Source of the DNA: an uncultured Eubacteriales bacterium
GTDB taxonomy: Bacteria > Bacillota > Clostridia > Christensenellales > Aristaeellaceae
Length of the DNA stretch: 64,000 nucleotides
NCBI GenBank assembly: GCA_902789795.1
Contig: CADAPM010000004.1
Coordinates: forward strand, 186,001-250,000
Direction: 5' to 3'
Below, in pieces: positions 1-64,000 of the stretch. A model generated the notes under the pieces. That model was not told the DNA's origin, did no database searches, and worked only from the letters and a program-made list of their open reading frames with translations. Position 1 is the first letter of the stretch. The number at the start of each line of letters is the position of its first letter. The position numbers and the translations under genes are program-made.

Positions 1-747
1 GAAAAGTACGGGATCGAGGAAGAGGACTTCCTGAGCGCCGAGATCGAGGCGGTGCCCGCGGACAAGGCGCGGGACTTCGGCCTCGACCGCAGCATGATCC
101 TGGGCTACGGCCACGACGACCGCGTCTGCGCCTACGCCGAGCTGCAGGCGATGCTCTCCCTGCCCGCCGTGCCCAAGTACACCGCCTGCTGCATCCTGAC
201 CGATAAGGAAGAGATCGGCTCCGTCGGCGCTACGGGCATGGAAGCCAAGTTCTTCGAGAACGCCGTCTACGAGCTAATCGCGCTCTGCGGCGGGAACGCC
301 GCCCTGGGCGTGCGCCGCGCGCTGGCCAACAGCCGTATGCTGTCCTGCGACGTGAGCGCCGGCTTCGACCCGATGTTCGCGGAAGCCTTCGAGAAGAAGA
401 ACGCCGCGATGCTCGGCCGGGGAGTGTGCTACAACAAGTTCACCGGCTCCCGCGGCAAGTCCGGCTCCAACGACGCCAACGCCGAGTTCATCGGCCGCGT
501 GCGCGCCTGCATGGATGACGCACAGGTCGCCTGGCAGACCGCGGAGCTGGGCCGGGTGGACCTTGGCGGCGGCGGAACCATCGCCTATATCTGCGCCCTC
601 TACGGCATGGAAGTGATCGACTCCGGCGTGGCGGTGCTCAACATGCACGCGCCCCAGGAGATCATCAGCAAGGCGGACCTGTACGAAGCGATTCGCGCCT
701 ATACGGCCTTCGCCGTGAATATGGGCCCGCGCAGCGACGAGATCTGA
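1..747 (+). CDS. M18 family aminopeptidase, C-terminal part
   Basis: This reading frame is open from base 1, so the 5' part lies outside the window. The visible 248 residues match the C-terminal half of M18 (aspartyl/leucyl aminopeptidase I) zinc exopeptidases, which remove N-terminal residues in the cytoplasm. Family signatures seen are GHDDRVCAYAEL, the metal-site stretch DKEEIGSVGATGM, a glycine-rich GGGGTIAY segment and the terminal NMHAPQE with its metal-ligand histidine. No defect is seen in the visible part. The exact peptide specificity cannot be read from this fragment. Confidence 0.9.
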   Translation, partial: EKYGIEEEDFLSAEIEAVPADKARDFGLDRSMILGYGHDDRVCAYAELQAMLSLPAVPKYTACCILTDKEEIGSVGATGMEAKFFENAVYELIALCGGNAALGVRRALANSRMLSCDVSAGFDPMFAEAFEKKNAAMLGRGVCYNKFTGSRGKSGSNDANAEFIGRVRACMDDAQVAWQTAELGRVDLGGGGTIAYICALYGMEVIDSGVAVLNMHAPQEIISKADLYEAIRAYTAFAVNMGPRSDEI

Positions 748-763
748 TCTCGCCGCTGCCTCA

Positions 764-817
764 CCCCGCAGCTCGACCGGATACCTTCGGGATCTGAGTG
801 ATCACACGGCTGCGGGG
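764..817 (+). promoter_or_regulatory. Structured leader upstream of the vitamin transporter gene
   Basis: The 168 bases between the aminopeptidase and the next gene hold a perfect 9-bp stem (764-772 with 809-817). It encloses a 36-base loop that contains a UUCGG-like tetraloop region. A second stem follows, CATGG/CCATG (841-845 with 866-870), with an inner CCGG-AAA-CCGG hairpin. I could not match this to a known riboswitch consensus. Its place ahead of a transporter-coaX operon makes a cis-regulatory RNA plausible, but it could also include the terminator of the upstream gene. Confidence 0.4.
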
Positions 818-915
818 CGGAGGATACGGCCCCGCGCGAGCATGGACGCGGGCCGGAAACCGGAACCATGCGCACTCGTCAGATATCTTTAAGAATTTGA
901 ACGGAGGACAAGAAC

Positions 916-1533
916 ATGAAAAAAACTCGCAGCAACAAGACCCTGATCCTGACTGAATTTGCCCTGCTGGTGGCGGTGGAGATCGTGATGAGCGTGACCC
1001 CGCTGGGCTATCTCGATCTGCCGTTCCTGTCGGCGTCCCTGCTGAGCATCCCTGTGGCGGTGGGCGCGATCATCCTGGGGCCCTGGGCCAGCACGCTCCT
1101 GGGCCTGGTTTTCGGCCTGACCAGCTTTATCAAGGGCTTTTCCACCACGTCGCCCATGACCATCGCCATGTATTCGGCCAGCCTGCCCGCCTCCTTCGTG
1201 GTGGCGGTGATCGGGCGGGTGCTCATGGGCCTGTGCACAGGCCTGATCGTCCAGGGCGTGCGCAAGCTGAAGCCCGGCAAGACCATCCTGGACAACATCG
1301 CCGGTAGTCTGGCCGCGCCGCTGCTGAACACGGCCTTCTTTATGGGTCTGCTGATGCTGTTTTTCTATCATTCCGAGTATGTCCAGAACATCGCCGCGAC
1401 GACGGGCATCAGCAACCCCCTGCTGTTGATCGGTGCCATGGTCGGTACCCAGGCATTGATCGAAGCCGTCGCCTGTGGTATCATATCCACGGCTGTCAGC
1501 AAAGCGCTGCAGGCCGCGCTGCATCTGGAATAA
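916..1533 (+). CDS. ECF transporter S component, probably pantothenate-specific
   Basis: A 205-residue, very hydrophobic protein with about six membrane segments. It has the size and topology of substrate-capture (S) components of energy-coupling factor transporters, which pair with a shared EcfT/EcfA module encoded elsewhere. It begins MKKTRSNKTLILTEFAL, after GGAGGACAAGAAC. The type III pantothenate kinase gene starts 25 bases downstream, so a PanT-like pantothenate uptake role is the best inference. Substrate assignment rests on context only, and another vitamin is possible. Confidence 0.75.
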   Translation: MKKTRSNKTLILTEFALLVAVEIVMSVTPLGYLDLPFLSASLLSIPVAVGAIILGPWASTLLGLVFGLTSFIKGFSTTSPMTIAMYSASLPASFVVAVIGRVLMGLCTGLIVQGVRKLKPGKTILDNIAGSLAAPLLNTAFFMGLLMLFFYHSEYVQNIAATTGISNPLLLIGAMVGTQALIEAVACGIISTAVSKALQAALHLE

Positions 1534-1558
1534 TCATGTGACGACAAGGAGTTCTGCT

Positions 1559-2341
1559 ATGATCCTGACCATGGATATCGGCAACACCAATATCAAGATC
1601 GGACTGTTCGACGGCACGAAACTGACCCAGTACTGGCGTTTGGCCTCCAAGCGCACCTACACCTCCGACGAGCTGGGCGTCCTGATGACCACCCTGTTCC
1701 ACAGCCGGAATGTGGATATGGGGCAGGTCAAGGGCATCATGCTGAGCAGCGTGGTGCCGACCATCAACTACACGGTCGAGCATATGTGCCGCGACTATTT
1801 CAACGTGGAGCCGGCATTCGTGGCCCCGGGCATCAAAACAGGCATCGATATCAAGTATGAAAACCCGCGCGAGCTGGGCAGCGACCGTATCTGCAACGCG
1901 GTGGCCACCTATACCGAGTACGGCGGGAACACGATCTTCATCGATTTCGGGACCGCCACCACCTTCGGCGTCCTGGACGCGGGCGGCGCTTTCCTGGGCG
2001 GCTGCATCTGCCCCGGCCTGCGCCTGGCCAGCGACGCGCTGGTCAGCGGCACGGCCAAGCTGCCGCACTTCGAGCTGGTGCATCCCGAGCACGTGATCGG
2101 CAAAAACACCATCGCGAACATGCAGTCCGGCATCTTTTACGGCTATGTGGGCCAGGTCAATTACCTGATCAGCCGCATCCGGGCCGAGATGGGCTGCCCC
2201 AACGCGCAGGTCATTGCTACGGGCGGCTTTGCCAAGCTGATCGCCGATGAATCGAAAATGATCACCCGTTTTGACGGCCTGCTGACGCTGAAGGGCCTGC
2301 TGACGATCTATAACAAGAACTTCGGGGGAAACGACGAATGA
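1559..2341 (+). CDS. coaX: Type III pantothenate kinase
   Basis: Phosphorylates pantothenate, the first committed step of coenzyme A synthesis. The ATG at 1559 follows AAGGAG at a normal distance, giving 260 residues, the usual CoaX length. An upstream in-frame ATG at 1475 lies inside the transporter gene and lacks a site. Visible family motifs are the N-terminal phosphate loop DIGNTNIKIG, the IDFGTATTF segment around the catalytic aspartate region, and PGLRLASDAL. It overlaps the next gene by four bases (ATGA), so translation is probably coupled. Together with the upstream S component it forms a pantothenate uptake-and-activation unit. Confidence 0.93.
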   Translation: MILTMDIGNTNIKIGLFDGTKLTQYWRLASKRTYTSDELGVLMTTLFHSRNVDMGQVKGIMLSSVVPTINYTVEHMCRDYFNVEPAFVAPGIKTGIDIKYENPRELGSDRICNAVATYTEYGGNTIFIDFGTATTFGVLDAGGAFLGGCICPGLRLASDALVSGTAKLPHFELVHPEHVIGKNTIANMQSGIFYGYVGQVNYLISRIRAEMGCPNAQVIATGGFAKLIADESKMITRFDGLLTLKGLLTIYNKNFGGNDE

Positions 2342-3624
2342 AGACCATCCATATCGGCCTGCTGGGCTGCGGCAATATCGGCAGCGGCGTCACCAAGCTG
2401 CTGGGCGAAATGTCCGCCTCCATCCGGGAAAGCTATCAGTACGAGCTGGTGCTCAAGTCGATCCTGGTGCGGGACCTGACCAAACAGCGCCCTGAGTATG
2501 TGGATACGGCCCTCCTGACCGCGGACAAGGACAAGGTGCTCCGGGATCCGGAGATCTGCTACGTGGTCGAATGCCTGGGCGGCGAGCACCCCTCCACCGA
2601 ATGGATGTGCGAGGCGCTGCGGGCGGGCAAGCACGTGATCACGGCCAACAAGATGGCCCTGGCGCTCCACTGGCGCGAGCTGCACGAGGCCTCCGAGGCC
2701 GGGCACGCGACCTTGTATTACGAGGCCGCGGTGGGCGGGGCCATGCCCATCATCAAGATCCTGAACGACTCCCTGCAGGCCAACCGCATCGACAAGCTGA
2801 CGGCCATCATCAACGGGACCACCAACTATCTGCTGACCCGGATGACGGATGAGGGGCTGGATTACCTGGACGTGCTGAAGGATGCCCAGGCCCTGGGCCT
2901 GGCTGAGCCGGACCCCACCGCCGATGTGGAGGGCGAGGACGCTATGTACAAGCTGTCCATCCTGGCCTCCCTGGCGTTCCATCAGCACCTGCCCGTCAGC
3001 GCCATCGAGCGCGAGGGCGTGACCCATATCACCCAGGATGACATCCGCAACGCCCGGGAGCTGGGCTACCACATCAAGCTGCTGGCCCACGCCACCAATA
3101 CGGCGGAAGGCATGGACGCCTACGTGTCGCCCATGCTGGTGCCCATCATGCACCCGCTGAGCAGCGTCAACGGCGCTTTCAACGCGGTGTTCCTGCACGG
3201 CCACGCCTGCGGCGACATGATGATTTATGGCCGCGGCGCGGGCAGCGCGCCGACCGCCGGGGCCATGGTGAGCGACCTGATCAACGCCATCCTGCAGACC
3301 GCGGATGACCAGTCGCCCCAGAAGCTGGCCCGGGAGAACGAGGACCCCGTGCCGATGATGAGCGACCGCGTCAGCGCTTTCTATATCCGGCTCTCGGCCC
3401 AGGACGCCACCGGCGTGCTGGCGCACGTGGCCGCCTCCCTGTCCAGCCACCAGATCGGCGTCAAGGCGCTGCTGCAGCCGGTGGAGCGGGCGAAGGAAGG
3501 GGCGCAGATCACGATCCTGACCCATCCCGCCAGCGAAAAGAGCGTCCGGGCCGCCATCGCCGCCTTCGATAAGGAACTGGTCAGGGTGATGAACGTCCTG
3601 CGGGTGGAGGCACCTGTAGTATGA
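2338..3624 (+). CDS. hom: Homoserine dehydrogenase with ACT domain
   Basis: Reduces aspartate semialdehyde to homoserine in the threonine/methionine branch of aspartate metabolism. The 428-residue protein has an N-terminal nucleotide-binding fold (GLLGCGNIGSGV), a central catalytic domain with the hallmark NGTTNYLLTRM and the downstream A-DPTADVEG segment, and a C-terminal ACT domain (about residues 345-425) expected to bind threonine for feedback control. The start overlaps the coaX stop by four bases. Its stop in turn overlaps the ATG of a tiny membrane peptide gene, so four reading frames run without gaps. Confidence 0.95.
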   Translation: MKTIHIGLLGCGNIGSGVTKLLGEMSASIRESYQYELVLKSILVRDLTKQRPEYVDTALLTADKDKVLRDPEICYVVECLGGEHPSTEWMCEALRAGKHVITANKMALALHWRELHEASEAGHATLYYEAAVGGAMPIIKILNDSLQANRIDKLTAIINGTTNYLLTRMTDEGLDYLDVLKDAQALGLAEPDPTADVEGEDAMYKLSILASLAFHQHLPVSAIEREGVTHITQDDIRNARELGYHIKLLAHATNTAEGMDAYVSPMLVPIMHPLSSVNGAFNAVFLHGHACGDMMIYGRGAGSAPTAGAMVSDLINAILQTADDQSPQKLARENEDPVPMMSDRVSAFYIRLSAQDATGVLAHVAASLSSHQIGVKALLQPVERAKEGAQITILTHPASEKSVRAAIAAFDKELVRVMNVLRVEAPVV

Positions 3625-3719
3625 AGCGTCCCCTGTCCGCCGGCAGCATCCTGTTCCTGATCGTCACCGCGCTGGTGATCCTGGGGCTCATCATTCTGCT
3701 GCCGAGAATGATCGCATGA
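3621..3719 (+). CDS. 32-residue single-pass membrane peptide
   Basis: A short frame begins at the ATGA that ends hom and reads MKRPLSAGSILFLIV, followed by a leucine/isoleucine-rich stretch that ends PRMIA. Residues 8-28 are long and hydrophobic enough for one membrane helix, flanked by positive residues. I do not recognise it. Support for it being real is the stop/start overlap identical to the preceding coaX-hom junction and the clean membrane helix. Against it is the short length. A heptamer-repeat element begins four bases after its stop. Confidence 0.5.
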   Translation: MKRPLSAGSILFLIVTALVILGLIILLPRMIA

Positions 3720-3723
3720 ATCA

Positions 3724-3909
3724 AGAGTGAAGTGTGAAGAGTGGAGAGTGGAGTTCAGGAAGAAACCTCTCCGCTTTGCTCCGGAGGTTTCTTTTAATCA
3801 AAGAAATCGCGAAGCGATTTCAACCGCAACTCCACACTTCACACTTCACACTTCACACTTCACTCTTCACTCTCCACACTCCACTCTCCACACTCCACTC
3901 TCCACACTA
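3724..3909. repeat. Heptamer-armed inverted repeat element, family 1, copy A
   Basis: The left arm (3724-3755) is a run of degenerate 7-mers of type AGAGTGA/AGAGTGG. The right arm (about 3829-3909) is the inverted complement (CACTTCA/CACTCTC) and is more than twice as long. The core has one hairpin AAACCTC...GAGGTTT (about 3763-3794) and one GAAATCGC-GAA-GCGATTTC. The core shares GAAGAAAC and TCCGCTTTGCTCCGGAG with the copies near 55.2 and 56.6 kb. It fills the gap between two convergent genes and encodes nothing. Confidence 0.85.
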
Positions 3910-3935
3910 AAAAACCCCGGGCCTTTCGGCCCGGG
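3909..3935 (-). terminator. Rho-independent terminator of sigH
   Basis: An 8-bp GC stem (3916-3923 with 3928-3935, loop TTTC) is followed on the minus strand by six T residues (3909-3914 on plus are A). It lies eight bases past the sigH stop. Confidence 0.85.
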
Positions 3936-3942
3936 ATTTTTC

Positions 3943-4575
3943 TCATTGTTCGTCGTCTTCCAGCATCTTCATCAGCTTGCGCTTGACGCGCTGCAGGGCG
4001 TTGTCGATGGATTTGACGTGCCGCCCCAGCATCTCCGCGATCTCCTGGTAGCTCTTTCCGTTCAGGAAGGCGGCCAGCACCTGCTGTTCCAAGGGGGAGA
4101 GGGTGGTGGAGATCTCGTTCTGGATGCGCTCCAGCTCCTCCTGGCTGATGAACAGGTCCTCCGGGTTCGTGACCCGGCCCTCGATGACATCCAGCAGGGT
4201 GCGGTCCGACTCCTCGTCGTAGAGGGGCTTGTTCAGGGACACGTAGCTGTTCAGCGGGAAGTGCTTCTGCCGGGTGGCGGTTTTGATGGCGGTGATGATC
4301 TGGCGTTTGACACACAGCTCCGCGAAGGCGCGGAAAGAAGACAGGCGGGTGGGCTTGAAATCCCGGATGGCCTTGAACAGGCCGATCATCCCCTCCTGCA
4401 CGATGTCCTCGTGGTCCGCTCCGATCAGGAAATAGCTGCGGGCCTTGGAGCGGACGAAGTTCTTGTACTTATCCAACAGATAAGTGAGGGCTTCGTCATC
4501 ATTGCTCTGGGCCAGGGCTACGATCTCTTCGTCCGAGAGTTGATCGAACCGGTCGTCGTTGCGTGTCTCTTCCAT
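3943..4575 (-). CDS. sigH: Sporulation sigma factor SigH
   Basis: RNA polymerase sigma factor of the sigma-70 superfamily, 210 residues, the usual size of SigH/Spo0H, which directs transition-state and early sporulation genes. Region 2 is clear (DEEIVALAQSNDDEAL, GADHEDIVQEGMIGLFKA). Region 4 holds the helix-turn-helix GKSYQEIAEMLGRHVKSID. The order mrnC-thyX-rlmB-sigH upstream of it is the arrangement commonly found in Clostridia and Bacilli, which supports the identification over an ECF factor. A strong terminator follows directly. Confidence 0.92.
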   Translation of the reverse strand: MEETRNDDRFDQLSDEEIVALAQSNDDEALTYLLDKYKNFVRSKARSYFLIGADHEDIVQEGMIGLFKAIRDFKPTRLSSFRAFAELCVKRQIITAIKTATRQKHFPLNSYVSLNKPLYDEESDRTLLDVIEGRVTNPEDLFISQEELERIQNEISTTLSPLEQQVLAAFLNGKSYQEIAEMLGRHVKSIDNALQRVKRKLMKMLEDDEQ

Positions 4576-4611
4576 AAAACTCCGTATAGTGCTTCATCCA
4601 GCTGGATGTTA

Positions 4612-5706
4612 TTATTGATTGGCAAACGCCGCGTGATACATCAGGATGCCAGCGGCGACGGAGGCGTTCAGCGAATCCACCGCGCCAAGCAGGGGCAGCT
4701 TCACGCAGAAGTCTGCGTTCTCCAGCACCAGGCGGGAGATGCCCTCGCCCTCGGAGCCGATGACCAGGGCCATGGGCTTTTCAAGCTTCAGGGTGCGGTA
4801 GTCCTCGCCGGACATATCCGCCGCGTAGATCCACAGGCCTTCCTTCTTGAGCCTGCGCAGGGTCTGGGTCAGGTTGGTGACCCGGGCCACCTTCACGGTC
4901 TCCACCGCGCCGGCGCTGGCCTTGACCGCCGCGGGGGTCAGCCCCACGGAGCGGCGCAGGGGCACGATCACGCCGTGGGCCCCGGCACAGGAGGCGGTAC
5001 GGATGATAGCGCCCAGGTTGTGGGGGTCGGTGATGCCATCCAGCACCACGATGAAGGGCTGCTCGTTCTTTTCCCGGGCCGCGGCGAGGATGTCATCCAC
5101 CTCGGCGTACTTATAGGCGGAAGCATAGGCCAGGATGCCCTGGTGATGGGGCGTGATCTCATCCAGGCGGGAACGTTCCACCACCTGGACCGGGATGCCG
5201 CGCTCCCGCGCCATGGCCACGATCTCCCGGGCAGAGCCGGACAGGTCGCCCTTGGCCACCAGCATTTTCTCGATGTCGCGGTCTGCCTTCAGGGCTTCGC
5301 GGATGGGATTGCGGCCGGAGAGCAGGTTTTCCGGCTCCTTGGCATAGGGGGTATCAAAGCCCGGATGCGGCGTTTCGGCCGGCTTGCGGGGACGGGGCGG
5401 CGGGGGCATGTCCGCAGGCTTGCGGCTGCGGGGCGCTTGGGCGTCCTTCTGGAAGGCGGGGCGGTCCTGATGGAAGCCCTGTCCGCGGCGCGGCGCGTCG
5501 TTCTTCTGGAAGCTGCGGCCGCCGCGGCTGCCGGGCTTGGAATTGTCGCCAAAGCGGCGGTCATCCTTCTGACCGTTCCGGGAATAGGTCTCGCGCTCCT
5601 CGTCGCTGTTATGATGGCCGCGCTTCTGTCCGCGGGGGCGTTCCTCGTCCCAGGTGAGCTTGGCGTTGCGGCCTGATTTCTTCTGAAAATCCTGATAATA
5701 GGGCAT
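4612..5706 (-). CDS. rlmB: 23S rRNA 2'-O-methyltransferase RlmB, TrmH/SpoU family
   Basis: Methylates a guanosine ribose in the peptidyl transferase centre of 23S rRNA using S-adenosylmethionine. The catalytic part (about residues 120-364) has the SpoU substrate-binding domain (NLLSGRNPIREAL) and the knotted methyltransferase domain with DPHNLGAIIRTA, a VIGSEGEGIS loop and VDSLNASVAAGILMY. The first 115 residues are an Arg/Lys/Pro/Asp-rich, probably disordered extension that makes the protein about 110 residues longer than common homologues. It could add RNA affinity. The gene lies 36 bases upstream of sigH. Confidence 0.92.
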   Translation of the reverse strand: MPYYQDFQKKSGRNAKLTWDEERPRGQKRGHHNSDEERETYSRNGQKDDRRFGDNSKPGSRGGRSFQKNDAPRRGQGFHQDRPAFQKDAQAPRSRKPADMPPPPRPRKPAETPHPGFDTPYAKEPENLLSGRNPIREALKADRDIEKMLVAKGDLSGSAREIVAMARERGIPVQVVERSRLDEITPHHQGILAYASAYKYAEVDDILAAAREKNEQPFIVVLDGITDPHNLGAIIRTASCAGAHGVIVPLRRSVGLTPAAVKASAGAVETVKVARVTNLTQTLRRLKKEGLWIYAADMSGEDYRTLKLEKPMALVIGSEGEGISRLVLENADFCVKLPLLGAVDSLNASVAAGILMYHAAFANQ

Positions 5707-5734
5707 GATGGGTTACTCCTTGAATTGATATGGA

Positions 5735-6478
5735 TTATTCCGGTTTCCGGGCGGCTTCTTGGGCCAGCTGCGCGTAATGAGCCTTGACCTCGGCGGCTTT
5801 GCCGCAGCTGCGGCTGCCTTCCGGGCACGCGCCGCGCACGCAGCCGGGGCCCGCGTTTTCAAAAATGGCCGGGGCGATGGGCAGCACCAGCCGGTACATC
5901 TGCTCCGCCAGGGTGCGGATCTCCCACTGGGCGCGGTTGCAGCAGCGCAGGGAGAAGAAGTGGATCAGCTCCCGGGCGTTCATGGTCATGGTCAGGCGGG
6001 TGGCACAGGCGTTGGGGAGCACGAAGCGCGCATCCTCGTTGGCGCTGCGGTCGCCGTCAAAGGCGTCCTGCCACTCGCGGTACCAGTCGGCCATCTGGGC
6101 CATCTGGGCTTCAAACTTCGCTTCGGCCTCGGGGCCCAGCTCCGCGATGCGCGGAGGAATCACGTAGTCGAAGCCCTTGCTCAGCGACACGTAGCGCTGG
6201 GACTGGACACTGAAGGACGCGATGCGGTGGCGGGTGAGCTGGGCCAGCAGGGCGCGGCTCACGTCGGATACGTAAAAAGTGAAGCTGGCGTGTTCCAGCA
6301 CGGACTGGTGGCCGGAACGGATGACCCCGCGCAGGAAATCCGCCTGGTCCGTCTTGGCCTTGGCCAGCAGCTCGTCCAGCGGCAGGGCGGAATAGCAGGT
6401 CCGCGCCGCCAGGGCGCAGACGTTGACGGGGTCGGGGGTATAAGTAATCAACGCCGCTTTGGGCGATAGGATGTTCAT
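5735..6478 (-). CDS. thyX: Flavin-dependent thymidylate synthase
   Basis: Makes dTMP from dUMP with FAD, NADPH and methylene-tetrahydrofolate. The 247-residue protein shows the diagnostic ThyX motif in RHRIASFSVQSQRY, and the second conserved block NARELIHFFSLRCCNRAQWEI. It overlaps the mrnC stop by four bases and precedes rlmB by 28 bases, so the four genes to sigH look like one operon. The tail after about residue 210 is cysteine-rich (GPGCVRGACPEG), as in clostridial relatives. Confidence 0.95.
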   Translation of the reverse strand: MNILSPKAALITYTPDPVNVCALAARTCYSALPLDELLAKAKTDQADFLRGVIRSGHQSVLEHASFTFYVSDVSRALLAQLTRHRIASFSVQSQRYVSLSKGFDYVIPPRIAELGPEAEAKFEAQMAQMADWYREWQDAFDGDRSANEDARFVLPNACATRLTMTMNARELIHFFSLRCCNRAQWEIRTLAEQMYRLVLPIAPAIFENAGPGCVRGACPEGSRSCGKAAEVKAHYAQLAQEAARKPE

Positions 6479-6879
6479 AGCAGGTCCTCCATCGCTGCCT
6501 GGAGCAGCTCTGTCAGGCGGTCAAACCGGCCGGTCAGGTACAGGCTGCCCAGCAGCGTCTCGAATGCGGTGGAATGGCCGTAGACGCTGTGCGCCACTCC
6601 CGGCGGGGCCGCATGGTGCGCCTTCGCGTTTTTCCCGCGGCGCACGAGCGCGGCTTCTTCTTCCGTCAGCAGGGGGCGGATGCGCTCCAGGGCCTCCGCC
6701 TGGGCCTGGGCGTTCACGAGGGCCGTGGCCCGGCGGTGCATCTCATGCACGCTGTAGCCGCGCTTCACCAGGCGTTCGCGCACGTACAGGTCACACACGG
6801 TGTCCCCGAGGTAGGCCAGCTCCAGCACACCCAGCTGGCGGGCCGCCGCGTCGCTGACGGGCGTATTGATCTCTCCCAT
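6475..6879 (-). CDS. mrnC: Mini-ribonuclease III
   Basis: A 134-residue protein that is only the RNase III catalytic domain without a double-stranded RNA-binding domain, as in Mini-III, which matures the ends of 23S rRNA. The signature ELAYLGDTVCDLYVRERL contains the acidic active-site residue, and ST-AFETLLGSLYLTGR is the second conserved block. The start abuts the stop of the AraC-type regulator with no gap. In many relatives cysS occupies the upstream position; here it does not. Confidence 0.9.
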   Translation of the reverse strand: MGEINTPVSDAAARQLGVLELAYLGDTVCDLYVRERLVKRGYSVHEMHRRATALVNAQAQAEALERIRPLLTEEEAALVRRGKNAKAHHAAPPGVAHSVYGHSTAFETLLGSLYLTGRFDRLTELLQAAMEDLL

Positions 6880-7752
6880 TTACTTGGAAGCGGTCTTGCT
6901 GTAGGAAGAGGGGCTCATGCCCACGATGTTCTTGAAGGTCTTGGAGAAGTGGTAGGGGTCGTTCATCCCGACTTCCACGCCCGCCTGACGGACGGAATAG
7001 CCTTCCTTCAGCAGGGTCTTGGCGCGCTCCATCTTGCAGTAGAGCTGGTAGCTCTGGGGCGGCATGCCCACTTCGGAAACGAAGCGTTTGCGGAAGGTCT
7101 CCACCGGCATGCGGGACAGGGCGGCCATTTCCGCCAGGGAGAAGCTGTCCTTGTACTGGTTCTTGCGCATGGCGTCCACGACCTTGGCGATCTCGTGGCT
7201 CAGCACCGCGTCCATGGCGACGGGCTGGCCGGAATGGGAGGCCAGCATGGCCCACAAAAGCTGCTGCAGCTGGGCGCTGGAGGCGTCCTGCGCCACGGAT
7301 ACGCGCACCGTGGCCTGCACGATGTGCCGCGCCAGGTTCAGCTGGGAGGGCAGGGAGCCCTGCTTCATGATCCGGTGCGGGAGCGCGCCCATGCGCTGCA
7401 GGAACGCGCCGGCCAGGGTGCCGCCCACCATCATCCACAGAACGCGGGCTTCCTGGGTCACGTGCAGCTGCACGCCCTCGGTCCAGGCGGGCAGCATGCA
7501 GCAATCGCCGGCCTTCAGAATAAAATCGGTATCCGCGCCGGTCAGCTGCAGCACGCCGTTTTCCAGCGCCAGCCACACCCAATCCTCGGTCGCGGCCAGG
7601 TGATAATCGGTCGTTTCCAGCATGGCGGTGCCGGAGGCGGTAATGTATACGCCTGAGGCGCTGGCCAGGGCGTCGGGCTGGTGTTTGCCTTCCGCCAGGA
7701 CGGCCGGCGCGACGTTGCGCTCAGAGGTGACGAACAATAAAGAATCACTCAT
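6880..7752 (-). CDS. AraC-family transcriptional regulator
   Basis: A 290-residue DNA-binding regulator. The C-terminal hundred residues form the AraC double helix-turn-helix, with FSLAEMAALSRMPVETFRKRF as the first unit and the signature GMNDPYHFSKTFKNIVGMSPSSY as the second. The N-terminal part is compatible with a cupin-like effector domain (residues about 15-105) but no ligand can be read. It is divergent from the MoxR operon, with a shared 160-base control region, so control of that operon is possible. The stop touches the mrnC start, so it may also be cotranscribed with mrnC-thyX-rlmB-sigH. Confidence 0.88.
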   Translation of the reverse strand: MSDSLLFVTSERNVAPAVLAEGKHQPDALASASGVYITASGTAMLETTDYHLAATEDWVWLALENGVLQLTGADTDFILKAGDCCMLPAWTEGVQLHVTQEARVLWMMVGGTLAGAFLQRMGALPHRIMKQGSLPSQLNLARHIVQATVRVSVAQDASSAQLQQLLWAMLASHSGQPVAMDAVLSHEIAKVVDAMRKNQYKDSFSLAEMAALSRMPVETFRKRFVSEVGMPPQSYQLYCKMERAKTLLKEGYSVRQAGVEVGMNDPYHFSKTFKNIVGMSPSSYSKTASK

Positions 7753-7783
7753 AGCTTAGACCCTCCAATCAGTCTTCATGCAT

Positions 7784-7812
7784 ATTTTACATGCCAGATT
7801 ATACAATGTCAA
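7784..7812 (-). promoter_or_regulatory. Promoter of the AraC-type regulator
   Basis: On the minus strand TTGACA (7807-7812 on plus) lies 17 bases from TAAAAT (7784-7789). A second, overlapping TATAAT with a TTGAAG -35 box lies just upstream, so the exact promoter is uncertain. Confidence 0.55.
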
Positions 7813-7863
7813 TAACTTTCTTCAAATTTTACCGTTTTATACAAAGCATTTTTGGACGGCAAA

Positions 7864-7872
7864 TGCTATAAT
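7864..7872 (+). promoter_or_regulatory. Extended -10 promoter of the MoxR operon
   Basis: TGCTATAAT is an extended -10 box. No good -35 box is seen. It also shows that ATG/TTG codons at 7852-7876 cannot be the translation start, which supports the GTG at 7921. Confidence 0.6.
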
Positions 7873-7920
7873 GAGATGCCTAAAACTGTTGTAACATCAA
7901 CGCTTGCGAGGAGGATCGCC

Positions 7921-8868
<948 letters not shown>

Positions 8869-8869
8869 T

Positions 8870-9943
8870 ATGCAGTTTATCCTGATCGTGCTGGTCTTTT
8901 TCCTGATGGCCCTGGTCCAGGGGTGGATCGTGGCCCGGTTTGGCCTGCGCGGTTTTTCCTATCAGCGCGGCTTTTCCCGGGCGGCAGCCTTCGAGGGCGA
9001 CCGCGTGGAGTTCGTGGAGGTCATCCGCAACAGGAGCATCTTCTTCCTGCCCTGGGTCCGGGTGGAAACGCGGATCCCGGTGTCCTTCGGCTTCAGCACC
9101 CGGGAAGAGGTGGAGATCCGGGGCGGGCATTTCCATAAGAGCGTGTTCACGCTGATGCCCTTTTCCCAGGTGACCCGCCGCCACCAGGTCGTGCTGAAAA
9201 GGCGCGGGCACTATGTGCTCAAACAGGCCTCCGTGACCGTGGGCGACCTTTTGGGCCTGCGCCTGACGGCCCGGGATGTGGAGGCCCCGGCGGAGATCTA
9301 CGTCTATCCCCGGCTGCTGCCTGAGGATCAGGCGGCGTTCCCCTCTTCCAGGGCCCAGGGCGAGGTGAGCGTGCGCCGCTGGATCCAGCCGGACCCGTTC
9401 CTGGTGAACGGCATCCGCGGCTACCGCTCCGGAGACCCGGAGCGGGACATCCACTGGGCCGCCACCGCGCGGATGGGCCAGCTGCAGGTGAAGACCCATG
9501 ATTTCACCTCGGATCCGCGGCTCCTGGTCCTGGTCAACGGCCAGAAGACTGAGAGCCAGTGGGCCGGGCTCATGGATTACGAGCAGGAAAGGATCGAGCG
9601 CGCCCTCTCCCTGGCGGCGTCGATGTGCGTGTACGCGCTCCGCCGGGGCGTGGAGGCGGGCTTCGGCGCCAACATGCCTCTGGACGAAGAAACGGAATGC
9701 GCCTGCCTGCTCCCCGACCGCGGCGCGGCCTGGGAGGACACCCTGCTACGGGCGTTTGCGGCGCTGCGCATCCAGCTGCTGCGCTCGTTCCCGACGTTCC
9801 TTGAACAGCTGCCCCGGGTGTCAGGCATGGACATCGTGCTCCTCTCCTGCTATGACAGCGAGGATATCCGCAGGCAGATGGCGCAGCTGGAACGCCTGGG
9901 CAACAGCGTCACGCTGATGCTCATCCCGGAGGTGGCGGCATGA
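8870..9943 (+). CDS. DUF58-domain membrane protein
   Basis: Starts with two short hydrophobic segments (MQFILIVLVFFLMAL) and continues as a soluble DUF58 protein, the usual partner of MoxR ATPases. The family core YRSGDPERDIHWAATARMG is clear at about residue 180. It is followed by a von Willebrand A-like region. The ATG at 8870 lies one base after the MoxR stop, behind AAAAAAGG. An ATG at 8837 is in frame but inside MoxR and has no site. The 3' end overlaps the next gene by four bases. Confidence 0.88.
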   Translation: MQFILIVLVFFLMALVQGWIVARFGLRGFSYQRGFSRAAAFEGDRVEFVEVIRNRSIFFLPWVRVETRIPVSFGFSTREEVEIRGGHFHKSVFTLMPFSQVTRRHQVVLKRRGHYVLKQASVTVGDLLGLRLTARDVEAPAEIYVYPRLLPEDQAAFPSSRAQGEVSVRRWIQPDPFLVNGIRGYRSGDPERDIHWAATARMGQLQVKTHDFTSDPRLLVLVNGQKTESQWAGLMDYEQERIERALSLAASMCVYALRRGVEAGFGANMPLDEETECACLLPDRGAAWEDTLLRAFAALRIQLLRSFPTFLEQLPRVSGMDIVLLSCYDSEDIRRQMAQLERLGNSVTLMLIPEVAA

Positions 9944-11160
9944 GGAATACGGCCATCATCCGGAAAACAGTATATGCCCTCGGACTGTTCCTGCTGCCCG
10001 CGCCCCTATTTCTGCTGGCGGGGGCCGGCATGGGCATGGGGCTGGCGCTGCTTTTGCCCCTGGCGGCCGCGCTTGCACTGGGCCTGCTCACCAGCTGCCT
10101 GAAGCCCCGGCTGCGTCTGGCCGCAGTCGCGCTGAGCGCCGCGCTGTGCGTGGGCCTGGCCTGGCTGTTGACAAGGGAGGCCCCGGACCGGGGCTGGAGG
10201 ACGGCGGGCCTGGTGCTGACCTTGGCGGCGGCCCTGTGGTACCCGAAGGACGCCCGCAGGATGCTCGAAGGCGCGGCGACCTCCGTCCTGTGGGTGAGCG
10301 GACTTGGAGTGACCGCATTTGTCTGGATCGTCGGAGCGGTGGCGCCCGTGCCCCGGGCCGTCGCGATGATGGAGCGCTACGTCTGGGTCTATTGCGTGTA
10401 CATGGTCTTTGCCCTGAACATGGACTCCCTGGTGCAGGGCGTCGGGCTGGAGAAGGCGCCGTCCCGGGCGATGGTGTTCCGGAATCTGGCGGTGTCCCTC
10501 ATCTGGGCGGGGCTGTTCCTGCTGTTGACGCACATCCCCGAGCTCCTGCAGGCCTTCCGCGCCTGTGTGAACGCGGTGATCCGCGCGGTGGTTTGGCTGA
10601 TGGAAATGCTCAACAGCCTCCTCGCGGATACCGGCGGTCAAGGCGGCGTCAATGAAGAGGCCTTCGGCCCGGGTCTGGCGACGGGGGAGACGTCCTGGCT
10701 GATGCGGGCGCTGCAAACGCTGCTCCACGTCATCGCCATCGTGCTGGTGGCTGCCGTGGTCCTGCTGCTGCTCCGGGCCATCCTGCAGGCGCTCAGGGAG
10801 CTGGGGCGGAAGCTGATCCGGCACCTTCGCAAATACATGGATGCCGTCGGGGAGAGCTATGAGGATCAGGTGGAGAGCCTGCTGGATTGGGGCGAGGTGA
10901 AGCGCGCCATCGGTGAAAGGCATGCAGTGCGGCGGCAGGCCCGGGAGGAGAGGATCCCCTGGGACAGGCTGGCTCCCCGCGAGCAGGTGAGGCGCAGCTA
11001 CCGGGATTATCTGTCCCGCCATCCGGAGATCGGGCCCCAGCGCACGGCGCGCCAGTCCCTGGCGGACCCGCATCAGGCAGATATCTACGAGGCCGCCCGC
11101 TACAGCAGCCGGGAGATCACGCCGGAGGAGGCGCAGTCGGTCCGGAGCATCGGAGAATAA
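9940..11160 (+). CDS. Multi-pass membrane protein with DUF4129-like tail
   Basis: A 406-residue protein with about five to six membrane helices in the first 200 residues and one more near residue 270. It then has a soluble C-terminal segment resembling DUF4129 (REQVRRSYRDYL and DIYEAARYSSREIT). In many MoxR/DUF58 operons the third gene encodes a membrane transglutaminase with the same tail. Here the transglutaminase core (Cys-His-Asp) is absent, so the protein is probably a structural partner. Function is unknown. Confidence 0.75.
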   Translation: MRNTAIIRKTVYALGLFLLPAPLFLLAGAGMGMGLALLLPLAAALALGLLTSCLKPRLRLAAVALSAALCVGLAWLLTREAPDRGWRTAGLVLTLAAALWYPKDARRMLEGAATSVLWVSGLGVTAFVWIVGAVAPVPRAVAMMERYVWVYCVYMVFALNMDSLVQGVGLEKAPSRAMVFRNLAVSLIWAGLFLLLTHIPELLQAFRACVNAVIRAVVWLMEMLNSLLADTGGQGGVNEEAFGPGLATGETSWLMRALQTLLHVIAIVLVAAVVLLLLRAILQALRELGRKLIRHLRKYMDAVGESYEDQVESLLDWGEVKRAIGERHAVRRQAREERIPWDRLAPREQVRRSYRDYLSRHPEIGPQRTARQSLADPHQADIYEAARYSSREITPEEAQSVRSIGE

Positions 11161-11172
11161 ACAATTTTACGG

Positions 11173-11202
11173 TTGACACGGGGAAAGCGTATCCTTTATA
11201 AT
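11173..11202 (+). promoter_or_regulatory. Promoter of the ABC-F gene
   Basis: A consensus TTGACA (11173-11178) lies 18 bases from TATAAT (11197-11202). The start of the ABC-F gene is nearly 200 bases downstream, leaving a long leader. Confidence 0.8.
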
Positions 11203-11244
11203 CATTCATGTAATCTGTGAGATCTGATCGAAAGGGGCGGAAGC

Positions 11245-11320
11245 ATGCGCAAATAATCACCGATGAATGAACGCCTGTACACGCTGCCGCAGGGCAGTCT
11301 GTTTACTGCGTCCATCGGTG
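11245..11320 (+). promoter_or_regulatory. Attenuator-like leader with tiny upstream ORF
   Basis: A three-codon ORF ATG-CGC-AAA-TAA (11245-11256, Met-Arg-Lys) lies behind GGGGCGG. Its stop is directly followed by a perfect 8-bp stem CACCGATG/CATCGGTG (11258-11265 with 11313-11320), which encloses a smaller CTGCC/GGCAG hairpin. Short leader ORFs followed by mutually exclusive hairpins are known to control ABC-F and other ribosome-protection genes: a drug-stalled ribosome keeps the downstream gene on. The assignment here is inference from that arrangement, and the terminating hairpin was not identified with certainty. Confidence 0.5.
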
Positions 11321-11396
11321 GTTTCGGCGTATGACGAAGCCCTTCTTTGCTTTTTGGCTTTATCCGCCTGCCTCCCGGACGCTTTTTGGAGGATAT

Positions 11397-12905
11397 ATGT
11401 TGACAATACAACATCTGACGATCCATCATGCCCGGGATCTGCGCCCGCTGATCCGGGATTTGAGTTTCACTTTATCGGGCACGGAACGGCTGGCGGTCAT
11501 CGGGGAGGAAGGGGACGGCAAGTCGACCCTGCTGCAGGCCATCGCCTGCCCGGAAAAGCTGGAAGGCTGGGCGGAAATGACCGGAAGCATCCACCTGAAC
11601 GGGGAAAAACTGGGCTACCTGGCCCAGGAGACGCCCGACCTGGAGGGGCTGACCGCCTATGACTACTGTGCGCGGGAGGAGGTCTTCTCCCGGACGGAGC
11701 TCGGGCGGCTGGCGGAGCTGAACCGGCTCCTCAGCCTGCCCCAGGACCTCTGCTGGAGCGATACGCCCTGGCGCTGCCTGTCCGGCGGGGAGCGGGTCAA
11801 GCTGCGCCTGCTGGCCCTGATGGCGGCAGGGCCCACGATGCTGGCGCTGGACGAGCCCGGCAACGACCTGGACCTGGAAGCGCTGGAGGCGTTGGAGCGC
11901 TTCCTGCTGAACTGCCGCCTGCCGGTCCTCTACGTCTCCCACGACGAGCACCTGCTCATGCGCACCGCCACGGCGGTCTTGCACCTGGAGTCCGTCTATG
12001 ACAGGACGGAGCCGCGCTGGACCCTGGCCAACATCCCTTATGCGGAGTACGTGAAGGAACGGGCCGAAGGCCTCGACCGCCAGGAACAGCAGTGGCAGAT
12101 GGAGCGCCGGCAGCAGCGGGAGCGCCAGGCGCGGTTCGACAGGATCGAGCAGGCCGTCCGCTATGCCCAGGAGAATATCAGCCGGGGCGATCCTCACGGC
12201 GGGCGGCTGCTGAAAAAGAAAATGAAGGCGGTCAAATCCCTCGAGCACCGGTATGAGCGCGAGGCGGAGGCGGCGGTGGAGCGGCCCTATACGGAATACC
12301 GGATGGACGCGGCCTTTGAGGGCTGTGCGCCGATCCCCGCGGGCCGCACGATCCTGGACATGGACCTGCCGCTGCTGGAAGCGGGCGGTCGGATCCTGGC
12401 CAGGGACCTGCACATCCTGCTCAGGGGGTCGGAGAAGCTGTTGATCACCGGCCCCAACGGCGCGGGAAAGACCACCCTGCTGCGCCTGATCCGGGAAACG
12501 CTGGCAGAGAAAGGCGGCTTTAAGGTGGCCTACATGCCCCAGCGCTATGATGATCTGCTGCCGCCGGATCAGTCGCCGGCGGAATACCTGCATACCGACG
12601 GCACGAAGGAGCAGCTGACCCGCATCCGCACCACGCTGGGCGCCATGAAGCTCACCCAGGACGAGATCACGCATCCGATGAAGGCCCTCTCCGGCGGGCA
12701 GCGGGCCAAGGTGCTGCTGCTCAAAATGATGCTCGAAGCGCCGGATGTCCTGCTCCTGGATGAGCCCACGCGCAACCTCTCGCCCCTCTCGGCGCCTGTG
12801 ATGCGTTGCCTGATCCTGACCTTCCCCGGCGCGGCGGTGTGCGTGACCCACGACCGGCTGCTGATGGAAGCTTGGACGGGGCAGAGGCTTGAATTGGACC
12901 GGTGA
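11397..12905 (+). CDS. ABC-F family ATPase, probable antibiotic-resistance type
   Basis: A soluble protein of 502 residues with two ABC ATPase cassettes and no membrane part, the ABC-F plan. Cassette one has GEEGDGKSTLL, LSGGERVKLRLLAL and LALDEPGNDLD. Cassette two has GPNGAGKTTLL, LSGGQRAKVLLLKM and LLLDEPTRNLS. The linker between them is charged and helical (about residues 215-290), as in factors that reach into the ribosome to displace antibiotics. The ATG at 11397 follows TTGGAGG. An in-frame ATG at 11331 would add 22 residues but has no site. The antibiotic class cannot be told. Confidence 0.85.
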   Translation: MLTIQHLTIHHARDLRPLIRDLSFTLSGTERLAVIGEEGDGKSTLLQAIACPEKLEGWAEMTGSIHLNGEKLGYLAQETPDLEGLTAYDYCAREEVFSRTELGRLAELNRLLSLPQDLCWSDTPWRCLSGGERVKLRLLALMAAGPTMLALDEPGNDLDLEALEALERFLLNCRLPVLYVSHDEHLLMRTATAVLHLESVYDRTEPRWTLANIPYAEYVKERAEGLDRQEQQWQMERRQQRERQARFDRIEQAVRYAQENISRGDPHGGRLLKKKMKAVKSLEHRYEREAEAAVERPYTEYRMDAAFEGCAPIPAGRTILDMDLPLLEAGGRILARDLHILLRGSEKLLITGPNGAGKTTLLRLIRETLAEKGGFKVAYMPQRYDDLLPPDQSPAEYLHTDGTKEQLTRIRTTLGAMKLTQDEITHPMKALSGGQRAKVLLLKMMLEAPDVLLLDEPTRNLSPLSAPVMRCLILTFPGAAVCVTHDRLLMEAWTGQRLELDR

Positions 12906-12952
12906 ACAGCAGACCGTACTTGTATCAACAGCCGATCCTGCCAAATAAGCTA

Positions 12953-12980
12953 TTGAAAAATGCGGTATTGTCAGTATAAT
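12953..12980 (+). promoter_or_regulatory. Promoter of the secreted-protein cluster
   Basis: TTGAAA (12953-12958), a 16-base spacer and TATAAT (12975-12980) lie about 90 bases before the next start codon. Confidence 0.7.
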
Positions 12981-12986
12981 ATACGT

Positions 12987-13035
12987 ATCATCCCGGGATG
13001 GGCTTCATGTGATTAGCCCGCAGGATCGGGATGAT
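12987..13035 (+). promoter_or_regulatory. Long inverted repeat in the 5' leader
   Basis: ATCATCCCG (12987-12995) pairs perfectly with CGGGATGAT (13027-13035). Inside it GGGCT (13000-13004) pairs with AGCCC (13015-13019). It begins a few bases after the -10 box, so it is either an operator at the transcription start or a 5' RNA hairpin. Confidence 0.5.
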
Positions 13036-13071
13036 CGATGCAGAACGCTATTGATTCAAGGAGAATCGCTG

Positions 13072-14277
13072 ATGATACATAAACGCCTCCGGCAGGCCGT
13101 GCTGCTGGGTCTGACTGTCCTTCTTGCGCTTTTGCTGCCGCTGACCGCTGTGTCCGAAGAGTACCGGACGCTCCAGGAAGGGGATTCCGGCAGCGACGTG
13201 CTGCGCCTGAAAACCAGACTGTACGAGCTGGGCTACTTCAGGACCCTGAACCTGACGGATGATTACAGCCAGACGACGGCGGAGCGGGTCAAGCAGTACC
13301 AGAAGAAAAACGGCCTGAAGCAGACCGGCATCGCGACACCGGAGCTGCAGCAGCAGATCTTCGCCGATGAGCGCGTCGTCCGGACGGCTATGCCTGAGGC
13401 CACGTCAGCACCCGCAGCCGCCGAGGAGGACGTGGAATGGCCGGAGACGGACGAGCGCGGCCTCCTGGCCGCCGGGACCGAGCCCTTCATTTATGAGAAC
13501 ACCGAACAGGGGCTGTGGGCCTATATCAGTGATGACATCCATGTGGAGATCCGCCGGTACGAAGACCCCGCCGCTCCGATGATCTGGTTCGAGACGACCA
13601 TAGAGCTGAGCGAGCGGACCAAGCTCCGCTCCTTCATGGTGCCCGGAAAGAAAAAGAACACCTTCAAGCAGCCGGAGACGATCCTGGCCGCCTATGGCGA
13701 TGTGGTCCTGGCCTTCAGCGACGACTTTTTCGGTTACAGGACGAGGTACGAAAAGAAAAACGAAGGCATCATCATCCGGGACAGTGAGGTCATCGCGGAA
13801 TCCACCGTGAAATCCACGAGCAGAAAGTACCCGCCCCTGGAGATCCTGGCCTTGTTTGCGGACGGGTCCATGAAGACCTTTGAAAGCGACGAAAAGACGG
13901 CCAAGGAATACCTGGAGATGGGCGTGACGGATACCTACGCCTTCGGCCCGATCCTGGTGAAGGACGGCGCGCTCAGCGAAGGCCTCAGCAGCTATGAGAC
14001 CACCCTCCGCGCCCCCAGGACCGCCCTGGGCATGATCGCGCCGAGGAAATACCTGGTCCTGACGGTGACCGGCCGGCGCAAGGACAGCAAGGGCGCCTCC
14101 TTCCATTGGCTGGCGGAGAAAATGCTGGAGAAGGGCGTGACGGAAGCGATGAACCTGGACGGCGGGAATACCTGCAGCCTGATCTTCCGGGGCCAGCTCC
14201 TGAACCGCACCCCGGATGTCAAGAAGAGCGAGATCCGCTATGTTTCCGGCCTGATCGGCCTGATCGAGGAGGAATAA
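13072..14277 (+). CDS. Secreted phosphodiester glycosidase family protein with peptidoglycan-binding domain
   Basis: A signal peptide (residues 1-24, ending TAVS) is followed by a PG_binding_1 domain (LQEGDSGSDVLRLKTRLYELGYF) and a C-terminal NAGPA/phosphodiester glycosidase domain, with the family hallmarks RAPRTALGMI and TEAMNLDGGNTCSLIF. Such enzymes act outside the cell on phosphodiester-linked sugars; the substrate here is unknown. The start at 13072 follows AAGGAG and begins the hydrophobic leader directly. It is the first of three same-strand genes for exported proteins, spaced by 3 and 32 bases. Confidence 0.85.
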   Translation: MIHKRLRQAVLLGLTVLLALLLPLTAVSEEYRTLQEGDSGSDVLRLKTRLYELGYFRTLNLTDDYSQTTAERVKQYQKKNGLKQTGIATPELQQQIFADERVVRTAMPEATSAPAAAEEDVEWPETDERGLLAAGTEPFIYENTEQGLWAYISDDIHVEIRRYEDPAAPMIWFETTIELSERTKLRSFMVPGKKKNTFKQPETILAAYGDVVLAFSDDFFGYRTRYEKKNEGIIIRDSEVIAESTVKSTSRKYPPLEILALFADGSMKTFESDEKTAKEYLEMGVTDTYAFGPILVKDGALSEGLSSYETTLRAPRTALGMIAPRKYLVLTVTGRRKDSKGASFHWLAEKMLEKGVTEAMNLDGGNTCSLIFRGQLLNRTPDVKKSEIRYVSGLIGLIEEE

Positions 14278-14280
14278 ACC

Positions 14281-15966
14281 GTGTGGAAAAAGACGGCCGC
14301 ATGCGTTTGCGGACTGATCCTGCTGCTTTTGCTCATGCCCATGGCGCTGTCGGAGAGCATCACCGACCTGTGGGTCTCTTCGGACGGCGGGAAGGGCAGC
14401 GACGCCATCGCCTGGTACCGGGAAGAGAACAAAAAGTATTCTTACTATCTGTTTTTGCCCGGGAACGTTGAGCTCTCCGCCCTGAAGATCGGCTTCACGG
14501 GGGCTGAGACCATCACCGTCCAGGGCGAGAAGGTGAAGAACGGCGACAGTGCCGCCTTCCTCAAGCCGGGCGAGCAGTACACGGTCACGGCTGGGAAAAA
14601 GTACACCCTCCATGTGATGCAGGGCAGCCCCGATTATCCGGCAATCTATATCACCACGGAATCGGGCAGCCTGAAAACGATCCATAAAAACAAGGCCAAC
14701 AAAGAGGCCGGGACCATGCTGTTCGTGGCCGCGGACGGCAAAACGGAGTACGACGGTGCGCTCAAGTACATCAAAATGCGGGGCAACTCCTCCACGACCT
14801 TCAAAAAGAAGAACTACCAGGTCAAGCTGACCCAGGGGACCGACCTGGCCGGCATGGGGAAGTCCAAGACCTGGGTGCTGACCGGCAATTCCAGGGACAA
14901 GAGCCTTTTGCGCAACCAGATCACCCTGGACATGGCGGAATACGCCGGGATGAAGTACACCCCCGGCCACCTGTACGCGGAATTGTACATCAACCACGAA
15001 TACATGGGCTTTTATCTCTTCGGGGAAAAGCCGATGGTCGACGACAGTCGGGTGGACATCACGGACCTCGAAGCGAAAACGGAAAACCTCAACGATCTTG
15101 AACTGTCCGAATACGGGATGACCGGCTCAAAGACGGCCCAGCCCGGAAAGTACAAGGCGAATGCGATCCCCAACGATCCCGAAGACATCACCGGCGGCTA
15201 TCTGGTGGAGTATGAGAGCTACGCGCTGCGCTACAAGGAAAACGCCAGCGTGTACCACACCACCCGCAAGAGCACCCTGGCAATAAAAAGCCCGGAGTAC
15301 TGCTCAGAGGCGCAGATGGAGTATATCTCCAGGTATATGCAGAGCTTTGAGGACGCGATCTACGCCTCCGACGGCTTCGATCCCGCCACCGGAAAGCACT
15401 ATACTCAGCTGGTGGACCTCGATTCGCTGGTCAATAAGTACCTGATCGAGGAAGTCAGCAAGAACTATGACGGGAACACATCCAGCATGTTCTTTTACAA
15501 GGACAGCGACGCGGTGGACCCGCTCATGTACGCGGGCCCGTGCTGGGACTATGACAGCGCCTACGCGAGCTACGCCCGGGAGGACAACGCCAAGCGGGTG
15601 CTGACGGGAAAGAACCTGTGGATCGGCGACGCCAAGGGCGGCAAATACTGGTGGCCCGCGCTCTACAAGCAGCAGGACTTCTATGCGGCCATGACGGCCC
15701 GGTACAAGGACGTGTTCAGGAAAGCCGTGGATATCCTGCTGGGCGCGGCGGAAGACGAGACCGGAAAGCTGCGCTCCATCGACGCGTATGTGGAGGACAT
15801 CCGGCAGAGCGCGGAGATGAACTTCGTGCGCTGGCCCATGCTCAAGCACACCTCGGCGGTCGCCAAGACCGGATATACCTTCGACATGAACATCGACTAC
15901 CTGAAGAACTTTATCACGGAACGCAAAGCCTTCCTGGACGGGCTGTGGCTGAACGAACAGCCGTGA
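14281..15966 (+). CDS. Secreted CotH-family protein kinase-like protein
   Basis: GTG start behind GAGGAGG, signal peptide in the first 24 residues, 561 residues. The CotH domain is recognised from MRGNSSTTFKKKNYQVKL, VLTGNSRDKSLLRNQ, YAELYINHEYMGFYLFGEK and the acidic site PCWDYDSAY. CotH was first known as a spore coat kinase, and relatives are also found in secreted proteins of gut Clostridia. It follows the phosphodiester glycosidase gene by three bases. A related but divergent CotH protein is encoded convergently at 16778-18499. Confidence 0.87.
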   Translation: MWKKTAACVCGLILLLLLMPMALSESITDLWVSSDGGKGSDAIAWYREENKKYSYYLFLPGNVELSALKIGFTGAETITVQGEKVKNGDSAAFLKPGEQYTVTAGKKYTLHVMQGSPDYPAIYITTESGSLKTIHKNKANKEAGTMLFVAADGKTEYDGALKYIKMRGNSSTTFKKKNYQVKLTQGTDLAGMGKSKTWVLTGNSRDKSLLRNQITLDMAEYAGMKYTPGHLYAELYINHEYMGFYLFGEKPMVDDSRVDITDLEAKTENLNDLELSEYGMTGSKTAQPGKYKANAIPNDPEDITGGYLVEYESYALRYKENASVYHTTRKSTLAIKSPEYCSEAQMEYISRYMQSFEDAIYASDGFDPATGKHYTQLVDLDSLVNKYLIEEVSKNYDGNTSSMFFYKDSDAVDPLMYAGPCWDYDSAYASYAREDNAKRVLTGKNLWIGDAKGGKYWWPALYKQQDFYAAMTARYKDVFRKAVDILLGAAEDETGKLRSIDAYVEDIRQSAEMNFVRWPMLKHTSAVAKTGYTFDMNIDYLKNFITERKAFLDGLWLNEQP

Positions 15967-15998
15967 GCCGCCGGGAGAAGAAATAAAGGAGACCCGTT

Positions 15999-16781
15999 AT
16001 GATCAAAAAAACTGCAGCCATCGCGCTGCTTATGATCCTGTGTATGCTTTTCCTGCCCGCCCAGGCGGAAATCCGGGGATATGAGAAGGACCAGGGGTAC
16101 ATCTACCTGCAGCTGGGCGAGTACCCCTATGAGAGCGACGGCGCCGTTCAGCCGGTGCTGTGGCGGGTGCTGGATGTGCAGGACGGGCAGGCCCTGCTGC
16201 TCACCGAATACATCATCGATACGGATCAGGTCATATTCGAGACCGACCAGAAGGTGATCAAAAAGCACTCCTACCGCCGCATCAAGAGCTTTGAGGAGAG
16301 CGACCTTTTCCCCAAGCTGAGCGGGGAGTACCTGGACCGGCTCCTGGGGGAGGATCCCCTCCGCGGGGCGCTCGTGCAGCAGGAGAACGAGGCCTATATC
16401 TTCCTGCTGACGGACGAGGAGTTCATGAACCCGGAATACGGCTTCGCGAACGCGCGGTGGGCCGAGTGGCCGCGCAGGATCAGGTCTCACGAGGCCCAGG
16501 GCACCCCTTACGCCGTCAAGCAGAGGGGGCTGTATAAGGACAGAAAAAATGGCATGTCGCCCTACTGGGTGAATGCCATCAAGAACGAAAAGGATTATAA
16601 GCTGCAGATCGTCGGCTATAACGGCCACCTGAGCTACGGCGCTTATACCCGGGTCAATATCGGCCTGCGCCTGTCCCTGGAGCTGGATCTCAACAAAGTG
16701 CAGATCACCGGGGGAGAGGGCACGGAGCAGGCACCTTACACCCTCGAATACGCGGATGCCGCGCAGCAAGCCGCGGATTAA
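15999..16781 (+). CDS. Secreted protein with DUF6273-like domain
   Basis: Residues 1-23 form a signal peptide ending AQA. The mature part begins with YIYLQLGEYPYESDG and VLWRVLDVQDGQALLLTEYIID, a pattern seen in DUF6273 domains of clostridial secreted proteins, whose role is unknown. RBS AAAGGAG precedes the ATG. The stop overlaps the 3' end of the convergent CotH gene by four bases, so the two transcripts must overlap. Confidence 0.7.
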   Translation: MIKKTAAIALLMILCMLFLPAQAEIRGYEKDQGYIYLQLGEYPYESDGAVQPVLWRVLDVQDGQALLLTEYIIDTDQVIFETDQKVIKKHSYRRIKSFEESDLFPKLSGEYLDRLLGEDPLRGALVQQENEAYIFLLTDEEFMNPEYGFANARWAEWPRRIRSHEAQGTPYAVKQRGLYKDRKNGMSPYWVNAIKNEKDYKLQIVGYNGHLSYGAYTRVNIGLRLSLELDLNKVQITGGEGTEQAPYTLEYADAAQQAAD

Positions 16782-18499
16782 GGCTGTTTAAAGCTGCCCG
16801 TCCTGCAGATCTCCGTGATCCGGCCGTCCAGCCACTTGAGACGGTTCTCGAGGAAACGGCGGATGTAGCGCAGCTCGTCCTCAAAATCCAGCGTAAAGTG
16901 GAAGGCATCGTTGACATAGCTCTTGAAGGTCGGGTGCTTCGCCATTTCGCGCTGGTCGGCGCCGGAGCCTTTGATGAGGTCATAGTAGCGCTGGAAATGG
17001 GCCATGATGCTGTCCGCGCTGAGGGGTCCATCGCGCAGGGCCTGCCAGTCGCTGAGCAGGAGCGCCCGGAAATCCTGCGGGTTTTCTCTGACCAGGCGCT
17101 CAAACAGGGAATTATAGACCAATTCCCGGACGCGGCTCCGTTTGGAGCTGTAGTATCGGCCCAGGGAGGCGTCCATGTCCCAGGGGATCAGCTGGTAGCG
17201 GTTGAAGCGGGGATCGGCATTATCCAGGCGGACGAAGGTCATGTTCTTGCGCATGTTGTCCGTCAGGTCCGTTGCGTTCACGAACAGCCAGTAGCGCGCC
17301 AGATTGTCCAGATCCACATAGTCTGTGATCTTTTCCGCAAAGTCTTTTTTCGAGCCCGCTACCACCAGGCGGGTAAAATCGTAGAAATCATTCCAATGGG
17401 CGGCACAGTCGTCCTGACTGACTCCGGGATAGCGAAGCTCCACGTTGTACCACAATGAGGGATCTTCCTGTCCCGGCTTCTTTTTTCCCAGGCTGACGAA
17501 GCCTGCGGGGCTCTGGTTGTTGTTGCCCTTTTCCGTGGTTCGGAAGAAGGAGCTGAACCACTTCCCGCCGGCTTTGGGCAGGCCCAGCTGCTGGCGGTCC
17601 TGCTTTTCTCCGAGCACATACAGGCCCGCGTATTTCTTGCCGATAAAGAGCTCCACATATACGCCCTTGGTAGCGCCGGACAGGGTCTGATCCCAGGGCA
17701 GGCGGTATATCTCGTCCCACACGTCCATCAGCACCCGGTTGCGCATGCGGCTGCGGTCGCTGAACGCGCTGTCCAGCAGCCAGTCGCTGTCTGTCCGAAG
17801 CCCCAGCAGGCTGTGATCCCACTTTTTGCCGTCCTTCATCAGCGAAAAATTGTAGGGGTGCTTCTCGGAATACCGGGCGGAGGAGCCGCCGCGGCGGGAC
17901 ACGACGCCCTCGTAGGTGGTGCTCTGTTCCGAAAGCCCGTGGGTGCGGAAGTCCGGGTCCAGGATCGTCAGCGTGCAGGGGGAGTCTGTGTCTTTATAGG
18001 TGTTTCCGGGCGTGTCCAGCCGGATGATCGGCAGGGCCGTGAACATCAGGCGGATCAGGCACCGGGCGTTGGCGTCGGCGATCCTCAGCTCGGCAACATC
18101 CCCCAGCGGTACGGCCACCGGCTGATCGGCGGAGAGGGGGATTTCATTGATACTGATGCTGGTCGGGGTCTGGATGCCCTCCAGGGTCAGATAGAGCACC
18201 GGCGTCCCGGCCTCATAGCTGACGGGAAAGAGCCAGTGGTTGACCTGGGTGGTGCGGAGATAGAGGAGCCCCCTTTCGCCGTTCAGGACCGGTTCGGCGA
18301 TATCGCGCTGATAGGGCCTGCCGTCCAGGACATAGGGCTGGTTGTCGGGCAGGGACTCCTGTAGGCAGATCAGCACCTGCCTTTCCGCGGCAGCTGTCTC
18401 TTCTGCGCGGGCAGGAACGCAGGCAAATAAAGCCGCTGCGACAGCAGTGCACAATAGCAGGATCAGCCTGCGAATGGCGATACGGACAGAAAGTTGCAT
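16778..18499 (-). CDS. Secreted CotH-family protein kinase-like protein
   Basis: A 573-residue protein with a signal peptide ending CVPARAEE, then a beta-rich N-terminal region (about residues 40-200) and a CotH domain. Seen in that domain are RRGGSSARYSEKHPYNFSLM, SDWLLDSAFSDRSRMRNRV, YVELFIGKKYAGLYVLGEK and the acidic motif LIPWDMDASLGRYY. It shares these motifs with the CotH protein at 14281 but the flanking regions differ, so this is a paralogue and not a recent copy. The gene is convergent with the three-gene secreted cluster. Confidence 0.87.
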   Translation of the reverse strand: MQLSVRIAIRRLILLLCTAVAAALFACVPARAEETAAAERQVLICLQESLPDNQPYVLDGRPYQRDIAEPVLNGERGLLYLRTTQVNHWLFPVSYEAGTPVLYLTLEGIQTPTSISINEIPLSADQPVAVPLGDVAELRIADANARCLIRLMFTALPIIRLDTPGNTYKDTDSPCTLTILDPDFRTHGLSEQSTTYEGVVSRRGGSSARYSEKHPYNFSLMKDGKKWDHSLLGLRTDSDWLLDSAFSDRSRMRNRVLMDVWDEIYRLPWDQTLSGATKGVYVELFIGKKYAGLYVLGEKQDRQQLGLPKAGGKWFSSFFRTTEKGNNNQSPAGFVSLGKKKPGQEDPSLWYNVELRYPGVSQDDCAAHWNDFYDFTRLVVAGSKKDFAEKITDYVDLDNLARYWLFVNATDLTDNMRKNMTFVRLDNADPRFNRYQLIPWDMDASLGRYYSSKRSRVRELVYNSLFERLVRENPQDFRALLLSDWQALRDGPLSADSIMAHFQRYYDLIKGSGADQREMAKHPTFKSYVNDAFHFTLDFEDELRYIRRFLENRLKWLDGRITEICRTGSFKQP

Positions 18500-18637
18500 A
18501 CGACCCCCGGAAATCCATCGGATCAGCGATCTTCGTCATTGAAACGGACAGTAGGGTGCTTGCGGCGCCCGGGAACTGCCGACGCATGGAGTATAGCATA
18601 AGCCCCCGCTGTGCGCAAGCAGGGAGAAACTGCGCTG

Positions 18638-18666
18638 TTGCCCGATGAACGGGTTTGTTGTATAAT
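18638..18666 (+). promoter_or_regulatory. Promoter of the amylosucrase gene
   Basis: TTGCCC (18638-18643), 17 bases, then TATAAT (18661-18666). The likely transcript starts near 18673, which rules out start codons upstream of 18700. Confidence 0.6.
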
Positions 18667-18699
18667 GGTTTGACTCAATATACAGGAGGTCCGCTTGCC

Positions 18700-20550
18700 G
18701 TGGAAAACACCTGGAAAACAGAATTTGCCAACCGTTTCCGCCGCCATGAGGCGGAGCTCAAATGGCTGTACTGTGAGCTGTATCACAGCGATATGAAGGC
18801 CTATGGCCGCTTTACGGACATGCTCTACCGCCTGTGGGAGGAGCGGCCCGAGAAGCTGAAGGCCCTGGACCGGAGCCGGGAGGATCATCCCGACTGGTAC
18901 AAGGGGCACAGCCTGGTGGGCATGCTCATGTATGTGAACGCCTTCGCGGGAAACCTGAAGGGCGTCAAAAAGAAGCTCAGTTATATATCGGACTGCGGGG
19001 TCAACTACCTGCACCTGATGCCGCTCCTGGAGAGCCCCAAGGGCCGCAGCGACGGCGGCTATGCCGTCAGCGACTTCCGGAAGGTGCAGCCGGAGCTGGG
19101 CACCATGGAGGACCTGGCGGCCCTGACCGACGCCTGCCACGACAAGGGCATCGCCGTGTGCCTGGACTTCGTGATGAACCACACCAGCGAGGATCACGAG
19201 TGGGCGCGCCGCGCCCGGGCGGGGGAGAAGGAGTATCAGGACCGCTACTTCTTCTATGACGACTGGACCATCCCCAACGCCTTCGAGCAGACGGTGCCGC
19301 AGGTGTTCCCCACCACGGCGCCGGGCAATTTCACCTGGTGCGAGGAGGTCCAAAAGGTGGTCATGACCACCTTCTACCCCTACCAGTGGGATCTGAATTA
19401 CGCCAATCCCACGGTGTTCACCGACATGACGGACAACATGCTCAACCTGTGCAACCACGGGGTGGACGTGATCCGCCTGGACGCGACGCCCTATATCTGG
19501 AAGGCGCTGGGCACCACCTGCCGCAACCTCAAGCAGGTGCACACACTGGTGCGTTTGATGCGCATGGTGTGCGAGATCGTGTGCCCCGGCACGCTGCTCT
19601 TGGGTGAAGTGGTCATGGAGCCCAGCAAGGTGGTGCCCTACTTCGGGACGGTGGAAAAGCCGGAATGTCACCTGCTGTACAATGTGACCACCATGGCGAC
19701 CCTCTGGAACACCGTGGCGACCCGGGATGTGCGGCTGCTCAGGCACCAGCTGGAGCAGGTGTTCGCGCTGCCCGGGGTCTATACCTTTCTCAATTACCTG
19801 CGCTGCCACGACGACATCGGCTGGGGCCTGGACTACGGCTTCCTCGGCCGGTTCGGGCAGGCGGAGGTCCCCCACAAGAAGTACCTGAATGATTACCTGA
19901 CGGGCAAGTGGCCCGGCAGCCCGGCCCGCGGGGAGCTGTACAATGACGACCCGCGGCTCGGCGACGCCCGGCTCTGCGGCACGACCGCCTCCCTCTGCGG
20001 CGTGGAAGCGGCGCGGGAGAGCGGGGATAAGGCGGCCATGGACAGCGCCCTTCGCCTGGATGAGATGCTGCACGCCTTCATGTTCACCCTGAGCGGCGTG
20101 CCGGTGCTGTACAGCGGCGACGAGATCGCCCAGGAGAACGACAACGACTATCATGAGGACCCGCTGAAGCGGGAGGACAGCCGCTACCTGCACCGGGGCG
20201 ACATGGACTGGAAAAAGGCCGCCCTGCGCGGGAGCAGGACACTGCCGGAGGGGCGCATCTTCCAGGCCATCCGCCGGATGGAAGCGCTGCGTGCGGAGCA
20301 TCCCGTGTTCGATACCGGGGCGGATACCTGGCTGCTGGACACGGGCAGCGACCAGGTGCTGGGCATCGGCCGTTACTATCAGGGCGAGCAGCTTCTGGCG
20401 CTGTTCAATTTTGACCATGAGGACCGCACGGCCTGGATCCGGGACGAGAAGGTCTATACCGACCTGGCAGACGGCGCTGAGACCGACGCCGGCGCGGTGC
20501 GCGTCCCGGCAGGCGGCTTCCGCTGGCTGCTGCACAGGTTTGAGAAATGA
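18700..20550 (+). CDS. Amylosucrase-like GH13 enzyme
   Basis: A 616-residue glycoside hydrolase family 13 protein of the amylosucrase type, which transfers glucose from sucrose to make alpha-1,4-glucan. Family features are GHSLVGMLMYVNAFAGNL, PLLESPKGRSDGGYAVSD, the nucleophile in VDVIRLDATPYIWK, the acid/base glutamate in LLGEVVMEP, and the third carboxylate in RCHDDIGWGLDY. No signal peptide is seen, so it is cytoplasmic. The GTG at 18700 follows AGGAGG. The gene stands alone with its own promoter and terminator. A related sucrose hydrolase activity cannot be excluded. Confidence 0.85.
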   Translation: MENTWKTEFANRFRRHEAELKWLYCELYHSDMKAYGRFTDMLYRLWEERPEKLKALDRSREDHPDWYKGHSLVGMLMYVNAFAGNLKGVKKKLSYISDCGVNYLHLMPLLESPKGRSDGGYAVSDFRKVQPELGTMEDLAALTDACHDKGIAVCLDFVMNHTSEDHEWARRARAGEKEYQDRYFFYDDWTIPNAFEQTVPQVFPTTAPGNFTWCEEVQKVVMTTFYPYQWDLNYANPTVFTDMTDNMLNLCNHGVDVIRLDATPYIWKALGTTCRNLKQVHTLVRLMRMVCEIVCPGTLLLGEVVMEPSKVVPYFGTVEKPECHLLYNVTTMATLWNTVATRDVRLLRHQLEQVFALPGVYTFLNYLRCHDDIGWGLDYGFLGRFGQAEVPHKKYLNDYLTGKWPGSPARGELYNDDPRLGDARLCGTTASLCGVEAARESGDKAAMDSALRLDEMLHAFMFTLSGVPVLYSGDEIAQENDNDYHEDPLKREDSRYLHRGDMDWKKAALRGSRTLPEGRIFQAIRRMEALRAEHPVFDTGADTWLLDTGSDQVLGIGRYYQGEQLLALFNFDHEDRTAWIRDEKVYTDLADGAETDAGAVRVPAGGFRWLLHRFEK

Positions 20551-20574
20551 TCTGATCAAAATAGCGTTCAAATT

Positions 20575-20608
20575 AAAAGCCGCAGCACAGGATCGTGCCG
20601 CGGCTTTT
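20575..20608. terminator. Bidirectional terminator
   Basis: AAAAGCCGC (20575-20583) pairs with GCGGCTTTT (20600-20608), with an inner GCAC/GTGC. It separates the convergent amylosucrase and DUF2927 genes and has A/T runs on both sides. Confidence 0.8.
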
Positions 20609-20636
20609 GCTATGAGTCTCCTCAAAAGAAGCTTTG

Positions 20637-21335
20637 TTATTTCGACCAGGCGTTATTGAAAACGCGGTGGATCTCATTCTTTTCCATGCCGGGGGAGACG
20701 AGGGGGCTGTACAGCATGTTCAGCATCAGCCAGTCCACCTCGGAGGGCTGCTGGGTGGTGGTCCAGGGCTGATAGAGGATGCTGTCCTTGTACAGGTCGT
20801 GATCGTTGGCCAGCCCCAGGGCGCCGATGAATTCTTCCTGGATCAGGTGGTTTCGCGCGGTCTGGTCGCCCTTGTCTGTGGCGATGCCGATCTTGGCCTG
20901 ATAAATGATATCGTTCCTGTAATTGAAAGTGAAGTATCCCCAGTTACCACTTATATAGTCGGGCACATAATCCTTGAGCTGCTTTTCGCGGACAAAGTAG
21001 ATCTGGACATTGGACTTGCCGGGATCGTCTGTCAGCGTCACATTGGGCAGGCCCGGCACGCGGAGCGCCAGGTTCAACAGCATGGTGTCGATCGTCTTCC
21101 GGTCCTGCTTGGTGGGCTTGCCTTCGATATAGACCTTGATGCTGGTCTCCCACCGGACGATGCGGTCCTGCCGGCTGTCGTTGTACTCGGATGTCATGGC
21201 GCAGATATCGAAGGCCTCGAGGGCCTTGGTGCGGGCTTCACGGGCGGTCTTGGCCGAAAACTTTTCCGCCGCCTGGGCCGAAAGCGAGACGCTCAGGAGC
21301 GCGACGATCAGCAGCAGGGCTGTTAAGCGTTTCAC
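20637..21335 (-). CDS. Secreted DUF2927-like protein
   Basis: Residues 1-22 are a signal peptide ending AQA. The remainder resembles DUF2927, a family with a degenerate zinc-peptidase-like fold: NHLIQEEFIGALGLANDHD and DSILYQPWTTTQQPSEVDW followed by LMLNMLYSPLVSPGM. The usual HExxH histidine pair is not present here (HLIQEE), so catalysis is uncertain. It overlaps the preceding membrane-protein gene by four bases and is probably cotranscribed with it. Confidence 0.72.
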   Translation of the reverse strand: MKRLTALLLIVALLSVSLSAQAAEKFSAKTAREARTKALEAFDICAMTSEYNDSRQDRIVRWETSIKVYIEGKPTKQDRKTIDTMLLNLALRVPGLPNVTLTDDPGKSNVQIYFVREKQLKDYVPDYISGNWGYFTFNYRNDIIYQAKIGIATDKGDQTARNHLIQEEFIGALGLANDHDLYKDSILYQPWTTTQQPSEVDWLMLNMLYSPLVSPGMEKNEIHRVFNNAWSK

Positions 21336-22057
21336 AGCGACGAACCTCCTTCACTATCGTCTTCCTCCGGCGTCGGATCTTCTTCCTGGGTTGATGTTTC
21401 CTCCTGAACGGGCGGTTCCACCTTCTTTCTGGAGCGGCGGAAGAGGATGAAGCCCAGAATCAGGACGATGACTGCGCCGAAGATGATGTAGTACAGCATC
21501 TCGCGGCCGGCGGTCGTATCCAGCACCAGATCCCGCAGGGCGGGGTCGCCCGCGCTGAGGCTGAAGATGCTCAGCGCGTCGTTGTGGTACATCTCTTTGA
21601 GCTCGGCGTCCTTGAGGGCCGTCAGCTTTCCCTGCACCTTCAGCGTCTCGCCGTTCCTGGGGAAGCCGTCCTGCTCAAGCAGCCAGTCACTCATACGGTT
21701 GAGGGCTTCACACTCTTTTGCATTCTCCGCCTTGAGCGCCATGAGCGTCTCGTCTTCCAGCACCAGGAAGTAGTAATAGGCCACGCCGGAGGTCGCCTCG
21801 ATGCCGTTGGTGGTGGAGGTGGAGGTCTCCGTGGCGAAGGGGCCGAGCACCCAGCGGGCGTTCAAGCTCACAAATTCGCCGGTGGGGAACTCCTTTCCGC
21901 TGCTGATATAGTCCTCCAAAGCGATCTTGGCTTCCTGCTGCATGGCGTTGTTCTCATTCAGAAAGCGGGTCCCGTTGGTCAGCAGAAAGGCTGCCACCCC
22001 GATCACCAAAATGGCTACGATATACCGAAGAAGCGTTTTCCCGATGTTTGCCAGCAT
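21332..22057 (-). CDS. Membrane protein with large extracytoplasmic domain
   Basis: A 241-residue protein with one helix at residues 8-30 and one at about 188-208, separated by roughly 155 mostly polar residues that should face outside. A charged acidic C-terminal tail follows (EEDPTPEEDDSEGG). I do not recognise the family with confidence. Its overlap with the DUF2927 gene suggests a two-gene envelope unit. Confidence 0.6.
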   Translation of the reverse strand: MLANIGKTLLRYIVAILVIGVAAFLLTNGTRFLNENNAMQQEAKIALEDYISSGKEFPTGEFVSLNARWVLGPFATETSTSTTNGIEATSGVAYYYFLVLEDETLMALKAENAKECEALNRMSDWLLEQDGFPRNGETLKVQGKLTALKDAELKEMYHNDALSIFSLSAGDPALRDLVLDTTAGREMLYYIIFGAVIVLILGFILFRRSRKKVEPPVQEETSTQEEDPTPEEDDSEGGSSL

Positions 22058-22179
22058 GAATGGTCCCTCCAGGTCTATTTTGATGCGTGTCTGTCCAATG
22101 AGGATTATAGCATCGCACTTCGGGAACGGTCAAGCAGAAACCTGAATTGAGAGGATTTTTACTCTGTCAGCAAAAAGAA

Positions 22180-22203
22180 CCGCCGTCCGGTGAAGGACGG
22201 CGG
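22180..22203 (-). terminator. Terminator of the zinc-ribbon membrane protein gene
   Basis: A perfect 9-bp stem CCGCCGTCC/GGACGGCGG (22180-22188 with 22195-22203), followed on the minus strand by a T run (AAAAA at 22172-22176 on plus). Confidence 0.8.
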
Positions 22204-22228
22204 GGATAAAGGGGCATCAGCGTCTGAT

Positions 22229-22639
22229 TCAGCTTTCGTGCTTTTCTACGATCTCGCCGAAACCATACAGGAGCAGCGAGCTGATCCAGGAAAGGACACA
22301 GCCCAGGGCTGCGCCGATGATGCTGGAAATGATCACTGCCAGATGATTGGCTGGGCTTCCGTATCCCCAGATGATGTTGGTAAACAGCTCCCAAAGGATG
22401 ACGCCCAGACCGCCGAGCACGGACAGGACGATGCCCACTCTGAACAGGATCCTGGACAGCTTCTTGATCTTCTGTCCGGCGTGATCGAACAGCCCCTCTT
22501 CCAGGGCGAAGAGGTTCTTTCCTTTGACCGATCGGTTGTTGACAGGCGTATCAATGATCTTGAGACAATGGGGGCACTGCCCGTTTCCTTTATTCAGGAT
22601 CACTCTTTTTCCGCAATAGGGGCATTTGATGAGTGGCAT
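22229..22639 (-). CDS. Zinc-ribbon membrane protein
   Basis: A 136-residue protein that starts with a four-cysteine zinc ribbon (CPYCGKRV...CPHCLKI), followed by two membrane helices (about residues 68-90 and 100-125). The ribbon is expected to be cytoplasmic. The function is unknown. It ends in a clear terminator and is preceded at a 22-base distance by another small membrane protein gene. Confidence 0.65.
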   Translation of the reverse strand: MPLIKCPYCGKRVILNKGNGQCPHCLKIIDTPVNNRSVKGKNLFALEEGLFDHAGQKIKKLSRILFRVGIVLSVLGGLGVILWELFTNIIWGYGSPANHLAVIISSIIGAALGCVLSWISSLLLYGFGEIVEKHES

Positions 22640-22661
22640 AGTGTTCTCTCCTTTTCGTTAG

Positions 22662-22946
22662 TCAGTATCGTTCGTCCTCCACGCCTAGGCACAAGCCCTG
22701 GGCGTCGAACAGGAGGGTCACGCTGTATCCATCCTCCTGCCAGGTGCGCAGGCTGCGCCCGTCCTTTTGCCGGGTATCTGTTTGCGGATCGCCGATCTCC
22801 CGCACGATCTCCGGAAAGACCTTGCCGCGGAATACGGCGGCCTCCTTCACGCGCTGCCGGAGGGACGGCCGACGGGCCTTCAGCCAGAGTGTGAGCAGGA
22901 TCCCCGCCAGAAACGCGGCTGCGATCCAGCCAAGGTAAATCAGCAT
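22662..22946 (-). CDS. Small membrane-anchored protein
   Basis: A 94-residue protein with one N-terminal helix (YLGWIAAAFLAGILLTLWL), then a soluble part in which GYSVTLLFDAQGLCLGVEDERY looks like a short beta-hairpin module. No family is recognised. It lies in the same orientation and close to the zinc-ribbon membrane protein gene. Confidence 0.55.
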   Translation of the reverse strand: MLIYLGWIAAAFLAGILLTLWLKARRPSLRQRVKEAAVFRGKVFPEIVREIGDPQTDTRQKDGRSLRTWQEDGYSVTLLFDAQGLCLGVEDERY

Positions 22947-23031
22947 GACACCTCCCCGCTTTCAATGGGCTTTCCTTGCGTCCGTGCGCTTTGCCTGGAA
23001 ACATTGTAAGGAAGAGCAAGCCAAAAGTCAC

Positions 23032-23067
23032 GTCGCAAAACGCGACAAAAGCGTCAGGAAATGCGAC
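23032..23067. promoter_or_regulatory. Operator-like GTCGC repeats
   Basis: GTCGC (23032-23036) and GCGAC (23042-23046) form an inverted repeat five bases apart, and a further GCGAC lies at 23063-23067. They sit in the intergenic space upstream of the minus-strand gene starting at 22946. The binding protein is unknown. Confidence 0.35.
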
Positions 23068-23087
23068 ATCGGTTTTTGCATGAAAAA

Positions 23088-23105
23088 AAGCCCCCGAGGG
23101 GGCTT
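23088..23105 (-). terminator. Terminator of the XRE-type membrane protein gene
   Basis: AAGCCCCC pairs with GGGGGCTT around a tiny loop, followed on the minus strand by seven T residues (23083-23089 on plus are A). Confidence 0.8.
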
Positions 23106-23121
23106 TGATAATACAAAGGTA

Positions 23122-23877
23122 TTATTGCTGCGGCTTTTCCTGGGAGAGGTCGACCTTGGTTTTCAGACTGATCTCGTGCCCGTTGGCGTCCGTGCCCTGG
23201 ATCTGCAGCTCGACCCTGGTGAACAGGGGATAGCTGGCGCCCCAGTTGATGTTGACCGGGGCGGGATCGGCGTTGGTGATGGTATCGCCGTACATGCATC
23301 CGCGCAGGAAGGCGTAATCCAGGTCCATATTGCCGGCCACGGCGTCATTCTTGTAATACAGCATGACGCCCTTTTCCGGCTTGAAGGGGACGTCGCTGGC
23401 ATTGGTGATCACGAAGGTAAACTCCCAGCCCAGGCCCTCATCCTCAAAGGCGGGATCGGCGATCATCGGCGCGGGATCATGCAGCACGCTCAGGGTGACC
23501 TCCGCCGTTTTGCTCATTCGGATGCTACGGGAAATGAGCAGCCCGGCCGCCACGGCGACCACCACGAGCGCAGCGGCACAGAGGGCCAGAAGCTTCTTTT
23601 TGTCCGGCTTGCGGGCAGGCGCGTCCCCGCCACTGGCGGTGCCGCTGCCTTCGGGCTGCGGAACTTGCGCCTGTTCCGCAGGCGCGGCCGCGCTGTTCAG
23701 AAAGTCGGTGTGCAGGATCTGGCCCAGCTGGCGCAGGGTGTCCAGATCGGGTTCCGTGCGCCCGTGCTCCCAATTTGAAATGGTGTTCCGCGCCACGTGC
23801 ACGGCGGCAGACAACTCTTCCTGGGTCATGCCCGCGGCCTTCCGCGCGGCGGTCAGTTGTTCGGCAAAGGATGGCAT
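23122..23877 (-). CDS. XRE-type helix-turn-helix protein with membrane anchor
   Basis: Residues 1-60 are an XRE DNA-binding domain (LTAARKAAGMTQEELSAAV, ARNTISNWEHGRTEPDLDT). A linker rich in Ala/Gly/Pro follows, then one membrane helix (about residues 102-125) and an outer domain of about 125 residues with a beta-sandwich look. The design suggests a one-component sensor or a membrane-tethered regulator. The ATG at 23877 was preferred over a GTG at 23892 because GAGGA lies nine bases ahead of it. Confidence 0.75.
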   Translation of the reverse strand: MPSFAEQLTAARKAAGMTQEELSAAVHVARNTISNWEHGRTEPDLDTLRQLGQILHTDFLNSAAAPAEQAQVPQPEGSGTASGGDAPARKPDKKKLLALCAAALVVVAVAAGLLISRSIRMSKTAEVTLSVLHDPAPMIADPAFEDEGLGWEFTFVITNASDVPFKPEKGVMLYYKNDAVAGNMDLDYAFLRGCMYGDTITNADPAPVNINWGASYPLFTRVELQIQGTDANGHEISLKTKVDLSQEKPQQ

Positions 23878-23975
23878 GGGGGGATTCCTCACTTTCAGAT
23901 CTATAAATTAAGCATGAAGCATTATATCGCAGATCATTGCCCGGTTCAAGGAGCGGGCTGGAAAAAGAACAGCAT

Positions 23976-24017
23976 AAAAAACCCGCTCTCCGTCCTGACT
24001 GAACGGGGGAGAGCGGG
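23976..24017 (-). terminator. Terminator of the hepT/mntA operon
   Basis: A 10-bp perfect stem CCCGCTCTCC/GGAGAGCGGG (23982-23991 with 24008-24017), with a T run on the minus strand (AAAAAA at 23976-23981 on plus). Confidence 0.85.
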
Positions 24018-24068
24018 ACTATTGCAACGGTGTTATATCTCGCGGATATACTGCAAATCTTCGGACCG

Positions 24069-24395
24069 TCAGGATAGTTTTTCGATCAGCTCGGGGAGCT
24101 CCCGGAAAACTACCTCACAGATCAGCGACCAGTTCGTGCTCTCGTAATCATGGACCAGGCGATGCCTGAGACCGGCGATCATCAGCCAGGGGATGTCCGT
24201 CCGCGCAGCCTTATATGGCTCTGAAAGCTGATAGACCTGTTCGCCGATATTGTAGAGCGGCGTCGTGATGGCCCACTGCAGCGTCTCGTCTTTCATGATG
24301 TCTTCAGCAGTCAGCCCGCGATCACGGATAAAAGCCATCAGCTTGTTTCCGGTGACCAGTATCTTTCCGATCCTTTGCTCATCTGAATACTTCAT
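24069..24395 (-). CDS. hepT: HepT-type toxin (HEPN ribonuclease)
   Basis: A 108-residue all-helical protein of the HepT/DUF86 group. The catalytic HEPN motif R-x4-H-x-Y is present in LRHRLVHDYEST. HepT cleaves RNA (tRNA in studied cases) unless its tyrosine is modified by the partner nucleotidyltransferase. It overlaps the mntA gene upstream by four bases, the usual layout. The frame is intact, unlike the second pair at 39.5 kb. Confidence 0.88.
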   Translation of the reverse strand: MKYSDEQRIGKILVTGNKLMAFIRDRGLTAEDIMKDETLQWAITTPLYNIGEQVYQLSEPYKAARTDIPWLMIAGLRHRLVHDYESTNWSLICEVVFRELPELIEKLS

Positions 24396-24688
24396 GCTGC
24401 GATCGTGATCCCTTCGTGAATGATGTTCCGGTAGAAAGCGCTGTTCTGATCGATCTCGCGCAGCTCATACACATCGACCGGCTTTCCCGTGATCTGATGG
24501 AGTTCTTCGGCCATGGCAAACACATTGGTCGGGCGGAATCCGGGCCCGCCGATCACCAGAAGATCGATGTCAGACTGTTCGTCTGCTTCATGACGCGCAT
24601 ACGAACCAAACAGGATCGCCTGCTGCGCCTGATACTTTTTCATCAGGTCGATGACGATGGAAGAGAGCTGCTCTTGCGGTATGATCAT
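24392..24688 (-). CDS. mntA: MntA-type antitoxin nucleotidyltransferase
   Basis: A 98-residue minimal nucleotidyltransferase. The active-site signature GSYARHEADEQSDIDLLV has the GSx10DxD layout that coordinates magnesium. In characterised systems MntA adds AMP units to a tyrosine of HepT and so silences it (type VII toxin-antitoxin). Directly followed by hepT with a four-base overlap. Confidence 0.88.
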   Translation of the reverse strand: MIIPQEQLSSIVIDLMKKYQAQQAILFGSYARHEADEQSDIDLLVIGGPGFRPTNVFAMAEELHQITGKPVDVYELREIDQNSAFYRNIIHEGITIAA

Positions 24689-24711
24689 AGGCTGTTTCTG
24701 CTTTCTAAAAA

Positions 24712-24752
24712 CCCCTCTTCGCTATTGAAATGAATCACGTGGCGAAGAGGGG
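24712..24752 (-). terminator. Terminator of the GAPDH gene
   Basis: An 11-bp perfect stem CCCCTCTTCGC/GCGAAGAGGGG (24712-24722 with 24742-24752), followed on the minus strand by a short T run. Confidence 0.8.
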
Positions 24753-24770
24753 CGTTGGGTCAGTTGTTGA

Positions 24771-25786
24771 TTACTTCAGCTCGGCGAAATACTTGATGGT
24801 GCGGACCATCTGGCTGGTGTAGCTGTTCTCGTTGTCATACCAGGACACGACCTGCACCTGATAGGTGTCGTCGTCGATCTTGGTGACCAGGAGACCAGCT
24901 TCTCGGTGGTGTAGCCGAAGCTCTCGGAGGACTGGGCCTTCATCGCGGCGTTGATGGAATCCTTGGTGATGTCCTTGCCCTTGACGACCGCCACGAGGAT
25001 GGTGGTGGAGCCTGTGGGCACGGGCACGCGCTGGGCAGAGCCGATCAGCTTGCCGTTCAGCTCGGGGATGACCAGGCCGATAGCCTTGGCAGCGCCGGTG
25101 CTGTTGGGCACGATGTTGGCGGCGCCGGCACGGGCACGCTGCAGGTCGCCCTTGCGGTGCGGGCCGTCCAGGATCATCTGGTCGCCGGTGTAGGCGTGCA
25201 CGGTGGTCATGATGCCGCTGACGATGGGATAAGCGTCATTCAGGGCCTTGGTCATGGGCGCCAGGCAGTTGGTGGTGCAGGAAGCGGCGGAGATGACTTT
25301 GTCTTCGGGCTTCAGCACGTTGTGGTTCACGTTGTAGACGATGGTGGGCAGGTCGTTGCCAGCGGGAGCGGAGATAACGACCTTCTTGGCGCCAGCGTCG
25401 ATATGGGCCTGGGCCTTGGCCTTGCTGGTGTAGAAGCCGGTGCACTCGAGCACGACGTCGACCTTCAGCTTCTTCCAGGGCAGGTTGGCAGCCTTGGGCT
25501 CGGCATAGATGGTAATCTCCTTGCCGTCCACGGTGATGGAGCCGGGAACCTTCACGGTCTTGCCGTCTTCTTCGAACACGGGCTCTTTGGAGGTGACCGT
25601 GTGCTTGTTTTCGCCGATGACACCGCAGTAACCCTTCTGGGCGGTATCATACTTGAGCAGATGCGCGAGCATCGCGGGGCTGGTCAGGTCGTTGATGGCC
25701 ACGACGTTGTAGCCCTTGGCGCCGAACATCTGGCGGAAAGCAAGACGACCGATGCGGCCAAAACCGTTGATAGCAACTCGAACCAT
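24771..25786 (-). pseudogene. gap: Glyceraldehyde-3-phosphate dehydrogenase, frame broken by internal deletion
   Basis: The first 290 or so residues are a normal GAPDH: nucleotide-binding start [18 protein letters not shown], catalytic cysteine in [17 protein letters not shown], histidine region HAYTGDQ and [17 protein letters not shown]. After [10 protein letters not shown] the frame goes wrong ([10 protein letters not shown]). In the next frame the expected end reads [27 protein letters not shown] and stops at 24771. About 18 residues of the usual C-terminal region are missing at the junction near 24888-24893, where CTGGTC and TGGTC meet. The gene keeps promoter, RBS and terminator, so this is either a very recent mutation or an assembly error in an essential gene. 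Confidence 0.85.
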
Positions 25787-25858
25787 GGGAAAAACCTCCT
25801 TTAAAATGTAGAAAAATCAGTAAAGCATTTGTTTTGCCCGGTATTTCAGGGCAATGTC

Positions 25859-25886
25859 ATTATAACACATCATTGGGATTTTGCAA
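25859..25886 (-). promoter_or_regulatory. Promoter of the GAPDH gene
   Basis: On the minus strand TTGCAA (25881-25886) lies 16 bases from TATAAT (25859-25864). It is followed by an untranslated leader of about 70 bases and AAAGGAGG. Confidence 0.7.
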
Positions 25887-25928
25887 GGGCGAATCATCGC
25901 GGAATTCGTTCCGGCTTGCCCATTTTTG

Positions 25929-25934
25929 TATAAT
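25929..25934 (+). promoter_or_regulatory. Probable -10 box of the next membrane protein gene
   Basis: TATAAT lies about 60 bases before the start at 25995. No convincing -35 box is seen. Confidence 0.4.
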
Positions 25935-25994
25935 ATGATAGAATGCGTACCGATATCGGACGCTAAATGGATCGTACGCTAAACGGAGGGAACC

Positions 25995-26606
25995 ATGGGA
26001 CTGTTTGACAATCCGCTGGAGAAGGGCCAGAACCTGTCGGACCGGAAAAAGTATATCGACGATTTTGAACTGGTAGAGACGACGGACGAGAAGGGCCGCG
26101 TGCGCAAACGGGCTGTGTACAAGGGCGTATGGACGGTGCTCCGCCCGCCGGTCAAGACGGCGCAGTATAAACTGTGGGGGGCGCTGGGCATGGCGGCGGC
26201 GCTGGCGGTGGTCTATGTGCGGATGCTGCTGCTCACGCACCTGACCAGCGGCCAGCTCCTGGCCATGGTGCCGCTGCTGATCGGCCTGTTCCCGGGCATG
26301 TATCTGCTGATGGGCGCTCTGTCCCTGCCCTTCCGGGGGAGACCCATGCGCCGGGACCAGTATATGCACAGTTTTATCCGGGCGTCGCGGTCCGCCGTGG
26401 CCGTCATCGTCTGCGCGGCGGCCGGACTGATCGCTTCCATTATATATAGGGCGGTGAATGGGGACTGGTCCTTCTTTCAGGAGGACCGGCTGTTCATCAT
26501 CCTGTGCCTGGTGTCGGCGGCGCTGGCCTCCGGCGTGCTGTCGCTGCTCAGGACGGTGGAGGTGGCGGAACGGCCCAATGAAACATACAATAAAAATGCA
26601 ATATAA
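25995..26606 (+). CDS. Four-helix membrane protein of unknown function
   Basis: A 203-residue protein with a charged 55-residue N-terminal cytoplasmic segment and four predicted helices (about residues 58-76, 80-106, 130-150, 163-183). No family motif is recognised. It lies between the divergent GAPDH gene and the Opp operon, with no obvious operon partner. Confidence 0.6.
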   Translation: MGLFDNPLEKGQNLSDRKKYIDDFELVETTDEKGRVRKRAVYKGVWTVLRPPVKTAQYKLWGALGMAAALAVVYVRMLLLTHLTSGQLLAMVPLLIGLFPGMYLLMGALSLPFRGRPMRRDQYMHSFIRASRSAVAVIVCAAAGLIASIIYRAVNGDWSFFQEDRLFIILCLVSAALASGVLSLLRTVEVAERPNETYNKNAI

Positions 26607-26722
26607 ATACAATCGGTGGTTTTATATTCTCCCTGCTTGAAAAATCGCTGTTTTCAGCCCCTAAAAACTGAATAAATCAGACTCCGAAAATTCATTTTTT
26701 CGGATAAAATCGAGAAAATGAC

Positions 26723-26751
26723 TTGAAATTTGGAGGACAATAATATATAAT
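26723..26751 (+). promoter_or_regulatory. Promoter of the Opp operon
   Basis: TTGAAA (26723-26728), a 17-base spacer and TATAAT (26746-26751) give a strong vegetative promoter. The 120-base leader to the oppA start contains a CAGCC/GGCTG hairpin near 26782-26800. The rest of the 26607-26879 gap is A+T-rich and holds no gene. Confidence 0.8.
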
Positions 26752-26879
26752 CTGTAAATCGGTTGTATACTTTTCCTGCATCAGCCGGTCAAAAGGCTGG
26801 TTAGGCCAGATCTCTCACAGCTGTTGCTGTTCAGAGTATAAGCGGCTTTGCCGCTAAAAAAATTAAGGAGGATACCTGC

Positions 26880-29087
26880 ATGAAGAAACTGATGGCTCTG
26901 CTCATGACCGTGGTCATGGCGTTCTCAGTGGTCGGCGCTCTCGCGGATGTCGATGCTGCGAACATCGTTGAATCTCCTGAGTTCGACGTGATGACCCTGG
27001 GCAACTACAAGTATGGCGAGGACTACGAGTCCCTGTACGAAAAGGTCGGCAAGGACATCACCATCGCTGATGTGCACGAAGACGAAGAGACCGGCTTCGG
27101 CTATATCACCGTGGACGGCGAAGAGAAGCTGCTTGGTCTGGACTTCCTGACCATGGCTATGGTGTACAACACCACCCCCGCCGGCGACTATGAGACTGAA
27201 GATGACGTCTACGCCGCCTGGTGGAGACTGTACATCACCCGCTGGAATTACCTGCTGCCCGAAGTTCCGCTGTACAGCAACGAGTACTACGATCTGTACA
27301 ACGCTCAGATCAAGGGTGTTCAGGAATATCCCACCAACCCCTTCTGGTCTCCTGCTTCCGCTCTGATCGACTGGTCTTCCGAGAAGGCTGATGACTCCTT
27401 CATCCTGGGCAACACCACCGAGCTGTCCGGCCAGTTCCGTTATGCCACCTTCGGCAAGAGCTCTCCCGCCGCTTCCGATAACGACGTGGAAGGCCTGACC
27501 ACCGGTCTGGAGACCGTCTCCACCACCAAGGAAGGCGGCTTCGAGTGGAACAGCACCGTCGTCGATTCTCATGAAGAGAAACTGAACGAAGACGGCTCTC
27601 TGACCTACACCATCAAGATCAAGGACGACCTGAAGTTCTCCGATGGCAGCCCTGTCACCGCGAAGGACTATCTGGCCTTCTCCATGGCGATGGATTCCCC
27701 CGTTGGCACCGAAGCCTCCGGCCGTGAGCTGAATGCCCAGACCGTGGTCGGCTGGAAGGGCGCCTATCAGAAGTACACCGGCCCCGACAGTGCTGAAGGC
27801 ACCAAGTACTTCGCCGGTCTGCACCTGATCGATGACTACACCTTCTCCGTGACCATCGAAGCGGACTATGCTAACTACTTCTACAAGATCAGCTACGGCG
27901 GATTCTCTGCTAACTACGCTGCTGCCTGGCTGGGCGAAGGCGTTGAGATCAAGGATGACGGCGAAGGCTGCTACCTGTCCGATGAGTTCTATGCCAAGGA
28001 CGCCGACGGCAAGTACATCCAGGCTGCCAAGATCCGCAAGCTCTGCACCGATACCAGCGCTGAGAACTACGCTGCCTATCCGTGGTCCGGCCCCTACTAT
28101 GTCGAGTCCTTCGACAACTCTGACGCCACCGCGACCCTGAAGAAGAACGAATACTTCAAGGGCAACTATGAAGGCGCGCAGCCGAAGATCGGCACCGTCA
28201 TCTACAAGAAGATCGTTTCCGCGACCCAGATGACCGCTTTCACCAGCGGCGAGCTCGATGTTATCGCCGGCATCACCGGCGGCGCTGACACCGATGAGGC
28301 TCTGAAGACTGCTGATGAATCCGAAGGCAAGTATGTCTACACCCACTACAGCCGCGCTGGCTACGGCAAGCTGGGCTTCCGTGCCGACTACGGCCCCGCT
28401 CAGTTCGCTTCTGTCCGTCAGGCCATCGCCCTGTGCATGGACCGCGCTCAGTTCGCGAAGGACTTCACCGGCGGTTACGGCGGCGTCGTGGACGGCCCGT
28501 ACTACACCGGTTCCTGGATGTACAAGGCTGCTGTGGAACAGGGCATGCTGCTGGACAGCTACGCCACCTCTGCTGACGCTGCCATCGACGTCCTCGAGGC
28601 TGACGGCTGGGTCTACAATGCCGACGGCACCGACTACACCGGCGAAGGCGTCCGCTACAAGGCGATCCCCGCTGACAAGATCAACGAGAACGACAAGAAC
28701 TACAAGTCTGTGGACGGCGCTTACAAGACTGAGGAAGTCAATGGCGTGTACCTGATGCCCCTGGTCATCAACTGGTATGGCACTGCTGACAACCCCTTCA
28801 CCGACCTGCTGCAGACCGGTCTGAAGGCCAACGAGAACGTGGCCAAGGCTGGCATGGTGGTTTACAACACCATCGGCGACTTCGGCCCGATGCTGGACGA
28901 ACTGTATCAGGCGGCCGTGTACGGCTTCTATGCCGGCAGCCCGATGTACTGCGCGTTCAACTTCGCCACCGGCTTCAACTCCGCTGCGTATGATTATGCG
29001 TTCAACATGACCATCGATCCTGCGATGTATGACGACTATTCTCAGTACTACATCAAGGACTACGCGGACATCTGCTGGCTGAAGTAA
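26880..29087 (+). CDS. oppA: Oligopeptide ABC transporter substrate-binding protein without lipobox
   Basis: A 735-residue family 5 extracellular solute-binding protein. The signal peptide ends near VVGALA and lacks the cysteine lipobox that anchors most Firmicute binding proteins, so the mature protein may be released or held by another partner. Family features are KIKDDLKFSDGSPVTAKDY, WSGPYYVESFDNSDATATLKKNEYFKGN and SVRQAIALCMDRAQFAKDF. It is about 150 residues longer than typical OppA, with extra aromatic- and acid-rich sequence in the first 170 residues. Codon use is strongly biased (GCT, TCT, GGC), as in highly expressed genes. Strong RBS AAGGAGG. Confidence 0.9.
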   Translation: MKKLMALLMTVVMAFSVVGALADVDAANIVESPEFDVMTLGNYKYGEDYESLYEKVGKDITIADVHEDEETGFGYITVDGEEKLLGLDFLTMAMVYNTTPAGDYETEDDVYAAWWRLYITRWNYLLPEVPLYSNEYYDLYNAQIKGVQEYPTNPFWSPASALIDWSSEKADDSFILGNTTELSGQFRYATFGKSSPAASDNDVEGLTTGLETVSTTKEGGFEWNSTVVDSHEEKLNEDGSLTYTIKIKDDLKFSDGSPVTAKDYLAFSMAMDSPVGTEASGRELNAQTVVGWKGAYQKYTGPDSAEGTKYFAGLHLIDDYTFSVTIEADYANYFYKISYGGFSANYAAAWLGEGVEIKDDGEGCYLSDEFYAKDADGKYIQAAKIRKLCTDTSAENYAAYPWSGPYYVESFDNSDATATLKKNEYFKGNYEGAQPKIGTVIYKKIVSATQMTAFTSGELDVIAGITGGADTDEALKTADESEGKYVYTHYSRAGYGKLGFRADYGPAQFASVRQAIALCMDRAQFAKDFTGGYGGVVDGPYYTGSWMYKAAVEQGMLLDSYATSADAAIDVLEADGWVYNADGTDYTGEGVRYKAIPADKINENDKNYKSVDGAYKTEEVNGVYLMPLVINWYGTADNPFTDLLQTGLKANENVAKAGMVVYNTIGDFGPMLDELYQAAVYGFYAGSPMYCAFNFATGFNSAAYDYAFNMTIDPAMYDDYSQYYIKDYADICWLK

Positions 29088-29105
29088 TTTAGCTCAACTT
29101 GTGAC

Positions 29106-29188
29106 TGCATCCGGCGGCACAACACCGCCGGATGCATTTGTTACGAACACGGATATCCTCAGGCCGGGCATCTGCCCGACCTGAGGAT
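29106..29188 (+). promoter_or_regulatory. Tandem intercistronic hairpins between oppA and oppB
   Basis: The first hairpin has a perfect 12-bp stem (29106-29117 with 29125-29136) with a 7-base loop and a weak T-rich tail. The second has a 9-bp stem (29155-29163 with 29180-29188) enclosing CGGGCA/TGCCCG. Such structures after a binding-protein gene often act as leaky terminators or 3' stabilisers that raise binding protein over permease levels. Confidence 0.7.
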
Positions 29189-29221
29189 GCTGTAAAAAAG
29201 CTCTGTGAAGGAGTGCCCCTC

Positions 29222-30262
29222 ATGGCAAGATATATTGCAAAAAGGTTAGTATACATGGTCCTCGTGTTCTTCCTGCTAACCTTCATCCTGTTTTCATTGT
29301 ATCAGCTGATGCCCGCGAACCGCGCCTATACGGATGCCAGGGCGGAGATCCAGACCATGAAGCGCCTTTCCGAAGCGGAAAAGGCGACGAAGTTCGAGGA
29401 GCTCTATCTGAAGTACCAGCGCATGTACGGCACGGATACGGATAATACGCTGATCCTCTATTTGCGCTGGCTGGGGTTCTATCCTTTCTATGATGGGCAT
29501 TATTCCGGCATTTTCCAGGGCGATTTCGGATTCTCCTACGACTATAACAAGCCGGTCGTGGAAGTGGTGCCGACGCACATGCGCAACTCGTTCCTGATCG
29601 GTCTGATCACGGAGATCGCGGTATTAGCGATCACTATTCCGTTGGGCATCAAGTGCGCCGTGAAGAAGAACAGCAGGTTTGACCGGTTTACTCAGGTCTT
29701 TACCCTGATCGGTTTTTCTACGCCTTCCTTTATTATTTACATAGTATTCATCGTTCTTTTCTGCTCAATATTGGGCTGGTTCCCGGTCAGCGGTATGAAG
29801 ACGCCGGGCGCCAACTATACGGGCTGGCGGAATGTGCTGGACGTGCTGCATCACGTGACGCTGCCCACCATCTGCCTGACCTTCGGCTCTCTGGCTTCGA
29901 TCACGCGCATCACCCGCGCGTCCATGATCGACGCGCTCAATCTGGACTGTATCCGGACCGCGCGGGCCAAGGGCCTCTCTGAAAAAGTCGTCATTTACAG
30001 CCACGCGTGGCGCAACGCCCTGGTCCCGATGGTGTCCATCATCGTCGGCGGCTTCTTCGGCACCATCAGCGGCGCCATGATCCTTGAGACCATGTTCGGT
30101 TTCAAGGGCATGGGATTGCTGTTCCTGAATGCTACACGCACGGCTGACTATGATATGATCATGTTCCTGGAAGTGATCTACACCTTCCTGGGGCTGTTCT
30201 CCAACCTGGTGACCGACCTTTGCTACGGCATCGTCGATCCCCGCGTACGCATCAGCAAGTAA
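29222..30262 (+). CDS. oppB: Oligopeptide ABC transporter permease OppB
   Basis: A 346-residue inner-membrane permease of the OppB/DppB type with six helices. The first is in IAKRLVYMVLVFFLLTFILF. The cytoplasmic EAA loop that contacts the ATPases reads ALNLDCIRTARAKGLSEK, and the end YGIVDPRVRIS is typical. The ATG at 29222 follows GAAGGAG; an in-frame codon at 29132 falls inside the hairpins. A 70-residue outer segment between helix 1 and helix 2 is normal for this subunit. Confidence 0.92.
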   Translation: MARYIAKRLVYMVLVFFLLTFILFSLYQLMPANRAYTDARAEIQTMKRLSEAEKATKFEELYLKYQRMYGTDTDNTLILYLRWLGFYPFYDGHYSGIFQGDFGFSYDYNKPVVEVVPTHMRNSFLIGLITEIAVLAITIPLGIKCAVKKNSRFDRFTQVFTLIGFSTPSFIIYIVFIVLFCSILGWFPVSGMKTPGANYTGWRNVLDVLHHVTLPTICLTFGSLASITRITRASMIDALNLDCIRTARAKGLSEKVVIYSHAWRNALVPMVSIIVGGFFGTISGAMILETMFGFKGMGLLFLNATRTADYDMIMFLEVIYTFLGLFSNLVTDLCYGIVDPRVRISK

Positions 30263-30274
30263 GGGGGCATGGAA

Positions 30275-32254
30275 ATGGAAAAGAAAAGGGAAAACGTCTT
30301 CCGTACCCTGGCCCGCTGGCTCGTGCGCTGGATCTTCGGCCTTAAGTACGAAGAAAAATGGTTTGGGATCAAAAAAACGGAACCCAAGGAAATCAAATTC
30401 AAGGACGGCGTGCCGGATGACTCCGAGCTGATCGTGAGCCCGGGCCGCCAGATCTTCAACCGCTTCATCGAGCGGAAATTCGCTGTGTTTTCCGTATTCG
30501 TTGTACTGATCATGTTCGCGATCGTGTTCATCGCGCCTCACTTCATGACCAAGTACTACGACGCCTTTACCGAGACCACCCAGAAGGACCTGCCGCCCAC
30601 CATGGACTTTATGAACGTCCCCAAGGAGCTGGCGGGCAATATCAAGATGATCGACAGCTACTCCAGCTTCTCGGTCGGCCTCTCCAATGACGGCAAGGTC
30701 TATGTCTGGGGCATCGGCAAGATCGGCGCTACCGGCATAGATATCAAGCAGATCCCGGACGAGGTCAAGAACGCCAAGATCGCCTATGTGGCGGCCGGCC
30801 AGGACCACATCATCGCCATCGGCGAGGATGGCAAGTTCTACGGCTGGGGCAGCAACCGCTTCGGCCAGTACGCGGTCACAGAAACGACCGCCAGCAACCC
30901 CAACCTGGCTCCCGTGCCGGATGTGGTGCTGAACGGCGAGCTGGATGTCAACCATATCAAGCGTGTCACCTGCGGCTACCAGGCCTCCGCCATCCTGATG
31001 GACGACGGCACCCTGTACATCTGGGGCAACAAGCAGGCTTATGCGAACCTGGATAAGTTCATCGGACGCACCAACATCGTCGATGTGGACTTTACCCTGA
31101 ACTACGTGGTGGGCCTGGACGAGAAACAGACCAGCGTCTATACCGGTACCAAGGGCCTGCATGCCAAGGCCAGGGACCGTATCACCGGCACCAAGACCCA
31201 GGCTATGAAGGATTTCCTGAACGGCCGCAAGATCCAGGAAGTTCGCGCGGCTTCCACCAGCGTCTGCCTGCTGCTGGATGACGGCACCATCGGCTTCACC
31301 GGCGACTTCCCGGCGGACGTGCAGGATGTGCCCGACCTCCCCGAGGGCGAGCAGTTCATTGACATTGAAGCCGGCACCTATCACTTCTCCGGCCTGACCA
31401 ACAAGGGCCATGTGTATTCCTTCGGCGGCGACCATTACCGCCAGGCGGAAGCGCCCAAGGTGGAAGGCGCCAGCAAGCTGTACGCCGGCGCGTTCCAGAG
31501 CTATGCGGTGGACGCCAACGGCAAGCTGCTGAACTCCTGGGGCCTCAAGGGCTACCTGTTCGGCACCGATGACCGCGGCGCGAACATTGCTGAGCGCGTG
31601 GTGGCCGGCGGCCGCATCACCATGACGGTCGGCGCCATCGCCGTTATCATCGAGATCATCATCGGCGTGTCCATCGGCCTGCTGGCCGGCTTCCTGGGCG
31701 GCTGGGTGGATATCTTCCTCATGCGTGTGGCAGAGGTGTTCAGCTCCATCCCGCTGTACCCCTTCATGCTGATCCTGAGCTCTCTGCTGGCGCAGGTCTC
31801 CATGACCACGGACCAGCGTCTGTACATGATCATGGTCATCCTGGGCATCCTGGGCTGGCCCGGCTTCGCCTACATCACCCGTGCCCAGGTGCTAGTGGCC
31901 CGCGAGAGCGAGTACGTCACCGCGGCCCAGGCCATGGGCGTGGGCACCTGGCGCATCGCCTACAAGCATATCCTGCCCAACATCGTATCCGTCATTCTGG
32001 TCAATATGACCCTGAGCTTTGCCGCGTCCATGCAGACGGAGACTTCCCTCTCCTTCCTGGGCTTCGGCGTCAACTATCCGCAGCCCAGCTGGGGCAATAT
32101 GCTGTCCCGCGCCAGCAACGCCGTCGCGGCCATCAACTTCCCCTGGCAGTGGATCTTTACTTCGATCATCCTGATCATCACGACCGTGTGTATCAACACC
32201 ATCGGCGATACGCTGCGCGACGTCATGGACCCGAAGTCCACCAACGACAAGTAA
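30275..32254 (+). CDS. oppC: OppC permease with an inserted RCC1-type beta-propeller
   Basis: A 659-residue permease, more than twice the usual OppC size. Residues about 68-90 form membrane helix 1. The normal OppC motif after it (LFGTDDRGANIAERVVAGGRI) comes only near residue 427, and helices 2-6 with the EAA loop (AAQAMGVGTWRIAYKHILP) follow normally. The intervening 300 or so residues hold seven RCC1-like units, recognised from repeats such as FSVGLSNDGKVYVWG, HIIAIGEDGKFYGWG, SAILMDDGTLYIWG and HFSGLTNKGHVYSFGG. This is a full propeller placed in the outer loop where OppA docks. The second ATG (30275) has better spacing to AAGGGGG than the first (30269). Confidence 0.92.
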   Translation: MEKKRENVFRTLARWLVRWIFGLKYEEKWFGIKKTEPKEIKFKDGVPDDSELIVSPGRQIFNRFIERKFAVFSVFVVLIMFAIVFIAPHFMTKYYDAFTETTQKDLPPTMDFMNVPKELAGNIKMIDSYSSFSVGLSNDGKVYVWGIGKIGATGIDIKQIPDEVKNAKIAYVAAGQDHIIAIGEDGKFYGWGSNRFGQYAVTETTASNPNLAPVPDVVLNGELDVNHIKRVTCGYQASAILMDDGTLYIWGNKQAYANLDKFIGRTNIVDVDFTLNYVVGLDEKQTSVYTGTKGLHAKARDRITGTKTQAMKDFLNGRKIQEVRAASTSVCLLLDDGTIGFTGDFPADVQDVPDLPEGEQFIDIEAGTYHFSGLTNKGHVYSFGGDHYRQAEAPKVEGASKLYAGAFQSYAVDANGKLLNSWGLKGYLFGTDDRGANIAERVVAGGRITMTVGAIAVIIEIIIGVSIGLLAGFLGGWVDIFLMRVAEVFSSIPLYPFMLILSSLLAQVSMTTDQRLYMIMVILGILGWPGFAYITRAQVLVARESEYVTAAQAMGVGTWRIAYKHILPNIVSVILVNMTLSFAASMQTETSLSFLGFGVNYPQPSWGNMLSRASNAVAAINFPWQWIFTSIILIITTVCINTIGDTLRDVMDPKSTNDK

Positions 32255-32269
32255 GGAGGGAATTGAAGA

Positions 32270-33283
32270 ATGCCTTTGCTCGAAGTTAAAAACCTTCATA
32301 CCTTCTTTACGACCAAGAAAGGTATCGTCAAGGCCGTCAACGACGTATCCTACAGCCTGGAAGCCGGCAAGACCATCGGCATCGTAGGCGAGAGCGGCTC
32401 CGGCAAGTCCGTGTCCGCCATGAGTATCCTGCAGCTGCTGGACGGCAACGGCTACATCGAGAGCGGCGAGATCCTGCTGGAAGGCCGCGACCTGACCAAG
32501 CTCTCCCTGAAAGAGATGAACCATATCCGCGGCAACGATATCTCCGTCATCTTCCAGGAGCCCATGACCAGCCTGAACCCCGTGTTCTCCGTGGATCGCC
32601 AGCTCTCCGAGCCCTTCATGATCCACCAGGGCATGAATAAGAAACAAGCCCATGAGCACGCCCTGCAGATGCTGTACGATGTGCAGATCCCGAACCCGGA
32701 GGTCGTCATCAAGCAGTATCCGCACCAGCTGTCCGGCGGTATGCGCCAGCGCGTCATGATCGCCATGGCCCTGGCCTGCAAGCCCAAGATCCTGATCGCG
32801 GACGAGCCCACCACGGCCCTGGACGTGACCATCCAGGCCCAGATCCTGAAGCTGATGAACGACCTGAAGGAAACGACCGGTACGGCCATCATCTTCATCA
32901 CCCACGACCTGGGCGTCATCAACGAGATGGCGGACGACGTGGCCGTCATGTACTGCGGCCAGGTGGTCGAGCAGGCGCCCGCGGAGGTCATCTTCCGCAA
33001 CTGCACCGAAAGCCATCCCTACACCGAGGGCCTGATGCTGTCCATCCCGCGCCTCGAGATCGAGAGCGACCGTCTGGAGCCCATCCCCGGCGTCGTGCCG
33101 CACCCGCTGGCCCTGCCCAAGGGCTGCAAGTTCGGCCCCCGCTGCAAGTACTGCACGCAGAAGTGCATCGAGCAGGAGCCGCCGCTGCAGAAGATCAGCG
33201 AGAACCAGGCTGTGAGATGCTTCTATCCCAACAAGGAGGAACGGAACAGTGCCGAGCACAAAAAAATTACTGTCCATTACTAA
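32270..33283 (+). CDS. oppD: Oligopeptide ABC transporter ATPase OppD
   Basis: A 337-residue ATPase of normal length. Walker A GESGSGKSVSAM, Q-loop IFQEPMTSLNP, signature LSGGMRQRVMIAMALACK and Walker B ILIADEPTTALDVT are all present. The C-terminal cysteine-rich segment (CKFGPRCKYCTQKC) is the iron-sulfur or zinc site typical of Opp/Dpp ATPases. RBS GGAGGG. The 3' end overlaps oppF by 35 bases in another frame. Confidence 0.95.
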   Translation: MPLLEVKNLHTFFTTKKGIVKAVNDVSYSLEAGKTIGIVGESGSGKSVSAMSILQLLDGNGYIESGEILLEGRDLTKLSLKEMNHIRGNDISVIFQEPMTSLNPVFSVDRQLSEPFMIHQGMNKKQAHEHALQMLYDVQIPNPEVVIKQYPHQLSGGMRQRVMIAMALACKPKILIADEPTTALDVTIQAQILKLMNDLKETTGTAIIFITHDLGVINEMADDVAVMYCGQVVEQAPAEVIFRNCTESHPYTEGLMLSIPRLEIESDRLEPIPGVVPHPLALPKGCKFGPRCKYCTQKCIEQEPPLQKISENQAVRCFYPNKEERNSAEHKKITVHY

Positions 33284-34853
33284 TCTTAAAAAGTACTTTC
33301 CGGTCGCCAAATCCTCCATTTTCCAGAAGAACAGGCTGTATGTCCGGGCGAATGAGAACATCTCCATCGACATCTATGAGGGCGAGACCCTGGGTGTCGT
33401 AGGCGAGTCCGGCTGCGGCAAGTCCACCCTGGGCCGCGTGCTGCTGCAGCTGTATCCGCAGACGGCGGGCTGCACCCTGTACTACGGTATGACCCTGGAC
33501 GAGCTGACCCCCAGCTACGTCTATGACACCATCAAGCATGAAAAGAAATACCGCCAGAAGCTGGCCAAGGCCTCCGCGAAGGCCCGCGACCTGGAAAAGC
33601 GGGTCGAGGCCGCCGGCGGCGAGGACGGCGCGGATTTCTATCTGCTGCAGGATTGCAACATCGCCCAGTGCGACGAGCAGACCAACCTGAGCAATATCGT
33701 GAAAATCCTGGGCGGCTTCTATGCCAAGGACGATGCCGAGGGCATGAACCTGCTGATGGGCATCTACCAGGAAAACAAAAAGCGCAACAAGCTGGTCGGG
33801 AAGCGCAAGAAGCAGCAGGCCAACTTCGACCACTTTGAGCACGAGGCCAACACGGCGGAAGCCGGCAAGGCGACCTCCGCTGCAAATAAGCGCGATAAGG
33901 CTGCCGCCCAGCTCCAGAAGCTCAACAGCGCGATCGAGGTCCATGACAAGGCCATCGCCTCCCTCCAGGACAAGCTGGCGGCTGTCAAGGCCAAGTACCA
34001 GGGTGACGCCGAGTTTGAAAAGTACGAGGCAATGCTGGACAACGGCATCGACCTGGCGCGCCTGACCACCGATGAGATGCGCGACCTGCGCAAGGACCTG
34101 CAGATCATCTTCCAGGATCCCTATTCCAGCCTGAACCCGCGCTTCACCGTGGGTCAGATCATCGAGGAAGGCCTGGTCACCCACCACTTCTTCAAGCACG
34201 GCTCCGCCAAGCTGCGCGCCTACATCGTGGATACGATGGAAAAGTGCGGCCTGCAGGAGTACATGCTCCACCGCTATCCGCACCAGTTCTCCGGCGGCCA
34301 GCGCCAGCGCATCTGCATCGCGCGCGCCCTGGCGGTGCAGCCCAAGTTCGTGGTCTGCGACGAGTGCGTGTCCGCTCTGGACGTGTCCATCCAGTCCCAG
34401 ATCATCAACCTGCTGCAGGAGCTCAAGGAAAAGCAGCACCTGACCTACATGTTCATCTCCCATGACCTGTCGGTCGTCAAGTTCATCTCCGACCGCATCG
34501 CCGTCATGTATCTTGGCAGCGTTGTGGAGCTGGCGGATAAGAACACCATCTTCAACGATCCCCGCCATCCCTACACGGTGGCGCTGCTCTCCTCCATCCC
34601 GACCACGGAGGCCAACTCCGCGGACAAGGAGCGCATCATCCTGGAGGGCAACATCCCCAGCCCCGTGAACCCGCCGGCCGGCTGCAAGTTCTGCACCCGC
34701 TGCTACATGGCCACGGACAAGTGCCGCCGCGTGGAGCCGCCGCTGGTGGAGATCGCACCCAACCACTTCTGTGCCTGCCACTATCCGGAGCGCAAGCTGG
34801 ATGAGAACAAGAACTTCCTGTTCGAGGTCAAGACGACCAAGACGGAGGCCTGA
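33249..34853 (+). CDS. oppF: Oligopeptide ABC transporter ATPase OppF with a long helical insertion
   Basis: A 534-residue ATPase about 200 residues longer than usual. Walker A GESGCGKSTLGRVLLQLYP lies at residues 52-70. The Q-loop IIFQDPYSSLNPR comes only near 287, instead of about 40 residues after Walker A. The extra segment (about 85-275) is rich in Lys, Ala, Glu and Gln with heptad-like patterning (YRQKLAKASAKARDLEKRVE; QLQKLNSAIEVHDKAIASLQ), suggesting an antiparallel coiled coil. Signature FSGGQRQRICIARAL, a Walker B with Cys-Glu (FVVCDECVSALDVS) in place of the usual Asp-Glu-Pro order, and the C-terminal cysteines follow. GTG start behind AAGGAGGA. Confidence 0.92.
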   Translation: MPSTKKLLSITNLKKYFPVAKSSIFQKNRLYVRANENISIDIYEGETLGVVGESGCGKSTLGRVLLQLYPQTAGCTLYYGMTLDELTPSYVYDTIKHEKKYRQKLAKASAKARDLEKRVEAAGGEDGADFYLLQDCNIAQCDEQTNLSNIVKILGGFYAKDDAEGMNLLMGIYQENKKRNKLVGKRKKQQANFDHFEHEANTAEAGKATSAANKRDKAAAQLQKLNSAIEVHDKAIASLQDKLAAVKAKYQGDAEFEKYEAMLDNGIDLARLTTDEMRDLRKDLQIIFQDPYSSLNPRFTVGQIIEEGLVTHHFFKHGSAKLRAYIVDTMEKCGLQEYMLHRYPHQFSGGQRQRICIARALAVQPKFVVCDECVSALDVSIQSQIINLLQELKEKQHLTYMFISHDLSVVKFISDRIAVMYLGSVVELADKNTIFNDPRHPYTVALLSSIPTTEANSADKERIILEGNIPSPVNPPAGCKFCTRCYMATDKCRRVEPPLVEIAPNHFCACHYPERKLDENKNFLFEVKTTKTEA

Positions 34854-34855
34854 GC

Positions 34856-35026
34856 ATGCGCGAGTCAGAGCAGCAAAAGCAGGATATGCTCGAAGATGAC
34901 GGGCCGAAGCTGGAAAAGCACGACGAGACGGCGCTCATGCTGTCCGGGCTGATCACCATCGGCCTGCCGTGCCTGCTGCTCATCCTGCTCATCATGGGCG
35001 TGACCCTGTTCCTGTTCGGCAGATGA
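34856..35026 (+). CDS. 56-residue single-pass membrane protein ending the Opp operon
   Basis: Starts two bases after the oppF stop. The first 27 residues are charged and acidic (MRESEQQKQDMLEDDGPKLE), followed by one long helix (LSGLITIGLPCLLLILLIMGVTLFLF in outline). No family is recognised. The tight spacing and the terminator right after it suggest that it belongs to the transporter operon, perhaps as a small accessory subunit. It lacks a clear separate ribosome binding site, so translation would depend on coupling. Confidence 0.6.
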   Translation: MRESEQQKQDMLEDDGPKLEKHDETALMLSGLITIGLPCLLLILLIMGVTLFLFGR

Positions 35027-35043
35027 TTGAATCATAGCAATAA

Positions 35044-35075
35044 AATACCGCCGGGATAAAGTTCCCGGCGGTATT
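35044..35075. terminator. Bidirectional terminator after the Opp operon
   Basis: A perfect 13-bp stem AATACCGCCGGGA/TCCCGGCGGTATT (35044-35056 with 35063-35075) between convergent genes, with T and A runs on either side. Confidence 0.9.
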
Positions 35076-35087
35076 TGCGTGAGTGGA

Positions 35088-35696
35088 TCAGGTGTCTTTC
35101 GCGATGGCTCCGATGGCCGCTATCACGCCCTTCAGGATGTCCTCGCCGGACAGGCTGGGGGCGTTTTGCTTGCCGACGGTCTGCTCGTGCTGATACGGCA
35201 CGTGCATGAATCCGGCGCGGATGCGCGGCGCTTCCCGGGCGCACCAGCTGAGCAGGCCGTACATCAGGTGGTTGCACACGAAGGTGCCGGCGGTATAGGA
35301 CAGGCTGGCCGGAACGCCGGCGTCCCGGATGCTCTGCACCATGGCCTTGACCGGCAGCGTCGTGAAGAAAGCGGCGGGCCCGTCCGGTTCGATGGGCTGA
35401 TCCGTAGGCTGCTGCCCGGCGTTGTCCGGAATGCGCGCGTCGTCCAGGTTGATGGCGACCCGCTCCGGCGTGATGGCCGCGCGTCCGCCTGCCTGGCCGA
35501 CGCAGAGGACGGCGTCGGGCCGCTCGCGCTGGACCGCCTCGATCAGCGGCGGCAGACAGCCGTCAAAGGTCACGGGCAGCCGCAGCCGGAGGATCTGCGC
35601 GCCGCCGATCTCGTCGGGGAAGGCGCAGACGGCCTCCCAGGCGGGGTTGACAGTCTCGCCGCCGAAGGGCTCAAAGCCGGTCACGAGGATCTTCAT
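35088..35696 (-). CDS. pcp: Pyroglutamyl peptidase I
   Basis: A 202-residue cysteine peptidase of family C15 that removes N-terminal pyroglutamate from peptides in the cytoplasm. The start KILVTGFEPFGGETVNP is diagnostic. The catalytic glutamate lies in PERVAINLDDARIPDN and the cysteine in YTAGTFVCNHLMYG. The last catalytic residue (His) is in GFMHVPYQHEQ. Its position next to a peptide importer suggests a shared role in peptide use, although it is convergently transcribed. Confidence 0.94.
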   Translation of the reverse strand: MKILVTGFEPFGGETVNPAWEAVCAFPDEIGGAQILRLRLPVTFDGCLPPLIEAVQRERPDAVLCVGQAGGRAAITPERVAINLDDARIPDNAGQQPTDQPIEPDGPAAFFTTLPVKAMVQSIRDAGVPASLSYTAGTFVCNHLMYGLLSWCAREAPRIRAGFMHVPYQHEQTVGKQNAPSLSGEDILKGVIAAIGAIAKDT

Positions 35697-35815
35697 GGTT
35701 GATCATCCTTTGTAAAAGCTTGCAAACCAGTAGACGAAACGGGACATGTATGGTAAAATGTGCCCGATGCCTGCATCAGGCGGGCAGAGGATCCTTAGGA
35801 TCCAAAGGAGCAGTA

Positions 35816-36550
35816 ATGAAGCATTTTCGCTTGAATCCGTTCTTCCGTTTTCTCTGCCTCTGCGCCCTGCTTACGCTTTTATGCCCTGCGGCGCTGGCGG
35901 AAGCGGAAACGGAATTAACGCCCCGCGAGCAGATGATCGACGAGATCCTGAACGCCGCGCATGACCAGTATGTCAAGACGGAGGGCAAGCTCCGCCGCGC
36001 GCACTACAGCGGGGACATCTATGTGTGCAAAAACTTTACGGTCTACTGCTTCAAGCAGGCGGCCGGCAGCTACCGGATGGCGGAATATCCCGACGTGGCG
36101 CTGGTCATCCCGGACAATCTGCCCGCCAAGGAGTGCAAGCCCTACGGCTACGGCCTGAAATGGAAGGAGATTCCCGCCGAAAAGGGCAATCCCTTCTACG
36201 AGGCGGCCGTGTTCCGCTATGACACCAAGCTGAGCAAGGCGGAAAACCGGAAGCTGGCCCGGGAGTTCCTGCAGCAGGCCAAGCGCGGAGACTTCTTCCA
36301 GATGCGCGCCAACTACTATTACGGCGTTGGCGCTCACAGCATGATGTTCACCGAGGACTACGATCCCGATACCGATACGGTCACCTGGTGCGACAGCAAC
36401 ATGAAGGGCCAGAGCAAGGGCGGCATCCGCTACGGCCTGGTGCAGTGGAACGCGAACAAGGCCATCGACTGGTTCGTGGACGCCTTCTGCCGCAAGCAGT
36501 ACGGTGCGACCATCTATCGCCTGAGGGACGACATCATCAGAGCGGAATGA
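35816..36550 (+). CDS. Secreted cysteine-peptidase-like protein
   Basis: A 244-residue exported protein with a signal peptide ending AALAEA. The mature part has a possible papain-fold layout: a cysteine in DIYVCKNFTVYC (residue 71 or 78) and, further on, GVGAHSMMFTEDYDPDTDTV with His and Asp in the order expected for NlpC/P60- or CHAP-like enzymes. That reading is an inference. The ATG at 35816 follows AAAGGAG and directly starts the hydrophobic leader; codons further upstream are not supported. A heptamer-repeat element starts at its stop codon. Confidence 0.65.
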   Translation: MKHFRLNPFFRFLCLCALLTLLCPAALAEAETELTPREQMIDEILNAAHDQYVKTEGKLRRAHYSGDIYVCKNFTVYCFKQAAGSYRMAEYPDVALVIPDNLPAKECKPYGYGLKWKEIPAEKGNPFYEAAVFRYDTKLSKAENRKLAREFLQQAKRGDFFQMRANYYYGVGAHSMMFTEDYDPDTDTVTWCDSNMKGQSKGGIRYGLVQWNANKAIDWFVDAFCRKQYGATIYRLRDDIIRAE

Positions 36551-36645
36551 GAGTAAGGTTGAAGGGTGAAGGGTTAAGGTTGAAGGTTATAGTGAATCAC
36601 TATCTGCCTTCTCCCTGCTCCCTTCACCCTTCAACCTTTATTACT
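36551..36645. repeat. Heptamer-armed inverted repeat element, family 2
   Basis: The left arm (about 36553-36590) is AAGGTTG/AAGGGTG/AAGGGTT units of 7 bases. The right arm (about 36611-36640) carries the inverted complement (CCCTTCA, CCTTCAA). The short core is a perfect ATAGTGAATCACTAT palindrome (36590-36604). It fills the whole gap between two convergent genes. Confidence 0.8.
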
Positions 36646-36648
36646 CGC

Positions 36649-37182
36649 TCAGTAGTTTTCCGCTTTCAGCTGGAAATAGGCCTGGGGGTGGTTGCAGACG
36701 GGGCAGACTTCGGGGGCCTTGGGGCCGATCACGATGTGGCCGCAGTTGCCGCACTGCCAGATGCAGTCGCCGTCCCGGGAGAAGACCACAGCGTCCTCGA
36801 TGTTCTTGAGCAGCTTGCGATAGCGCTCCTCGTGTTCCTTCTCGATGGCCGCGACGCCCAGGAACAGCTCGGCGATCTCGTCGAAGCCCTCTTCCTTCGC
36901 GGTCTTGGCGAAGCCGTCGTACATGTCGGTCCACTCGTAGTTCTCGCCGTCGGCGGCGGCTTTCAGGTTTTCCTTGGTGTCGCCGATGCCGCCCAGCAGC
37001 TTGAACCAGATCTTGGCGTGCTCCTTTTCGTTGGCGGCGGTCTCTTCAAAGATGTTCGCGATCTGGACGTAGCCGTCCTTCTTGGCCTTGGAGGCAAAAT
37101 AGCTGTACTTGTTGCGGGCCATGGATTCGCCCTGGAACGCGGTCCACAGGTTCTTCTCAGTCTGGCTGCCTTTTAATTCCAT
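36649..37182 (-). CDS. rbr: Rubrerythrin
   Basis: A 177-residue non-heme iron peroxidase that reduces hydrogen peroxide in anaerobes. The four-helix diiron domain has the ligand motifs [26 protein letters not shown] and [13 protein letters not shown]. The C-terminal rubredoxin-like domain has two CxxC pairs (WQCGNCGHI and [11 protein letters not shown]). The promoter region is shared with the divergent sigma factor gene and holds two inverted repeats. Confidence 0.95.
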
Positions 37183-37199
37183 TGTATTGATCCCCTTTC

Positions 37200-37249
37200 T
37201 TAGCCATTTGGCTAAAGATAGTATATCATATAGCCGCTTAAATGGCTAT
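37200..37249. promoter_or_regulatory. Paired operator-like inverted repeats between rubrerythrin and sigma gene
   Basis: TTAGCCA-TT-TGGCTAA (37200-37215) is a perfect 7-bp inverted repeat. ATAGCC-N8-GGCTAT (37230-37249) is a second with the same TAGCC half-site. The A+T-rich stretch between them contains -10-like sequences on both strands. The layout suggests one regulator controlling both divergent genes. The sequence does not match the PerR box as I know it. Confidence 0.5.
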
Positions 37250-37284
37250 ACATGCACACAAAATTGCGCGAATTGGAGGTCATT

Positions 37285-37848
37285 ATGTCGATCCATCCGC
37301 CGACCTTTGAGGAGCTGGCGCAGCGATTTGAAAAGGATGTTTACCTGACCTGCTACGGCATCCTCAACAGCCGCGAGGACGCTGCGGACGCCCTGCAGGA
37401 GACCATGCTCAAGGCGTGGCGCGGGTTCAGGGGCTTCAAGGGGGAAGCCCAGTGGCGCACCTGGTTTCGCCGCATCGCCGTCAATACCTGCATCGATATG
37501 CTGCGCAAGCGACGGCCCAACACCTCCCTGGAGGAGATGCGGGAGGAGGGCTTCGAGCCCCGGGACCCCAAGGCCAGCGTGAGCGGCGAGGTGGAGGCGG
37601 CCGAGCGCAAGCGCCTGCTTCGGGAAGCCATCGGGAAACTGAACGAGAAGGACCGGGTGCTGATCGTCCTCAGGGACGTGCGGGGCATGTCCTATGAGGA
37701 TCTGTCGCGGGTGCTCCGCCTGCCGGAGGGGACGGTCAAAAGCCGTCTGAACCGCGCTCGTGAGCATCTGAAGAAAATATTGTCCGAGGACGCGGAACTT
37801 TTTGGATTCAGGAACGTCAGTAAGGGAGAAAGGAGGGATCAGCGATGA
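37285..37848 (+). CDS. ECF-type RNA polymerase sigma factor
   Basis: A 187-residue sigma factor. Region 2 is in SREDAADALQETMLKAWRGF and WRTWFRRIAVNTCIDMLRKR. Region 4 is GMSYEDLSRVLRLPEGTVKSRLNRAREHLKK. The ATG at 37285 follows GGAGG. The downstream gene, overlapping by four bases, encodes a zinc-binding anti-sigma factor, so this is a classic envelope-stress-type switch. It is divergent from rubrerythrin. Confidence 0.92.
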   Translation: MSIHPPTFEELAQRFEKDVYLTCYGILNSREDAADALQETMLKAWRGFRGFKGEAQWRTWFRRIAVNTCIDMLRKRRPNTSLEEMREEGFEPRDPKASVSGEVEAAERKRLLREAIGKLNEKDRVLIVLRDVRGMSYEDLSRVLRLPEGTVKSRLNRAREHLKKILSEDAELFGFRNVSKGERRDQR

Positions 37849-38735
37849 CCTGCGCGGAATTGGAACGGCTGCTGGACCGGGGCGAGCCGGATGAGCAGAC
37901 GAGACAGGAGATGCAGCGTCACGCCGAAACCTGCGAAAGCTGCAGGCTCCTCCTGGAACTGAGGGCCCTGGACCGGGACGAAGCGGTGCCCGAAGAGGCC
38001 AGTACCCGCTGGAAAGCCGCCCTCCGCACCGAAAAGGCGAAGGCGGAGGCCCAGCGCCGGACGGGCTTCTGGAATTCCCGGGCCTTTGCGCCGGTCATGG
38101 CCGCCGCTGCCCTGCTGATCGCCGTGGTGGCCCTGCGTCAGCCCATCGCCAACCTGCAAAAGCCGCAGCCGGCGCCCCTGTCCATGATGGCCGCGAGCAC
38201 GGAAATGCCCGCTCAGGATGCGGCCCCGGCACCCCAGCTGAGCATGGCTGCGCCGAAAATGGCAGCCGTGGCGACGAACGCGCCGCTCACTTTGGGCATG
38301 AACAGCGCGTCCCCGGAGGCTGCCCCGGAAGAACCGGAGGAGGCGGACGCTGCGCCCATGCTGAGCGCTGGAGCGATGCTCTTCCAGGCGAACGAGGAGG
38401 CTGAGGAGGCAGCCATGGAAACGGCAGACGCCAGCGCCTTCATGCAGGATACGCTGGAGGCTGACTCCCAGACGCTGACCTGGACTGCAGACGCGCCGTC
38501 GGAAGCCGCTGAGCAGCTGCTCCGGGCGATGGGCTGGACCGACAGCATCCCGGCGGAGAATGAAAGCGGCGTGAGCCTCAGCCTGTCCGTCCGCCGGGAG
38601 GACATGCCGGCCCTCCTGGATGCGCTGGAGAAGGCCGGATGCAGCAGCCTGCCCGCGGAGGATGAGCTGCCCTGGGACCAGGACGGTCAGTGCCGGCTGG
38701 ATCTGTTGATCAAAAAAGGAGGAATGAACCCATGA
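37845..38735 (+). CDS. Membrane-bound anti-sigma factor with zinc-finger domain
   Basis: A 296-residue protein. The N-terminal anti-sigma domain has the H-x3-C-x2-C motif (RHAETCESC), expected to bind the ECF sigma factor coded just before it. One membrane helix lies at about residues 82-102. The outer part is low-complexity (Ala, Met, Glu, Pro) and ends in a compact C-terminal domain (about 205-290) that may be the stress sensor. Start and stop both overlap neighbours by four bases. Confidence 0.85.
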   Translation: MTCAELERLLDRGEPDEQTRQEMQRHAETCESCRLLLELRALDRDEAVPEEASTRWKAALRTEKAKAEAQRRTGFWNSRAFAPVMAAAALLIAVVALRQPIANLQKPQPAPLSMMAASTEMPAQDAAPAPQLSMAAPKMAAVATNAPLTLGMNSASPEAAPEEPEEADAAPMLSAGAMLFQANEEAEEAAMETADASAFMQDTLEADSQTLTWTADAPSEAAEQLLRAMGWTDSIPAENESGVSLSLSVRREDMPALLDALEKAGCSSLPAEDELPWDQDGQCRLDLLIKKGGMNP

Positions 38736-39448
38736 AGAGGATGATGAGGGCCTTGGCCCTCGCAGTGATGTTTGCCCTGCTGATGAGCGGGATGGCGCTG
38801 GCTGACGCGCCTCAGGTGACCGTGGGCGGGAGCGCCCAGGTCTCGGTGGCCACAGACCACGCGGTCATCCACCTGGCGATCCGCACGAAGGCTGAAGCGC
38901 CCTCGGAGGCCCAGGCGGAAAACAAGCAGCGTACCGACGCGGTGATGAAGGTGCTGACCGAGCAGTGCGGCATCCCCGCCGACCGGATCGCCACCAGCAG
39001 CTTCAGCATCTACACGATGAACGAGTATGTGGGGCCGCTCAACCAGGAAAAGCAGTATTACCAGGTCATGCATGACATGAGTGTCACCGTCGCGGATATC
39101 GACCAGACTGGCGCGGTGATCGACGCCGTCGTCGACGCCGGCGCGAACATTATCAATTATGTCTCCTTTGAGGCCGACGGCATGAAGGAAGCCTACGACA
39201 AGGCGCTGAAGGAGGCCTTCGCCGACGCGAAGCGCAAGGCGGAGCTGCTGGCCGAGACCGCGGGCATGAAGCTGGGCAAGCTGGTCTCCGTCTCTACCGT
39301 GGGCAGCGGGAACGACATCTACAGCAATTCCTTCCGCATGGCGGCGCCCGAGGAGGATGCTTCCGCCGGAGCCACCAAGCTGGCCCCCGGCACCCAGAAC
39401 ACCAGCGCCTATGTGACGACGGTGTGGGAACTGGAAGAGAAGGACTGA
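38732..39448 (+). CDS. Exported SIMPL-domain (DUF541) protein
   Basis: A 238-residue protein with a signal peptide ending MALA, followed by a DUF541/SIMPL domain (VTVGGSAQVSVATDHAVI near the start, AFADAKRKAELLAETAG and LGKLVSVSTVGSG near the end). These proteins are exported and often linked to oxidative or envelope stress, which fits the sigma/anti-sigma operon it ends. The ATG at 38732 follows AAAGGAGG and overlaps the anti-sigma stop. Confidence 0.88.
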   Translation: MKRMMRALALAVMFALLMSGMALADAPQVTVGGSAQVSVATDHAVIHLAIRTKAEAPSEAQAENKQRTDAVMKVLTEQCGIPADRIATSSFSIYTMNEYVGPLNQEKQYYQVMHDMSVTVADIDQTGAVIDAVVDAGANIINYVSFEADGMKEAYDKALKEAFADAKRKAELLAETAGMKLGKLVSVSTVGSGNDIYSNSFRMAAPEEDASAGATKLAPGTQNTSAYVTTVWELEEKD

Positions 39449-39470
39449 TACTGAAACCCATCATCAAAAA

Positions 39471-39495
39471 AAGGGGCTGCGTGATGCAGTCCCTT
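39471..39495. terminator. Bidirectional terminator
   Basis: AAGGGGCTGC (39471-39480) pairs with GCAGTCCCTT (39486-39495), 10 bp with one G-T pair. An A run lies before it and a T-rich stretch after it. It separates the SIMPL gene from the convergent toxin-antitoxin pair. Confidence 0.75.
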
Positions 39496-39513
39496 CTTTG
39501 TATTAAGTATCAT

Positions 39514-39862
39514 TCATTCTTTCAGCAGCGCTTCGCAGAATGCTTTCAGCGGCGGCAGGTCGGTTTGGGATACTGTCCAGATGACGTCGGCATCCATGGC
39601 CAGATACTGATGGGCGAACCAATCCCGCATCCCTTTGATCTGACGCCATGGGATGTCGGGATGCGCATTGATGAAATCATCCGACAGATGCTTGGCGAGT
39701 TCGCCGATCTGCTGAATCAGCATACTGACGGCATTCCTGTAAATCGGGTTGTTCATGAAAGTCGATTCATCATTCCCGAAATAGTCGACCGCCGCGTCGG
39801 CTTCAGTATTTCAGGATGTGGCGGATGATGCTTCGGTCCTTTTGAAAGTCGTTATTGCTCAT
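39514..39862 (-). pseudogene. hepT: HepT-type toxin, frameshifted near its start
   Basis: Reading from the ATG at 39862 gives the typical HepT beginning MSNNDFQKDRSIIRHILKY, then a stop TGA at 39803-39805. One base out of step the sequence goes on EADAAVDYFGNDESTF, then MNNPIYRNAVSMLIQQIGEL to the end at 39514. The HEPN motif is also altered (GMRDWFAHQY). The missing bases, probably two or five around TACTGAAGCC, leave the toxin unable to be made whole. The antitoxin gene upstream is intact and overlaps by 11 bases. Confidence 0.85.
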
Positions 39863-40145
39863 ACAGCAATACCTCGTCTCTGCGGATCTCGTTCAGGAAT
39901 TCCTTGTCTGCGCCCTGAACCGTGACCAGGTCAAGATCCTTCTGGAAGCCGTCCCGGAGATCTGCGTACAGACCGCCCAAGGCGAAACCGCTTTTGACGG
40001 CACCACGGTCGATCAGGATGTCCAGGTCGCTGCTTTCAGTCGCTTCGCCGCGGGCATAGGAGCCGAACAGATGCATGCTTTTGATGTTGTAGGAAGCGGC
40101 GATCGGCGCGGCGATCTCGCGGATCCTGTCGATCGTATAGATCAT
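39852..40145 (-). CDS. mntA: MntA-type antitoxin nucleotidyltransferase
   Basis: A 97-residue minimal nucleotidyltransferase with the signature GSYARGEATESSDLDILID and a third acidic residue in DLDLVTVQG. The start at 40145 lies seven bases after AAAGGAGG. It belongs to the same class as the protein at 24392 but differs in sequence, so the two pairs were acquired separately. Its toxin partner is frameshifted, which leaves this an orphan antitoxin. Confidence 0.87.
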   Translation of the reverse strand: MIYTIDRIREIAAPIAASYNIKSMHLFGSYARGEATESSDLDILIDRGAVKSGFALGGLYADLRDGFQKDLDLVTVQGADKEFLNEIRRDEVLLYEQ

Positions 40146-40197
40146 GTCGGCACCTCCTTTGGTGAATGATAGCGCAACGCAGGATTTTTCGGTACGA

Positions 40198-41529
40198 TTA
40201 AGTGTTGTCGCTCTTCTTCTGCCTGTATTCCTCCGGCACGACCCAGGGGTCGCGCTTGGGAGCCGGTGCGACCGGTGCGACCGGCGCGGCCGGAGCGGCC
40301 GGTGCGACCGGCGCGGCAGATGCTGCTTTTGCGGCGGGCTGGGGCTTCGGAGCGGACTGTTCTGCCTTCGGGGCGGCCGTCTGCTGCGCGGGAGCGGGGC
40401 CGCGGGAGGCGTGATTGCGCGGATTCCGGCCGCGCGGGGGATTGCCGGGCTTCCGGGCTCCTTCGGGGCGCTGGCCTTCATTCTTGCGGCCGCCCTCCTG
40501 GTTTTCAGGCCGGGGCTCGCGGGACCGCTGGTTCGGCCTGCGGCGGGAGGCGGCGGGCTGCTCGGCGGGCGTCTCGTCCACGCTGTCGTCCGGCGGGAGC
40601 TGCTGGTCCGCGTCGTCGTCCGGCACGTCCATTTCAGCGGCGTGCAAGGCGCGCATGACCTCGGGATCCGGCTCGTCCTCCGGCGCGCTCTGCTTCGGGG
40701 CGGGCTGGGGCTGCTGGCCGTTCAGGCGCTGGACCTGGTCGGCGGGGTAATCCTTGAGCTCCGTCATGTCGTTGCCCTTGTTGATGCGCACGCGGACGGT
40801 CTCCTTCAGGATGTTCACCTCAGCCACGATGCCGTCGCCGTCGGGGGTGTGCACGGGCTTCCCGACGCGGGGCATGGCGCGGCTGGTCTTCTCATAGAAG
40901 TCCTCTTCGTACTGCAGGCAGCACATCAGCCTGCCGCAGGCGCCGCTGATCTTGGTGGGGTTCAGGGACAGGTTCTGCTCCTTCGCCATCTTGATGGATA
41001 CGGGGTGGAAATCGCCCAGGAAGCGGGAGCAGCACAGCGGCCGGCCGCAGATGCCCAGGCCGCCCATCATCCGCGCTTCGTCGCGGACGCCGATCTGCCG
41101 AAGCTCGATGCGGACGTGGAACACGCTGGCCAGGTCCTTGACCAGGGCGCGAAAGTCCACCCGGGATTCGGCGGTGAAGTAGAACAGGAGCTTCGTGTTG
41201 TCAAAGGTATATTCACAGCTGACCAGCTTCATCGGCAGCTGGTGCTCGCTGATCTTCTGCTTGCATACGTCAAAAGCGCTCTTTTCCTTGCGCTTGTTCT
41301 CTTCCTCGTGATCGAGATCCTCCTGGGTCGCGACGCGGAGCACCGGGCGCAGCGGGGGAACGATGTCCTCATCCGGCACATCGGTGGGGCCGGTGACGGC
41401 TTCGCCGATCTCCTGGCCGCGGGCCGTTTCCACGATCACGGAATCGCCGGCGGCGGCGCCTGTTTCCAGGGGGTCAAAGTAGTAGAGCTTGCCGGCGTTC
41501 TGGAAGCGAACGCCTACGATGATCGCCAT
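40198..41529 (-). CDS. ricT: PSP1-domain protein RicT (YaaT)
   Basis: A 443-residue protein. The first 280 residues are the PSP1/YaaT domain, recognised from GVRFQNAGKLYYFDP, VRDEARMMGGLGICGRPLCC and KISGACGRLMCCLQYE. In Bacillus, RicT joins the Ric (Y) complex with an iron-sulfur cofactor bound by such cysteines and influences RNase Y and sporulation. The last 150 residues are a disordered Pro/Ala/Arg-rich tail, much longer than in Bacillus. The ATG at 41529 overlaps the holB end by 16 bases. Confidence 0.9.
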   Translation of the reverse strand: MAIIVGVRFQNAGKLYYFDPLETGAAAGDSVIVETARGQEIGEAVTGPTDVPDEDIVPPLRPVLRVATQEDLDHEEENKRKEKSAFDVCKQKISEHQLPMKLVSCEYTFDNTKLLFYFTAESRVDFRALVKDLASVFHVRIELRQIGVRDEARMMGGLGICGRPLCCSRFLGDFHPVSIKMAKEQNLSLNPTKISGACGRLMCCLQYEEDFYEKTSRAMPRVGKPVHTPDGDGIVAEVNILKETVRVRINKGNDMTELKDYPADQVQRLNGQQPQPAPKQSAPEDEPDPEVMRALHAAEMDVPDDDADQQLPPDDSVDETPAEQPAASRRRPNQRSREPRPENQEGGRKNEGQRPEGARKPGNPPRGRNPRNHASRGPAPAQQTAAPKAEQSAPKPQPAAKAASAAPVAPAAPAAPVAPVAPAPKRDPWVVPEEYRQKKSDNT

Positions 41530-42494
41530 TTCTTGGTTTCCTCCACGATGGTCTGCAGCAGCACATTCAGCACTGCCTGGGTATTGACGTTGGATGCCCG
41601 CTGCTGCTCCGCCTCGATCACGAGAGCGAGCACACGGGCCAGCCGGGCCGGATAGGCTTCCGGCCAGGCAATGGACATGTCCGGGCTGTCGAGACCGCGC
41701 ATGCACAGTCGGAGCTCCCGCTCCAGGATGCTTAAAAAGCGGTCAAAATCGTCCTTGAGGTCTTTGAGCTTGTACTCGACGCCGGGGATCTCCTCTTCCT
41801 CCGCCAGCTGGAATACGGTGTCATAGGCCAGGGTGCGCAGGGAGCGGTCGGTCTCGTCCGCGCTCAGGGTCAGGGCCAGGCCCGGGCTCCCGTCGCTCAG
41901 CCGCGCGCTCTCCCGGGCGGCGTACTCGTCGAGGCCACGGCCCTGCAGCCAATTTGTCAGGGCCTCCTGGGCCATGGGCGCCAGGCGCACGGTGATCACG
42001 CGCGAGCGGATGGTATTCAGGATCCGCGTCTCATAGGCGGTGGTCAGGATGAAGTGCGTCTCGGGCGGGTGCTCCTCCAGGTTTTTGAGCAGGCTGTTCT
42101 GGGCCTGGGGCGTCAGCCGGTCGGCGTCGTCCAGCAGCACCACCCGGCGGTCGCTTTCCAGGGCGTGGGACTGCAGCGCGCTCAGGATGCCGCGGATCTC
42201 CTCCACGCCGATGCTCTTCTTTTTCGTCTCCGCGGGCGTCAGCAGGTCGGGGTGCGTGCCGTCATGCACCCTTTTGCAGCCTTTGCACTGCCCGCAGGGG
42301 CGCTGCTCCGGGGCGGGCGCTTCGCAGAGCAGGGCTTGTGCCAGCTGCTCAGCCAGGGCGGATTTCCCCATGCCGGGGCCGCCGCAGATCAGAACGCAGC
42401 CGGGAAATACACCCCGCCTGAGCTCGCGGATCAGCGCGGCGATGCTGCTGCCGCGCGCCTCAAAGTCGGTGAGGACGGGATCAGAATTTGACAA
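41514..42494 (-). CDS. holB: DNA polymerase III delta' subunit
   Basis: A 326-residue clamp-loader subunit. The P-loop region reads GGPGMGKSALAEQL, a four-cysteine zinc module follows (CGQCKGCKRVHDGTHPDLL with the first Cys upstream), and the sensor block is DADRLTPQAQNSLLKNLEE. The order darA-holB-ricT equals that of Bacillus. Overlaps its neighbours on both sides. Confidence 0.93.
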   Translation of the reverse strand: MSNSDPVLTDFEARGSSIAALIRELRRGVFPGCVLICGGPGMGKSALAEQLAQALLCEAPAPEQRPCGQCKGCKRVHDGTHPDLLTPAETKKKSIGVEEIRGILSALQSHALESDRRVVLLDDADRLTPQAQNSLLKNLEEHPPETHFILTTAYETRILNTIRSRVITVRLAPMAQEALTNWLQGRGLDEYAARESARLSDGSPGLALTLSADETDRSLRTLAYDTVFQLAEEEEIPGVEYKLKDLKDDFDRFLSILERELRLCMRGLDSPDMSIAWPEAYPARLARVLALVIEAEQQRASNVNTQAVLNVLLQTIVEETKKWRSS

Positions 42495-42813
42495 ACTGAT
42501 CCACGGACAGTACGAATACCGTCGCGCCTCCGACAGTCACTTCGATGGGGTAGGAGGTATACATGCCCGAAGACACGCTGCTCATGCTGACCGGCGCGCT
42601 GGCCATCTGCTTGCGGCTCTTGCACACCTTTTCGATGATGCCCATGCACTCGTCGAAGCGCTCTTCGGAAAGGCCGATCAGCAGCGTGGTGTTGCCGGAT
42701 TTCAGGAAGCCGCCGGTGGTGGCCAGCTTCGTCACGCCGAAGTTCTGGTCCATCAGTTCGCCGACCAGGCGGCCCGCGTCTTCATCCTGTACGATGGTAA
42801 TGATCAGTTTCAT
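42481..42813 (-). CDS. darA: Cyclic-di-AMP receptor, PII-like
   Basis: A 110-residue PII-like protein of the DarA/PstA/YaaQ family, which binds cyclic di-AMP. It begins KLIITIVQDEDAGRLVGEL and contains TKLATTGGFLKSGNTTLL, the family signature in the ligand loop. The ATG at 42813 was chosen over an upstream in-frame codon because it gives the standard length and N-terminus. It overlaps holB by 14 bases. Confidence 0.92.
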   Translation of the reverse strand: MKLIITIVQDEDAGRLVGELMDQNFGVTKLATTGGFLKSGNTTLLIGLSEERFDECMGIIEKVCKSRKQMASAPVSMSSVSSGMYTSYPIEVTVGGATVFVLSVDQFVKF

Positions 42814-42909
42814 GGGAAAGTCCTCCAGTCCGGAAGTTTCGGGTCTTTCAGTACAAAGATTATTATAGCACGAAGTATATCCGCTGCGCAAGCCGCATTC
42901 TTGGGGCGG

Positions 42910-43659
42910 TCACGGGATCAGCCGGCCCCGGAGGGCGGCGCTCAGGGCGGGGGAGGAGGGCGCCTCGTCCGTGATCACGTACTGGACGTCCGTGGGTGCG
43001 GCCAGGTGCCACAGGAAGGCCTTGTCGAACTTGGAGCTGTCGCACAAAAGCACCTGGCAGTCGGAGTGCTTCATCATCGCCTGGTTGACCTCGACGACCC
43101 GGCTTTCGATGCTGGTGATGCCGTATTCCGCGCTCAGCCCGCTGCAGGAGAAGAAGTGCAGGTCCGCGTGGTACTGGGCCACGGCGGCCACCGCTGCATG
43201 GCCGCAGAGGATGCTGTTCTCGAACACATAGCCCCCCGTCAGGTGGACGCTGGCGGAGGTGCTCTGGAGCAGCAGCCGCATCATGGTCAGGCTGTTGGTG
43301 ATCACCGTCAGTTTTTTCAGCCGCTGGAAATAGGGGATCAGGTGGTGGCAGGTCGTGCTGCTGTCGATGAAGAGGCTGATATCGTCGTGCAGCAGCTGGG
43401 CGGCCTTGGCGGCGATCACGGCCTTTTTGTCGCCGTTCGTCTTCTCGCGCACGAAGTCCGGGATATCCTTGTCAGTGCCGGAGGAGAGCATGGCGCCGCC
43501 CCACACCCGGTGGATCAGGCCGGCCTTGTCCATCATCTCCAGGTCCCGCCTAATGGTGGCCTCGCTCACATACAGGTGCTTCTGCAGGTACTGGACCGTC
43601 GCGCTGCCGCGCTGGCTCAGGATCGCATAGATCTCGTCATATCGTTCTTTCTGCAGCAT
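42910..43659 (-). CDS. DeoR-family transcriptional regulator
   Basis: A 249-residue repressor-type protein. The DeoR helix-turn-helix is VQYLQKHLYVSEATIRRDLEMMDKAGLIHR. The C-terminal sugar-phosphate-binding domain (SIS-like DeoRC) follows, with GAMLSSGTD, DSSTTCHHLIPYF and LLCDSSKF. Such regulators sense phosphorylated sugars, but the ligand is unknown. The start at 43659 follows AAAGGCGG. No sugar-use operon lies next to it; the divergent neighbour is a hydrolase gene. Confidence 0.88.
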   Translation of the reverse strand: MLQKERYDEIYAILSQRGSATVQYLQKHLYVSEATIRRDLEMMDKAGLIHRVWGGAMLSSGTDKDIPDFVREKTNGDKKAVIAAKAAQLLHDDISLFIDSSTTCHHLIPYFQRLKKLTVITNSLTMMRLLLQSTSASVHLTGGYVFENSILCGHAAVAAVAQYHADLHFFSCSGLSAEYGITSIESRVVEVNQAMMKHSDCQVLLCDSSKFDKAFLWHLAAPTDVQYVITDEAPSSPALSAALRGRLIP

Positions 43660-43765
43660 ATAGGGACCGCCTTTGATCGAATTTGATTGAATTTTATCAT
43701 ATTTTCTGAAAAAATCAAGCAATATTTCATTTTTTCCGCCGGACCATGCGGCGAGCGGCGATCTC

Positions 43766-43774
43766 TGCTATAAT
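43766..43774 (+). promoter_or_regulatory. Extended -10 promoter of the hydrolase gene
   Basis: TGCTATAAT is an extended -10 box 97 bases before the start at 43871. No clear -35 box is seen. Confidence 0.5.
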
Positions 43775-43870
43775 AAAACCAACGCGAACCGGAAATGAAT
43801 ATGTGCCTGTTGTTTGTATTTCCGGGGCGGAAATTCAGGACCTCCTGAACATTGAGAAAGGGGTATCAGC

Positions 43871-45829
43871 ATGAAACGGAAGATCTCTCTGTCTACTGTA
43901 GCGATCATCGCTATCGCCATTGCCGTCGCGGTCACATTCCTGACGGTCATCGGCACGGACACGGCCTGGGGCAAGGTCCGGGTGGAAAAAATGGTCCTGT
44001 CCTCCGCTGACGGCGACGTCGTGAATGCCATGCTGTACAGGCCGCGCACCGCCACGGCGGAAAATCCCGCGCCGGCGGTCGTATTGTATCATGGCGGCAA
44101 CGACATGCTGGAGCACACCGGCACCTACGCCCTGGAGCTGGCGCGCCGCGGCTTTGTGGTCGTCAACTTCGACTATCAGGGCTCCCATGATTCCGACTAC
44201 GCCACCGCCACCTCCGTGGGTGAGAAGAACGCCTGCGGCGATACCATCTACAACACGCTGTCCAGCTACAATTTCGTGCAGCAGGACAATATCGCGGTCT
44301 TCGGCCACTCCATGGGCGGCGGCTATGCCAGCCGGTTCGCGGCGGCCTATGCCGACCATGTGCACCTCCTGTTCCACCTGGGCTCCGCCGTGGCGGCCGA
44401 TCCGGGCAATTACAACTATGTGACCGTGGTAGGCGACTCTGACGAGAGCGCCCTGAAGCGTACCACCGTGCTGGATCCGGCCACCGGCCGCACCAGCCAG
44501 GACATTCACAAGTATTACAATAACCCCGCCATCGCCGAGGCCTGGGGCGAGCCGGCGGGCTGCATCGTGCCCAGCAAGCAGTACCATGTGACGGGCACCG
44601 ACGGCAAGGAATACCTGCGCGTGTTCTATCTGCCCTCCGCCATCCATGCGTACTACAACGTGAACAACGAAGCTGTCAAGCAGATCATCTTCGGCTTCAT
44701 CCTGGGCATGGACGGCTACGGCAACATCGACAATGTGGACCTGACGGACGAGGTCAACGGCTACAAGAAGATCTCGACGGTCTGGCAGTGGAAGGACTTC
44801 GGCTGGATCCTCGAATACCTGGAGATCTGCGCGCTCATGTTCCTGACGGCCTCCAAGCTGATCGGCGGCAAGTTCTTCAAGTCCCTGGAGCTCAAGCCCA
44901 CGCCCGTGTACGGCGTCAAGCGCCGCAGCGTGCAGTGGTTCGCCTTCCTGGTGCTGTTGCTCATCCTGCCCCCGCTCCTCTACCTGCCGGGCGTGAAGGC
45001 GGCTGAGATCGGCCTGTTCCCCACCGCCTACAATACCGATAACCCCGTGACCAAGATCGCCACCGACTCCCTGATCAAGACGAAGTGGACTGACGCGAAC
45101 GGCGTCGCGCACAGCATCTGGCTCTTGGGCGGTACGTCCAACGTCTACGTGGAATGGCAGTGGCTGACCGCCTTCGCGATGCTGGTGCTCTTCCTGGTCT
45201 ACTACTTCGTCTGGGGCCGCAAGGCGGGCGAGAACTATCGCAGCCTGGGCTTCGCCACCACGGAGACCAAGGCCTTCAGCCTGGGATACATCCTGAAGGC
45301 GCTGCTGTTCGGCATTTCGGTCGTGGGCAGCGGCTACCTGCTGATGGGCTTCATCGGCAAGTTCACCCAGCAGGGCCTGCACATCAACACGCTGCAGATG
45401 AGCAACCTCTCCCGCAAGCGTCTCATGTGCTGGGTGGTCTACTTCGTCTACCTGATCCCGTACTTCCTCTGCAACCATCTGGCGGTGAAGTCCCTGGGCA
45501 TCAAGTATGACGGCACGCGCAAGAACCTGTTCATGAACGTGCTCAAGACCACGGCCCTCACCATCGGCGGCCTGCTGGTGTTCTACATCATCTTCGCGCT
45601 GCAGCTCAAATACACCCACACCGTCATGGAAGGCTTCCGCACCGGCATCCTGTACGCCTACGGCCTGGCCATCCTGCCGCTGACCATCGGCATCACGGTC
45701 GGTAACGCGCTGAACATCTACATCTCCTCCAAGACCCGCACCGTATGGCCCGGCCTGTTCACCGCCGTGCTCTGGGGCGTCTGGACGCTGTGCTCCGCGG
45801 GCGGCATGACCAACAATCTGATCTTCTGA
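43871..45829 (+). CDS. Alpha/beta hydrolase fused to a multi-helix membrane domain
   Basis: A 652-residue protein. Residues 12-32 form an N-terminal helix. Residues about 40-285 are an alpha/beta hydrolase: oxyanion region VVLYHGGNDML, nucleophile elbow FGHSMGGGYAS, and a late SAIHAYYN with a possible catalytic His. The rest (about 320-650) has eight or so membrane helices, some separated by a 70-residue outer segment. The combination looks like a membrane-embedded esterase or peptidase with an unknown transport or acyl-transfer partner domain. A heptamer-repeat element starts three bases after the stop. Confidence 0.75.
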   Translation: MKRKISLSTVAIIAIAIAVAVTFLTVIGTDTAWGKVRVEKMVLSSADGDVVNAMLYRPRTATAENPAPAVVLYHGGNDMLEHTGTYALELARRGFVVVNFDYQGSHDSDYATATSVGEKNACGDTIYNTLSSYNFVQQDNIAVFGHSMGGGYASRFAAAYADHVHLLFHLGSAVAADPGNYNYVTVVGDSDESALKRTTVLDPATGRTSQDIHKYYNNPAIAEAWGEPAGCIVPSKQYHVTGTDGKEYLRVFYLPSAIHAYYNVNNEAVKQIIFGFILGMDGYGNIDNVDLTDEVNGYKKISTVWQWKDFGWILEYLEICALMFLTASKLIGGKFFKSLELKPTPVYGVKRRSVQWFAFLVLLLILPPLLYLPGVKAAEIGLFPTAYNTDNPVTKIATDSLIKTKWTDANGVAHSIWLLGGTSNVYVEWQWLTAFAMLVLFLVYYFVWGRKAGENYRSLGFATTETKAFSLGYILKALLFGISVVGSGYLLMGFIGKFTQQGLHINTLQMSNLSRKRLMCWVVYFVYLIPYFLCNHLAVKSLGIKYDGTRKNLFMNVLKTTALTIGGLLVFYIIFALQLKYTHTVMEGFRTGILYAYGLAILPLTIGITVGNALNIYISSKTRTVWPGLFTAVLWGVWTLCSAGGMTNNLIF

Positions 45830-45831
45830 CG

Positions 45832-46080
45832 GAATTATGAATTAGGAATGAGGAATTATGAATTATAAAGCGTTATTCTTAACGTGGAGTTGATTCCGCA
45901 TTCCCAACTAATCTTTACTACCTCAACCATACACAAAAAACAAGCATGTCATCCTGATCTGCCCCTCAAAGCGGTGGGATGACATGCTTTTTGCTTTATT
46001 ATTCTGCTGCGCGGTGCTGCCCTTTTACAGCACCACTAAATCCATAATTCCTAATTCCTCATTCCTAATTCCTAATTGAG
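45832..46080. repeat. Heptamer-armed inverted repeat element, family 3
   Basis: The left arm (45832-45868) is made of 7-mers of the type GAATTAT/GAATTAG/GAATGAG. The right arm (46042-46080) is the inverted complement (CCTAATT, CCTCATT, CATAATT). The core of about 170 bases contains a strong terminator-like hairpin. It fills the gap between two convergent genes, and the minus-strand ABC gene ends two bases after it. Confidence 0.85.
45942..45989. terminator. Bidirectional terminator inside the family 3 element
   Basis: A perfect 13-bp stem AAGCATGTCATCC/GGATGACATGCTT (45942-45954 with 45977-45989), with an A run before and a T run after it. Confidence 0.85.
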
Positions 46081-46081
46081 T

Positions 46082-48724
46082 TTACTCCGTTCTCAGCGCC
46101 ACGACGGGGTCCTTTTTCGCGGCGATGCGGGAGGGGATCGCGCCGGCGATGATGGTCAGCACCACGCTGATGACGACCAGGATGGCCGCTCCGGCTGCGG
46201 GCAGGAGGGCGGCGGCGTTCAGGTCTGTCAGGCTGTGGATGGCCGCGTTGATGGGGAAGGTCAGGAGCCACGAGACCAGCACACCCAGGAGGCCCGCGCA
46301 CAGGCCGATGATCAGCGTCTCGGCGGTGAACACGCGGGAGATATCGCGCTTGGAAGCACCCAGGGCGCGCAGGATGCCGATCTCCTTGGTGCGCTCCAGC
46401 ACGCTGATGTAGGTGATGATGCCGATCATGATGGAGGACACGATCAGGGACACGGACACGAAGGCGATCAGCACGTAGGAGATGGCGTCCACGATGGTGG
46501 TGACGGAGCTCATGAGCGTGGCCACATAGTCGCTGTAGCGGATCACGCTGCCCTCGTGGCCTTCCTTCATCATGCGCTCGTTGTACGCGTCGATCAGGGC
46601 GGAGATCTTCGCCTTGCTCTCGAAGTCCTTGGGATAGATGCGGATGGAGGAGGGCGCGGAGAGCTCCGCGGCGCTGAGCTTGCCCAGGTTGCCCTCATAG
46701 GTGGCCTGGGTCTTCTGCTTTTCCATCTGCTCCTTCATCATCTCCAGGATGCGCTCCTCGCTCATCAGCTTCACCATGGCGCGGATGGATGCGGCCTGGG
46801 CGGGGGGCAGGGTGTCCAGGTACTGGTCCAGCAGCTCCATGGAGACTTCCATGTCCACGCCGCCGTCGAAGCGGATGCCGGTAAAGATGTCCGTCTCCGG
46901 GTTCTCCTTCTGGGCCTTCACGGCGGCGGTCTCATTGTTGGCGTTCACCACGTACTCGGTCAGGGCGTGGGTGTAGCCGATGCCGCCGGCGGTGAAGGCC
47001 GCGATCAGGGACTGGCTGTTGCTGCGGGCGATGCCGGTCACCTTCAGGGGGATGGCCTTGTCGAGCAGCGCGGCCAGCTTGTCGGGGTCGTTCTCGACGG
47101 AGGTCCAGACGCCGGCGGCGTTCTTCTCGTAGAGGTCGCCGGGCAGCACCAGCTTGAAGGTGAGACCCAGCAGCTCGTCGTAGGAGTAGCTTACCTCCTC
47201 GGCGGTCTCGGTGGGCTTGCCGGACATCAGGCTGCCGAACATCTGCGTGACCTCGCTCTGGTCCCGGAGGCCCAGGGTGAACAGAGCCAGGTCGCTCAGG
47301 TCGTCGTTCTCACCGGTCACGATCAGCAGCTCGTCGTAGCTCTCGGGCAGCCGCCCCGCCAGCAGCTCATAGCGCGAGCTGTTCAGGCTGTTGAGCTCCC
47401 GGAAGGCGTCCAGGTTGTACACGCTCATGAGTTGGGACATGCCGCCGATGCCGGTGGTGGAGACCATGGAGCTCATGTCGCTCATCATGGAGGTGTTGGT
47501 CATGGTGTCGATCAGGGTGCTGGGGTTCACCCGCAGGGTGCCGCCCACGGCGTGCTCGTTGTAGATCACGGGCACCGTCTCGTACTGATAGCTGATGCCG
47601 GAGACCAGGCCGTCCAGGTCCTGGGTGCTGTCCAGGTACTCCTTGAAGCGGGAAAGGTCGTTCTCCTCCACCTGGGAGACCATGCTGTTCAGGAACTCCC
47701 CGGCGATGTTGCTGGAGTAGACGCGCCCGGGCTCGTGCTTCACGTTGGAGGCGGGGAGGCTGCCCATCATGGCCATCAGCATGTTGGAGCTGTCCGCGCT
47801 CTCGGACTCGATGGACAAAGGATAGACCGACAGCGTGTCCTCCTCGATGCTCTTGATATAGTTGTTGACGCCGTTGGACAGGGCCAGGATCAGCGCGATG
47901 CCGATGATGCCGATGCTGCCCGCCAGCGCCACCAGCAGGGTGCGGCCCTTCTTGGTGAGCAGGTTGTTGAGGGACAGCCTAAAGGCGGTGCCGAAGCTCA
48001 TGGAGGTGCGCCCGGCGGCGGGCGGCGCGGCGGCCTCCTCCTGGCCGTCAAAGGGATCCGTATCGTCGATGATGCGCCCGTCCAGCAGGCGCACGGTGCG
48101 GGTCGCGTAGCGCTCCGCCAGGTCGGGGTTGTGGGTGACCATGATCACCAGCCGGTCCTGGGCGATCTCGCTGAGGGCCTGCATGATCTGCTCGCTGGTC
48201 TCGCTGTCCAGAGCGCCGGTGGGCTCGTCGGCCAGGATGATCTCCGGGTCGTTTACCAGGGCGCGGGCGATGGCGACGCGCTGCATCTGCCCGCCGCTCA
48301 TCTCCGTGGGCTTCTTGTGCAATTGGTCCGCGAGGCCCACCTTCCGGAGGGCTGCCTCGGCGCGCTCCCGCCGCTCTTTGAGGCCGACGCCGGATAAGGT
48401 CAGCGCCAGCTCCACGTTGGAGAGCACGGTCTGATGCGGGATCAGGTGGTAGCTCTGGAAGACGAAGCCCACCGAGTGGTTGCGGTAGCTGTCCCAGTCC
48501 CGGTCTAAATAGTCCCGGGTGGAGCGGCCCTTGATCATCAGGTCGCCCTCCGAATACCGGTCCAGCCCGCCGATGATGTTGAGCAGCGTGGTCTTTCCGC
48601 AGCCCGACGGCCCCAGCACGGCCACGAACTCGTTCTTCCTGAAGCTGATGTCCACCCCGCGCAGGGCTTCCACGGTAAAGTCGCCGGTGATATAGCGTTT
48701 ATGGATGTTCTTGAGCGTCAGCAT
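46082..48724 (-). CDS. MacB-like ABC transporter: ATPase fused to FtsX-type permease
   Basis: An 880-residue fusion. Residues 1-225 are an ATPase of the LolD/MacB class: [27 protein letters not shown]-like [16 protein letters not shown], and [16 protein letters not shown] helix near residue 265 is followed by a 450-residue outer domain (MacB periplasmic-core-like) and the FtsX block of three helices at the end ([21 protein letters not shown], then [19 protein letters not shown]). Such exporters act on peptides, drugs or lipoproteins at the envelope. The ATG at 48724 follows GAGGAG. Confidence 0.9.
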
Positions 48725-48783
48725 GGGCTCGCTCCTCTCCCGATCGGTCATGATTCTGCTGAAAACGAACTTCCAGCACTATC

Positions 48784-48812
48784 ATTATCTACGGCCGGCG
48801 CTTCCCTGTCAA
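48784..48812 (-). promoter_or_regulatory. Promoter of the MacB-like transporter
   Basis: On the minus strand TTGACA (48807-48812) lies 17 bases from GATAAT (48784-48789). It lies just outside the left terminal repeat of the neighbouring element. Confidence 0.75.
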
Positions 48813-48843
48813 CCGAACAAAAGGGCCGAAAAAGTGGCAGGGA

Positions 48844-48897
48844 CCGGACGGATGGACGCATCAAAACCATGATTTTCATCCAGCGCGTCAGTTTTTT
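48844..48897 (+). repeat. Left terminal inverted repeat
   Basis: Starts CCGGACGGATGG and ends CAGTTTTTT. The stop codon of the 78-residue protein gene (48888-48890) lies inside it. The 11-base middle (48867-48877) is the only divergent part compared with the right repeat. Confidence 0.8.
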
Positions 48898-49124
48898 TGC
48901 CGGGCTTCTGTCATACCTGCCAGGTAGGTATAGAGCGCTGACAGCAGGCCGCGCATCAGCGGATGCCCCTTCCAGCGCAGATCGGTTACTCTCATATCCT
49001 CTGCGGCGGCCAGCCACCACGCTTCTGCTCCGGGTTCCTGCGAGCCCGGGGGATCATGGTGCTCGGCCAGGTATTGCCAGACTTCCTGAAGGATCCTGAA
49101 TTCATCGTCTGTGAGTCTGTTCAT
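48888..49124 (-). CDS. 78-residue protein inside the TIR-bounded element
   Basis: A small, mostly helical protein: an acidic N-terminal half (NRLTDDEFRILQEVWQYLAE), then WWLAAAEDMRVTDLRWKG and a hydrophobic MRGLLSALYTYLAGM. The length and the helix-rich, Trp-rich character resemble small accessory proteins of phage-like elements, but no family is recognised. It starts 10 bases after the helicase stop and its stop codon uses bases of the left terminal repeat. GGAG lies 13 bases before the ATG. Confidence 0.55.
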   Translation of the reverse strand: MNRLTDDEFRILQEVWQYLAEHHDPPGSQEPGAEAWWLAAAEDMRVTDLRWKGHPLMRGLLSALYTYLAGMTEARQKN

Positions 49125-49134
49125 CGTCGTTCTG

Positions 49135-50499
49135 TCACTCCTGGTCTTCTGTGGGCTCCGGCTGTCCCCAGCCGCTGTTCAGGGAAGAAAGGGGCAGCGC
49201 CGGGCCCATGCCCCTGAAGCCCCGGACCTCCCGCATGTCACGGGTGAGCAGGTGGTTGGTGTAGGTGATGCCCAGCTCCTCCTGATGGGCGACGAAGAAT
49301 TCGGTCAGAGTCTTGTTTTTGACGGGTGGATAAGCGTTTTGATAGCACCAGTATTGGTACAGCCTGCCCAGGTCCCTGGAATAGATCCTGGCATTCGGGT
49401 CGAACCGGAGGTAGCCCTTTGCTTCCAGGAACAGGAGGATGTTATTGGAGCTGCGTTTGGCGTTTTCCCTGCTCAATCTGGAACGCTCGCTCTCCGTAAA
49501 GCGGAAGCCGTTGGCGGCGAGCCGCTTCAGGCCCTCGAAGGCCCAGTTGAAGATGCCGGGGAGCTCCTCACACAGCTTGTCGGAAAGGAAGGGGTCATCC
49601 ACCCGATCGGGGCGTTTGCCCCGGGTGGTCAGGATCAGCTGACGGCGGTAGAAGCCGTCGCTGCGGTCGTACAGGCTTTCCAGGTCTCCGTTGGAAAAGG
49701 CCAGCAGCCGGGCGAACATCCAGCCCTGGTAGCTCTGCTTGCCCTTGCGTTCCAGGTCCATCTTGCCCTGGGAGGTCACGATGCTTTTCACATAGTTGGT
49801 CTGCTTCAGGGCTTCCAGGCGCATATCATCGTCGATCATCAGCAGCACATGCTCGATATCTGCGCGGGCGAAGGCATTCTCCGAGACCTTCCCGATGCTG
49901 CCGTCCTTAGCGTTCACGCCGAAGAGCTTGAACAGCACGCTGCCGATCAGGCTTTTGCCTTCCCCGCCGTTGCCTTTGATGATCATCATCTTCTGCCCCG
50001 CGTTGGAAGGAATCAGGCAATAGCCGATGTACTCCTGCAGGGTGGGGATATCCTCTGGCCACAGCAGATCGTTGAGAAAGCGGAGCCAGCGCTCCGGTTC
50101 AGGCGCGCCGGGCGTGTATTCGACCGGGAAGCGGCTGCGCACGATCTCGCTTTTGCCGCTTACGTAGCGGCCGTCCAGGAAGAGGGTGCCGTTCTTCAGG
50201 TGGATGCGGTCCGGCTGCGGAGGCAGGTCGCCTTTGCAGGCCATCATCTGCAGCAGGTCCATGATACTCGTCACCTTCTTCGTAACGCTTGAAAAGGTGT
50301 AAGGCCTGATCATGCGGCAGATCTCCTCCCGGAGGATGTTCAGATCATCCACTCTCCCTTCCGGGGTGAAGAAAGCGTTGGCGGTGAATGCCAGGCGGTG
50401 CGTTGCCAGATAGGCATCGCAGAAACCGGGCTCATTGATGCGCTTTCCGTCAAACCATTCGGGCCATTCGGGGTGCTCAAGGTTACTCTTTTCGGACAT
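49135..50499 (-). CDS. Phage/plasmid P4-type (D5) superfamily 3 helicase
   Basis: A 454-residue protein. Residues about 90-200 resemble the D5_N domain, followed by a superfamily 3 helicase with Walker A MIIKGNGGEGKSLIGSVL, Walker B VLLMIDDDM and the sensor LLAFSNGD. A winged-helix tail (SLSREN to the end) is likely. The N-terminal primase (AEP or TOPRIM) domain found in P4-alpha-like proteins is missing, so it would unwind DNA but needs a host primase. The start at 50499 follows AGGAGG. Such proteins initiate replication of phages, plasmids and satellites. Confidence 0.88.
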   Translation of the reverse strand: MSEKSNLEHPEWPEWFDGKRINEPGFCDAYLATHRLAFTANAFFTPEGRVDDLNILREEICRMIRPYTFSSVTKKVTSIMDLLQMMACKGDLPPQPDRIHLKNGTLFLDGRYVSGKSEIVRSRFPVEYTPGAPEPERWLRFLNDLLWPEDIPTLQEYIGYCLIPSNAGQKMMIIKGNGGEGKSLIGSVLFKLFGVNAKDGSIGKVSENAFARADIEHVLLMIDDDMRLEALKQTNYVKSIVTSQGKMDLERKGKQSYQGWMFARLLAFSNGDLESLYDRSDGFYRRQLILTTRGKRPDRVDDPFLSDKLCEELPGIFNWAFEGLKRLAANGFRFTESERSRLSRENAKRSSNNILLFLEAKGYLRFDPNARIYSRDLGRLYQYWCYQNAYPPVKNKTLTEFFVAHQEELGITYTNHLLTRDMREVRGFRGMGPALPLSSLNSGWGQPEPTEDQE

Positions 50500-50527
50500 A
50501 CATATACCTCCTGTTACCATGTTATAG

Positions 50528-50563
50528 AATAAAATAACAGACGCCGCATCCTTCGATGCAGCG
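50528..50563 (-). terminator. Attenuator-like hairpin in the helicase leader
   Basis: On the minus strand a 9-bp stem with one G-T pair (50542-50550 with 50555-50563, loop GAAG) is followed by TCTGTTATTTTATT. It lies about 30 bases ahead of the helicase ribosome binding site, so it would stop transcription before the gene. A second hairpin CCCG/CGGG lies just upstream of it. Confidence 0.55.
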
Positions 50564-50634
50564 CCTGCCTGCCCGTTTCCTTCGGGCATCTTAAGGTTAG
50601 CATACCCCTATCCTGCTGTAAAGATTCAAAACAG

Positions 50635-50683
50635 GTTCAAAACCCTATCAATTTACGTTCAAAACCCTATCATTTTCGTTCAG
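50635..50683. repeat. Iteron-like direct repeats next to the right terminal repeat
   Basis: GTTCAAAACCCTATCA followed by A/T occurs at 50635 and again at 50657 (spacing 22), and the next GTTCAG starts at 50678. A degenerate partial unit (GATTCAAAACAG) lies at 50623. The spacing of about two DNA turns, next to a replication helicase gene, suggests an origin or initiator-binding site. Confidence 0.6.
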
Positions 50684-50700
50684 CCGCCCTGAGCGCGGGG

Positions 50701-50754
50701 AAAAAACTGACGCGCTGGATAAAAAACCCGTTTTTGATGCGTCCATCCGTCCGG
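50701..50754 (-). repeat. Right terminal inverted repeat
   Basis: Mirror image of 48844-48897, with the same 23-11-20 layout. Immediately outside it begins the heptamer array at 50758. Confidence 0.8.
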
Positions 50755-50757
50755 AGC

Positions 50758-50990
50758 CGGGAAGGGGCAGAAGGGAGAAGAGAGAAAAGAGAAGGGAGAA
50801 GTGATAAGAGATAAGAGATAAGTGATAAGTGATAAGTTGTGGTGCAAACGCCTCCATTTCACTGCGGCGTTTGATTGATTACAGGTCGCCGCTCACCATA
50901 GGGCCGCAGGCATATAAATAAAGCGGATCCCGCCGCTTGCGGAGGGATCCGTACCTGAACTTATCACTTATCTCTTATCACTTATCGCTT
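50758..50990. repeat. Heptamer-armed inverted repeat element, family 4
   Basis: The left arm (about 50758-50840) is a run of 7-mers that shifts in sequence along its length: GGCAGAA, GGGAGAA, GAGAGAA, then GTGATAA and GAGATAA. The right arm (about 50959-50990) has the inverted complement (CTTATCA, CTTATCT). The core holds hairpins such as GGATCC-rich CGGATCCCGCCGC...GCGGAGGGATCCG near 50921-50952. It lies downstream of the minus-strand gene ending at 51076 and touches the terminal-repeat element. 50991-51075 holds no gene. Confidence 0.8.
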
Positions 50991-51075
50991 GCATTCAGCG
51001 GGCGGATCGGGTGATCATCTCGTGCGCGGTGCGCGAGGCGCTTGCGCCCGCGGTGCGTGCGTGATACATCCGCCC

Positions 51076-51270
51076 CTACTCGGCATTAAGGTGCCAACCC
51101 GTGATACTCTGCGTTATTCCGCTCAGGGCCAGGGCGGCCAGGAGCCAGCGGGAAATGTCGTTGTCCACGAAGTTCATCATGGGGTTGAACTGGTCCAGCA
51201 CCAGGAACACGATAAACATCAGGGACAGGATGACGGTCAGGTGGCTTGCTATTTTGTGCAGCTTACTCAT
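51076..51270 (-). CDS. 64-residue two-helix membrane protein
   Basis: A short protein with two hydrophobic helices (about residues 12-30 and 42-58), separated by NPMMNFVDNDISR. Its gene overlaps the stop of the phosphodiester glycosidase gene by eight bases, so translation is likely coupled. Small proteins of this shape are found next to exported enzymes in Clostridia, but no function is known to me. Confidence 0.65.
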   Translation of the reverse strand: MSKLHKIASHLTVILSLMFIVFLVLDQFNPMMNFVDNDISRWLLAALALSGITQSITGWHLNAE

Positions 51271-52390
51271 GGTCGTTCACCTCCGCGATCAGAAGGGCGT
51301 CGCTGCTCTCGCGGCCGCCGCCCGAGGGGTCGTTGATGACGGCGTCCTGCCATACCATGACGGAGGAGTTGCCGCCGTCCAGGTTATAGGCTGCGGTGCA
51401 GCCCAGGTCATAGAACAGCTGGCTCAGGTCCGGCAGGGTGATGCCGGCGGACGCGCCGCGCCCATCCACCACGATCATGCAGTAGTGGCCCGGCTCATAG
51501 TAGCCGATGGCGGTGCGGGGATTGGCGGAAATGATGCGGTTGGTGCTGGCAAAGGAGGTGAGCACGCTGCCGTCGGTGTCCAGCAGCGCGGGCCCGAAGG
51601 TCCAGGCCTGCCACGCGCCGTCCTGGATGGCCTCCTCCACGGAGAAGGCGGAGCCGGGCATCACGCGCATGGTGCCGTCGTAGTACAGCACGCAGACGTC
51701 GCAGTTCGTGCGGTTCGCGCGGTAGATCACGCCGTTGCGGATGACCACGCCCTCATTGGTGTTCCCGTAGTAGTCGCCGTTCACGGCCAGGAGCGCGCTG
51801 TTCAGCGCCGCCATCCCGGAGATGCTGTCGCGGTAGCCGCTGCCGTAGGTGTTCCGGGCCAGGGCGGACTGAAAGCAAGTGATGTCCCGCACGTAGATAT
51901 CCGCCAGGTAATAGGTGATCCGGCCGTCCGCCGAGGTCTCCTCCGAGACGGAAATGGAGATGTCCGGGCTCGTATAGCTGTCCGCGGTGACCACCACCGT
52001 GTCCGTATACTTGTCTGCGAACTTCTCGGCGATGGGCGTATCGTCGGCCACGGTCTCCTCAGCCGCGGCCTCGGTCAGGGCGCTGCCGCCCTTGGAGTTT
52101 GAGCCGGTGGAGCGGCTGTTTTTGCCACTGTTCCCGCGACCGCCCCGGGCGGAAACCGTCATGTCCCCTGCGGTGGCGGAGGCGATCACCCATGCGCCGT
52201 CCGGTGCTGTGATCTCCGAACTACCGGCGGGGGAAGACTGGGCGGGATTCTGGATCACGATGCCCAGGCTCTGCTGCTGCCGGGGCAGTACGTGGTGGAA
52301 CAGGGCGAAAACGACCAGGGCGACGCCCAGCAGGACCAGGTCGATCAAAAGATTCTTGAGCACGGGATGCTTCTTCTTCACATTTTCCAT
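51263..52390 (-). CDS. Membrane-anchored phosphodiester glycosidase family protein
   Basis: A 375-residue protein. One N-terminal helix (LLIDLVLLGVALVVFALFHHV) acts as signal anchor, then a Ser/Gly/Ala-rich linker, then the NAGPA domain (about residues 180-375) with NGDYYGNTNEGVVIR, NPRTAIGYYEPGHYCMIVVDG and AAYNLDGGNSSVMVW. It is the second member of this family in the window but, unlike the one at 13072, has no peptidoglycan-binding domain. The ATG at 52390 follows GGAAGGAGG. Confidence 0.87.
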   Translation of the reverse strand: MENVKKKHPVLKNLLIDLVLLGVALVVFALFHHVLPRQQQSLGIVIQNPAQSSPAGSSEITAPDGAWVIASATAGDMTVSARGGRGNSGKNSRSTGSNSKGGSALTEAAAEETVADDTPIAEKFADKYTDTVVVTADSYTSPDISISVSEETSADGRITYYLADIYVRDITCFQSALARNTYGSGYRDSISGMAALNSALLAVNGDYYGNTNEGVVIRNGVIYRANRTNCDVCVLYYDGTMRVMPGSAFSVEEAIQDGAWQAWTFGPALLDTDGSVLTSFASTNRIISANPRTAIGYYEPGHYCMIVVDGRGASAGITLPDLSQLFYDLGCTAAYNLDGGNSSVMVWQDAVINDPSGGGRESSDALLIAEVNDHE

Positions 52391-52541
52391 CGGATGTCCT
52401 CCTTCCGTGGGAGCGATGACCTCCCAACGGCTCCAAGTGTAAGCGGGAAAGCTTAAAAGAAGGTTGAAACCCGCATCCCGAATTGTAACATCCGCAAAAC
52501 CGCGTTCTGCGTCCATGCGGCCGGATCATGCGCGCAAATAC

Positions 52542-52591
52542 TTGCAAATTTAACGGATTCGTGATATTCTTTGACAGACTATACAAAGTCT
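52542..52591 (+). promoter_or_regulatory. Promoter and possible operator of the DtxR-type regulator
   Basis: TTGCAA (52542-52547), 17 bases, TATTCT (52565-52570). Over the start region lies AGAC-N8-GTCT (within 52576-52591), an inverted repeat that could be an autoregulatory site. It does not match the classic MntR box. Confidence 0.4.
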
Positions 52592-52603
52592 GGAGGTGTG
52601 CGC

Positions 52604-52981
52604 ATGCAGATCATGAAATCAGCTGAAGATTATCTTGAAGCCATGCTGATGATGCAGGAACGCCACGGATACATCCGTTCCGTCGATATCGCTGCGGAGC
52701 TGGGCGTCACCAAGCCTTCGGTCAGCTATGCCGTCAAGCGCCTGCGCGAGGCGGGGTACATCACGATGGCGGAGGACGGGCACATTACCCTGAATCCTTC
52801 GGGACAGGAGATCGCCGAACGCATCTACGAACGCCACAAGGTGCTCACCAAATTGCTGGTGGACCTGGGCGTGGACGAGGAGACCGCCCGTGAGGACGCC
52901 TGCAAGATCGAGCATGATCTGAGCGTCGAGACCTTCGACGCGATCAAAAAGCACATGAAAGAGCACCATCAGACAGCATAA
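52604..52981 (+). CDS. DtxR/MntR-family metal-dependent regulator
   Basis: A 125-residue protein with the DtxR winged helix-turn-helix (DYLEAMLMMQERHGYIRSVDIAAELGVTKPSVSYAVKRL in outline) and the metal-binding dimerisation domain (ERHKVLTKLLVDLGVDEE, ACKIEHDLS). It is short and lacks an SH3 domain, like MntR, so manganese or iron sensing is likely. The ATG at 52604 follows TGGAGGTG. Its target is unknown; pgi follows by 48 bases with its own ribosome binding site. Confidence 0.88.
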   Translation: MQIMKSAEDYLEAMLMMQERHGYIRSVDIAAELGVTKPSVSYAVKRLREAGYITMAEDGHITLNPSGQEIAERIYERHKVLTKLLVDLGVDEETAREDACKIEHDLSVETFDAIKKHMKEHHQTA

Positions 52982-53029
52982 GGCTGGCCGACGGACGAGA
53001 GCCGCGGAACAGCGGGGGAGGATAATGAA

Positions 53030-54613
53030 ATGATCGCATGGAAAAACTTTTCGGAGCTCAAAGCCTATGAACAGCTCAAGTCCCTGCGGGGCAAGGTGAA
53101 GCTGCAGGAAGCCATGGCCGGCGAGGGCGGCGCGGAGCGCGTCAAGAAGTACGCCGTGCCCATGGGCGGCGGACTGACCTACCACTATGCCGCCAAGCAG
53201 GTGGACGAGGACGTGCTCAACGCCCTGCAGGCGCTGGCGGATGAGGCTCAGCTGACCGATAAATACGAAGCGCTGCTGAACGGCGAGGTCATCAACACCG
53301 GCGAAAAGCGCCTGGTGCTGCATCAGCTGACCCGCGGCCAGCAGGGCAAGGCCGTCACGGCGGACGGTGTGGACAAGCGCGCCTTCTATGTGGCGGAGCA
53401 GGAAAAGGCGGCGGCCTTCGCCAACAAGGTGCACGCCGGCGAGATCGTGAACGAGAAGGGCGAGACCTTCACCACCGCGGTGCAGATCGGCATCGGCGGC
53501 AGCGACCTGGGTCCCCGCGCCATGTACCTGGCGCTGGAGAACTGGGCGAAGGCCGAGAACACCTTCAAAATGGAAGCCCGTTTCATCAGCAATGTGGACC
53601 CGGACGACGCTGCGGCGGTGCTCAATGGCATCGACGTCTCCCGTTCCCTGTTCGTGCTGGTGTCCAAGTCCGGCACCACGCTGGAGACTCTGACCAACGA
53701 GTCCTTCGTCAAGGACGCCCTCAAAAAGGCGGGCCTCGACCCGGCCAAGCACATGGTGGCCGTCACCAGCGAGACTTCCCCGCTGGCCAAGAGCAGCGAT
53801 TACCTGGCCGCCTTCTTCATGGATGACTACATCGGCGGGCGCTATTCCTCCACCTCCTGCGTGGGCGGCGTCATCCTGTCCCTGGCCTTCGGCCCGGACG
53901 TGTTCGCGCGCTTCCTTGCCGGCGCCGCGGAAGAGGACGCCCTGGCCAAGTGCCCCGACGTCAGGAAGAACCCCGCCATGCTGGACGCGCTGATCGGCGT
54001 GTACGAGCGCAACGTGCAGGGCTATCCCAGCACCGCCGTGCTGCCCTACTCCCAGGCCCTGAGCCGCTTCCCGGCGCACCTGCAGCAATTGGACATGGAG
54101 TCCAACGGCAAGTCCGTCAACCGCTTCGGCCAGCCCGTGGACTATGTGACCGGCCCCGTGATCTTCGGCGAGCCCGGCACCAACGGCCAGCACTCCTTCT
54201 ATCAGCTGCTGCACCAGGGCACCGACATCGTGCCCATGCAGTTCGTGGGCTTCCGCCAGAACCAGCTGAAGACGGACGTGGACATCCAGGGCAGCACCAG
54301 CCAGCAGAAGCTGTGCGCGAACCTGGCGGCCCAGATCATGGCCTTCGCCTGCGGCAAGCAGGATGAGAACCCCAACAAGAGCTTCGCGGGCGGGCGTCCG
54401 TCCAGCGTCATCATCGGCGAGCGGGTGGCCCCGGAGGCCCTCGGCGCGCTGCTGGCGCACTTCGAGAACAAGGTCATGTTCCAGGGCTTCGTGTGGAACC
54501 TGAACAGCTTTGACCAGGAGGGCGTGCAGCTGGGCAAGATCCTGGCCAAGCGCGTACTGGCCCACGATACCGACGGCGCGCTCAAGGCCTTCAGCGACCT
54601 GCTGGACATCTGA
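53030..54613 (+). CDS. pgi: Glucose-6-phosphate isomerase
   Basis: Interconverts glucose 6-phosphate and fructose 6-phosphate. The 527-residue protein has the family signatures VQIGIGGSDLGPRAMYLAL, VSKSGTTLETLTNE, GGRYSSTSCVGGVILSLAFG and GTDIVPMQF, with the catalytic E in NGQHSFYQLLHQGTD. Length is in the range of the larger bacterial isomerases. Expression is probably high, as shown by the codon bias. A GNAT gene follows within one base. Confidence 0.95.
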   Translation: MIAWKNFSELKAYEQLKSLRGKVKLQEAMAGEGGAERVKKYAVPMGGGLTYHYAAKQVDEDVLNALQALADEAQLTDKYEALLNGEVINTGEKRLVLHQLTRGQQGKAVTADGVDKRAFYVAEQEKAAAFANKVHAGEIVNEKGETFTTAVQIGIGGSDLGPRAMYLALENWAKAENTFKMEARFISNVDPDDAAAVLNGIDVSRSLFVLVSKSGTTLETLTNESFVKDALKKAGLDPAKHMVAVTSETSPLAKSSDYLAAFFMDDYIGGRYSSTSCVGGVILSLAFGPDVFARFLAGAAEEDALAKCPDVRKNPAMLDALIGVYERNVQGYPSTAVLPYSQALSRFPAHLQQLDMESNGKSVNRFGQPVDYVTGPVIFGEPGTNGQHSFYQLLHQGTDIVPMQFVGFRQNQLKTDVDIQGSTSQQKLCANLAAQIMAFACGKQDENPNKSFAGGRPSSVIIGERVAPEALGALLAHFENKVMFQGFVWNLNSFDQEGVQLGKILAKRVLAHDTDGALKAFSDLLDI

Positions 54614-54614
54614 T

Positions 54615-55115
54615 ATGATCGACAGGGCGAAGGGCGAAGACATCCCGCGCATCCTGGAGCTGCTCGTGCAGGTCAACATGGTGCACCACAACGGCCGCCC
54701 GGATCTGTTCAAGGGCCCGACGACCAAGTATAACGCGGACGAGCTTAAAACGCTGCTCGCGGACGACCAGCGGCCCGTGTTCGTGTACCGGGATGAAAGC
54801 GGACGGGTCCTGGGCTACGCCTTCTGCATCCTGAAAGAGGTGCGGGGCGACCAGCTGATGCAGGACATCAGGACGCTGTACATCGACGACCTGTGCGTGG
54901 ACGAGAACTGCCGCGGCCGGGGCGTGGGAAGCGCCCTGTACCGCCACGTGCTGGACTACGCCCGGCAGGAGCGCTGCTATAACGTCACTCTGAACGTATG
55001 GAGCCTCAACGCCCCCGCCATGACCTTCTACCAAAAGTGCGGCCTCAAGCCCCAGAAGGTGGGGATGGAAGCAGTGGTGGGGAATGAAGACTTAAGACTT
55101 AAGAGTGAAGAGTGA
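54615..55115 (+). CDS. GNAT-family N-acetyltransferase, tail formed by a repeat element
   Basis: A 166-residue acetyltransferase with the GNAT core: the beta-4 segment TLYIDDLCVDENCRGRGVGSALYRHVL with the acetyl-CoA loop RGRGVGSA, and NAPAMTFYQKCGLKP. The start follows the pgi stop closely. The last eight codons (DLRLKSEE) and the stop TGA read into the left arm of a heptamer repeat element, so the element was probably inserted at the end of the gene and replaced its original stop. Confidence 0.85.
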   Translation: MIDRAKGEDIPRILELLVQVNMVHHNGRPDLFKGPTTKYNADELKTLLADDQRPVFVYRDESGRVLGYAFCILKEVRGDQLMQDIRTLYIDDLCVDENCRGRGVGSALYRHVLDYARQERCYNVTLNVWSLNAPAMTFYQKCGLKPQKVGMEAVVGNEDLRLKSEE

Positions 55116-55275
55116 AGAGTGAAGAGTGGAGTGTGGAGTTATGGAAGAAACTCCTCCGCTTTGCTCCGGAGTATTCTTCAACTGTTGCGGCACTTCGTGC
55201 GATATGGTTTGAAACTGCGCTTTGCGCAGTTTCGACCGCAACTTCACTCTCCACTCTCCACACTCCACCCTCGGC
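55097..55275. repeat. Heptamer-armed inverted repeat element, family 1, copy B
   Basis: The left arm (55097-55139) is AGAGTGA/AGAGTGG-type 7-mers. The core (about 55140-55241) has two hairpins, ACTCC...GGAGT and the perfect GAAACTGCGC-TTT-GCGCAGTTTC, with a GCAC-TTC-GTGC loop between them. The right arm (55242-55271) is CACTCTC/CACACTC-type. The core matches copy C at 56.6 kb in inverted orientation over about 100 bases and overlaps the GNAT end. Confidence 0.85.
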
Positions 55276-55320
55276 TTCCCCTTCCGCCCAAATACAACTA
55301 CACTAAAGGGTACTGAACGA

Positions 55321-56544
55321 ATGCGTGCTTTACCGATGATCCGGTCGCTGCGGGCGTCCGTGATCCTGAGCCTGATCATGCTCCTGCCGCTGTTTACGAT
55401 GACGGCGGAGCCCATCAGCGCTGCCTCCGGCCTGGTCATGTGCCTGATGATCGCGCCGGGGTTCCTGAGCATGACCGCCCTGTGGGGCGGGCTGCTGCCG
55501 GCCATCGTGGGCTGGATCGCCGCCGTGCTGATGGCGTGGCTGCCCTACGGCGCCGCCGCGGGCCTGAGGATGATCCTGTTCCTGCTGCCGGGCACTGTTG
55601 CCTTCCTCATCTGCGTGCAGAAGGGCGTGCCCTTCTTCCGCACCGCGCTGCTGATGATCATCGGCGAGGTGGCGGGCGGCTTTGCGGTGCTGATGATCAT
55701 GACGCGCCAGGCGGACGGCCAGCTGGCGGTCCGGCTGACGGAGCAGTACACCCAGCTCATCGCCGATTCCGGTATGCAGGACGAATGGCTGATCGTGATG
55801 CTCAGGGCGGGCATGGCGCAGCTGGATCCCTCGCTCTATCGCCAGGCCTCGGCCCTGACGGGCGGCCTGACCGCCCTGGGACGGGAGGAGCTGCTCCTCT
55901 CCTTCAAGGCGAACCTCACCGAGCGCCTGACCATGATGCCAGCGCTGCTGCTGAGCTACAGCATCCTCAACAACCTGGCCGGCCCGGGCATCGGCATCTA
56001 TTTCGGCCGCCGGAGCCTGATCCACACCATCGTGGACAAGCGCCGCAACGAGCTGTTGCAGAAGGTACTCGAGCAGCGGCGCATCCAGCTGGAGCACGGG
56101 CAGGTGCCCGATCCGGTGCGCCTGGAGAGCCGGGAGCAGCTGATGCGGGAGCTGAACAGCGACTGCGAGAGCGCGCTCAAGGACTTCCCGACTTTGCAAA
56201 TGCCGCCCTTTTCCAAGTGGCACCTGCCGCGGAAGATCGGCCTGATGGCCGCCCTGCCCGGATTGGGCTATCTGGTGGCTGCCCTGGCCGAGACGCCCCA
56301 GCAGCTGCTGGTGGGCAACATGCTGGCCAGCATCTTCTCCGCCCTGTACATGATCCAGGGCATGGCCGCGCTGGACTACATCATGGGCCGGGCCGACCGG
56401 GCCCTGGGCATCCGCTGTGTGATGCTGGGGATCGCCTACGCCCTCCTCTCCCGGATCCTCGTCGTCATCGGCATCGTCGACCAGCTCGCCAACTTCCGCA
56501 AGCTCAGACCGCCGCTGGGAGAAGGACTTTCAAGAGAAGAGTGA
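55321..56544 (+). CDS. DUF2232 (YybS-like) membrane protein
   Basis: A 407-residue membrane protein with eight or so helices. The position directly ahead of rplI-dnaB is where yybS, and usually gdpP, lie in Firmicutes. It starts RALPMIRSLRASVILSLIM and ends in the left arm of a heptamer element, which supplies the last residues (SREE) and the stop. AAAGGG precedes the ATG. The function of DUF2232 proteins is unknown. The middle part (about 130-180) is polar and may be a loop. Confidence 0.78.
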   Translation: MRALPMIRSLRASVILSLIMLLPLFTMTAEPISAASGLVMCLMIAPGFLSMTALWGGLLPAIVGWIAAVLMAWLPYGAAAGLRMILFLLPGTVAFLICVQKGVPFFRTALLMIIGEVAGGFAVLMIMTRQADGQLAVRLTEQYTQLIADSGMQDEWLIVMLRAGMAQLDPSLYRQASALTGGLTALGREELLLSFKANLTERLTMMPALLLSYSILNNLAGPGIGIYFGRRSLIHTIVDKRRNELLQKVLEQRRIQLEHGQVPDPVRLESREQLMRELNSDCESALKDFPTLQMPPFSKWHLPRKIGLMAALPGLGYLVAALAETPQQLLVGNMLASIFSALYMIQGMAALDYIMGRADRALGIRCVMLGIAYALLSRILVVIGIVDQLANFRKLRPPLGEGLSREE

Positions 56545-56700
56545 AGAGTGAAGAGTGGAGTTGTGGTCGAAACTGCGCAAAGCGCAGTTTCCATCCATAT
56601 CGCACGTAGTGCTGCATCAATTGAAGAATACTCCGTAACGCAGTGGAGGAGTTTCTTCCGAAGCTCCACACTTCACTCTTCACTCTCCACACTCTCAAAG
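56533..56700. repeat. Heptamer-armed inverted repeat element, family 1, copy C
   Basis: The left arm overlaps the end of the DUF2232 gene (GAAGAGTGAAGAGTG). The core (about 56561-56667) is the reverse complement of the copy B core with roughly 85-90 percent identity by eye, including GAAACTGCGC-AAA-GCGCAGTTTC and GAAGAATACTCC. The right arm is CACTTCA/CACTCTT units. It lies between the DUF2232 gene and rplI, where gdpP is often found. Confidence 0.85.
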
Positions 56701-56746
56701 TACCCCATATTAATGATAAAACTAACCAACGAAGGAGGACATATAC

Positions 56747-57199
56747 ATGAAGGTCATTCTGCTCACCGATGTCAAGGGCACCGGGAAAAAGGACGAGATC
56801 GTCAATGTGAGCGACGGATATGCGCGGAACTTCCTGTTCCCGCGCGGCGCTGCGGTGGAAGCGACGCCCGGCGCGGCCAAGGAAGTGGAAAAGAAGCGCG
56901 CGGCGGAGCGCGCCCGTGAGGCGGAGCGCAAGGCCACGGCGGAAAAGCAGGCCCGGGACCTCAAGGACAAGGTGGTCAAGGTCGAGGCCAAGTGCGGCGA
57001 AAAGGGCCGCCTGTACGGCCGCGTGACCTCCCAGGAGATCGCGGAGGCGCTGGAAAAGCAGCACCAGCTCAAGGTGGACAAGCGCCGCATCGATCTGAAG
57101 GAGCCCATCCGCGAGACGGGCGACGTGAAGGTCGAGATCTGGCTGTACCCCAACATCACCACCCGCATCATCGTCCGCGTCGTAGGCGTCGGTCAATAA
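56747..57199 (+). CDS. rplI: 50S ribosomal protein L9
   Basis: A 150-residue two-domain RNA-binding protein. The N-terminal domain reads [31 protein letters not shown], the L9 signature. A long helical linker rich in Glu, Arg and Ala joins it to the C-terminal domain ([16 protein letters not shown] and [17 protein letters not shown]). It lies three bases before dnaB. Strong RBS GAAGGAGG. Confidence 0.96.
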
Positions 57200-57202
57200 A
57201 CG

Positions 57203-58543
57203 ATGGAACCGGAAAGAGTGGATTACAATCCGCTTCCGCCCCAGAACCCTGAGGCGGAGCGCAGCGTATTGGGTACGCTGCTGCAGGATCAGAACGCGGT
57301 CATCACCGCCATGGAGACCCTGAAGTCGCAGGACTTTTATGACCCGCGGCATCAGGTGATCTTTGACGCGATCTGCCAGGTGAACCGCCTGGGCCGGGCC
57401 GTGGACCTGGTGACGGTGGACGACGAGCTCCGCCGCGCCGGGCAGATCGACAGCATCGGCGGCACGGAATACCTGATCTCGCTGATCCAGAGCGTGCCCA
57501 GCACCGTCAACTGGACGCACTACGCGGACATCGTGCGCGAAAAATCGGTGCTCCGGCGGCTGATCGGCGCGTCCGGCGAGATCTCGCGCATGAGCTACCA
57601 GCAGCAGGAGCTGCTGCCGGACATCCTGAACCGCAGTGAAAAGCTGATCTTCGATATCGCCATGCGGCAGGGCCTGGGCGCGGAGCTGGAAGGCGCGCGC
57701 TCCATCCTGACGCGCACTTATGAGGAGATCGGCCGCCTTGCCAAGCTCAAGGGCGGCATCTCCGGCGTGACCAGCGGTCTCCGCGACCTGGACAAGTGCC
57801 TGACCGGCATGCACGGCGGCGAGCTCATCCTGGTGGGCGCGCGCCCCTCCATGGGCAAGACCACGCTGGCCATCAACATCGCCGCCAACGCCGCCCGCAG
57901 CGGCAAGACCGTGGCGGTGTTCTCCCTGGAAATGCCCCGGGAGCAGATCATGATGCGCATCCTCTGCTCGGAGGCCCGGGTGGACATGCAGGCCGTCCGC
58001 AGCGGCACTTTGAAGGATAAGGACTGGGACCGGCTCTGCCTGGCCCTGCCCACCATCGCCAAGATGCCCCTGTACGTGGATGACACGGCGGGCATCTCCC
58101 CGGCGCAGCTGCGCTCGCGCTGCCGCCGGCTGATCCTGGAAAAAGGCTTGGACCTGATCGTCATCGACTATCTGCAGCTCATGACGGCGGACGGGCGCAA
58201 CGAGAACCGACAGCTGGAGGTCAGCGAGATCTCCCGCAGCCTGAAGGCCATCGCGCTGGAGCTCAAGGTGCCGCTGATCGCCTGCGCCCAGCTTTCCCGC
58301 GCCAACACCCAGCGCTCGGACAAGCGGCCCATGCTGTCCGACCTGCGCGACTCCGGCTCTATCGAGCAGGACGCGGACGTGGTCATGTTCCTGCACAGGC
58401 CCAGCTATTATGATGACCAGGCGGATAAAAATGTGGCGGAGCTGATCGTCGCCAAGCAGCGCAACGGCCCGCTGGATACCATCAAGCTGAACTGGCTGCC
58501 CGAGTGCACCATGTTCACAGATCTGAAGATCGCTAAACAGTAA
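57203..58543 (+). CDS. dnaB: Replicative DNA helicase DnaB
   Basis: A 446-residue hexameric helicase that unwinds DNA at the replication fork. The N-terminal domain begins PPQNPEAERSVLGTLL. The RecA-like C-terminal domain has Walker A GARPSMGKTTLAINIA, Walker B LIVIDYLQLM and SIEQDADVVMFLHR. The pairing with rplI is conserved in Firmicutes. Confidence 0.96.
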   Translation: MEPERVDYNPLPPQNPEAERSVLGTLLQDQNAVITAMETLKSQDFYDPRHQVIFDAICQVNRLGRAVDLVTVDDELRRAGQIDSIGGTEYLISLIQSVPSTVNWTHYADIVREKSVLRRLIGASGEISRMSYQQQELLPDILNRSEKLIFDIAMRQGLGAELEGARSILTRTYEEIGRLAKLKGGISGVTSGLRDLDKCLTGMHGGELILVGARPSMGKTTLAINIAANAARSGKTVAVFSLEMPREQIMMRILCSEARVDMQAVRSGTLKDKDWDRLCLALPTIAKMPLYVDDTAGISPAQLRSRCRRLILEKGLDLIVIDYLQLMTADGRNENRQLEVSEISRSLKAIALELKVPLIACAQLSRANTQRSDKRPMLSDLRDSGSIEQDADVVMFLHRPSYYDDQADKNVAELIVAKQRNGPLDTIKLNWLPECTMFTDLKIAKQ

Positions 58544-58554
58544 GGAGTAACTAC

Positions 58555-59604
58555 GTGAATCAACCGACTATCGCGGCGGTCCGGAAGGACGACCGCTTTC
58601 TGGGATTTCTGCTGGTGCGCATGGCCGAACAGCGGCAGTCCTCCAAGGGAGATAAATACCTGGATATGACGCTGGGCGATGCCACCGGCGACCTGAACGC
58701 CAAGGTCTGGGACGGCAAGGCCACCCCGCCCTCCGTGGGCACGGTGGTCAAGGTCCAGGCGACGGTGCAGGAATACAACGGCCGCCTGCAGCTCAGGGTC
58801 GAGCGCCTGCGCGCGGCCCAGCCCCAGGACGAGGTGGATATGTCCGCCCTGACCCTCTGCGCGCCCGAACCGCCGGAAAGCATGCTGGCGGAGATCCATG
58901 AAGCCATCGACAAAATGCAGTGCGAGGACCTGAAAAAGATCCTGCGCGAGATGCTCAGCGCCTGCGGGGACAAGCTGACCTACTATCCCGCCGCCCAGCG
59001 CCTGCACCATGCCGAGCGCAGCGGCCTTTTGCACCACACCGTGTCCATGCTGCGCACGGCCCAGGCGCTCCTGCCCCTCTATCCTTTCCTGGATGCGGAC
59101 CTGCTCCTGGCCGGCGTGATCGCCCATGACCTGAGCAAGACCGCCGAAATGCAGAGCGACATGATGGGGAACGTGAAGGATTATTCCACCGAGGGCCTGC
59201 TGCTGGGACACCTGGTCCGCGGCGTGACCGAGGTCCGGCTGGCGGCGGACCGCGCCGGCGTGACGGGGGAATACGTGCTGCTGCTCCAGCACATGGTGAT
59301 CTCCCACCACGGCGAGGCGGAATTCGGCAGCCCGCGCCCGCCCATGTTCCCGGAGGCGGAGATGCTGCACATGATCGACGACCTCGACGCGAAGATGAAC
59401 GAGATGGAGGGCGTCATGAAGCGCACCCCCAAGGGCGCCTTCAGCGAGAAGATCTGGTCTCTGGACCGGCGGCTGTATCACCCGAACTACCTGGGCGAGG
59501 AGCCGGAGATCGTAGAGCCTGAGGCCTTTGAGCCGAAGGACGAGGATCGGCCCGCGCCCCGCGAGCGCCGGGACACCGGCAGGGCATATGACGGCCTCTT
59601 GTAA
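58555..59604 (+). CDS. yhaM: 3'-5' exoribonuclease YhaM-like
   Basis: A 349-residue protein with an N-terminal OB-fold (about residues 10-95, LDMTLGDATGDLNAKVWDG) and a C-terminal HD phosphohydrolase domain (ERSGLLHHTVSMLRTAQAL, GVIAHDLSKTAEM, QHMVISHHGEAEFGSP), the arrangement of YhaM. It trims RNA and single-stranded DNA. The GTG start follows AAGGAG. It lies 11 bases after dnaB, so it is probably cotranscribed. Confidence 0.9.
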   Translation: MNQPTIAAVRKDDRFLGFLLVRMAEQRQSSKGDKYLDMTLGDATGDLNAKVWDGKATPPSVGTVVKVQATVQEYNGRLQLRVERLRAAQPQDEVDMSALTLCAPEPPESMLAEIHEAIDKMQCEDLKKILREMLSACGDKLTYYPAAQRLHHAERSGLLHHTVSMLRTAQALLPLYPFLDADLLLAGVIAHDLSKTAEMQSDMMGNVKDYSTEGLLLGHLVRGVTEVRLAADRAGVTGEYVLLLQHMVISHHGEAEFGSPRPPMFPEAEMLHMIDDLDAKMNEMEGVMKRTPKGAFSEKIWSLDRRLYHPNYLGEEPEIVEPEAFEPKDEDRPAPRERRDTGRAYDGLL

Positions 59605-59650
59605 CAATATTTTAAAAAACCTTGACGAAAGGATTAAGAATTGTTACAAT
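59599..59650 (+). promoter_or_regulatory. Promoter of the lipoprotein gene bracketed by an inverted repeat
   Basis: TTGACG (59622-59627), 17 bases, TACAAT (59645-59650). TTGTAACAAT (59599-59608) and ATTGTTACAA (59640-59649) are a perfect 10-bp inverted repeat, one arm covering the -10 box. A repressor bound at both arms would block or loop the promoter. Confidence 0.6.
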
Positions 59651-59726
59651 TATACGACACTTGAAACTGGAGACTTCGGCTGAATTTGCTGTGCCGGAGT
59701 GTCATGTGAACAAGGAGGCAAGGATC

Positions 59727-60524
59727 ATGTGGAAGAAACAGGCAGCCCTGGCGCTGCTGATTTGCCTGACGGTCGTCCTGCTGAGCGGCTGCGCCCAGGA
59801 GCAGACCACCTACCCGGACGCCGGTACGGCGCCCACCCGGGAGCCGGTCCGGCAGGCGGACGTGCTGTCCCAGCCCACCGATGCGCCGCAGGTGGTGGTC
59901 GATTTCCCGGATGATTATAACGCCGACGCGGAACCCGATGAGTTGGAGGACGCGGGCGCGGATACGGGCTACTACGCCCAGGTCCCGGTGGTGAACAGCA
60001 AGTACGCGGGCAGCACCCCGATCCCGCTGGATCCGGTGGATATGCCGACCCCGACGCCCCGCCCGGACGTGGAATTCGAGTACGAGACGGTCAGTACCGC
60101 CCTGGGCTACAGCATGGAAGTGCCCGTGGGCTGGGAGATCGTGCAGAACGACTCTTCCACCTTCGTGATGCGCGACCCGGTGATGCGCGACAATGTCAAC
60201 GCCACCTTCACCCTGACCAGCCAGAACGTATCGTCTTCCTACCGCGTCAACGACCTGAAGAGCGAACTCACCAACCGTCTGAACGAGATCCAGCGCAATT
60301 ATGTTGGCTGGCGCATCTGGACGGCGGACAAGCGCGCCCTGCTCAAGTCCGACGGCTTCTTCAACGCCTACCGCGGTGAGGCCTATGACGGCACCGTCGT
60401 GCGCGGCCTGGTGCATGTGGCGCTGGTCAACAGGAGCGTCGTGACCCTGTCCTTCTCCGCGCCGGGCTACTATAACACCAGCTATCAGCGGGTGTATAAC
60501 AAGATGCGCAGCACCATCGAATAG
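59727..60524 (+). CDS. Putative lipoprotein of unknown function
   Basis: A 265-residue exported protein. The signal peptide ends in a lipobox LLSGC, so it should be lipid-anchored on the outer face of the membrane. A Pro/Thr/Asp-rich linker (about residues 25-115) leads to a globular domain from VSTALGYSMEVPVGWEI to the end, resembling domains that begin with a photosystem-PsbP-like beta strand pattern. No function is known. AAGGAGG precedes the ATG. Confidence 0.75.
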   Translation: MWKKQAALALLICLTVVLLSGCAQEQTTYPDAGTAPTREPVRQADVLSQPTDAPQVVVDFPDDYNADAEPDELEDAGADTGYYAQVPVVNSKYAGSTPIPLDPVDMPTPTPRPDVEFEYETVSTALGYSMEVPVGWEIVQNDSSTFVMRDPVMRDNVNATFTLTSQNVSSSYRVNDLKSELTNRLNEIQRNYVGWRIWTADKRALLKSDGFFNAYRGEAYDGTVVRGLVHVALVNRSVVTLSFSAPGYYNTSYQRVYNKMRSTIE

Positions 60525-60542
60525 TCTATCCTCAGCTTTCTC

Positions 60543-60618
60543 GCGCCATTCAAGGCCGCCTGACGGTATCCTGAATGGCGCTTTCCCGCGTTTATGACCC
60601 CTCATTTTTTGAGGGGTC
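60543..60618. terminator. Two hairpins between the lipoprotein gene and the topoisomerase gene
   Basis: GCGCCATTCA (60543-60552) pairs with TGAATGGCGC (60572-60581). GACCCCTC (60596-60603) pairs with GAGGGGTC (60611-60618) around a T-rich loop. The first is a plausible terminator with a weak T tail. The second may be part of the leader of the next gene. Confidence 0.6.
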
Positions 60619-60652
60619 AGTATCAGTGAATCAAGGCAGCAGGAGTGTGTGA

Positions 60653-62644
60653 ATGCAGCAGTACAATGCGGACAGTATCAAAGTTTTAGAGGGCCTGGAG
60701 GCGGTGCGCGTCCGCCCGGGCATGTATATCGCGTCCACGGGCAGCCGGGGCTTGCACCATTTGCTGTGGGAGATCGTGGATAACGCCGTGGACGAGGCCA
60801 TGGGCGGCTTTGCCTCGGAGGTCAGCGTGACCCTGCACCAGGACGGCTCGGCGTCTGTCTGGGACGACGGGCGCGGCATGCCGGTGGATATCAACCAGGC
60901 CACCGGCGTCTCCGGCGTGGAGCTGATCTTCACGCGCCTGCACGCGGGCGGCAAGTTCGGCAACGACAACTACAAGTACTCCGGCGGCCTGCACGGCGTG
61001 GGCGCGTCGGTGGTCAACGCTTTGTCGCGCTGGCTCACGGTGGATGTGTACCGGGATTTCTCCCACTGGCAGATGAAGTTCGCCTCTGAGGGCGAGGACG
61101 ACGAGCACGTCGTGGCCGGCGAGGTGGTCATGCCTCTGACCCGGGTGGGCAATGCCCGCAAGCGCGGCACGCTGGTGCGCTTCCTGCCCGACGACCGGAT
61201 CTTCGATACCACGGATTACCAGTACGAGACGGTGCGCCGCCGCGTGGAGGAGCTGGCCTACCTTAACAAGGGTATCCGCTTCCGCCTGACCGACGAGCGC
61301 CGGAAGGAGGCCGACGGCCGGACGGTGGAATACTGCTATGAAGGCGGCATCGCGGACTATGTGCGCTTTTTGAACAGCGACAAGACGCCTATGCACGAGG
61401 AGCCAATCATGCTGGAGGGCGCGCAGAACGACATCCGCGTCTACATGGCGCTGCAGTATACCGACAGCTATACCGAGTCCTTCTTCAGCTATGTGAACAA
61501 TATCCCCACCGCCGAGGGCGGCACCCACGAGCAGGGCGCGAAGGCGGCCATGACCCGGGCCATGAACGAGTATGCCCGCCGCGTCGGCGCACTCAAGGAC
61601 AAGGACCCGAACCTCGGGGGCGAGGATTTCCGCGAGGGCCTGACCTGCGTGCTGCTGGCCATGGTGCGCAACCCCCAGTTCGAGGGCCAGACCAAGGGCC
61701 GCCTGGGGAACACCGAGGTGCGGCCCGCGGTGGAGGCCATCGTCTATAACCAGCTGACCCTGTACTTGGAAAACCTGAAGCACCAGGAGCTGGGCCAGAA
61801 GATCGTGGAAAAGGCCATGAAGTCCGCCAAGGTGCGCGAAGCCGCCCGCAAGGCCCGGGATATCGCCCGCACCAAGAACGAGCTGGAGGCCGCGCCGCTG
61901 GTGGGCAAGCTCTCTGCCTGCACCGGCAGGACGCCCCGGGAGAACGAGCTCTTCATCGTGGAGGGCGATTCGGCCGGCGGCTCCGCCAAGCAGGGCCGTG
62001 ACCGCCGCTTCCAGGCCATCCTGCCCCTGCGCGGTAAGCCCCTGAACGTGGAAAAGAAGCGCCTGGACGCGGTGCTGGCCAACGACGAGTTCCGCAGCCT
62101 GATCACGGCCCTGGGCACCGGCATCGGCGAGGACTTCCAGCTGAAGAACCTGAAGTACCACAAGGTCATCATCCTCTCCGATGCGGACCAGGACGGCGCC
62201 CATATCCGCGCCATCCTGCTGACCTTCTTCTACCGCTACATGCGCGAGCTGGTGACCAACGGCCACGTGTTCATCGGCATGCCGCCCCTGTACCTGATCA
62301 AGAAGGGCGACAAGCAGATCTACTGCTATGACGACAAGGAGCTCAAGAAAGCCCTGACTGGCCTCAAGGGGTACACGCTGCAGCGCTACAAGGGCCTGGG
62401 CGAGATGAACCCCGAGCAGCTGTGGGAGACCACCATGGACCGCTCCCACCGCAAGCTCATGCAGGTGACCCTGGAGGACGCCGCGGCGGCCGAGCAGATG
62501 GTGTCCCTGCTGATGGGCGACCGGGTGGACCCGCGCCGCGAATACATCATCGCCCATGCGGACTTCAACAAGGAGGATCGCTTTGACGCCTCCCACGGCG
62601 TGCGCCACGCGGATATCCTGAAGCCGGTGGCGGCGGTGGAGTGA
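60653..62644 (+). CDS. Type II DNA topoisomerase subunit B (GyrB/ParE)
   Basis: A 663-residue ATPase subunit. The GHKL ATPase domain has VLEGLEAVRVRPGMYI, EIVDNAVDEA and GGLHGVGASVVNALS. The TOPRIM domain has FIVEGDSAGGSAKQGRDRRFQAILPLRGK and ILSDADQDGAHI. The C-terminal RYKGLGEMNPEQLWETTM block is standard. Gyrase B and topoisomerase IV ParE cannot be told apart here without a tree. The partner A subunit is not beside it, so the choice stays open. Confidence 0.93.
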   Translation: MQQYNADSIKVLEGLEAVRVRPGMYIASTGSRGLHHLLWEIVDNAVDEAMGGFASEVSVTLHQDGSASVWDDGRGMPVDINQATGVSGVELIFTRLHAGGKFGNDNYKYSGGLHGVGASVVNALSRWLTVDVYRDFSHWQMKFASEGEDDEHVVAGEVVMPLTRVGNARKRGTLVRFLPDDRIFDTTDYQYETVRRRVEELAYLNKGIRFRLTDERRKEADGRTVEYCYEGGIADYVRFLNSDKTPMHEEPIMLEGAQNDIRVYMALQYTDSYTESFFSYVNNIPTAEGGTHEQGAKAAMTRAMNEYARRVGALKDKDPNLGGEDFREGLTCVLLAMVRNPQFEGQTKGRLGNTEVRPAVEAIVYNQLTLYLENLKHQELGQKIVEKAMKSAKVREAARKARDIARTKNELEAAPLVGKLSACTGRTPRENELFIVEGDSAGGSAKQGRDRRFQAILPLRGKPLNVEKKRLDAVLANDEFRSLITALGTGIGEDFQLKNLKYHKVIILSDADQDGAHIRAILLTFFYRYMRELVTNGHVFIGMPPLYLIKKGDKQIYCYDDKELKKALTGLKGYTLQRYKGLGEMNPEQLWETTMDRSHRKLMQVTLEDAAAAEQMVSLLMGDRVDPRREYIIAHADFNKEDRFDASHGVRHADILKPVAAVE

Positions 62645-62648
62645 ACGG

Positions 62649-63068
62649 ATGCCGGATGACGGAACGGTGACGCTGCTGAAAACGGGCGAAGCCCGCGGCA
62701 GCGCGGACGGCAGCCTGCTGCGGACCCTGTACTACGATATCCTGGCCGACGGCAAACGCGTCGGCACTTGCGAGCTGCGGCCGGACACGGCCTGGGCGGC
62801 CCGCTGGAGCGGACAGGTGTCCTACACGGTGTTCCCGCCCTACCGTGGACATCACTATGCGCTAAAAGCCCTGCGGCTGCTCTGCGCGGAGGCCGGAAAA
62901 CGCGGCCTGGACCGCCTGACCGTCACCTGCCGCCCGGAGAACGCCGCGTCCCGCAGGACGCTGGAACTGGCAGGAGCGGAGCTTGAGGGCATCGAGGATG
63001 TCCCCGACGCTCATCCGCTGCGCGCCTCCGGCGTCAATCGGGTGTGCGTGTACCGGATCGACCTGTGA
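62649..63068 (+). CDS. GNAT-family N-acetyltransferase
   Basis: A 139-residue acetyltransferase. The core SGQVSYTVFPPYRGHHYALKAL carries the acetyl-CoA loop (YRGHHYA), and LTVTCRPENAASRRTLELAGAEL is the typical last part. The substrate is unknown. It starts five bases after the topoisomerase stop and is 15 bases ahead of the xylanase gene, so it may link the two in one transcript. Confidence 0.82.
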   Translation: MPDDGTVTLLKTGEARGSADGSLLRTLYYDILADGKRVGTCELRPDTAWAARWSGQVSYTVFPPYRGHHYALKALRLLCAEAGKRGLDRLTVTCRPENAASRRTLELAGAELEGIEDVPDAHPLRASGVNRVCVYRIDL

Positions 63069-63083
63069 AGGAGGCAAAGACCA

Positions 63084-64000
63084 TGCGCATCCTGGGCATC
63101 GTCCTGGCGTGCCTGCTGCTGCTTGCGGCACCGGCTCTCTCGGAGGAGGAAGCCGATTACGTCTCTGACTTCTCTTACTGGGCGGACGGCTGGTATGCCC
63201 GCAGTAACGGCGGCGCCAGCGTGTTCCTGACCGATCACGGCGCGGCGCTGGGCATCGAAGGCCGCACCGCGGACTGGCACTCCATGGGCCGGGATTTCAC
63301 CCTGGCGGAGGGGGAGAGCTACCAGCTGAGCGTGCTGGTGCGCCAGGATGAAGCGGACGAGGCGCGGTTCGTCCTGTCGGTGGCTCATTCCCATCAGGGC
63401 CAGGAAAGCTATGAGAACATCGCCGTTGCCACCGCGAAACGCGGGGAATGGACGGAGATCTCCGGCACCTATCTGGCCGGTCAGTACGAGCGCTTCGTGT
63501 TGTATGTGGAAACCCAGGGGGCGGCCACGCTGTCCTATGCGATCAAGGACTTTGTCCTGCGCGGGAAAACGCAGGCCTTCGGGGCGGAGGATCTGCCCTC
63601 CCTGGCGGAGGCCTACAAAGCGTACTTCCCCTTCGGCACGGCGGTGACGTATATGGAGGCGGTCAACAGGCCGCGCATGGATTTCTACGCCTCCCAGTTC
63701 AATATCCTGACCCCCGGCAACGAATTGAAGCCCGACAGCGTGCTGAATGTCGCTGTGAGCAGAATGCTGGCGGCGGAAGATGAAACGGCGGTGGCCGTAC
63801 ACCTGACCGCCGCGAAGCCGATCCTGGATTACGCGCAGGAAAAGGGCATCCCGGTACACGGCCATGTGCTGGTCTGGCACAGCCAGACGCCCAAGGCCTT
63901 CTTCCATGAGGGCTATGACCCGCGCCGGCCGATGGTGGGCCGCGAGGTGATGCTGGGCCGCCTGGAGCACTATATCGAAGCTGTGTTCAAGGCGACCGGG
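63084..64000 (+). CDS. Secreted GH10 endo-1,4-beta-xylanase, N-terminal part
   Basis: Open to the end of the window (about 305 codons seen). A signal peptide (residues 1-20, ending ALS) is followed by a carbohydrate-binding module of the CBM22/CBM4_9 type (YVSDFSYWADGWYARSNG to about 155) and the start of a GH10 barrel: FGTAVTYMEAV, ILTPGNELKPDSVL and GHVLVWHSQTPKAFF. Both catalytic glutamates lie beyond the window, so activity cannot be checked. AAGGAGG precedes the ATG. The gene suggests that the organism degrades plant xylan. Confidence 0.9.

Follow-up and report, generated by a model that had tools for sequence, protein, structure and literature searches.

The window, by which we mean the whole 64,000-nucleotide stretch of DNA analysed here, encodes a predicted peptide importer of the OppABCDF type whose OppC permease appears to carry a seven-bladed propeller of the RCC1/BLIP-II type between membrane helix 1 and the GTDxxG motif. 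The architecture is conserved among relatives in many genomes, and the OppF ATPase of the same operons has a long insert of its own. A propeller ectodomain on an otherwise Opp/Dpp-kind importer appears to be undescribed in the open-access PMC literature, where no paper was found that joins RCC1 with OppC, oligopeptide permease, BPD_transp_1 or ABC transporter permease; an earlier reading of this DNA, made from the sequence only, had likewise known of no described transporter of this layout. In the part of PMC9218822 that was available, the words "transporter" and "permease" do not occur. In this conserved lineage a fold of the binding type would form part of the permease at the site of the binding protein, together with an ATPase insert on the matching half, which opens the question of how an outside domain on one importer half controls binding-protein docking or signalling.

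The operon and the propeller permease

By gene content, the importer belongs to the Opp/Dpp kind and is predicted to be a type I ABC importer. One operon encodes an SBP_bac_5 binding protein, two BPD_transp_1 permeases and two oligo_HPY ATPases (Pfam), the same families as in the solved OppABCD(F)/DppABCD(F) systems of E. coli and M. tuberculosis (8z21, 8z1v, 8j5q, 8wd9). This gene set recurs in related loci as far as their contigs extend. The operon and the parts of OppC are as follows.

26880..29087, + strand: OppA substrate-binding protein, 735 aa, predicted to be circularly permuted, without lipobox (Pfam SBP_bac_5, model)
29222..30262, + strand: OppB permease, 346 aa (Pfam)
30269..32254, + strand: OppC permease with RCC1 ectodomain, 661 aa (open frame and Pfam)
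30437..30598, + strand: OppC_N segment including TM1, OppC residues 57-110 (Pfam OppC_N, 5.7e-8; model helix 70-92)
30599..31543, + strand: RCC1/BLIP-II-type propeller, residues 111-425 (Pfam; DSSP of model; Foldseek)
30641-30712, + strand: blade 1, residues 125-148 (DSSP of model)
30779-30850, + strand: blade 2, residues 171-194 (DSSP of model)
30956-31030, + strand: blade 3, residues 230-254 (DSSP of model)
31076-31174, + strand: blade 4, residues 270-302 (DSSP of model)
31232-31303, + strand: blade 5, residues 322-345 (DSSP of model)
31355-31429, + strand: blade 6, residues 363-387 (DSSP of model)
31475-31543, + strand: blade 7, residues 403-425 (DSSP of model)
31544..31588, + strand: junction LKGYLFGTDDRGANI, from the last blade into the GTDxxG motif (sequence and alignments)
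31664..32236, + strand: BPD_transp_1 permease core, residues 466-656 (Pfam, 7.7e-32)
32270..33283, + strand: OppD ATPase, 337 aa (Pfam)
33249..34853, + strand: OppF ATPase, 534 aa (Pfam)

Directly past the operon, a pyroglutamyl peptidase gene (Peptidase_C15, 4.5e-78) lies on the minus strand at 35091-35696, and a Peptidase_M3 gene was seen upstream of the Butyrivibrio operon.

The OppC frame (30269-32254) is uninterrupted over its 661 aa; the start at 30275 given in the sequence-only reading is the second Met of MEMEKK. Along it Pfam places OppC_N, RCC1 repeats and BPD_transp_1 in this order, with E-values that exclude chance matches. RCC1_2 was matched in 4 stretches (1e-25, 89.2 bits against a cut-off of 22) and RCC1 in 2 (3.8e-11, 43.8 bits, cut-off 21.7), whereas the WD40_RLD match (2.3e-33) lies under its curated cut-off (116 vs 150 bits). 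OppC and DppC are the nearest solved permeases by sequence, in agreement with the earlier assignment to OppC. The permease half aligns to solved Opp/Dpp C subunits both in sequence (E 2e-35 to 3e-44) and as a fold, but these subunits have 287-302 residues and no propeller. No named NCBIfam OppC equivalog cut-off was passed (best Opp4C, 259.5 bits against a cut-off of 350); judged by these scores, the protein is related to the named NCBIfam OppC subfamilies and stands outside them.

The RCC1 domain spans about 315 residues between membrane helix 1 and GTDxxG and holds seven strand triplets, where the sequence-only reading had counted seven RCC1 units in about 300 residues. In an AlphaFold model of OppC alone, built from an alignment of 66 sequences, residues 125-425 form seven three-stranded blades with high confidence, blade 4 being the least regular. 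The ten-residue mean pLDDT is 84-96 over residues 111-430, and the whole model has a mean pLDDT of 83.1 and a pTM of 0.73. Searched with Foldseek, the model returned Opp/DppC chains first, followed by BLIP-II, UVR8, RPGR and HERC. BLIP-II, which we take to have seven blades, is the best solved propeller match (TMt 0.70-0.74, rmsd 5.1-5.6), and UVR8 is the nearest solved propeller by sequence. The blade count and the Foldseek matches to BLIP-II suggest that the ring is closed. The propeller expected earlier is supported at the level of structure prediction. BLIP-II (3qi0, 1jtd) and the RCC1 superfamily share with the OppC propeller RCC1 repeats with the WG/DG pattern, but none of the solved RCC1/BLIP-II relatives returned by the sequence and Foldseek searches is a membrane permease.

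Strand 3 of blade 7 (LLNSWG) lies six residues from GTD, and the last unit runs, as had been noticed, into the permease motif itself. So short a distance between the last strand and GTD makes a stiff mount of the propeller probable. The TM1-TM2 loop of OppC lies on the outer side in the standard OppC topology, with which the earlier claim of an outward-facing loop is consistent, and from the strand order the face bearing the strand 1-2 loops and the strand 3 ends would be turned to the membrane. Strand 1-2 loops are modestly more conserved than the opposite turns (0.81 vs 0.73, averages over seven blades). Y258 and N260 are invariant across 66 rows of type I, the clade that contains the window. 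The dN/dS ratios indicate purifying selection on the propeller (0.05-0.23, vs 0.035-0.14 in the permease half; 12 pairs), and the propeller values are about 1.4 to 3 times those of the permease half, all of them rough given high dS.

Distribution and origin of the propeller

With the propeller as query, 113 of the 300 same-family genomes searched gave some RCC1 match (E <= 0.001). In at least 53 of the family's genomes, counting the window's own, frames of 552-694 aa were matched over almost the full query length. Wider scans used a 20-row profile including the GTD junction (E <= 1e-20) on samples that overlap. The order yielded matches in 34 of 396 genomes, every one of them extending to the junction; the class in 20 of 391, with 17 reaching the junction; and the phylum in 16 of 398, with 14 reaching it. 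The window's own genome is counted in the class and phylum figures. In a one-genome-per-species collection 269 stretches matched, 263 of which encode a relative of the query. The search for other permeases combining BPD_transp_1 and RCC1 that the sequence-only reading had proposed returned many candidates. The layout is a shared architecture, with one origin in the sample, and not a one-off.

All matches among the best 80 of the 263 candidates extend as far as the query's GTD end. The permease frame of L125 is 469 residues long, and those of the other 79 loci have 600 or more; two loci, L117 and L121, come from one genome. Most of these 80 records are MAGs from Clostridia of gut and rumen; Acetatifactor muris DSM 23669 and Butyrivibrio sp. 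AE2015 are the two named strains. The window genome has one propeller OppC and four other OppC-type permeases without a propeller. A single odd fusion, a frameshift or an assembly error was rejected as an explanation, since relatives in many genomes share the architecture.

The propeller permeases include type I and type II, which share about 37-40% identity over their full length. In an IQ-TREE tree of the permease half (86 rows), all 56 propeller rows, partly picked for having the propeller and 55 of them distinct (L083 and L198 are the same gene), fall on one side of one branch (100/99; 200/200 bootstrap trees). The tree used 10 of the 28 relatives in alignment A1 and left out the non-fusion RCC1 matches L094-L096, L109 and L110 and the duplicates L058, L059, L061 and L063; several plain rows sit on long branches, and the fork holding the sister group is weakly supported (92/90) and is drawn open. 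As judged from these permease sequences, the propeller OppC has one origin in the sampled tree. Several independent gains are not supported, as the permease-only tree needs one change.

Searches with the permease alone ignore the propeller and provide a check that is free of the tree's row choice. Among 200 genomes of the order, 17 of 17 non-window matches with at least 46% identity are propeller carriers, leaving aside G019 (57% permease identity), a contig-edge fragment unreadable for the propeller, and no match at or below 43% identity coincides with a propeller-profile match. Among 60 genomes of the class, all three non-window matches above 50% identity carry the propeller. No propeller loss was seen among complete clade members in these searches of 200 order and 60 class genomes.

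The next-relative OppCs L201-L203, L205 and L206 have other long insertions, of about 140-290 residues, at the same TM1-TM2 site. The loops of L201, L203, L205 and L206 gave no Pfam match, and the propeller profile scores at most 15 bits in all five permeases and in control loci. Outside domains may thus recur at the TM1-TM2 loop of OppC.

The binding protein and the second ATPase

The order of segments within OppA differs between the two types; the segment concerned in the window is the following.

27138..27368, + strand: OppA residues 87-163, C-terminal segment of normal-order relatives (sequence matches)

These residues match the C-terminal end of type II OppAs (seven OppAs, E 5e-9 to 3e-12), and residues 166-716 match their N-terminal main part. 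OppA is, according to these matches, circularly permuted in type I, the subclade of the window. The permuted order was found in L227-L229 and in the nine scorable type I loci of L038-L049, the normal order in 7 type II loci and in 14 of 14 distant loci (L230-L243); L056 was unscored, no OppA was in reach in L041, L046 and L244, and L045 is incomplete. A single event at the base of the type I clade (14 rows, 100/99), some members of which are unscored, would account for this pattern. By the same matches, the window OppA departs from the normal N-to-C order of the cluster C (SBP_bac_5) fold. Its model (pLDDT 85.3) matches cluster C-type binding proteins, which by itself is no proof of permutation. 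According to the available part of PMC4990184, the ABC-importer binding protein TpMglB-2 is likewise circularly permuted; it is a cluster B sugar binder, whereas a family-5 (peptide-type) binder is concerned here. The window OppA would add a further natural case of such permutation.

No lipobox was found in the window OppA by pattern match. This pattern, a loose one, is present in the OppAs of 49 of 67 type I relatives (43 of 62 in a first version of the count; L136 and L139 also match with another start), in 16 of 17 OppAs of the more distant loci L227-L243, and in none of the seven scored type II OppAs of the window's own family. The missing lipobox looks like a trait of the window's family, not of the propeller. 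That the propeller exists because OppA lacks a lipid anchor is not supported, since most OppAs of type I relatives and of L227-L243 match the pattern, and neither is the special tie between the two that the sequence-only reading had drawn. A survey of the six family-5 binding proteins of the window genome (L191-L196) found three, the window OppA included, without a lipobox. Of the five others, L191-L193 match the pattern, with a Cys ambiguously placed within the hydrophobic core or directly behind it, and the remaining two lack a match; genome-wide lipobox loss is not shown, given that three of the five match the loose pattern.

The second ATPase of the operon is set apart by one stretch.

33486..34103, + strand: OppF residues 80-285, stretch with a long insert between Walker A (52) and the Q-loop (287)

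Walker A and the Q-loop of OppF are 195-240 residues apart in 38 of 38 propeller loci examined, a spacing that gives an insert length of about 140-185 residues. The same spacing is 54 in OppD of propeller operons (35 of 36 readable loci; 86 in L228) and 47-53 in OppF-like ATPases of non-propeller loci, where the insert was found in 0 of 12 readable cases (13 control operons, four from the window genome and nine from other genomes, with one unreadable; absence of the propeller was checked by profile). The insert is homologous and helix-like across 24 aligned sequences and reads as a putative helical hairpin. Used alone as query, it identified 4 of the 60 class genomes, the window's own among them, and these are precisely the ones that have the propeller permease. 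Of 190 order genomes it identified 17, each of which is on the permease-only list of carriers, with G019 as the contig-edge case. The carriers G483 and G485, searched separately, both have it beside the propeller gene. In the genomes examined, the OppF insert was thus seen only with a propeller permease, and shared descent is enough to explain this joint presence. According to the available part of PMC12136057, DppC pairs with DppF in a solved E. coli relative, so the propeller and the OppF insert should sit on one transporter half, and the two may be functionally linked.

Possible roles of the propeller

The binding partner of the propeller, its role in transport and any coupling to OppF are inferred. 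The reading that we favour, with modest confidence and as quite possible though short of probable, is a docking and capture platform for OppA on the OppC-OppF half; it is placed ahead of the alternatives below on the stiff-mount geometry, with the selection and co-evolution results considered. The OppC-OppF pair would bear one extra module outside the membrane and one inside. On the outside, the propeller would take the place of the short TM1-TM2 loop of OppC, hold OppA over the translocation entrance and help to stop released peptide from escaping.

RCC1/BLIP-II-type propellers frequently bind proteins, which counts for docking, as do the retention of the propeller in the clade and its correlation with OppA in type I. 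A functional analogy, and only that, may be drawn with MalF-P2, which has a different fold, sits in a different loop and belongs to a sugar importer, that for maltose. Like the propeller, MalF-P2 is a large periplasmic region of a transmembrane subunit, and it contacts the binding protein, reportedly interacting with MalE over the whole cycle (title of a reference in PMC3150292). The site of the propeller also counts for docking, being the periplasmic TM1-TM2 region of the C subunit on the side capped by DppA, which covers DppB and DppC in the available part of PMC12136057. The same part describes the DppB scoop, a periplasmic TM1-TM2 element that acts on the binding protein once it has docked and has a proposed capture-type role like that suggested here, but consists of two short helices on the B subunit, whereas the propeller is on C (PMC12136057).

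Co-evolution was assessed by partial correlation of pairwise distances with bootstrap, in a type I set of 62 operons plus the window and in a type II set of 34 of 39 operons, the 5 incomplete ones having been dropped. In type I the highest partial correlation of the propeller is with OppA (0.40, bootstrap 0.27-0.50), ahead of OppD (0.23), the permease half (0.19), OppB (0.17) and OppF (-0.07). The signal did not replicate in type II, where propeller-OppA (0.12, bootstrap -0.03 to 0.46) ranks below both propeller-OppF (0.42, bootstrap 0.03-0.60) and propeller-permease (0.36). OppB-permease (0.80 in type I) and OppD-OppF (0.75) behave as partners and are high in both sets. The expected contact OppA-OppB scored 0.57 in type II and only 0.04 in type I, because of which the test is not reliable; with this failure and the missing type II signal, the co-evolution with OppA does not amount to proof of docking. 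Counted against docking are the lack of replication, the modest loop conservation and the consideration that OppA, which appears lipid-anchored in most type I relatives, needs no second tether.

The missing type II signal counts for a somewhat unlikely alternative, in which the propeller anchors or collects a partner other than OppA (cell-wall material, whether glycan or peptide, a peptidase on the surface or some other secreted protein) and so places the importer where peptides are released. BLIP-II is itself a secreted binder of another protein, according to the available part of PMC9218822, and peptidase genes lie near two operons (pyroglutamyl peptidase, 35091-35696; Peptidase_M3, Butyrivibrio). 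Against such a partner stand the propeller-OppA correlation in type I and a small survey of 10 proteins from the window and 3 loci, in which no shared neighbour gene was seen.

The type II correlation of the propeller with OppF would suit a sensing transporter (transceptor), in which the propeller reads an outside ligand or the state of OppA and the coiled OppF insert signals to a cytosolic partner. The insert and the propeller occur in the same genomes and should share one half by the DppC-DppF pairing noted above, but their joint presence is explained by shared descent alone, the propeller-OppF value is negative in type I, and we know of no cytosolic partner of the insert; we consider this role improbable. 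The same low probability applies to the wider proposal of a distinct, transceptor-type subclass of peptide importers, with a receptor-like propeller on OppC outside, a coiled signalling hairpin on OppF inside and a later permutation of OppA that re-sited its anchor relative to the propeller. That the propeller merely stabilises OppC or shields the entrance, with nothing specific bound, is more doubtful still: related OppCs bear other long loops at a site that evidently tolerates insertions and dN/dS is higher in the propeller than in the permease half, but no loss was seen among complete clade members in the permease-only searches and some residues, Y258 and N260 among them, do not vary in type I.

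Adjoining the operon, a 203-aa hydrophobic protein is encoded at 25995-26606. It has no Pfam match above cut-off, and a relative of it is found at most 7 kb from OppC, on either side, in 26 of the 80 related loci.
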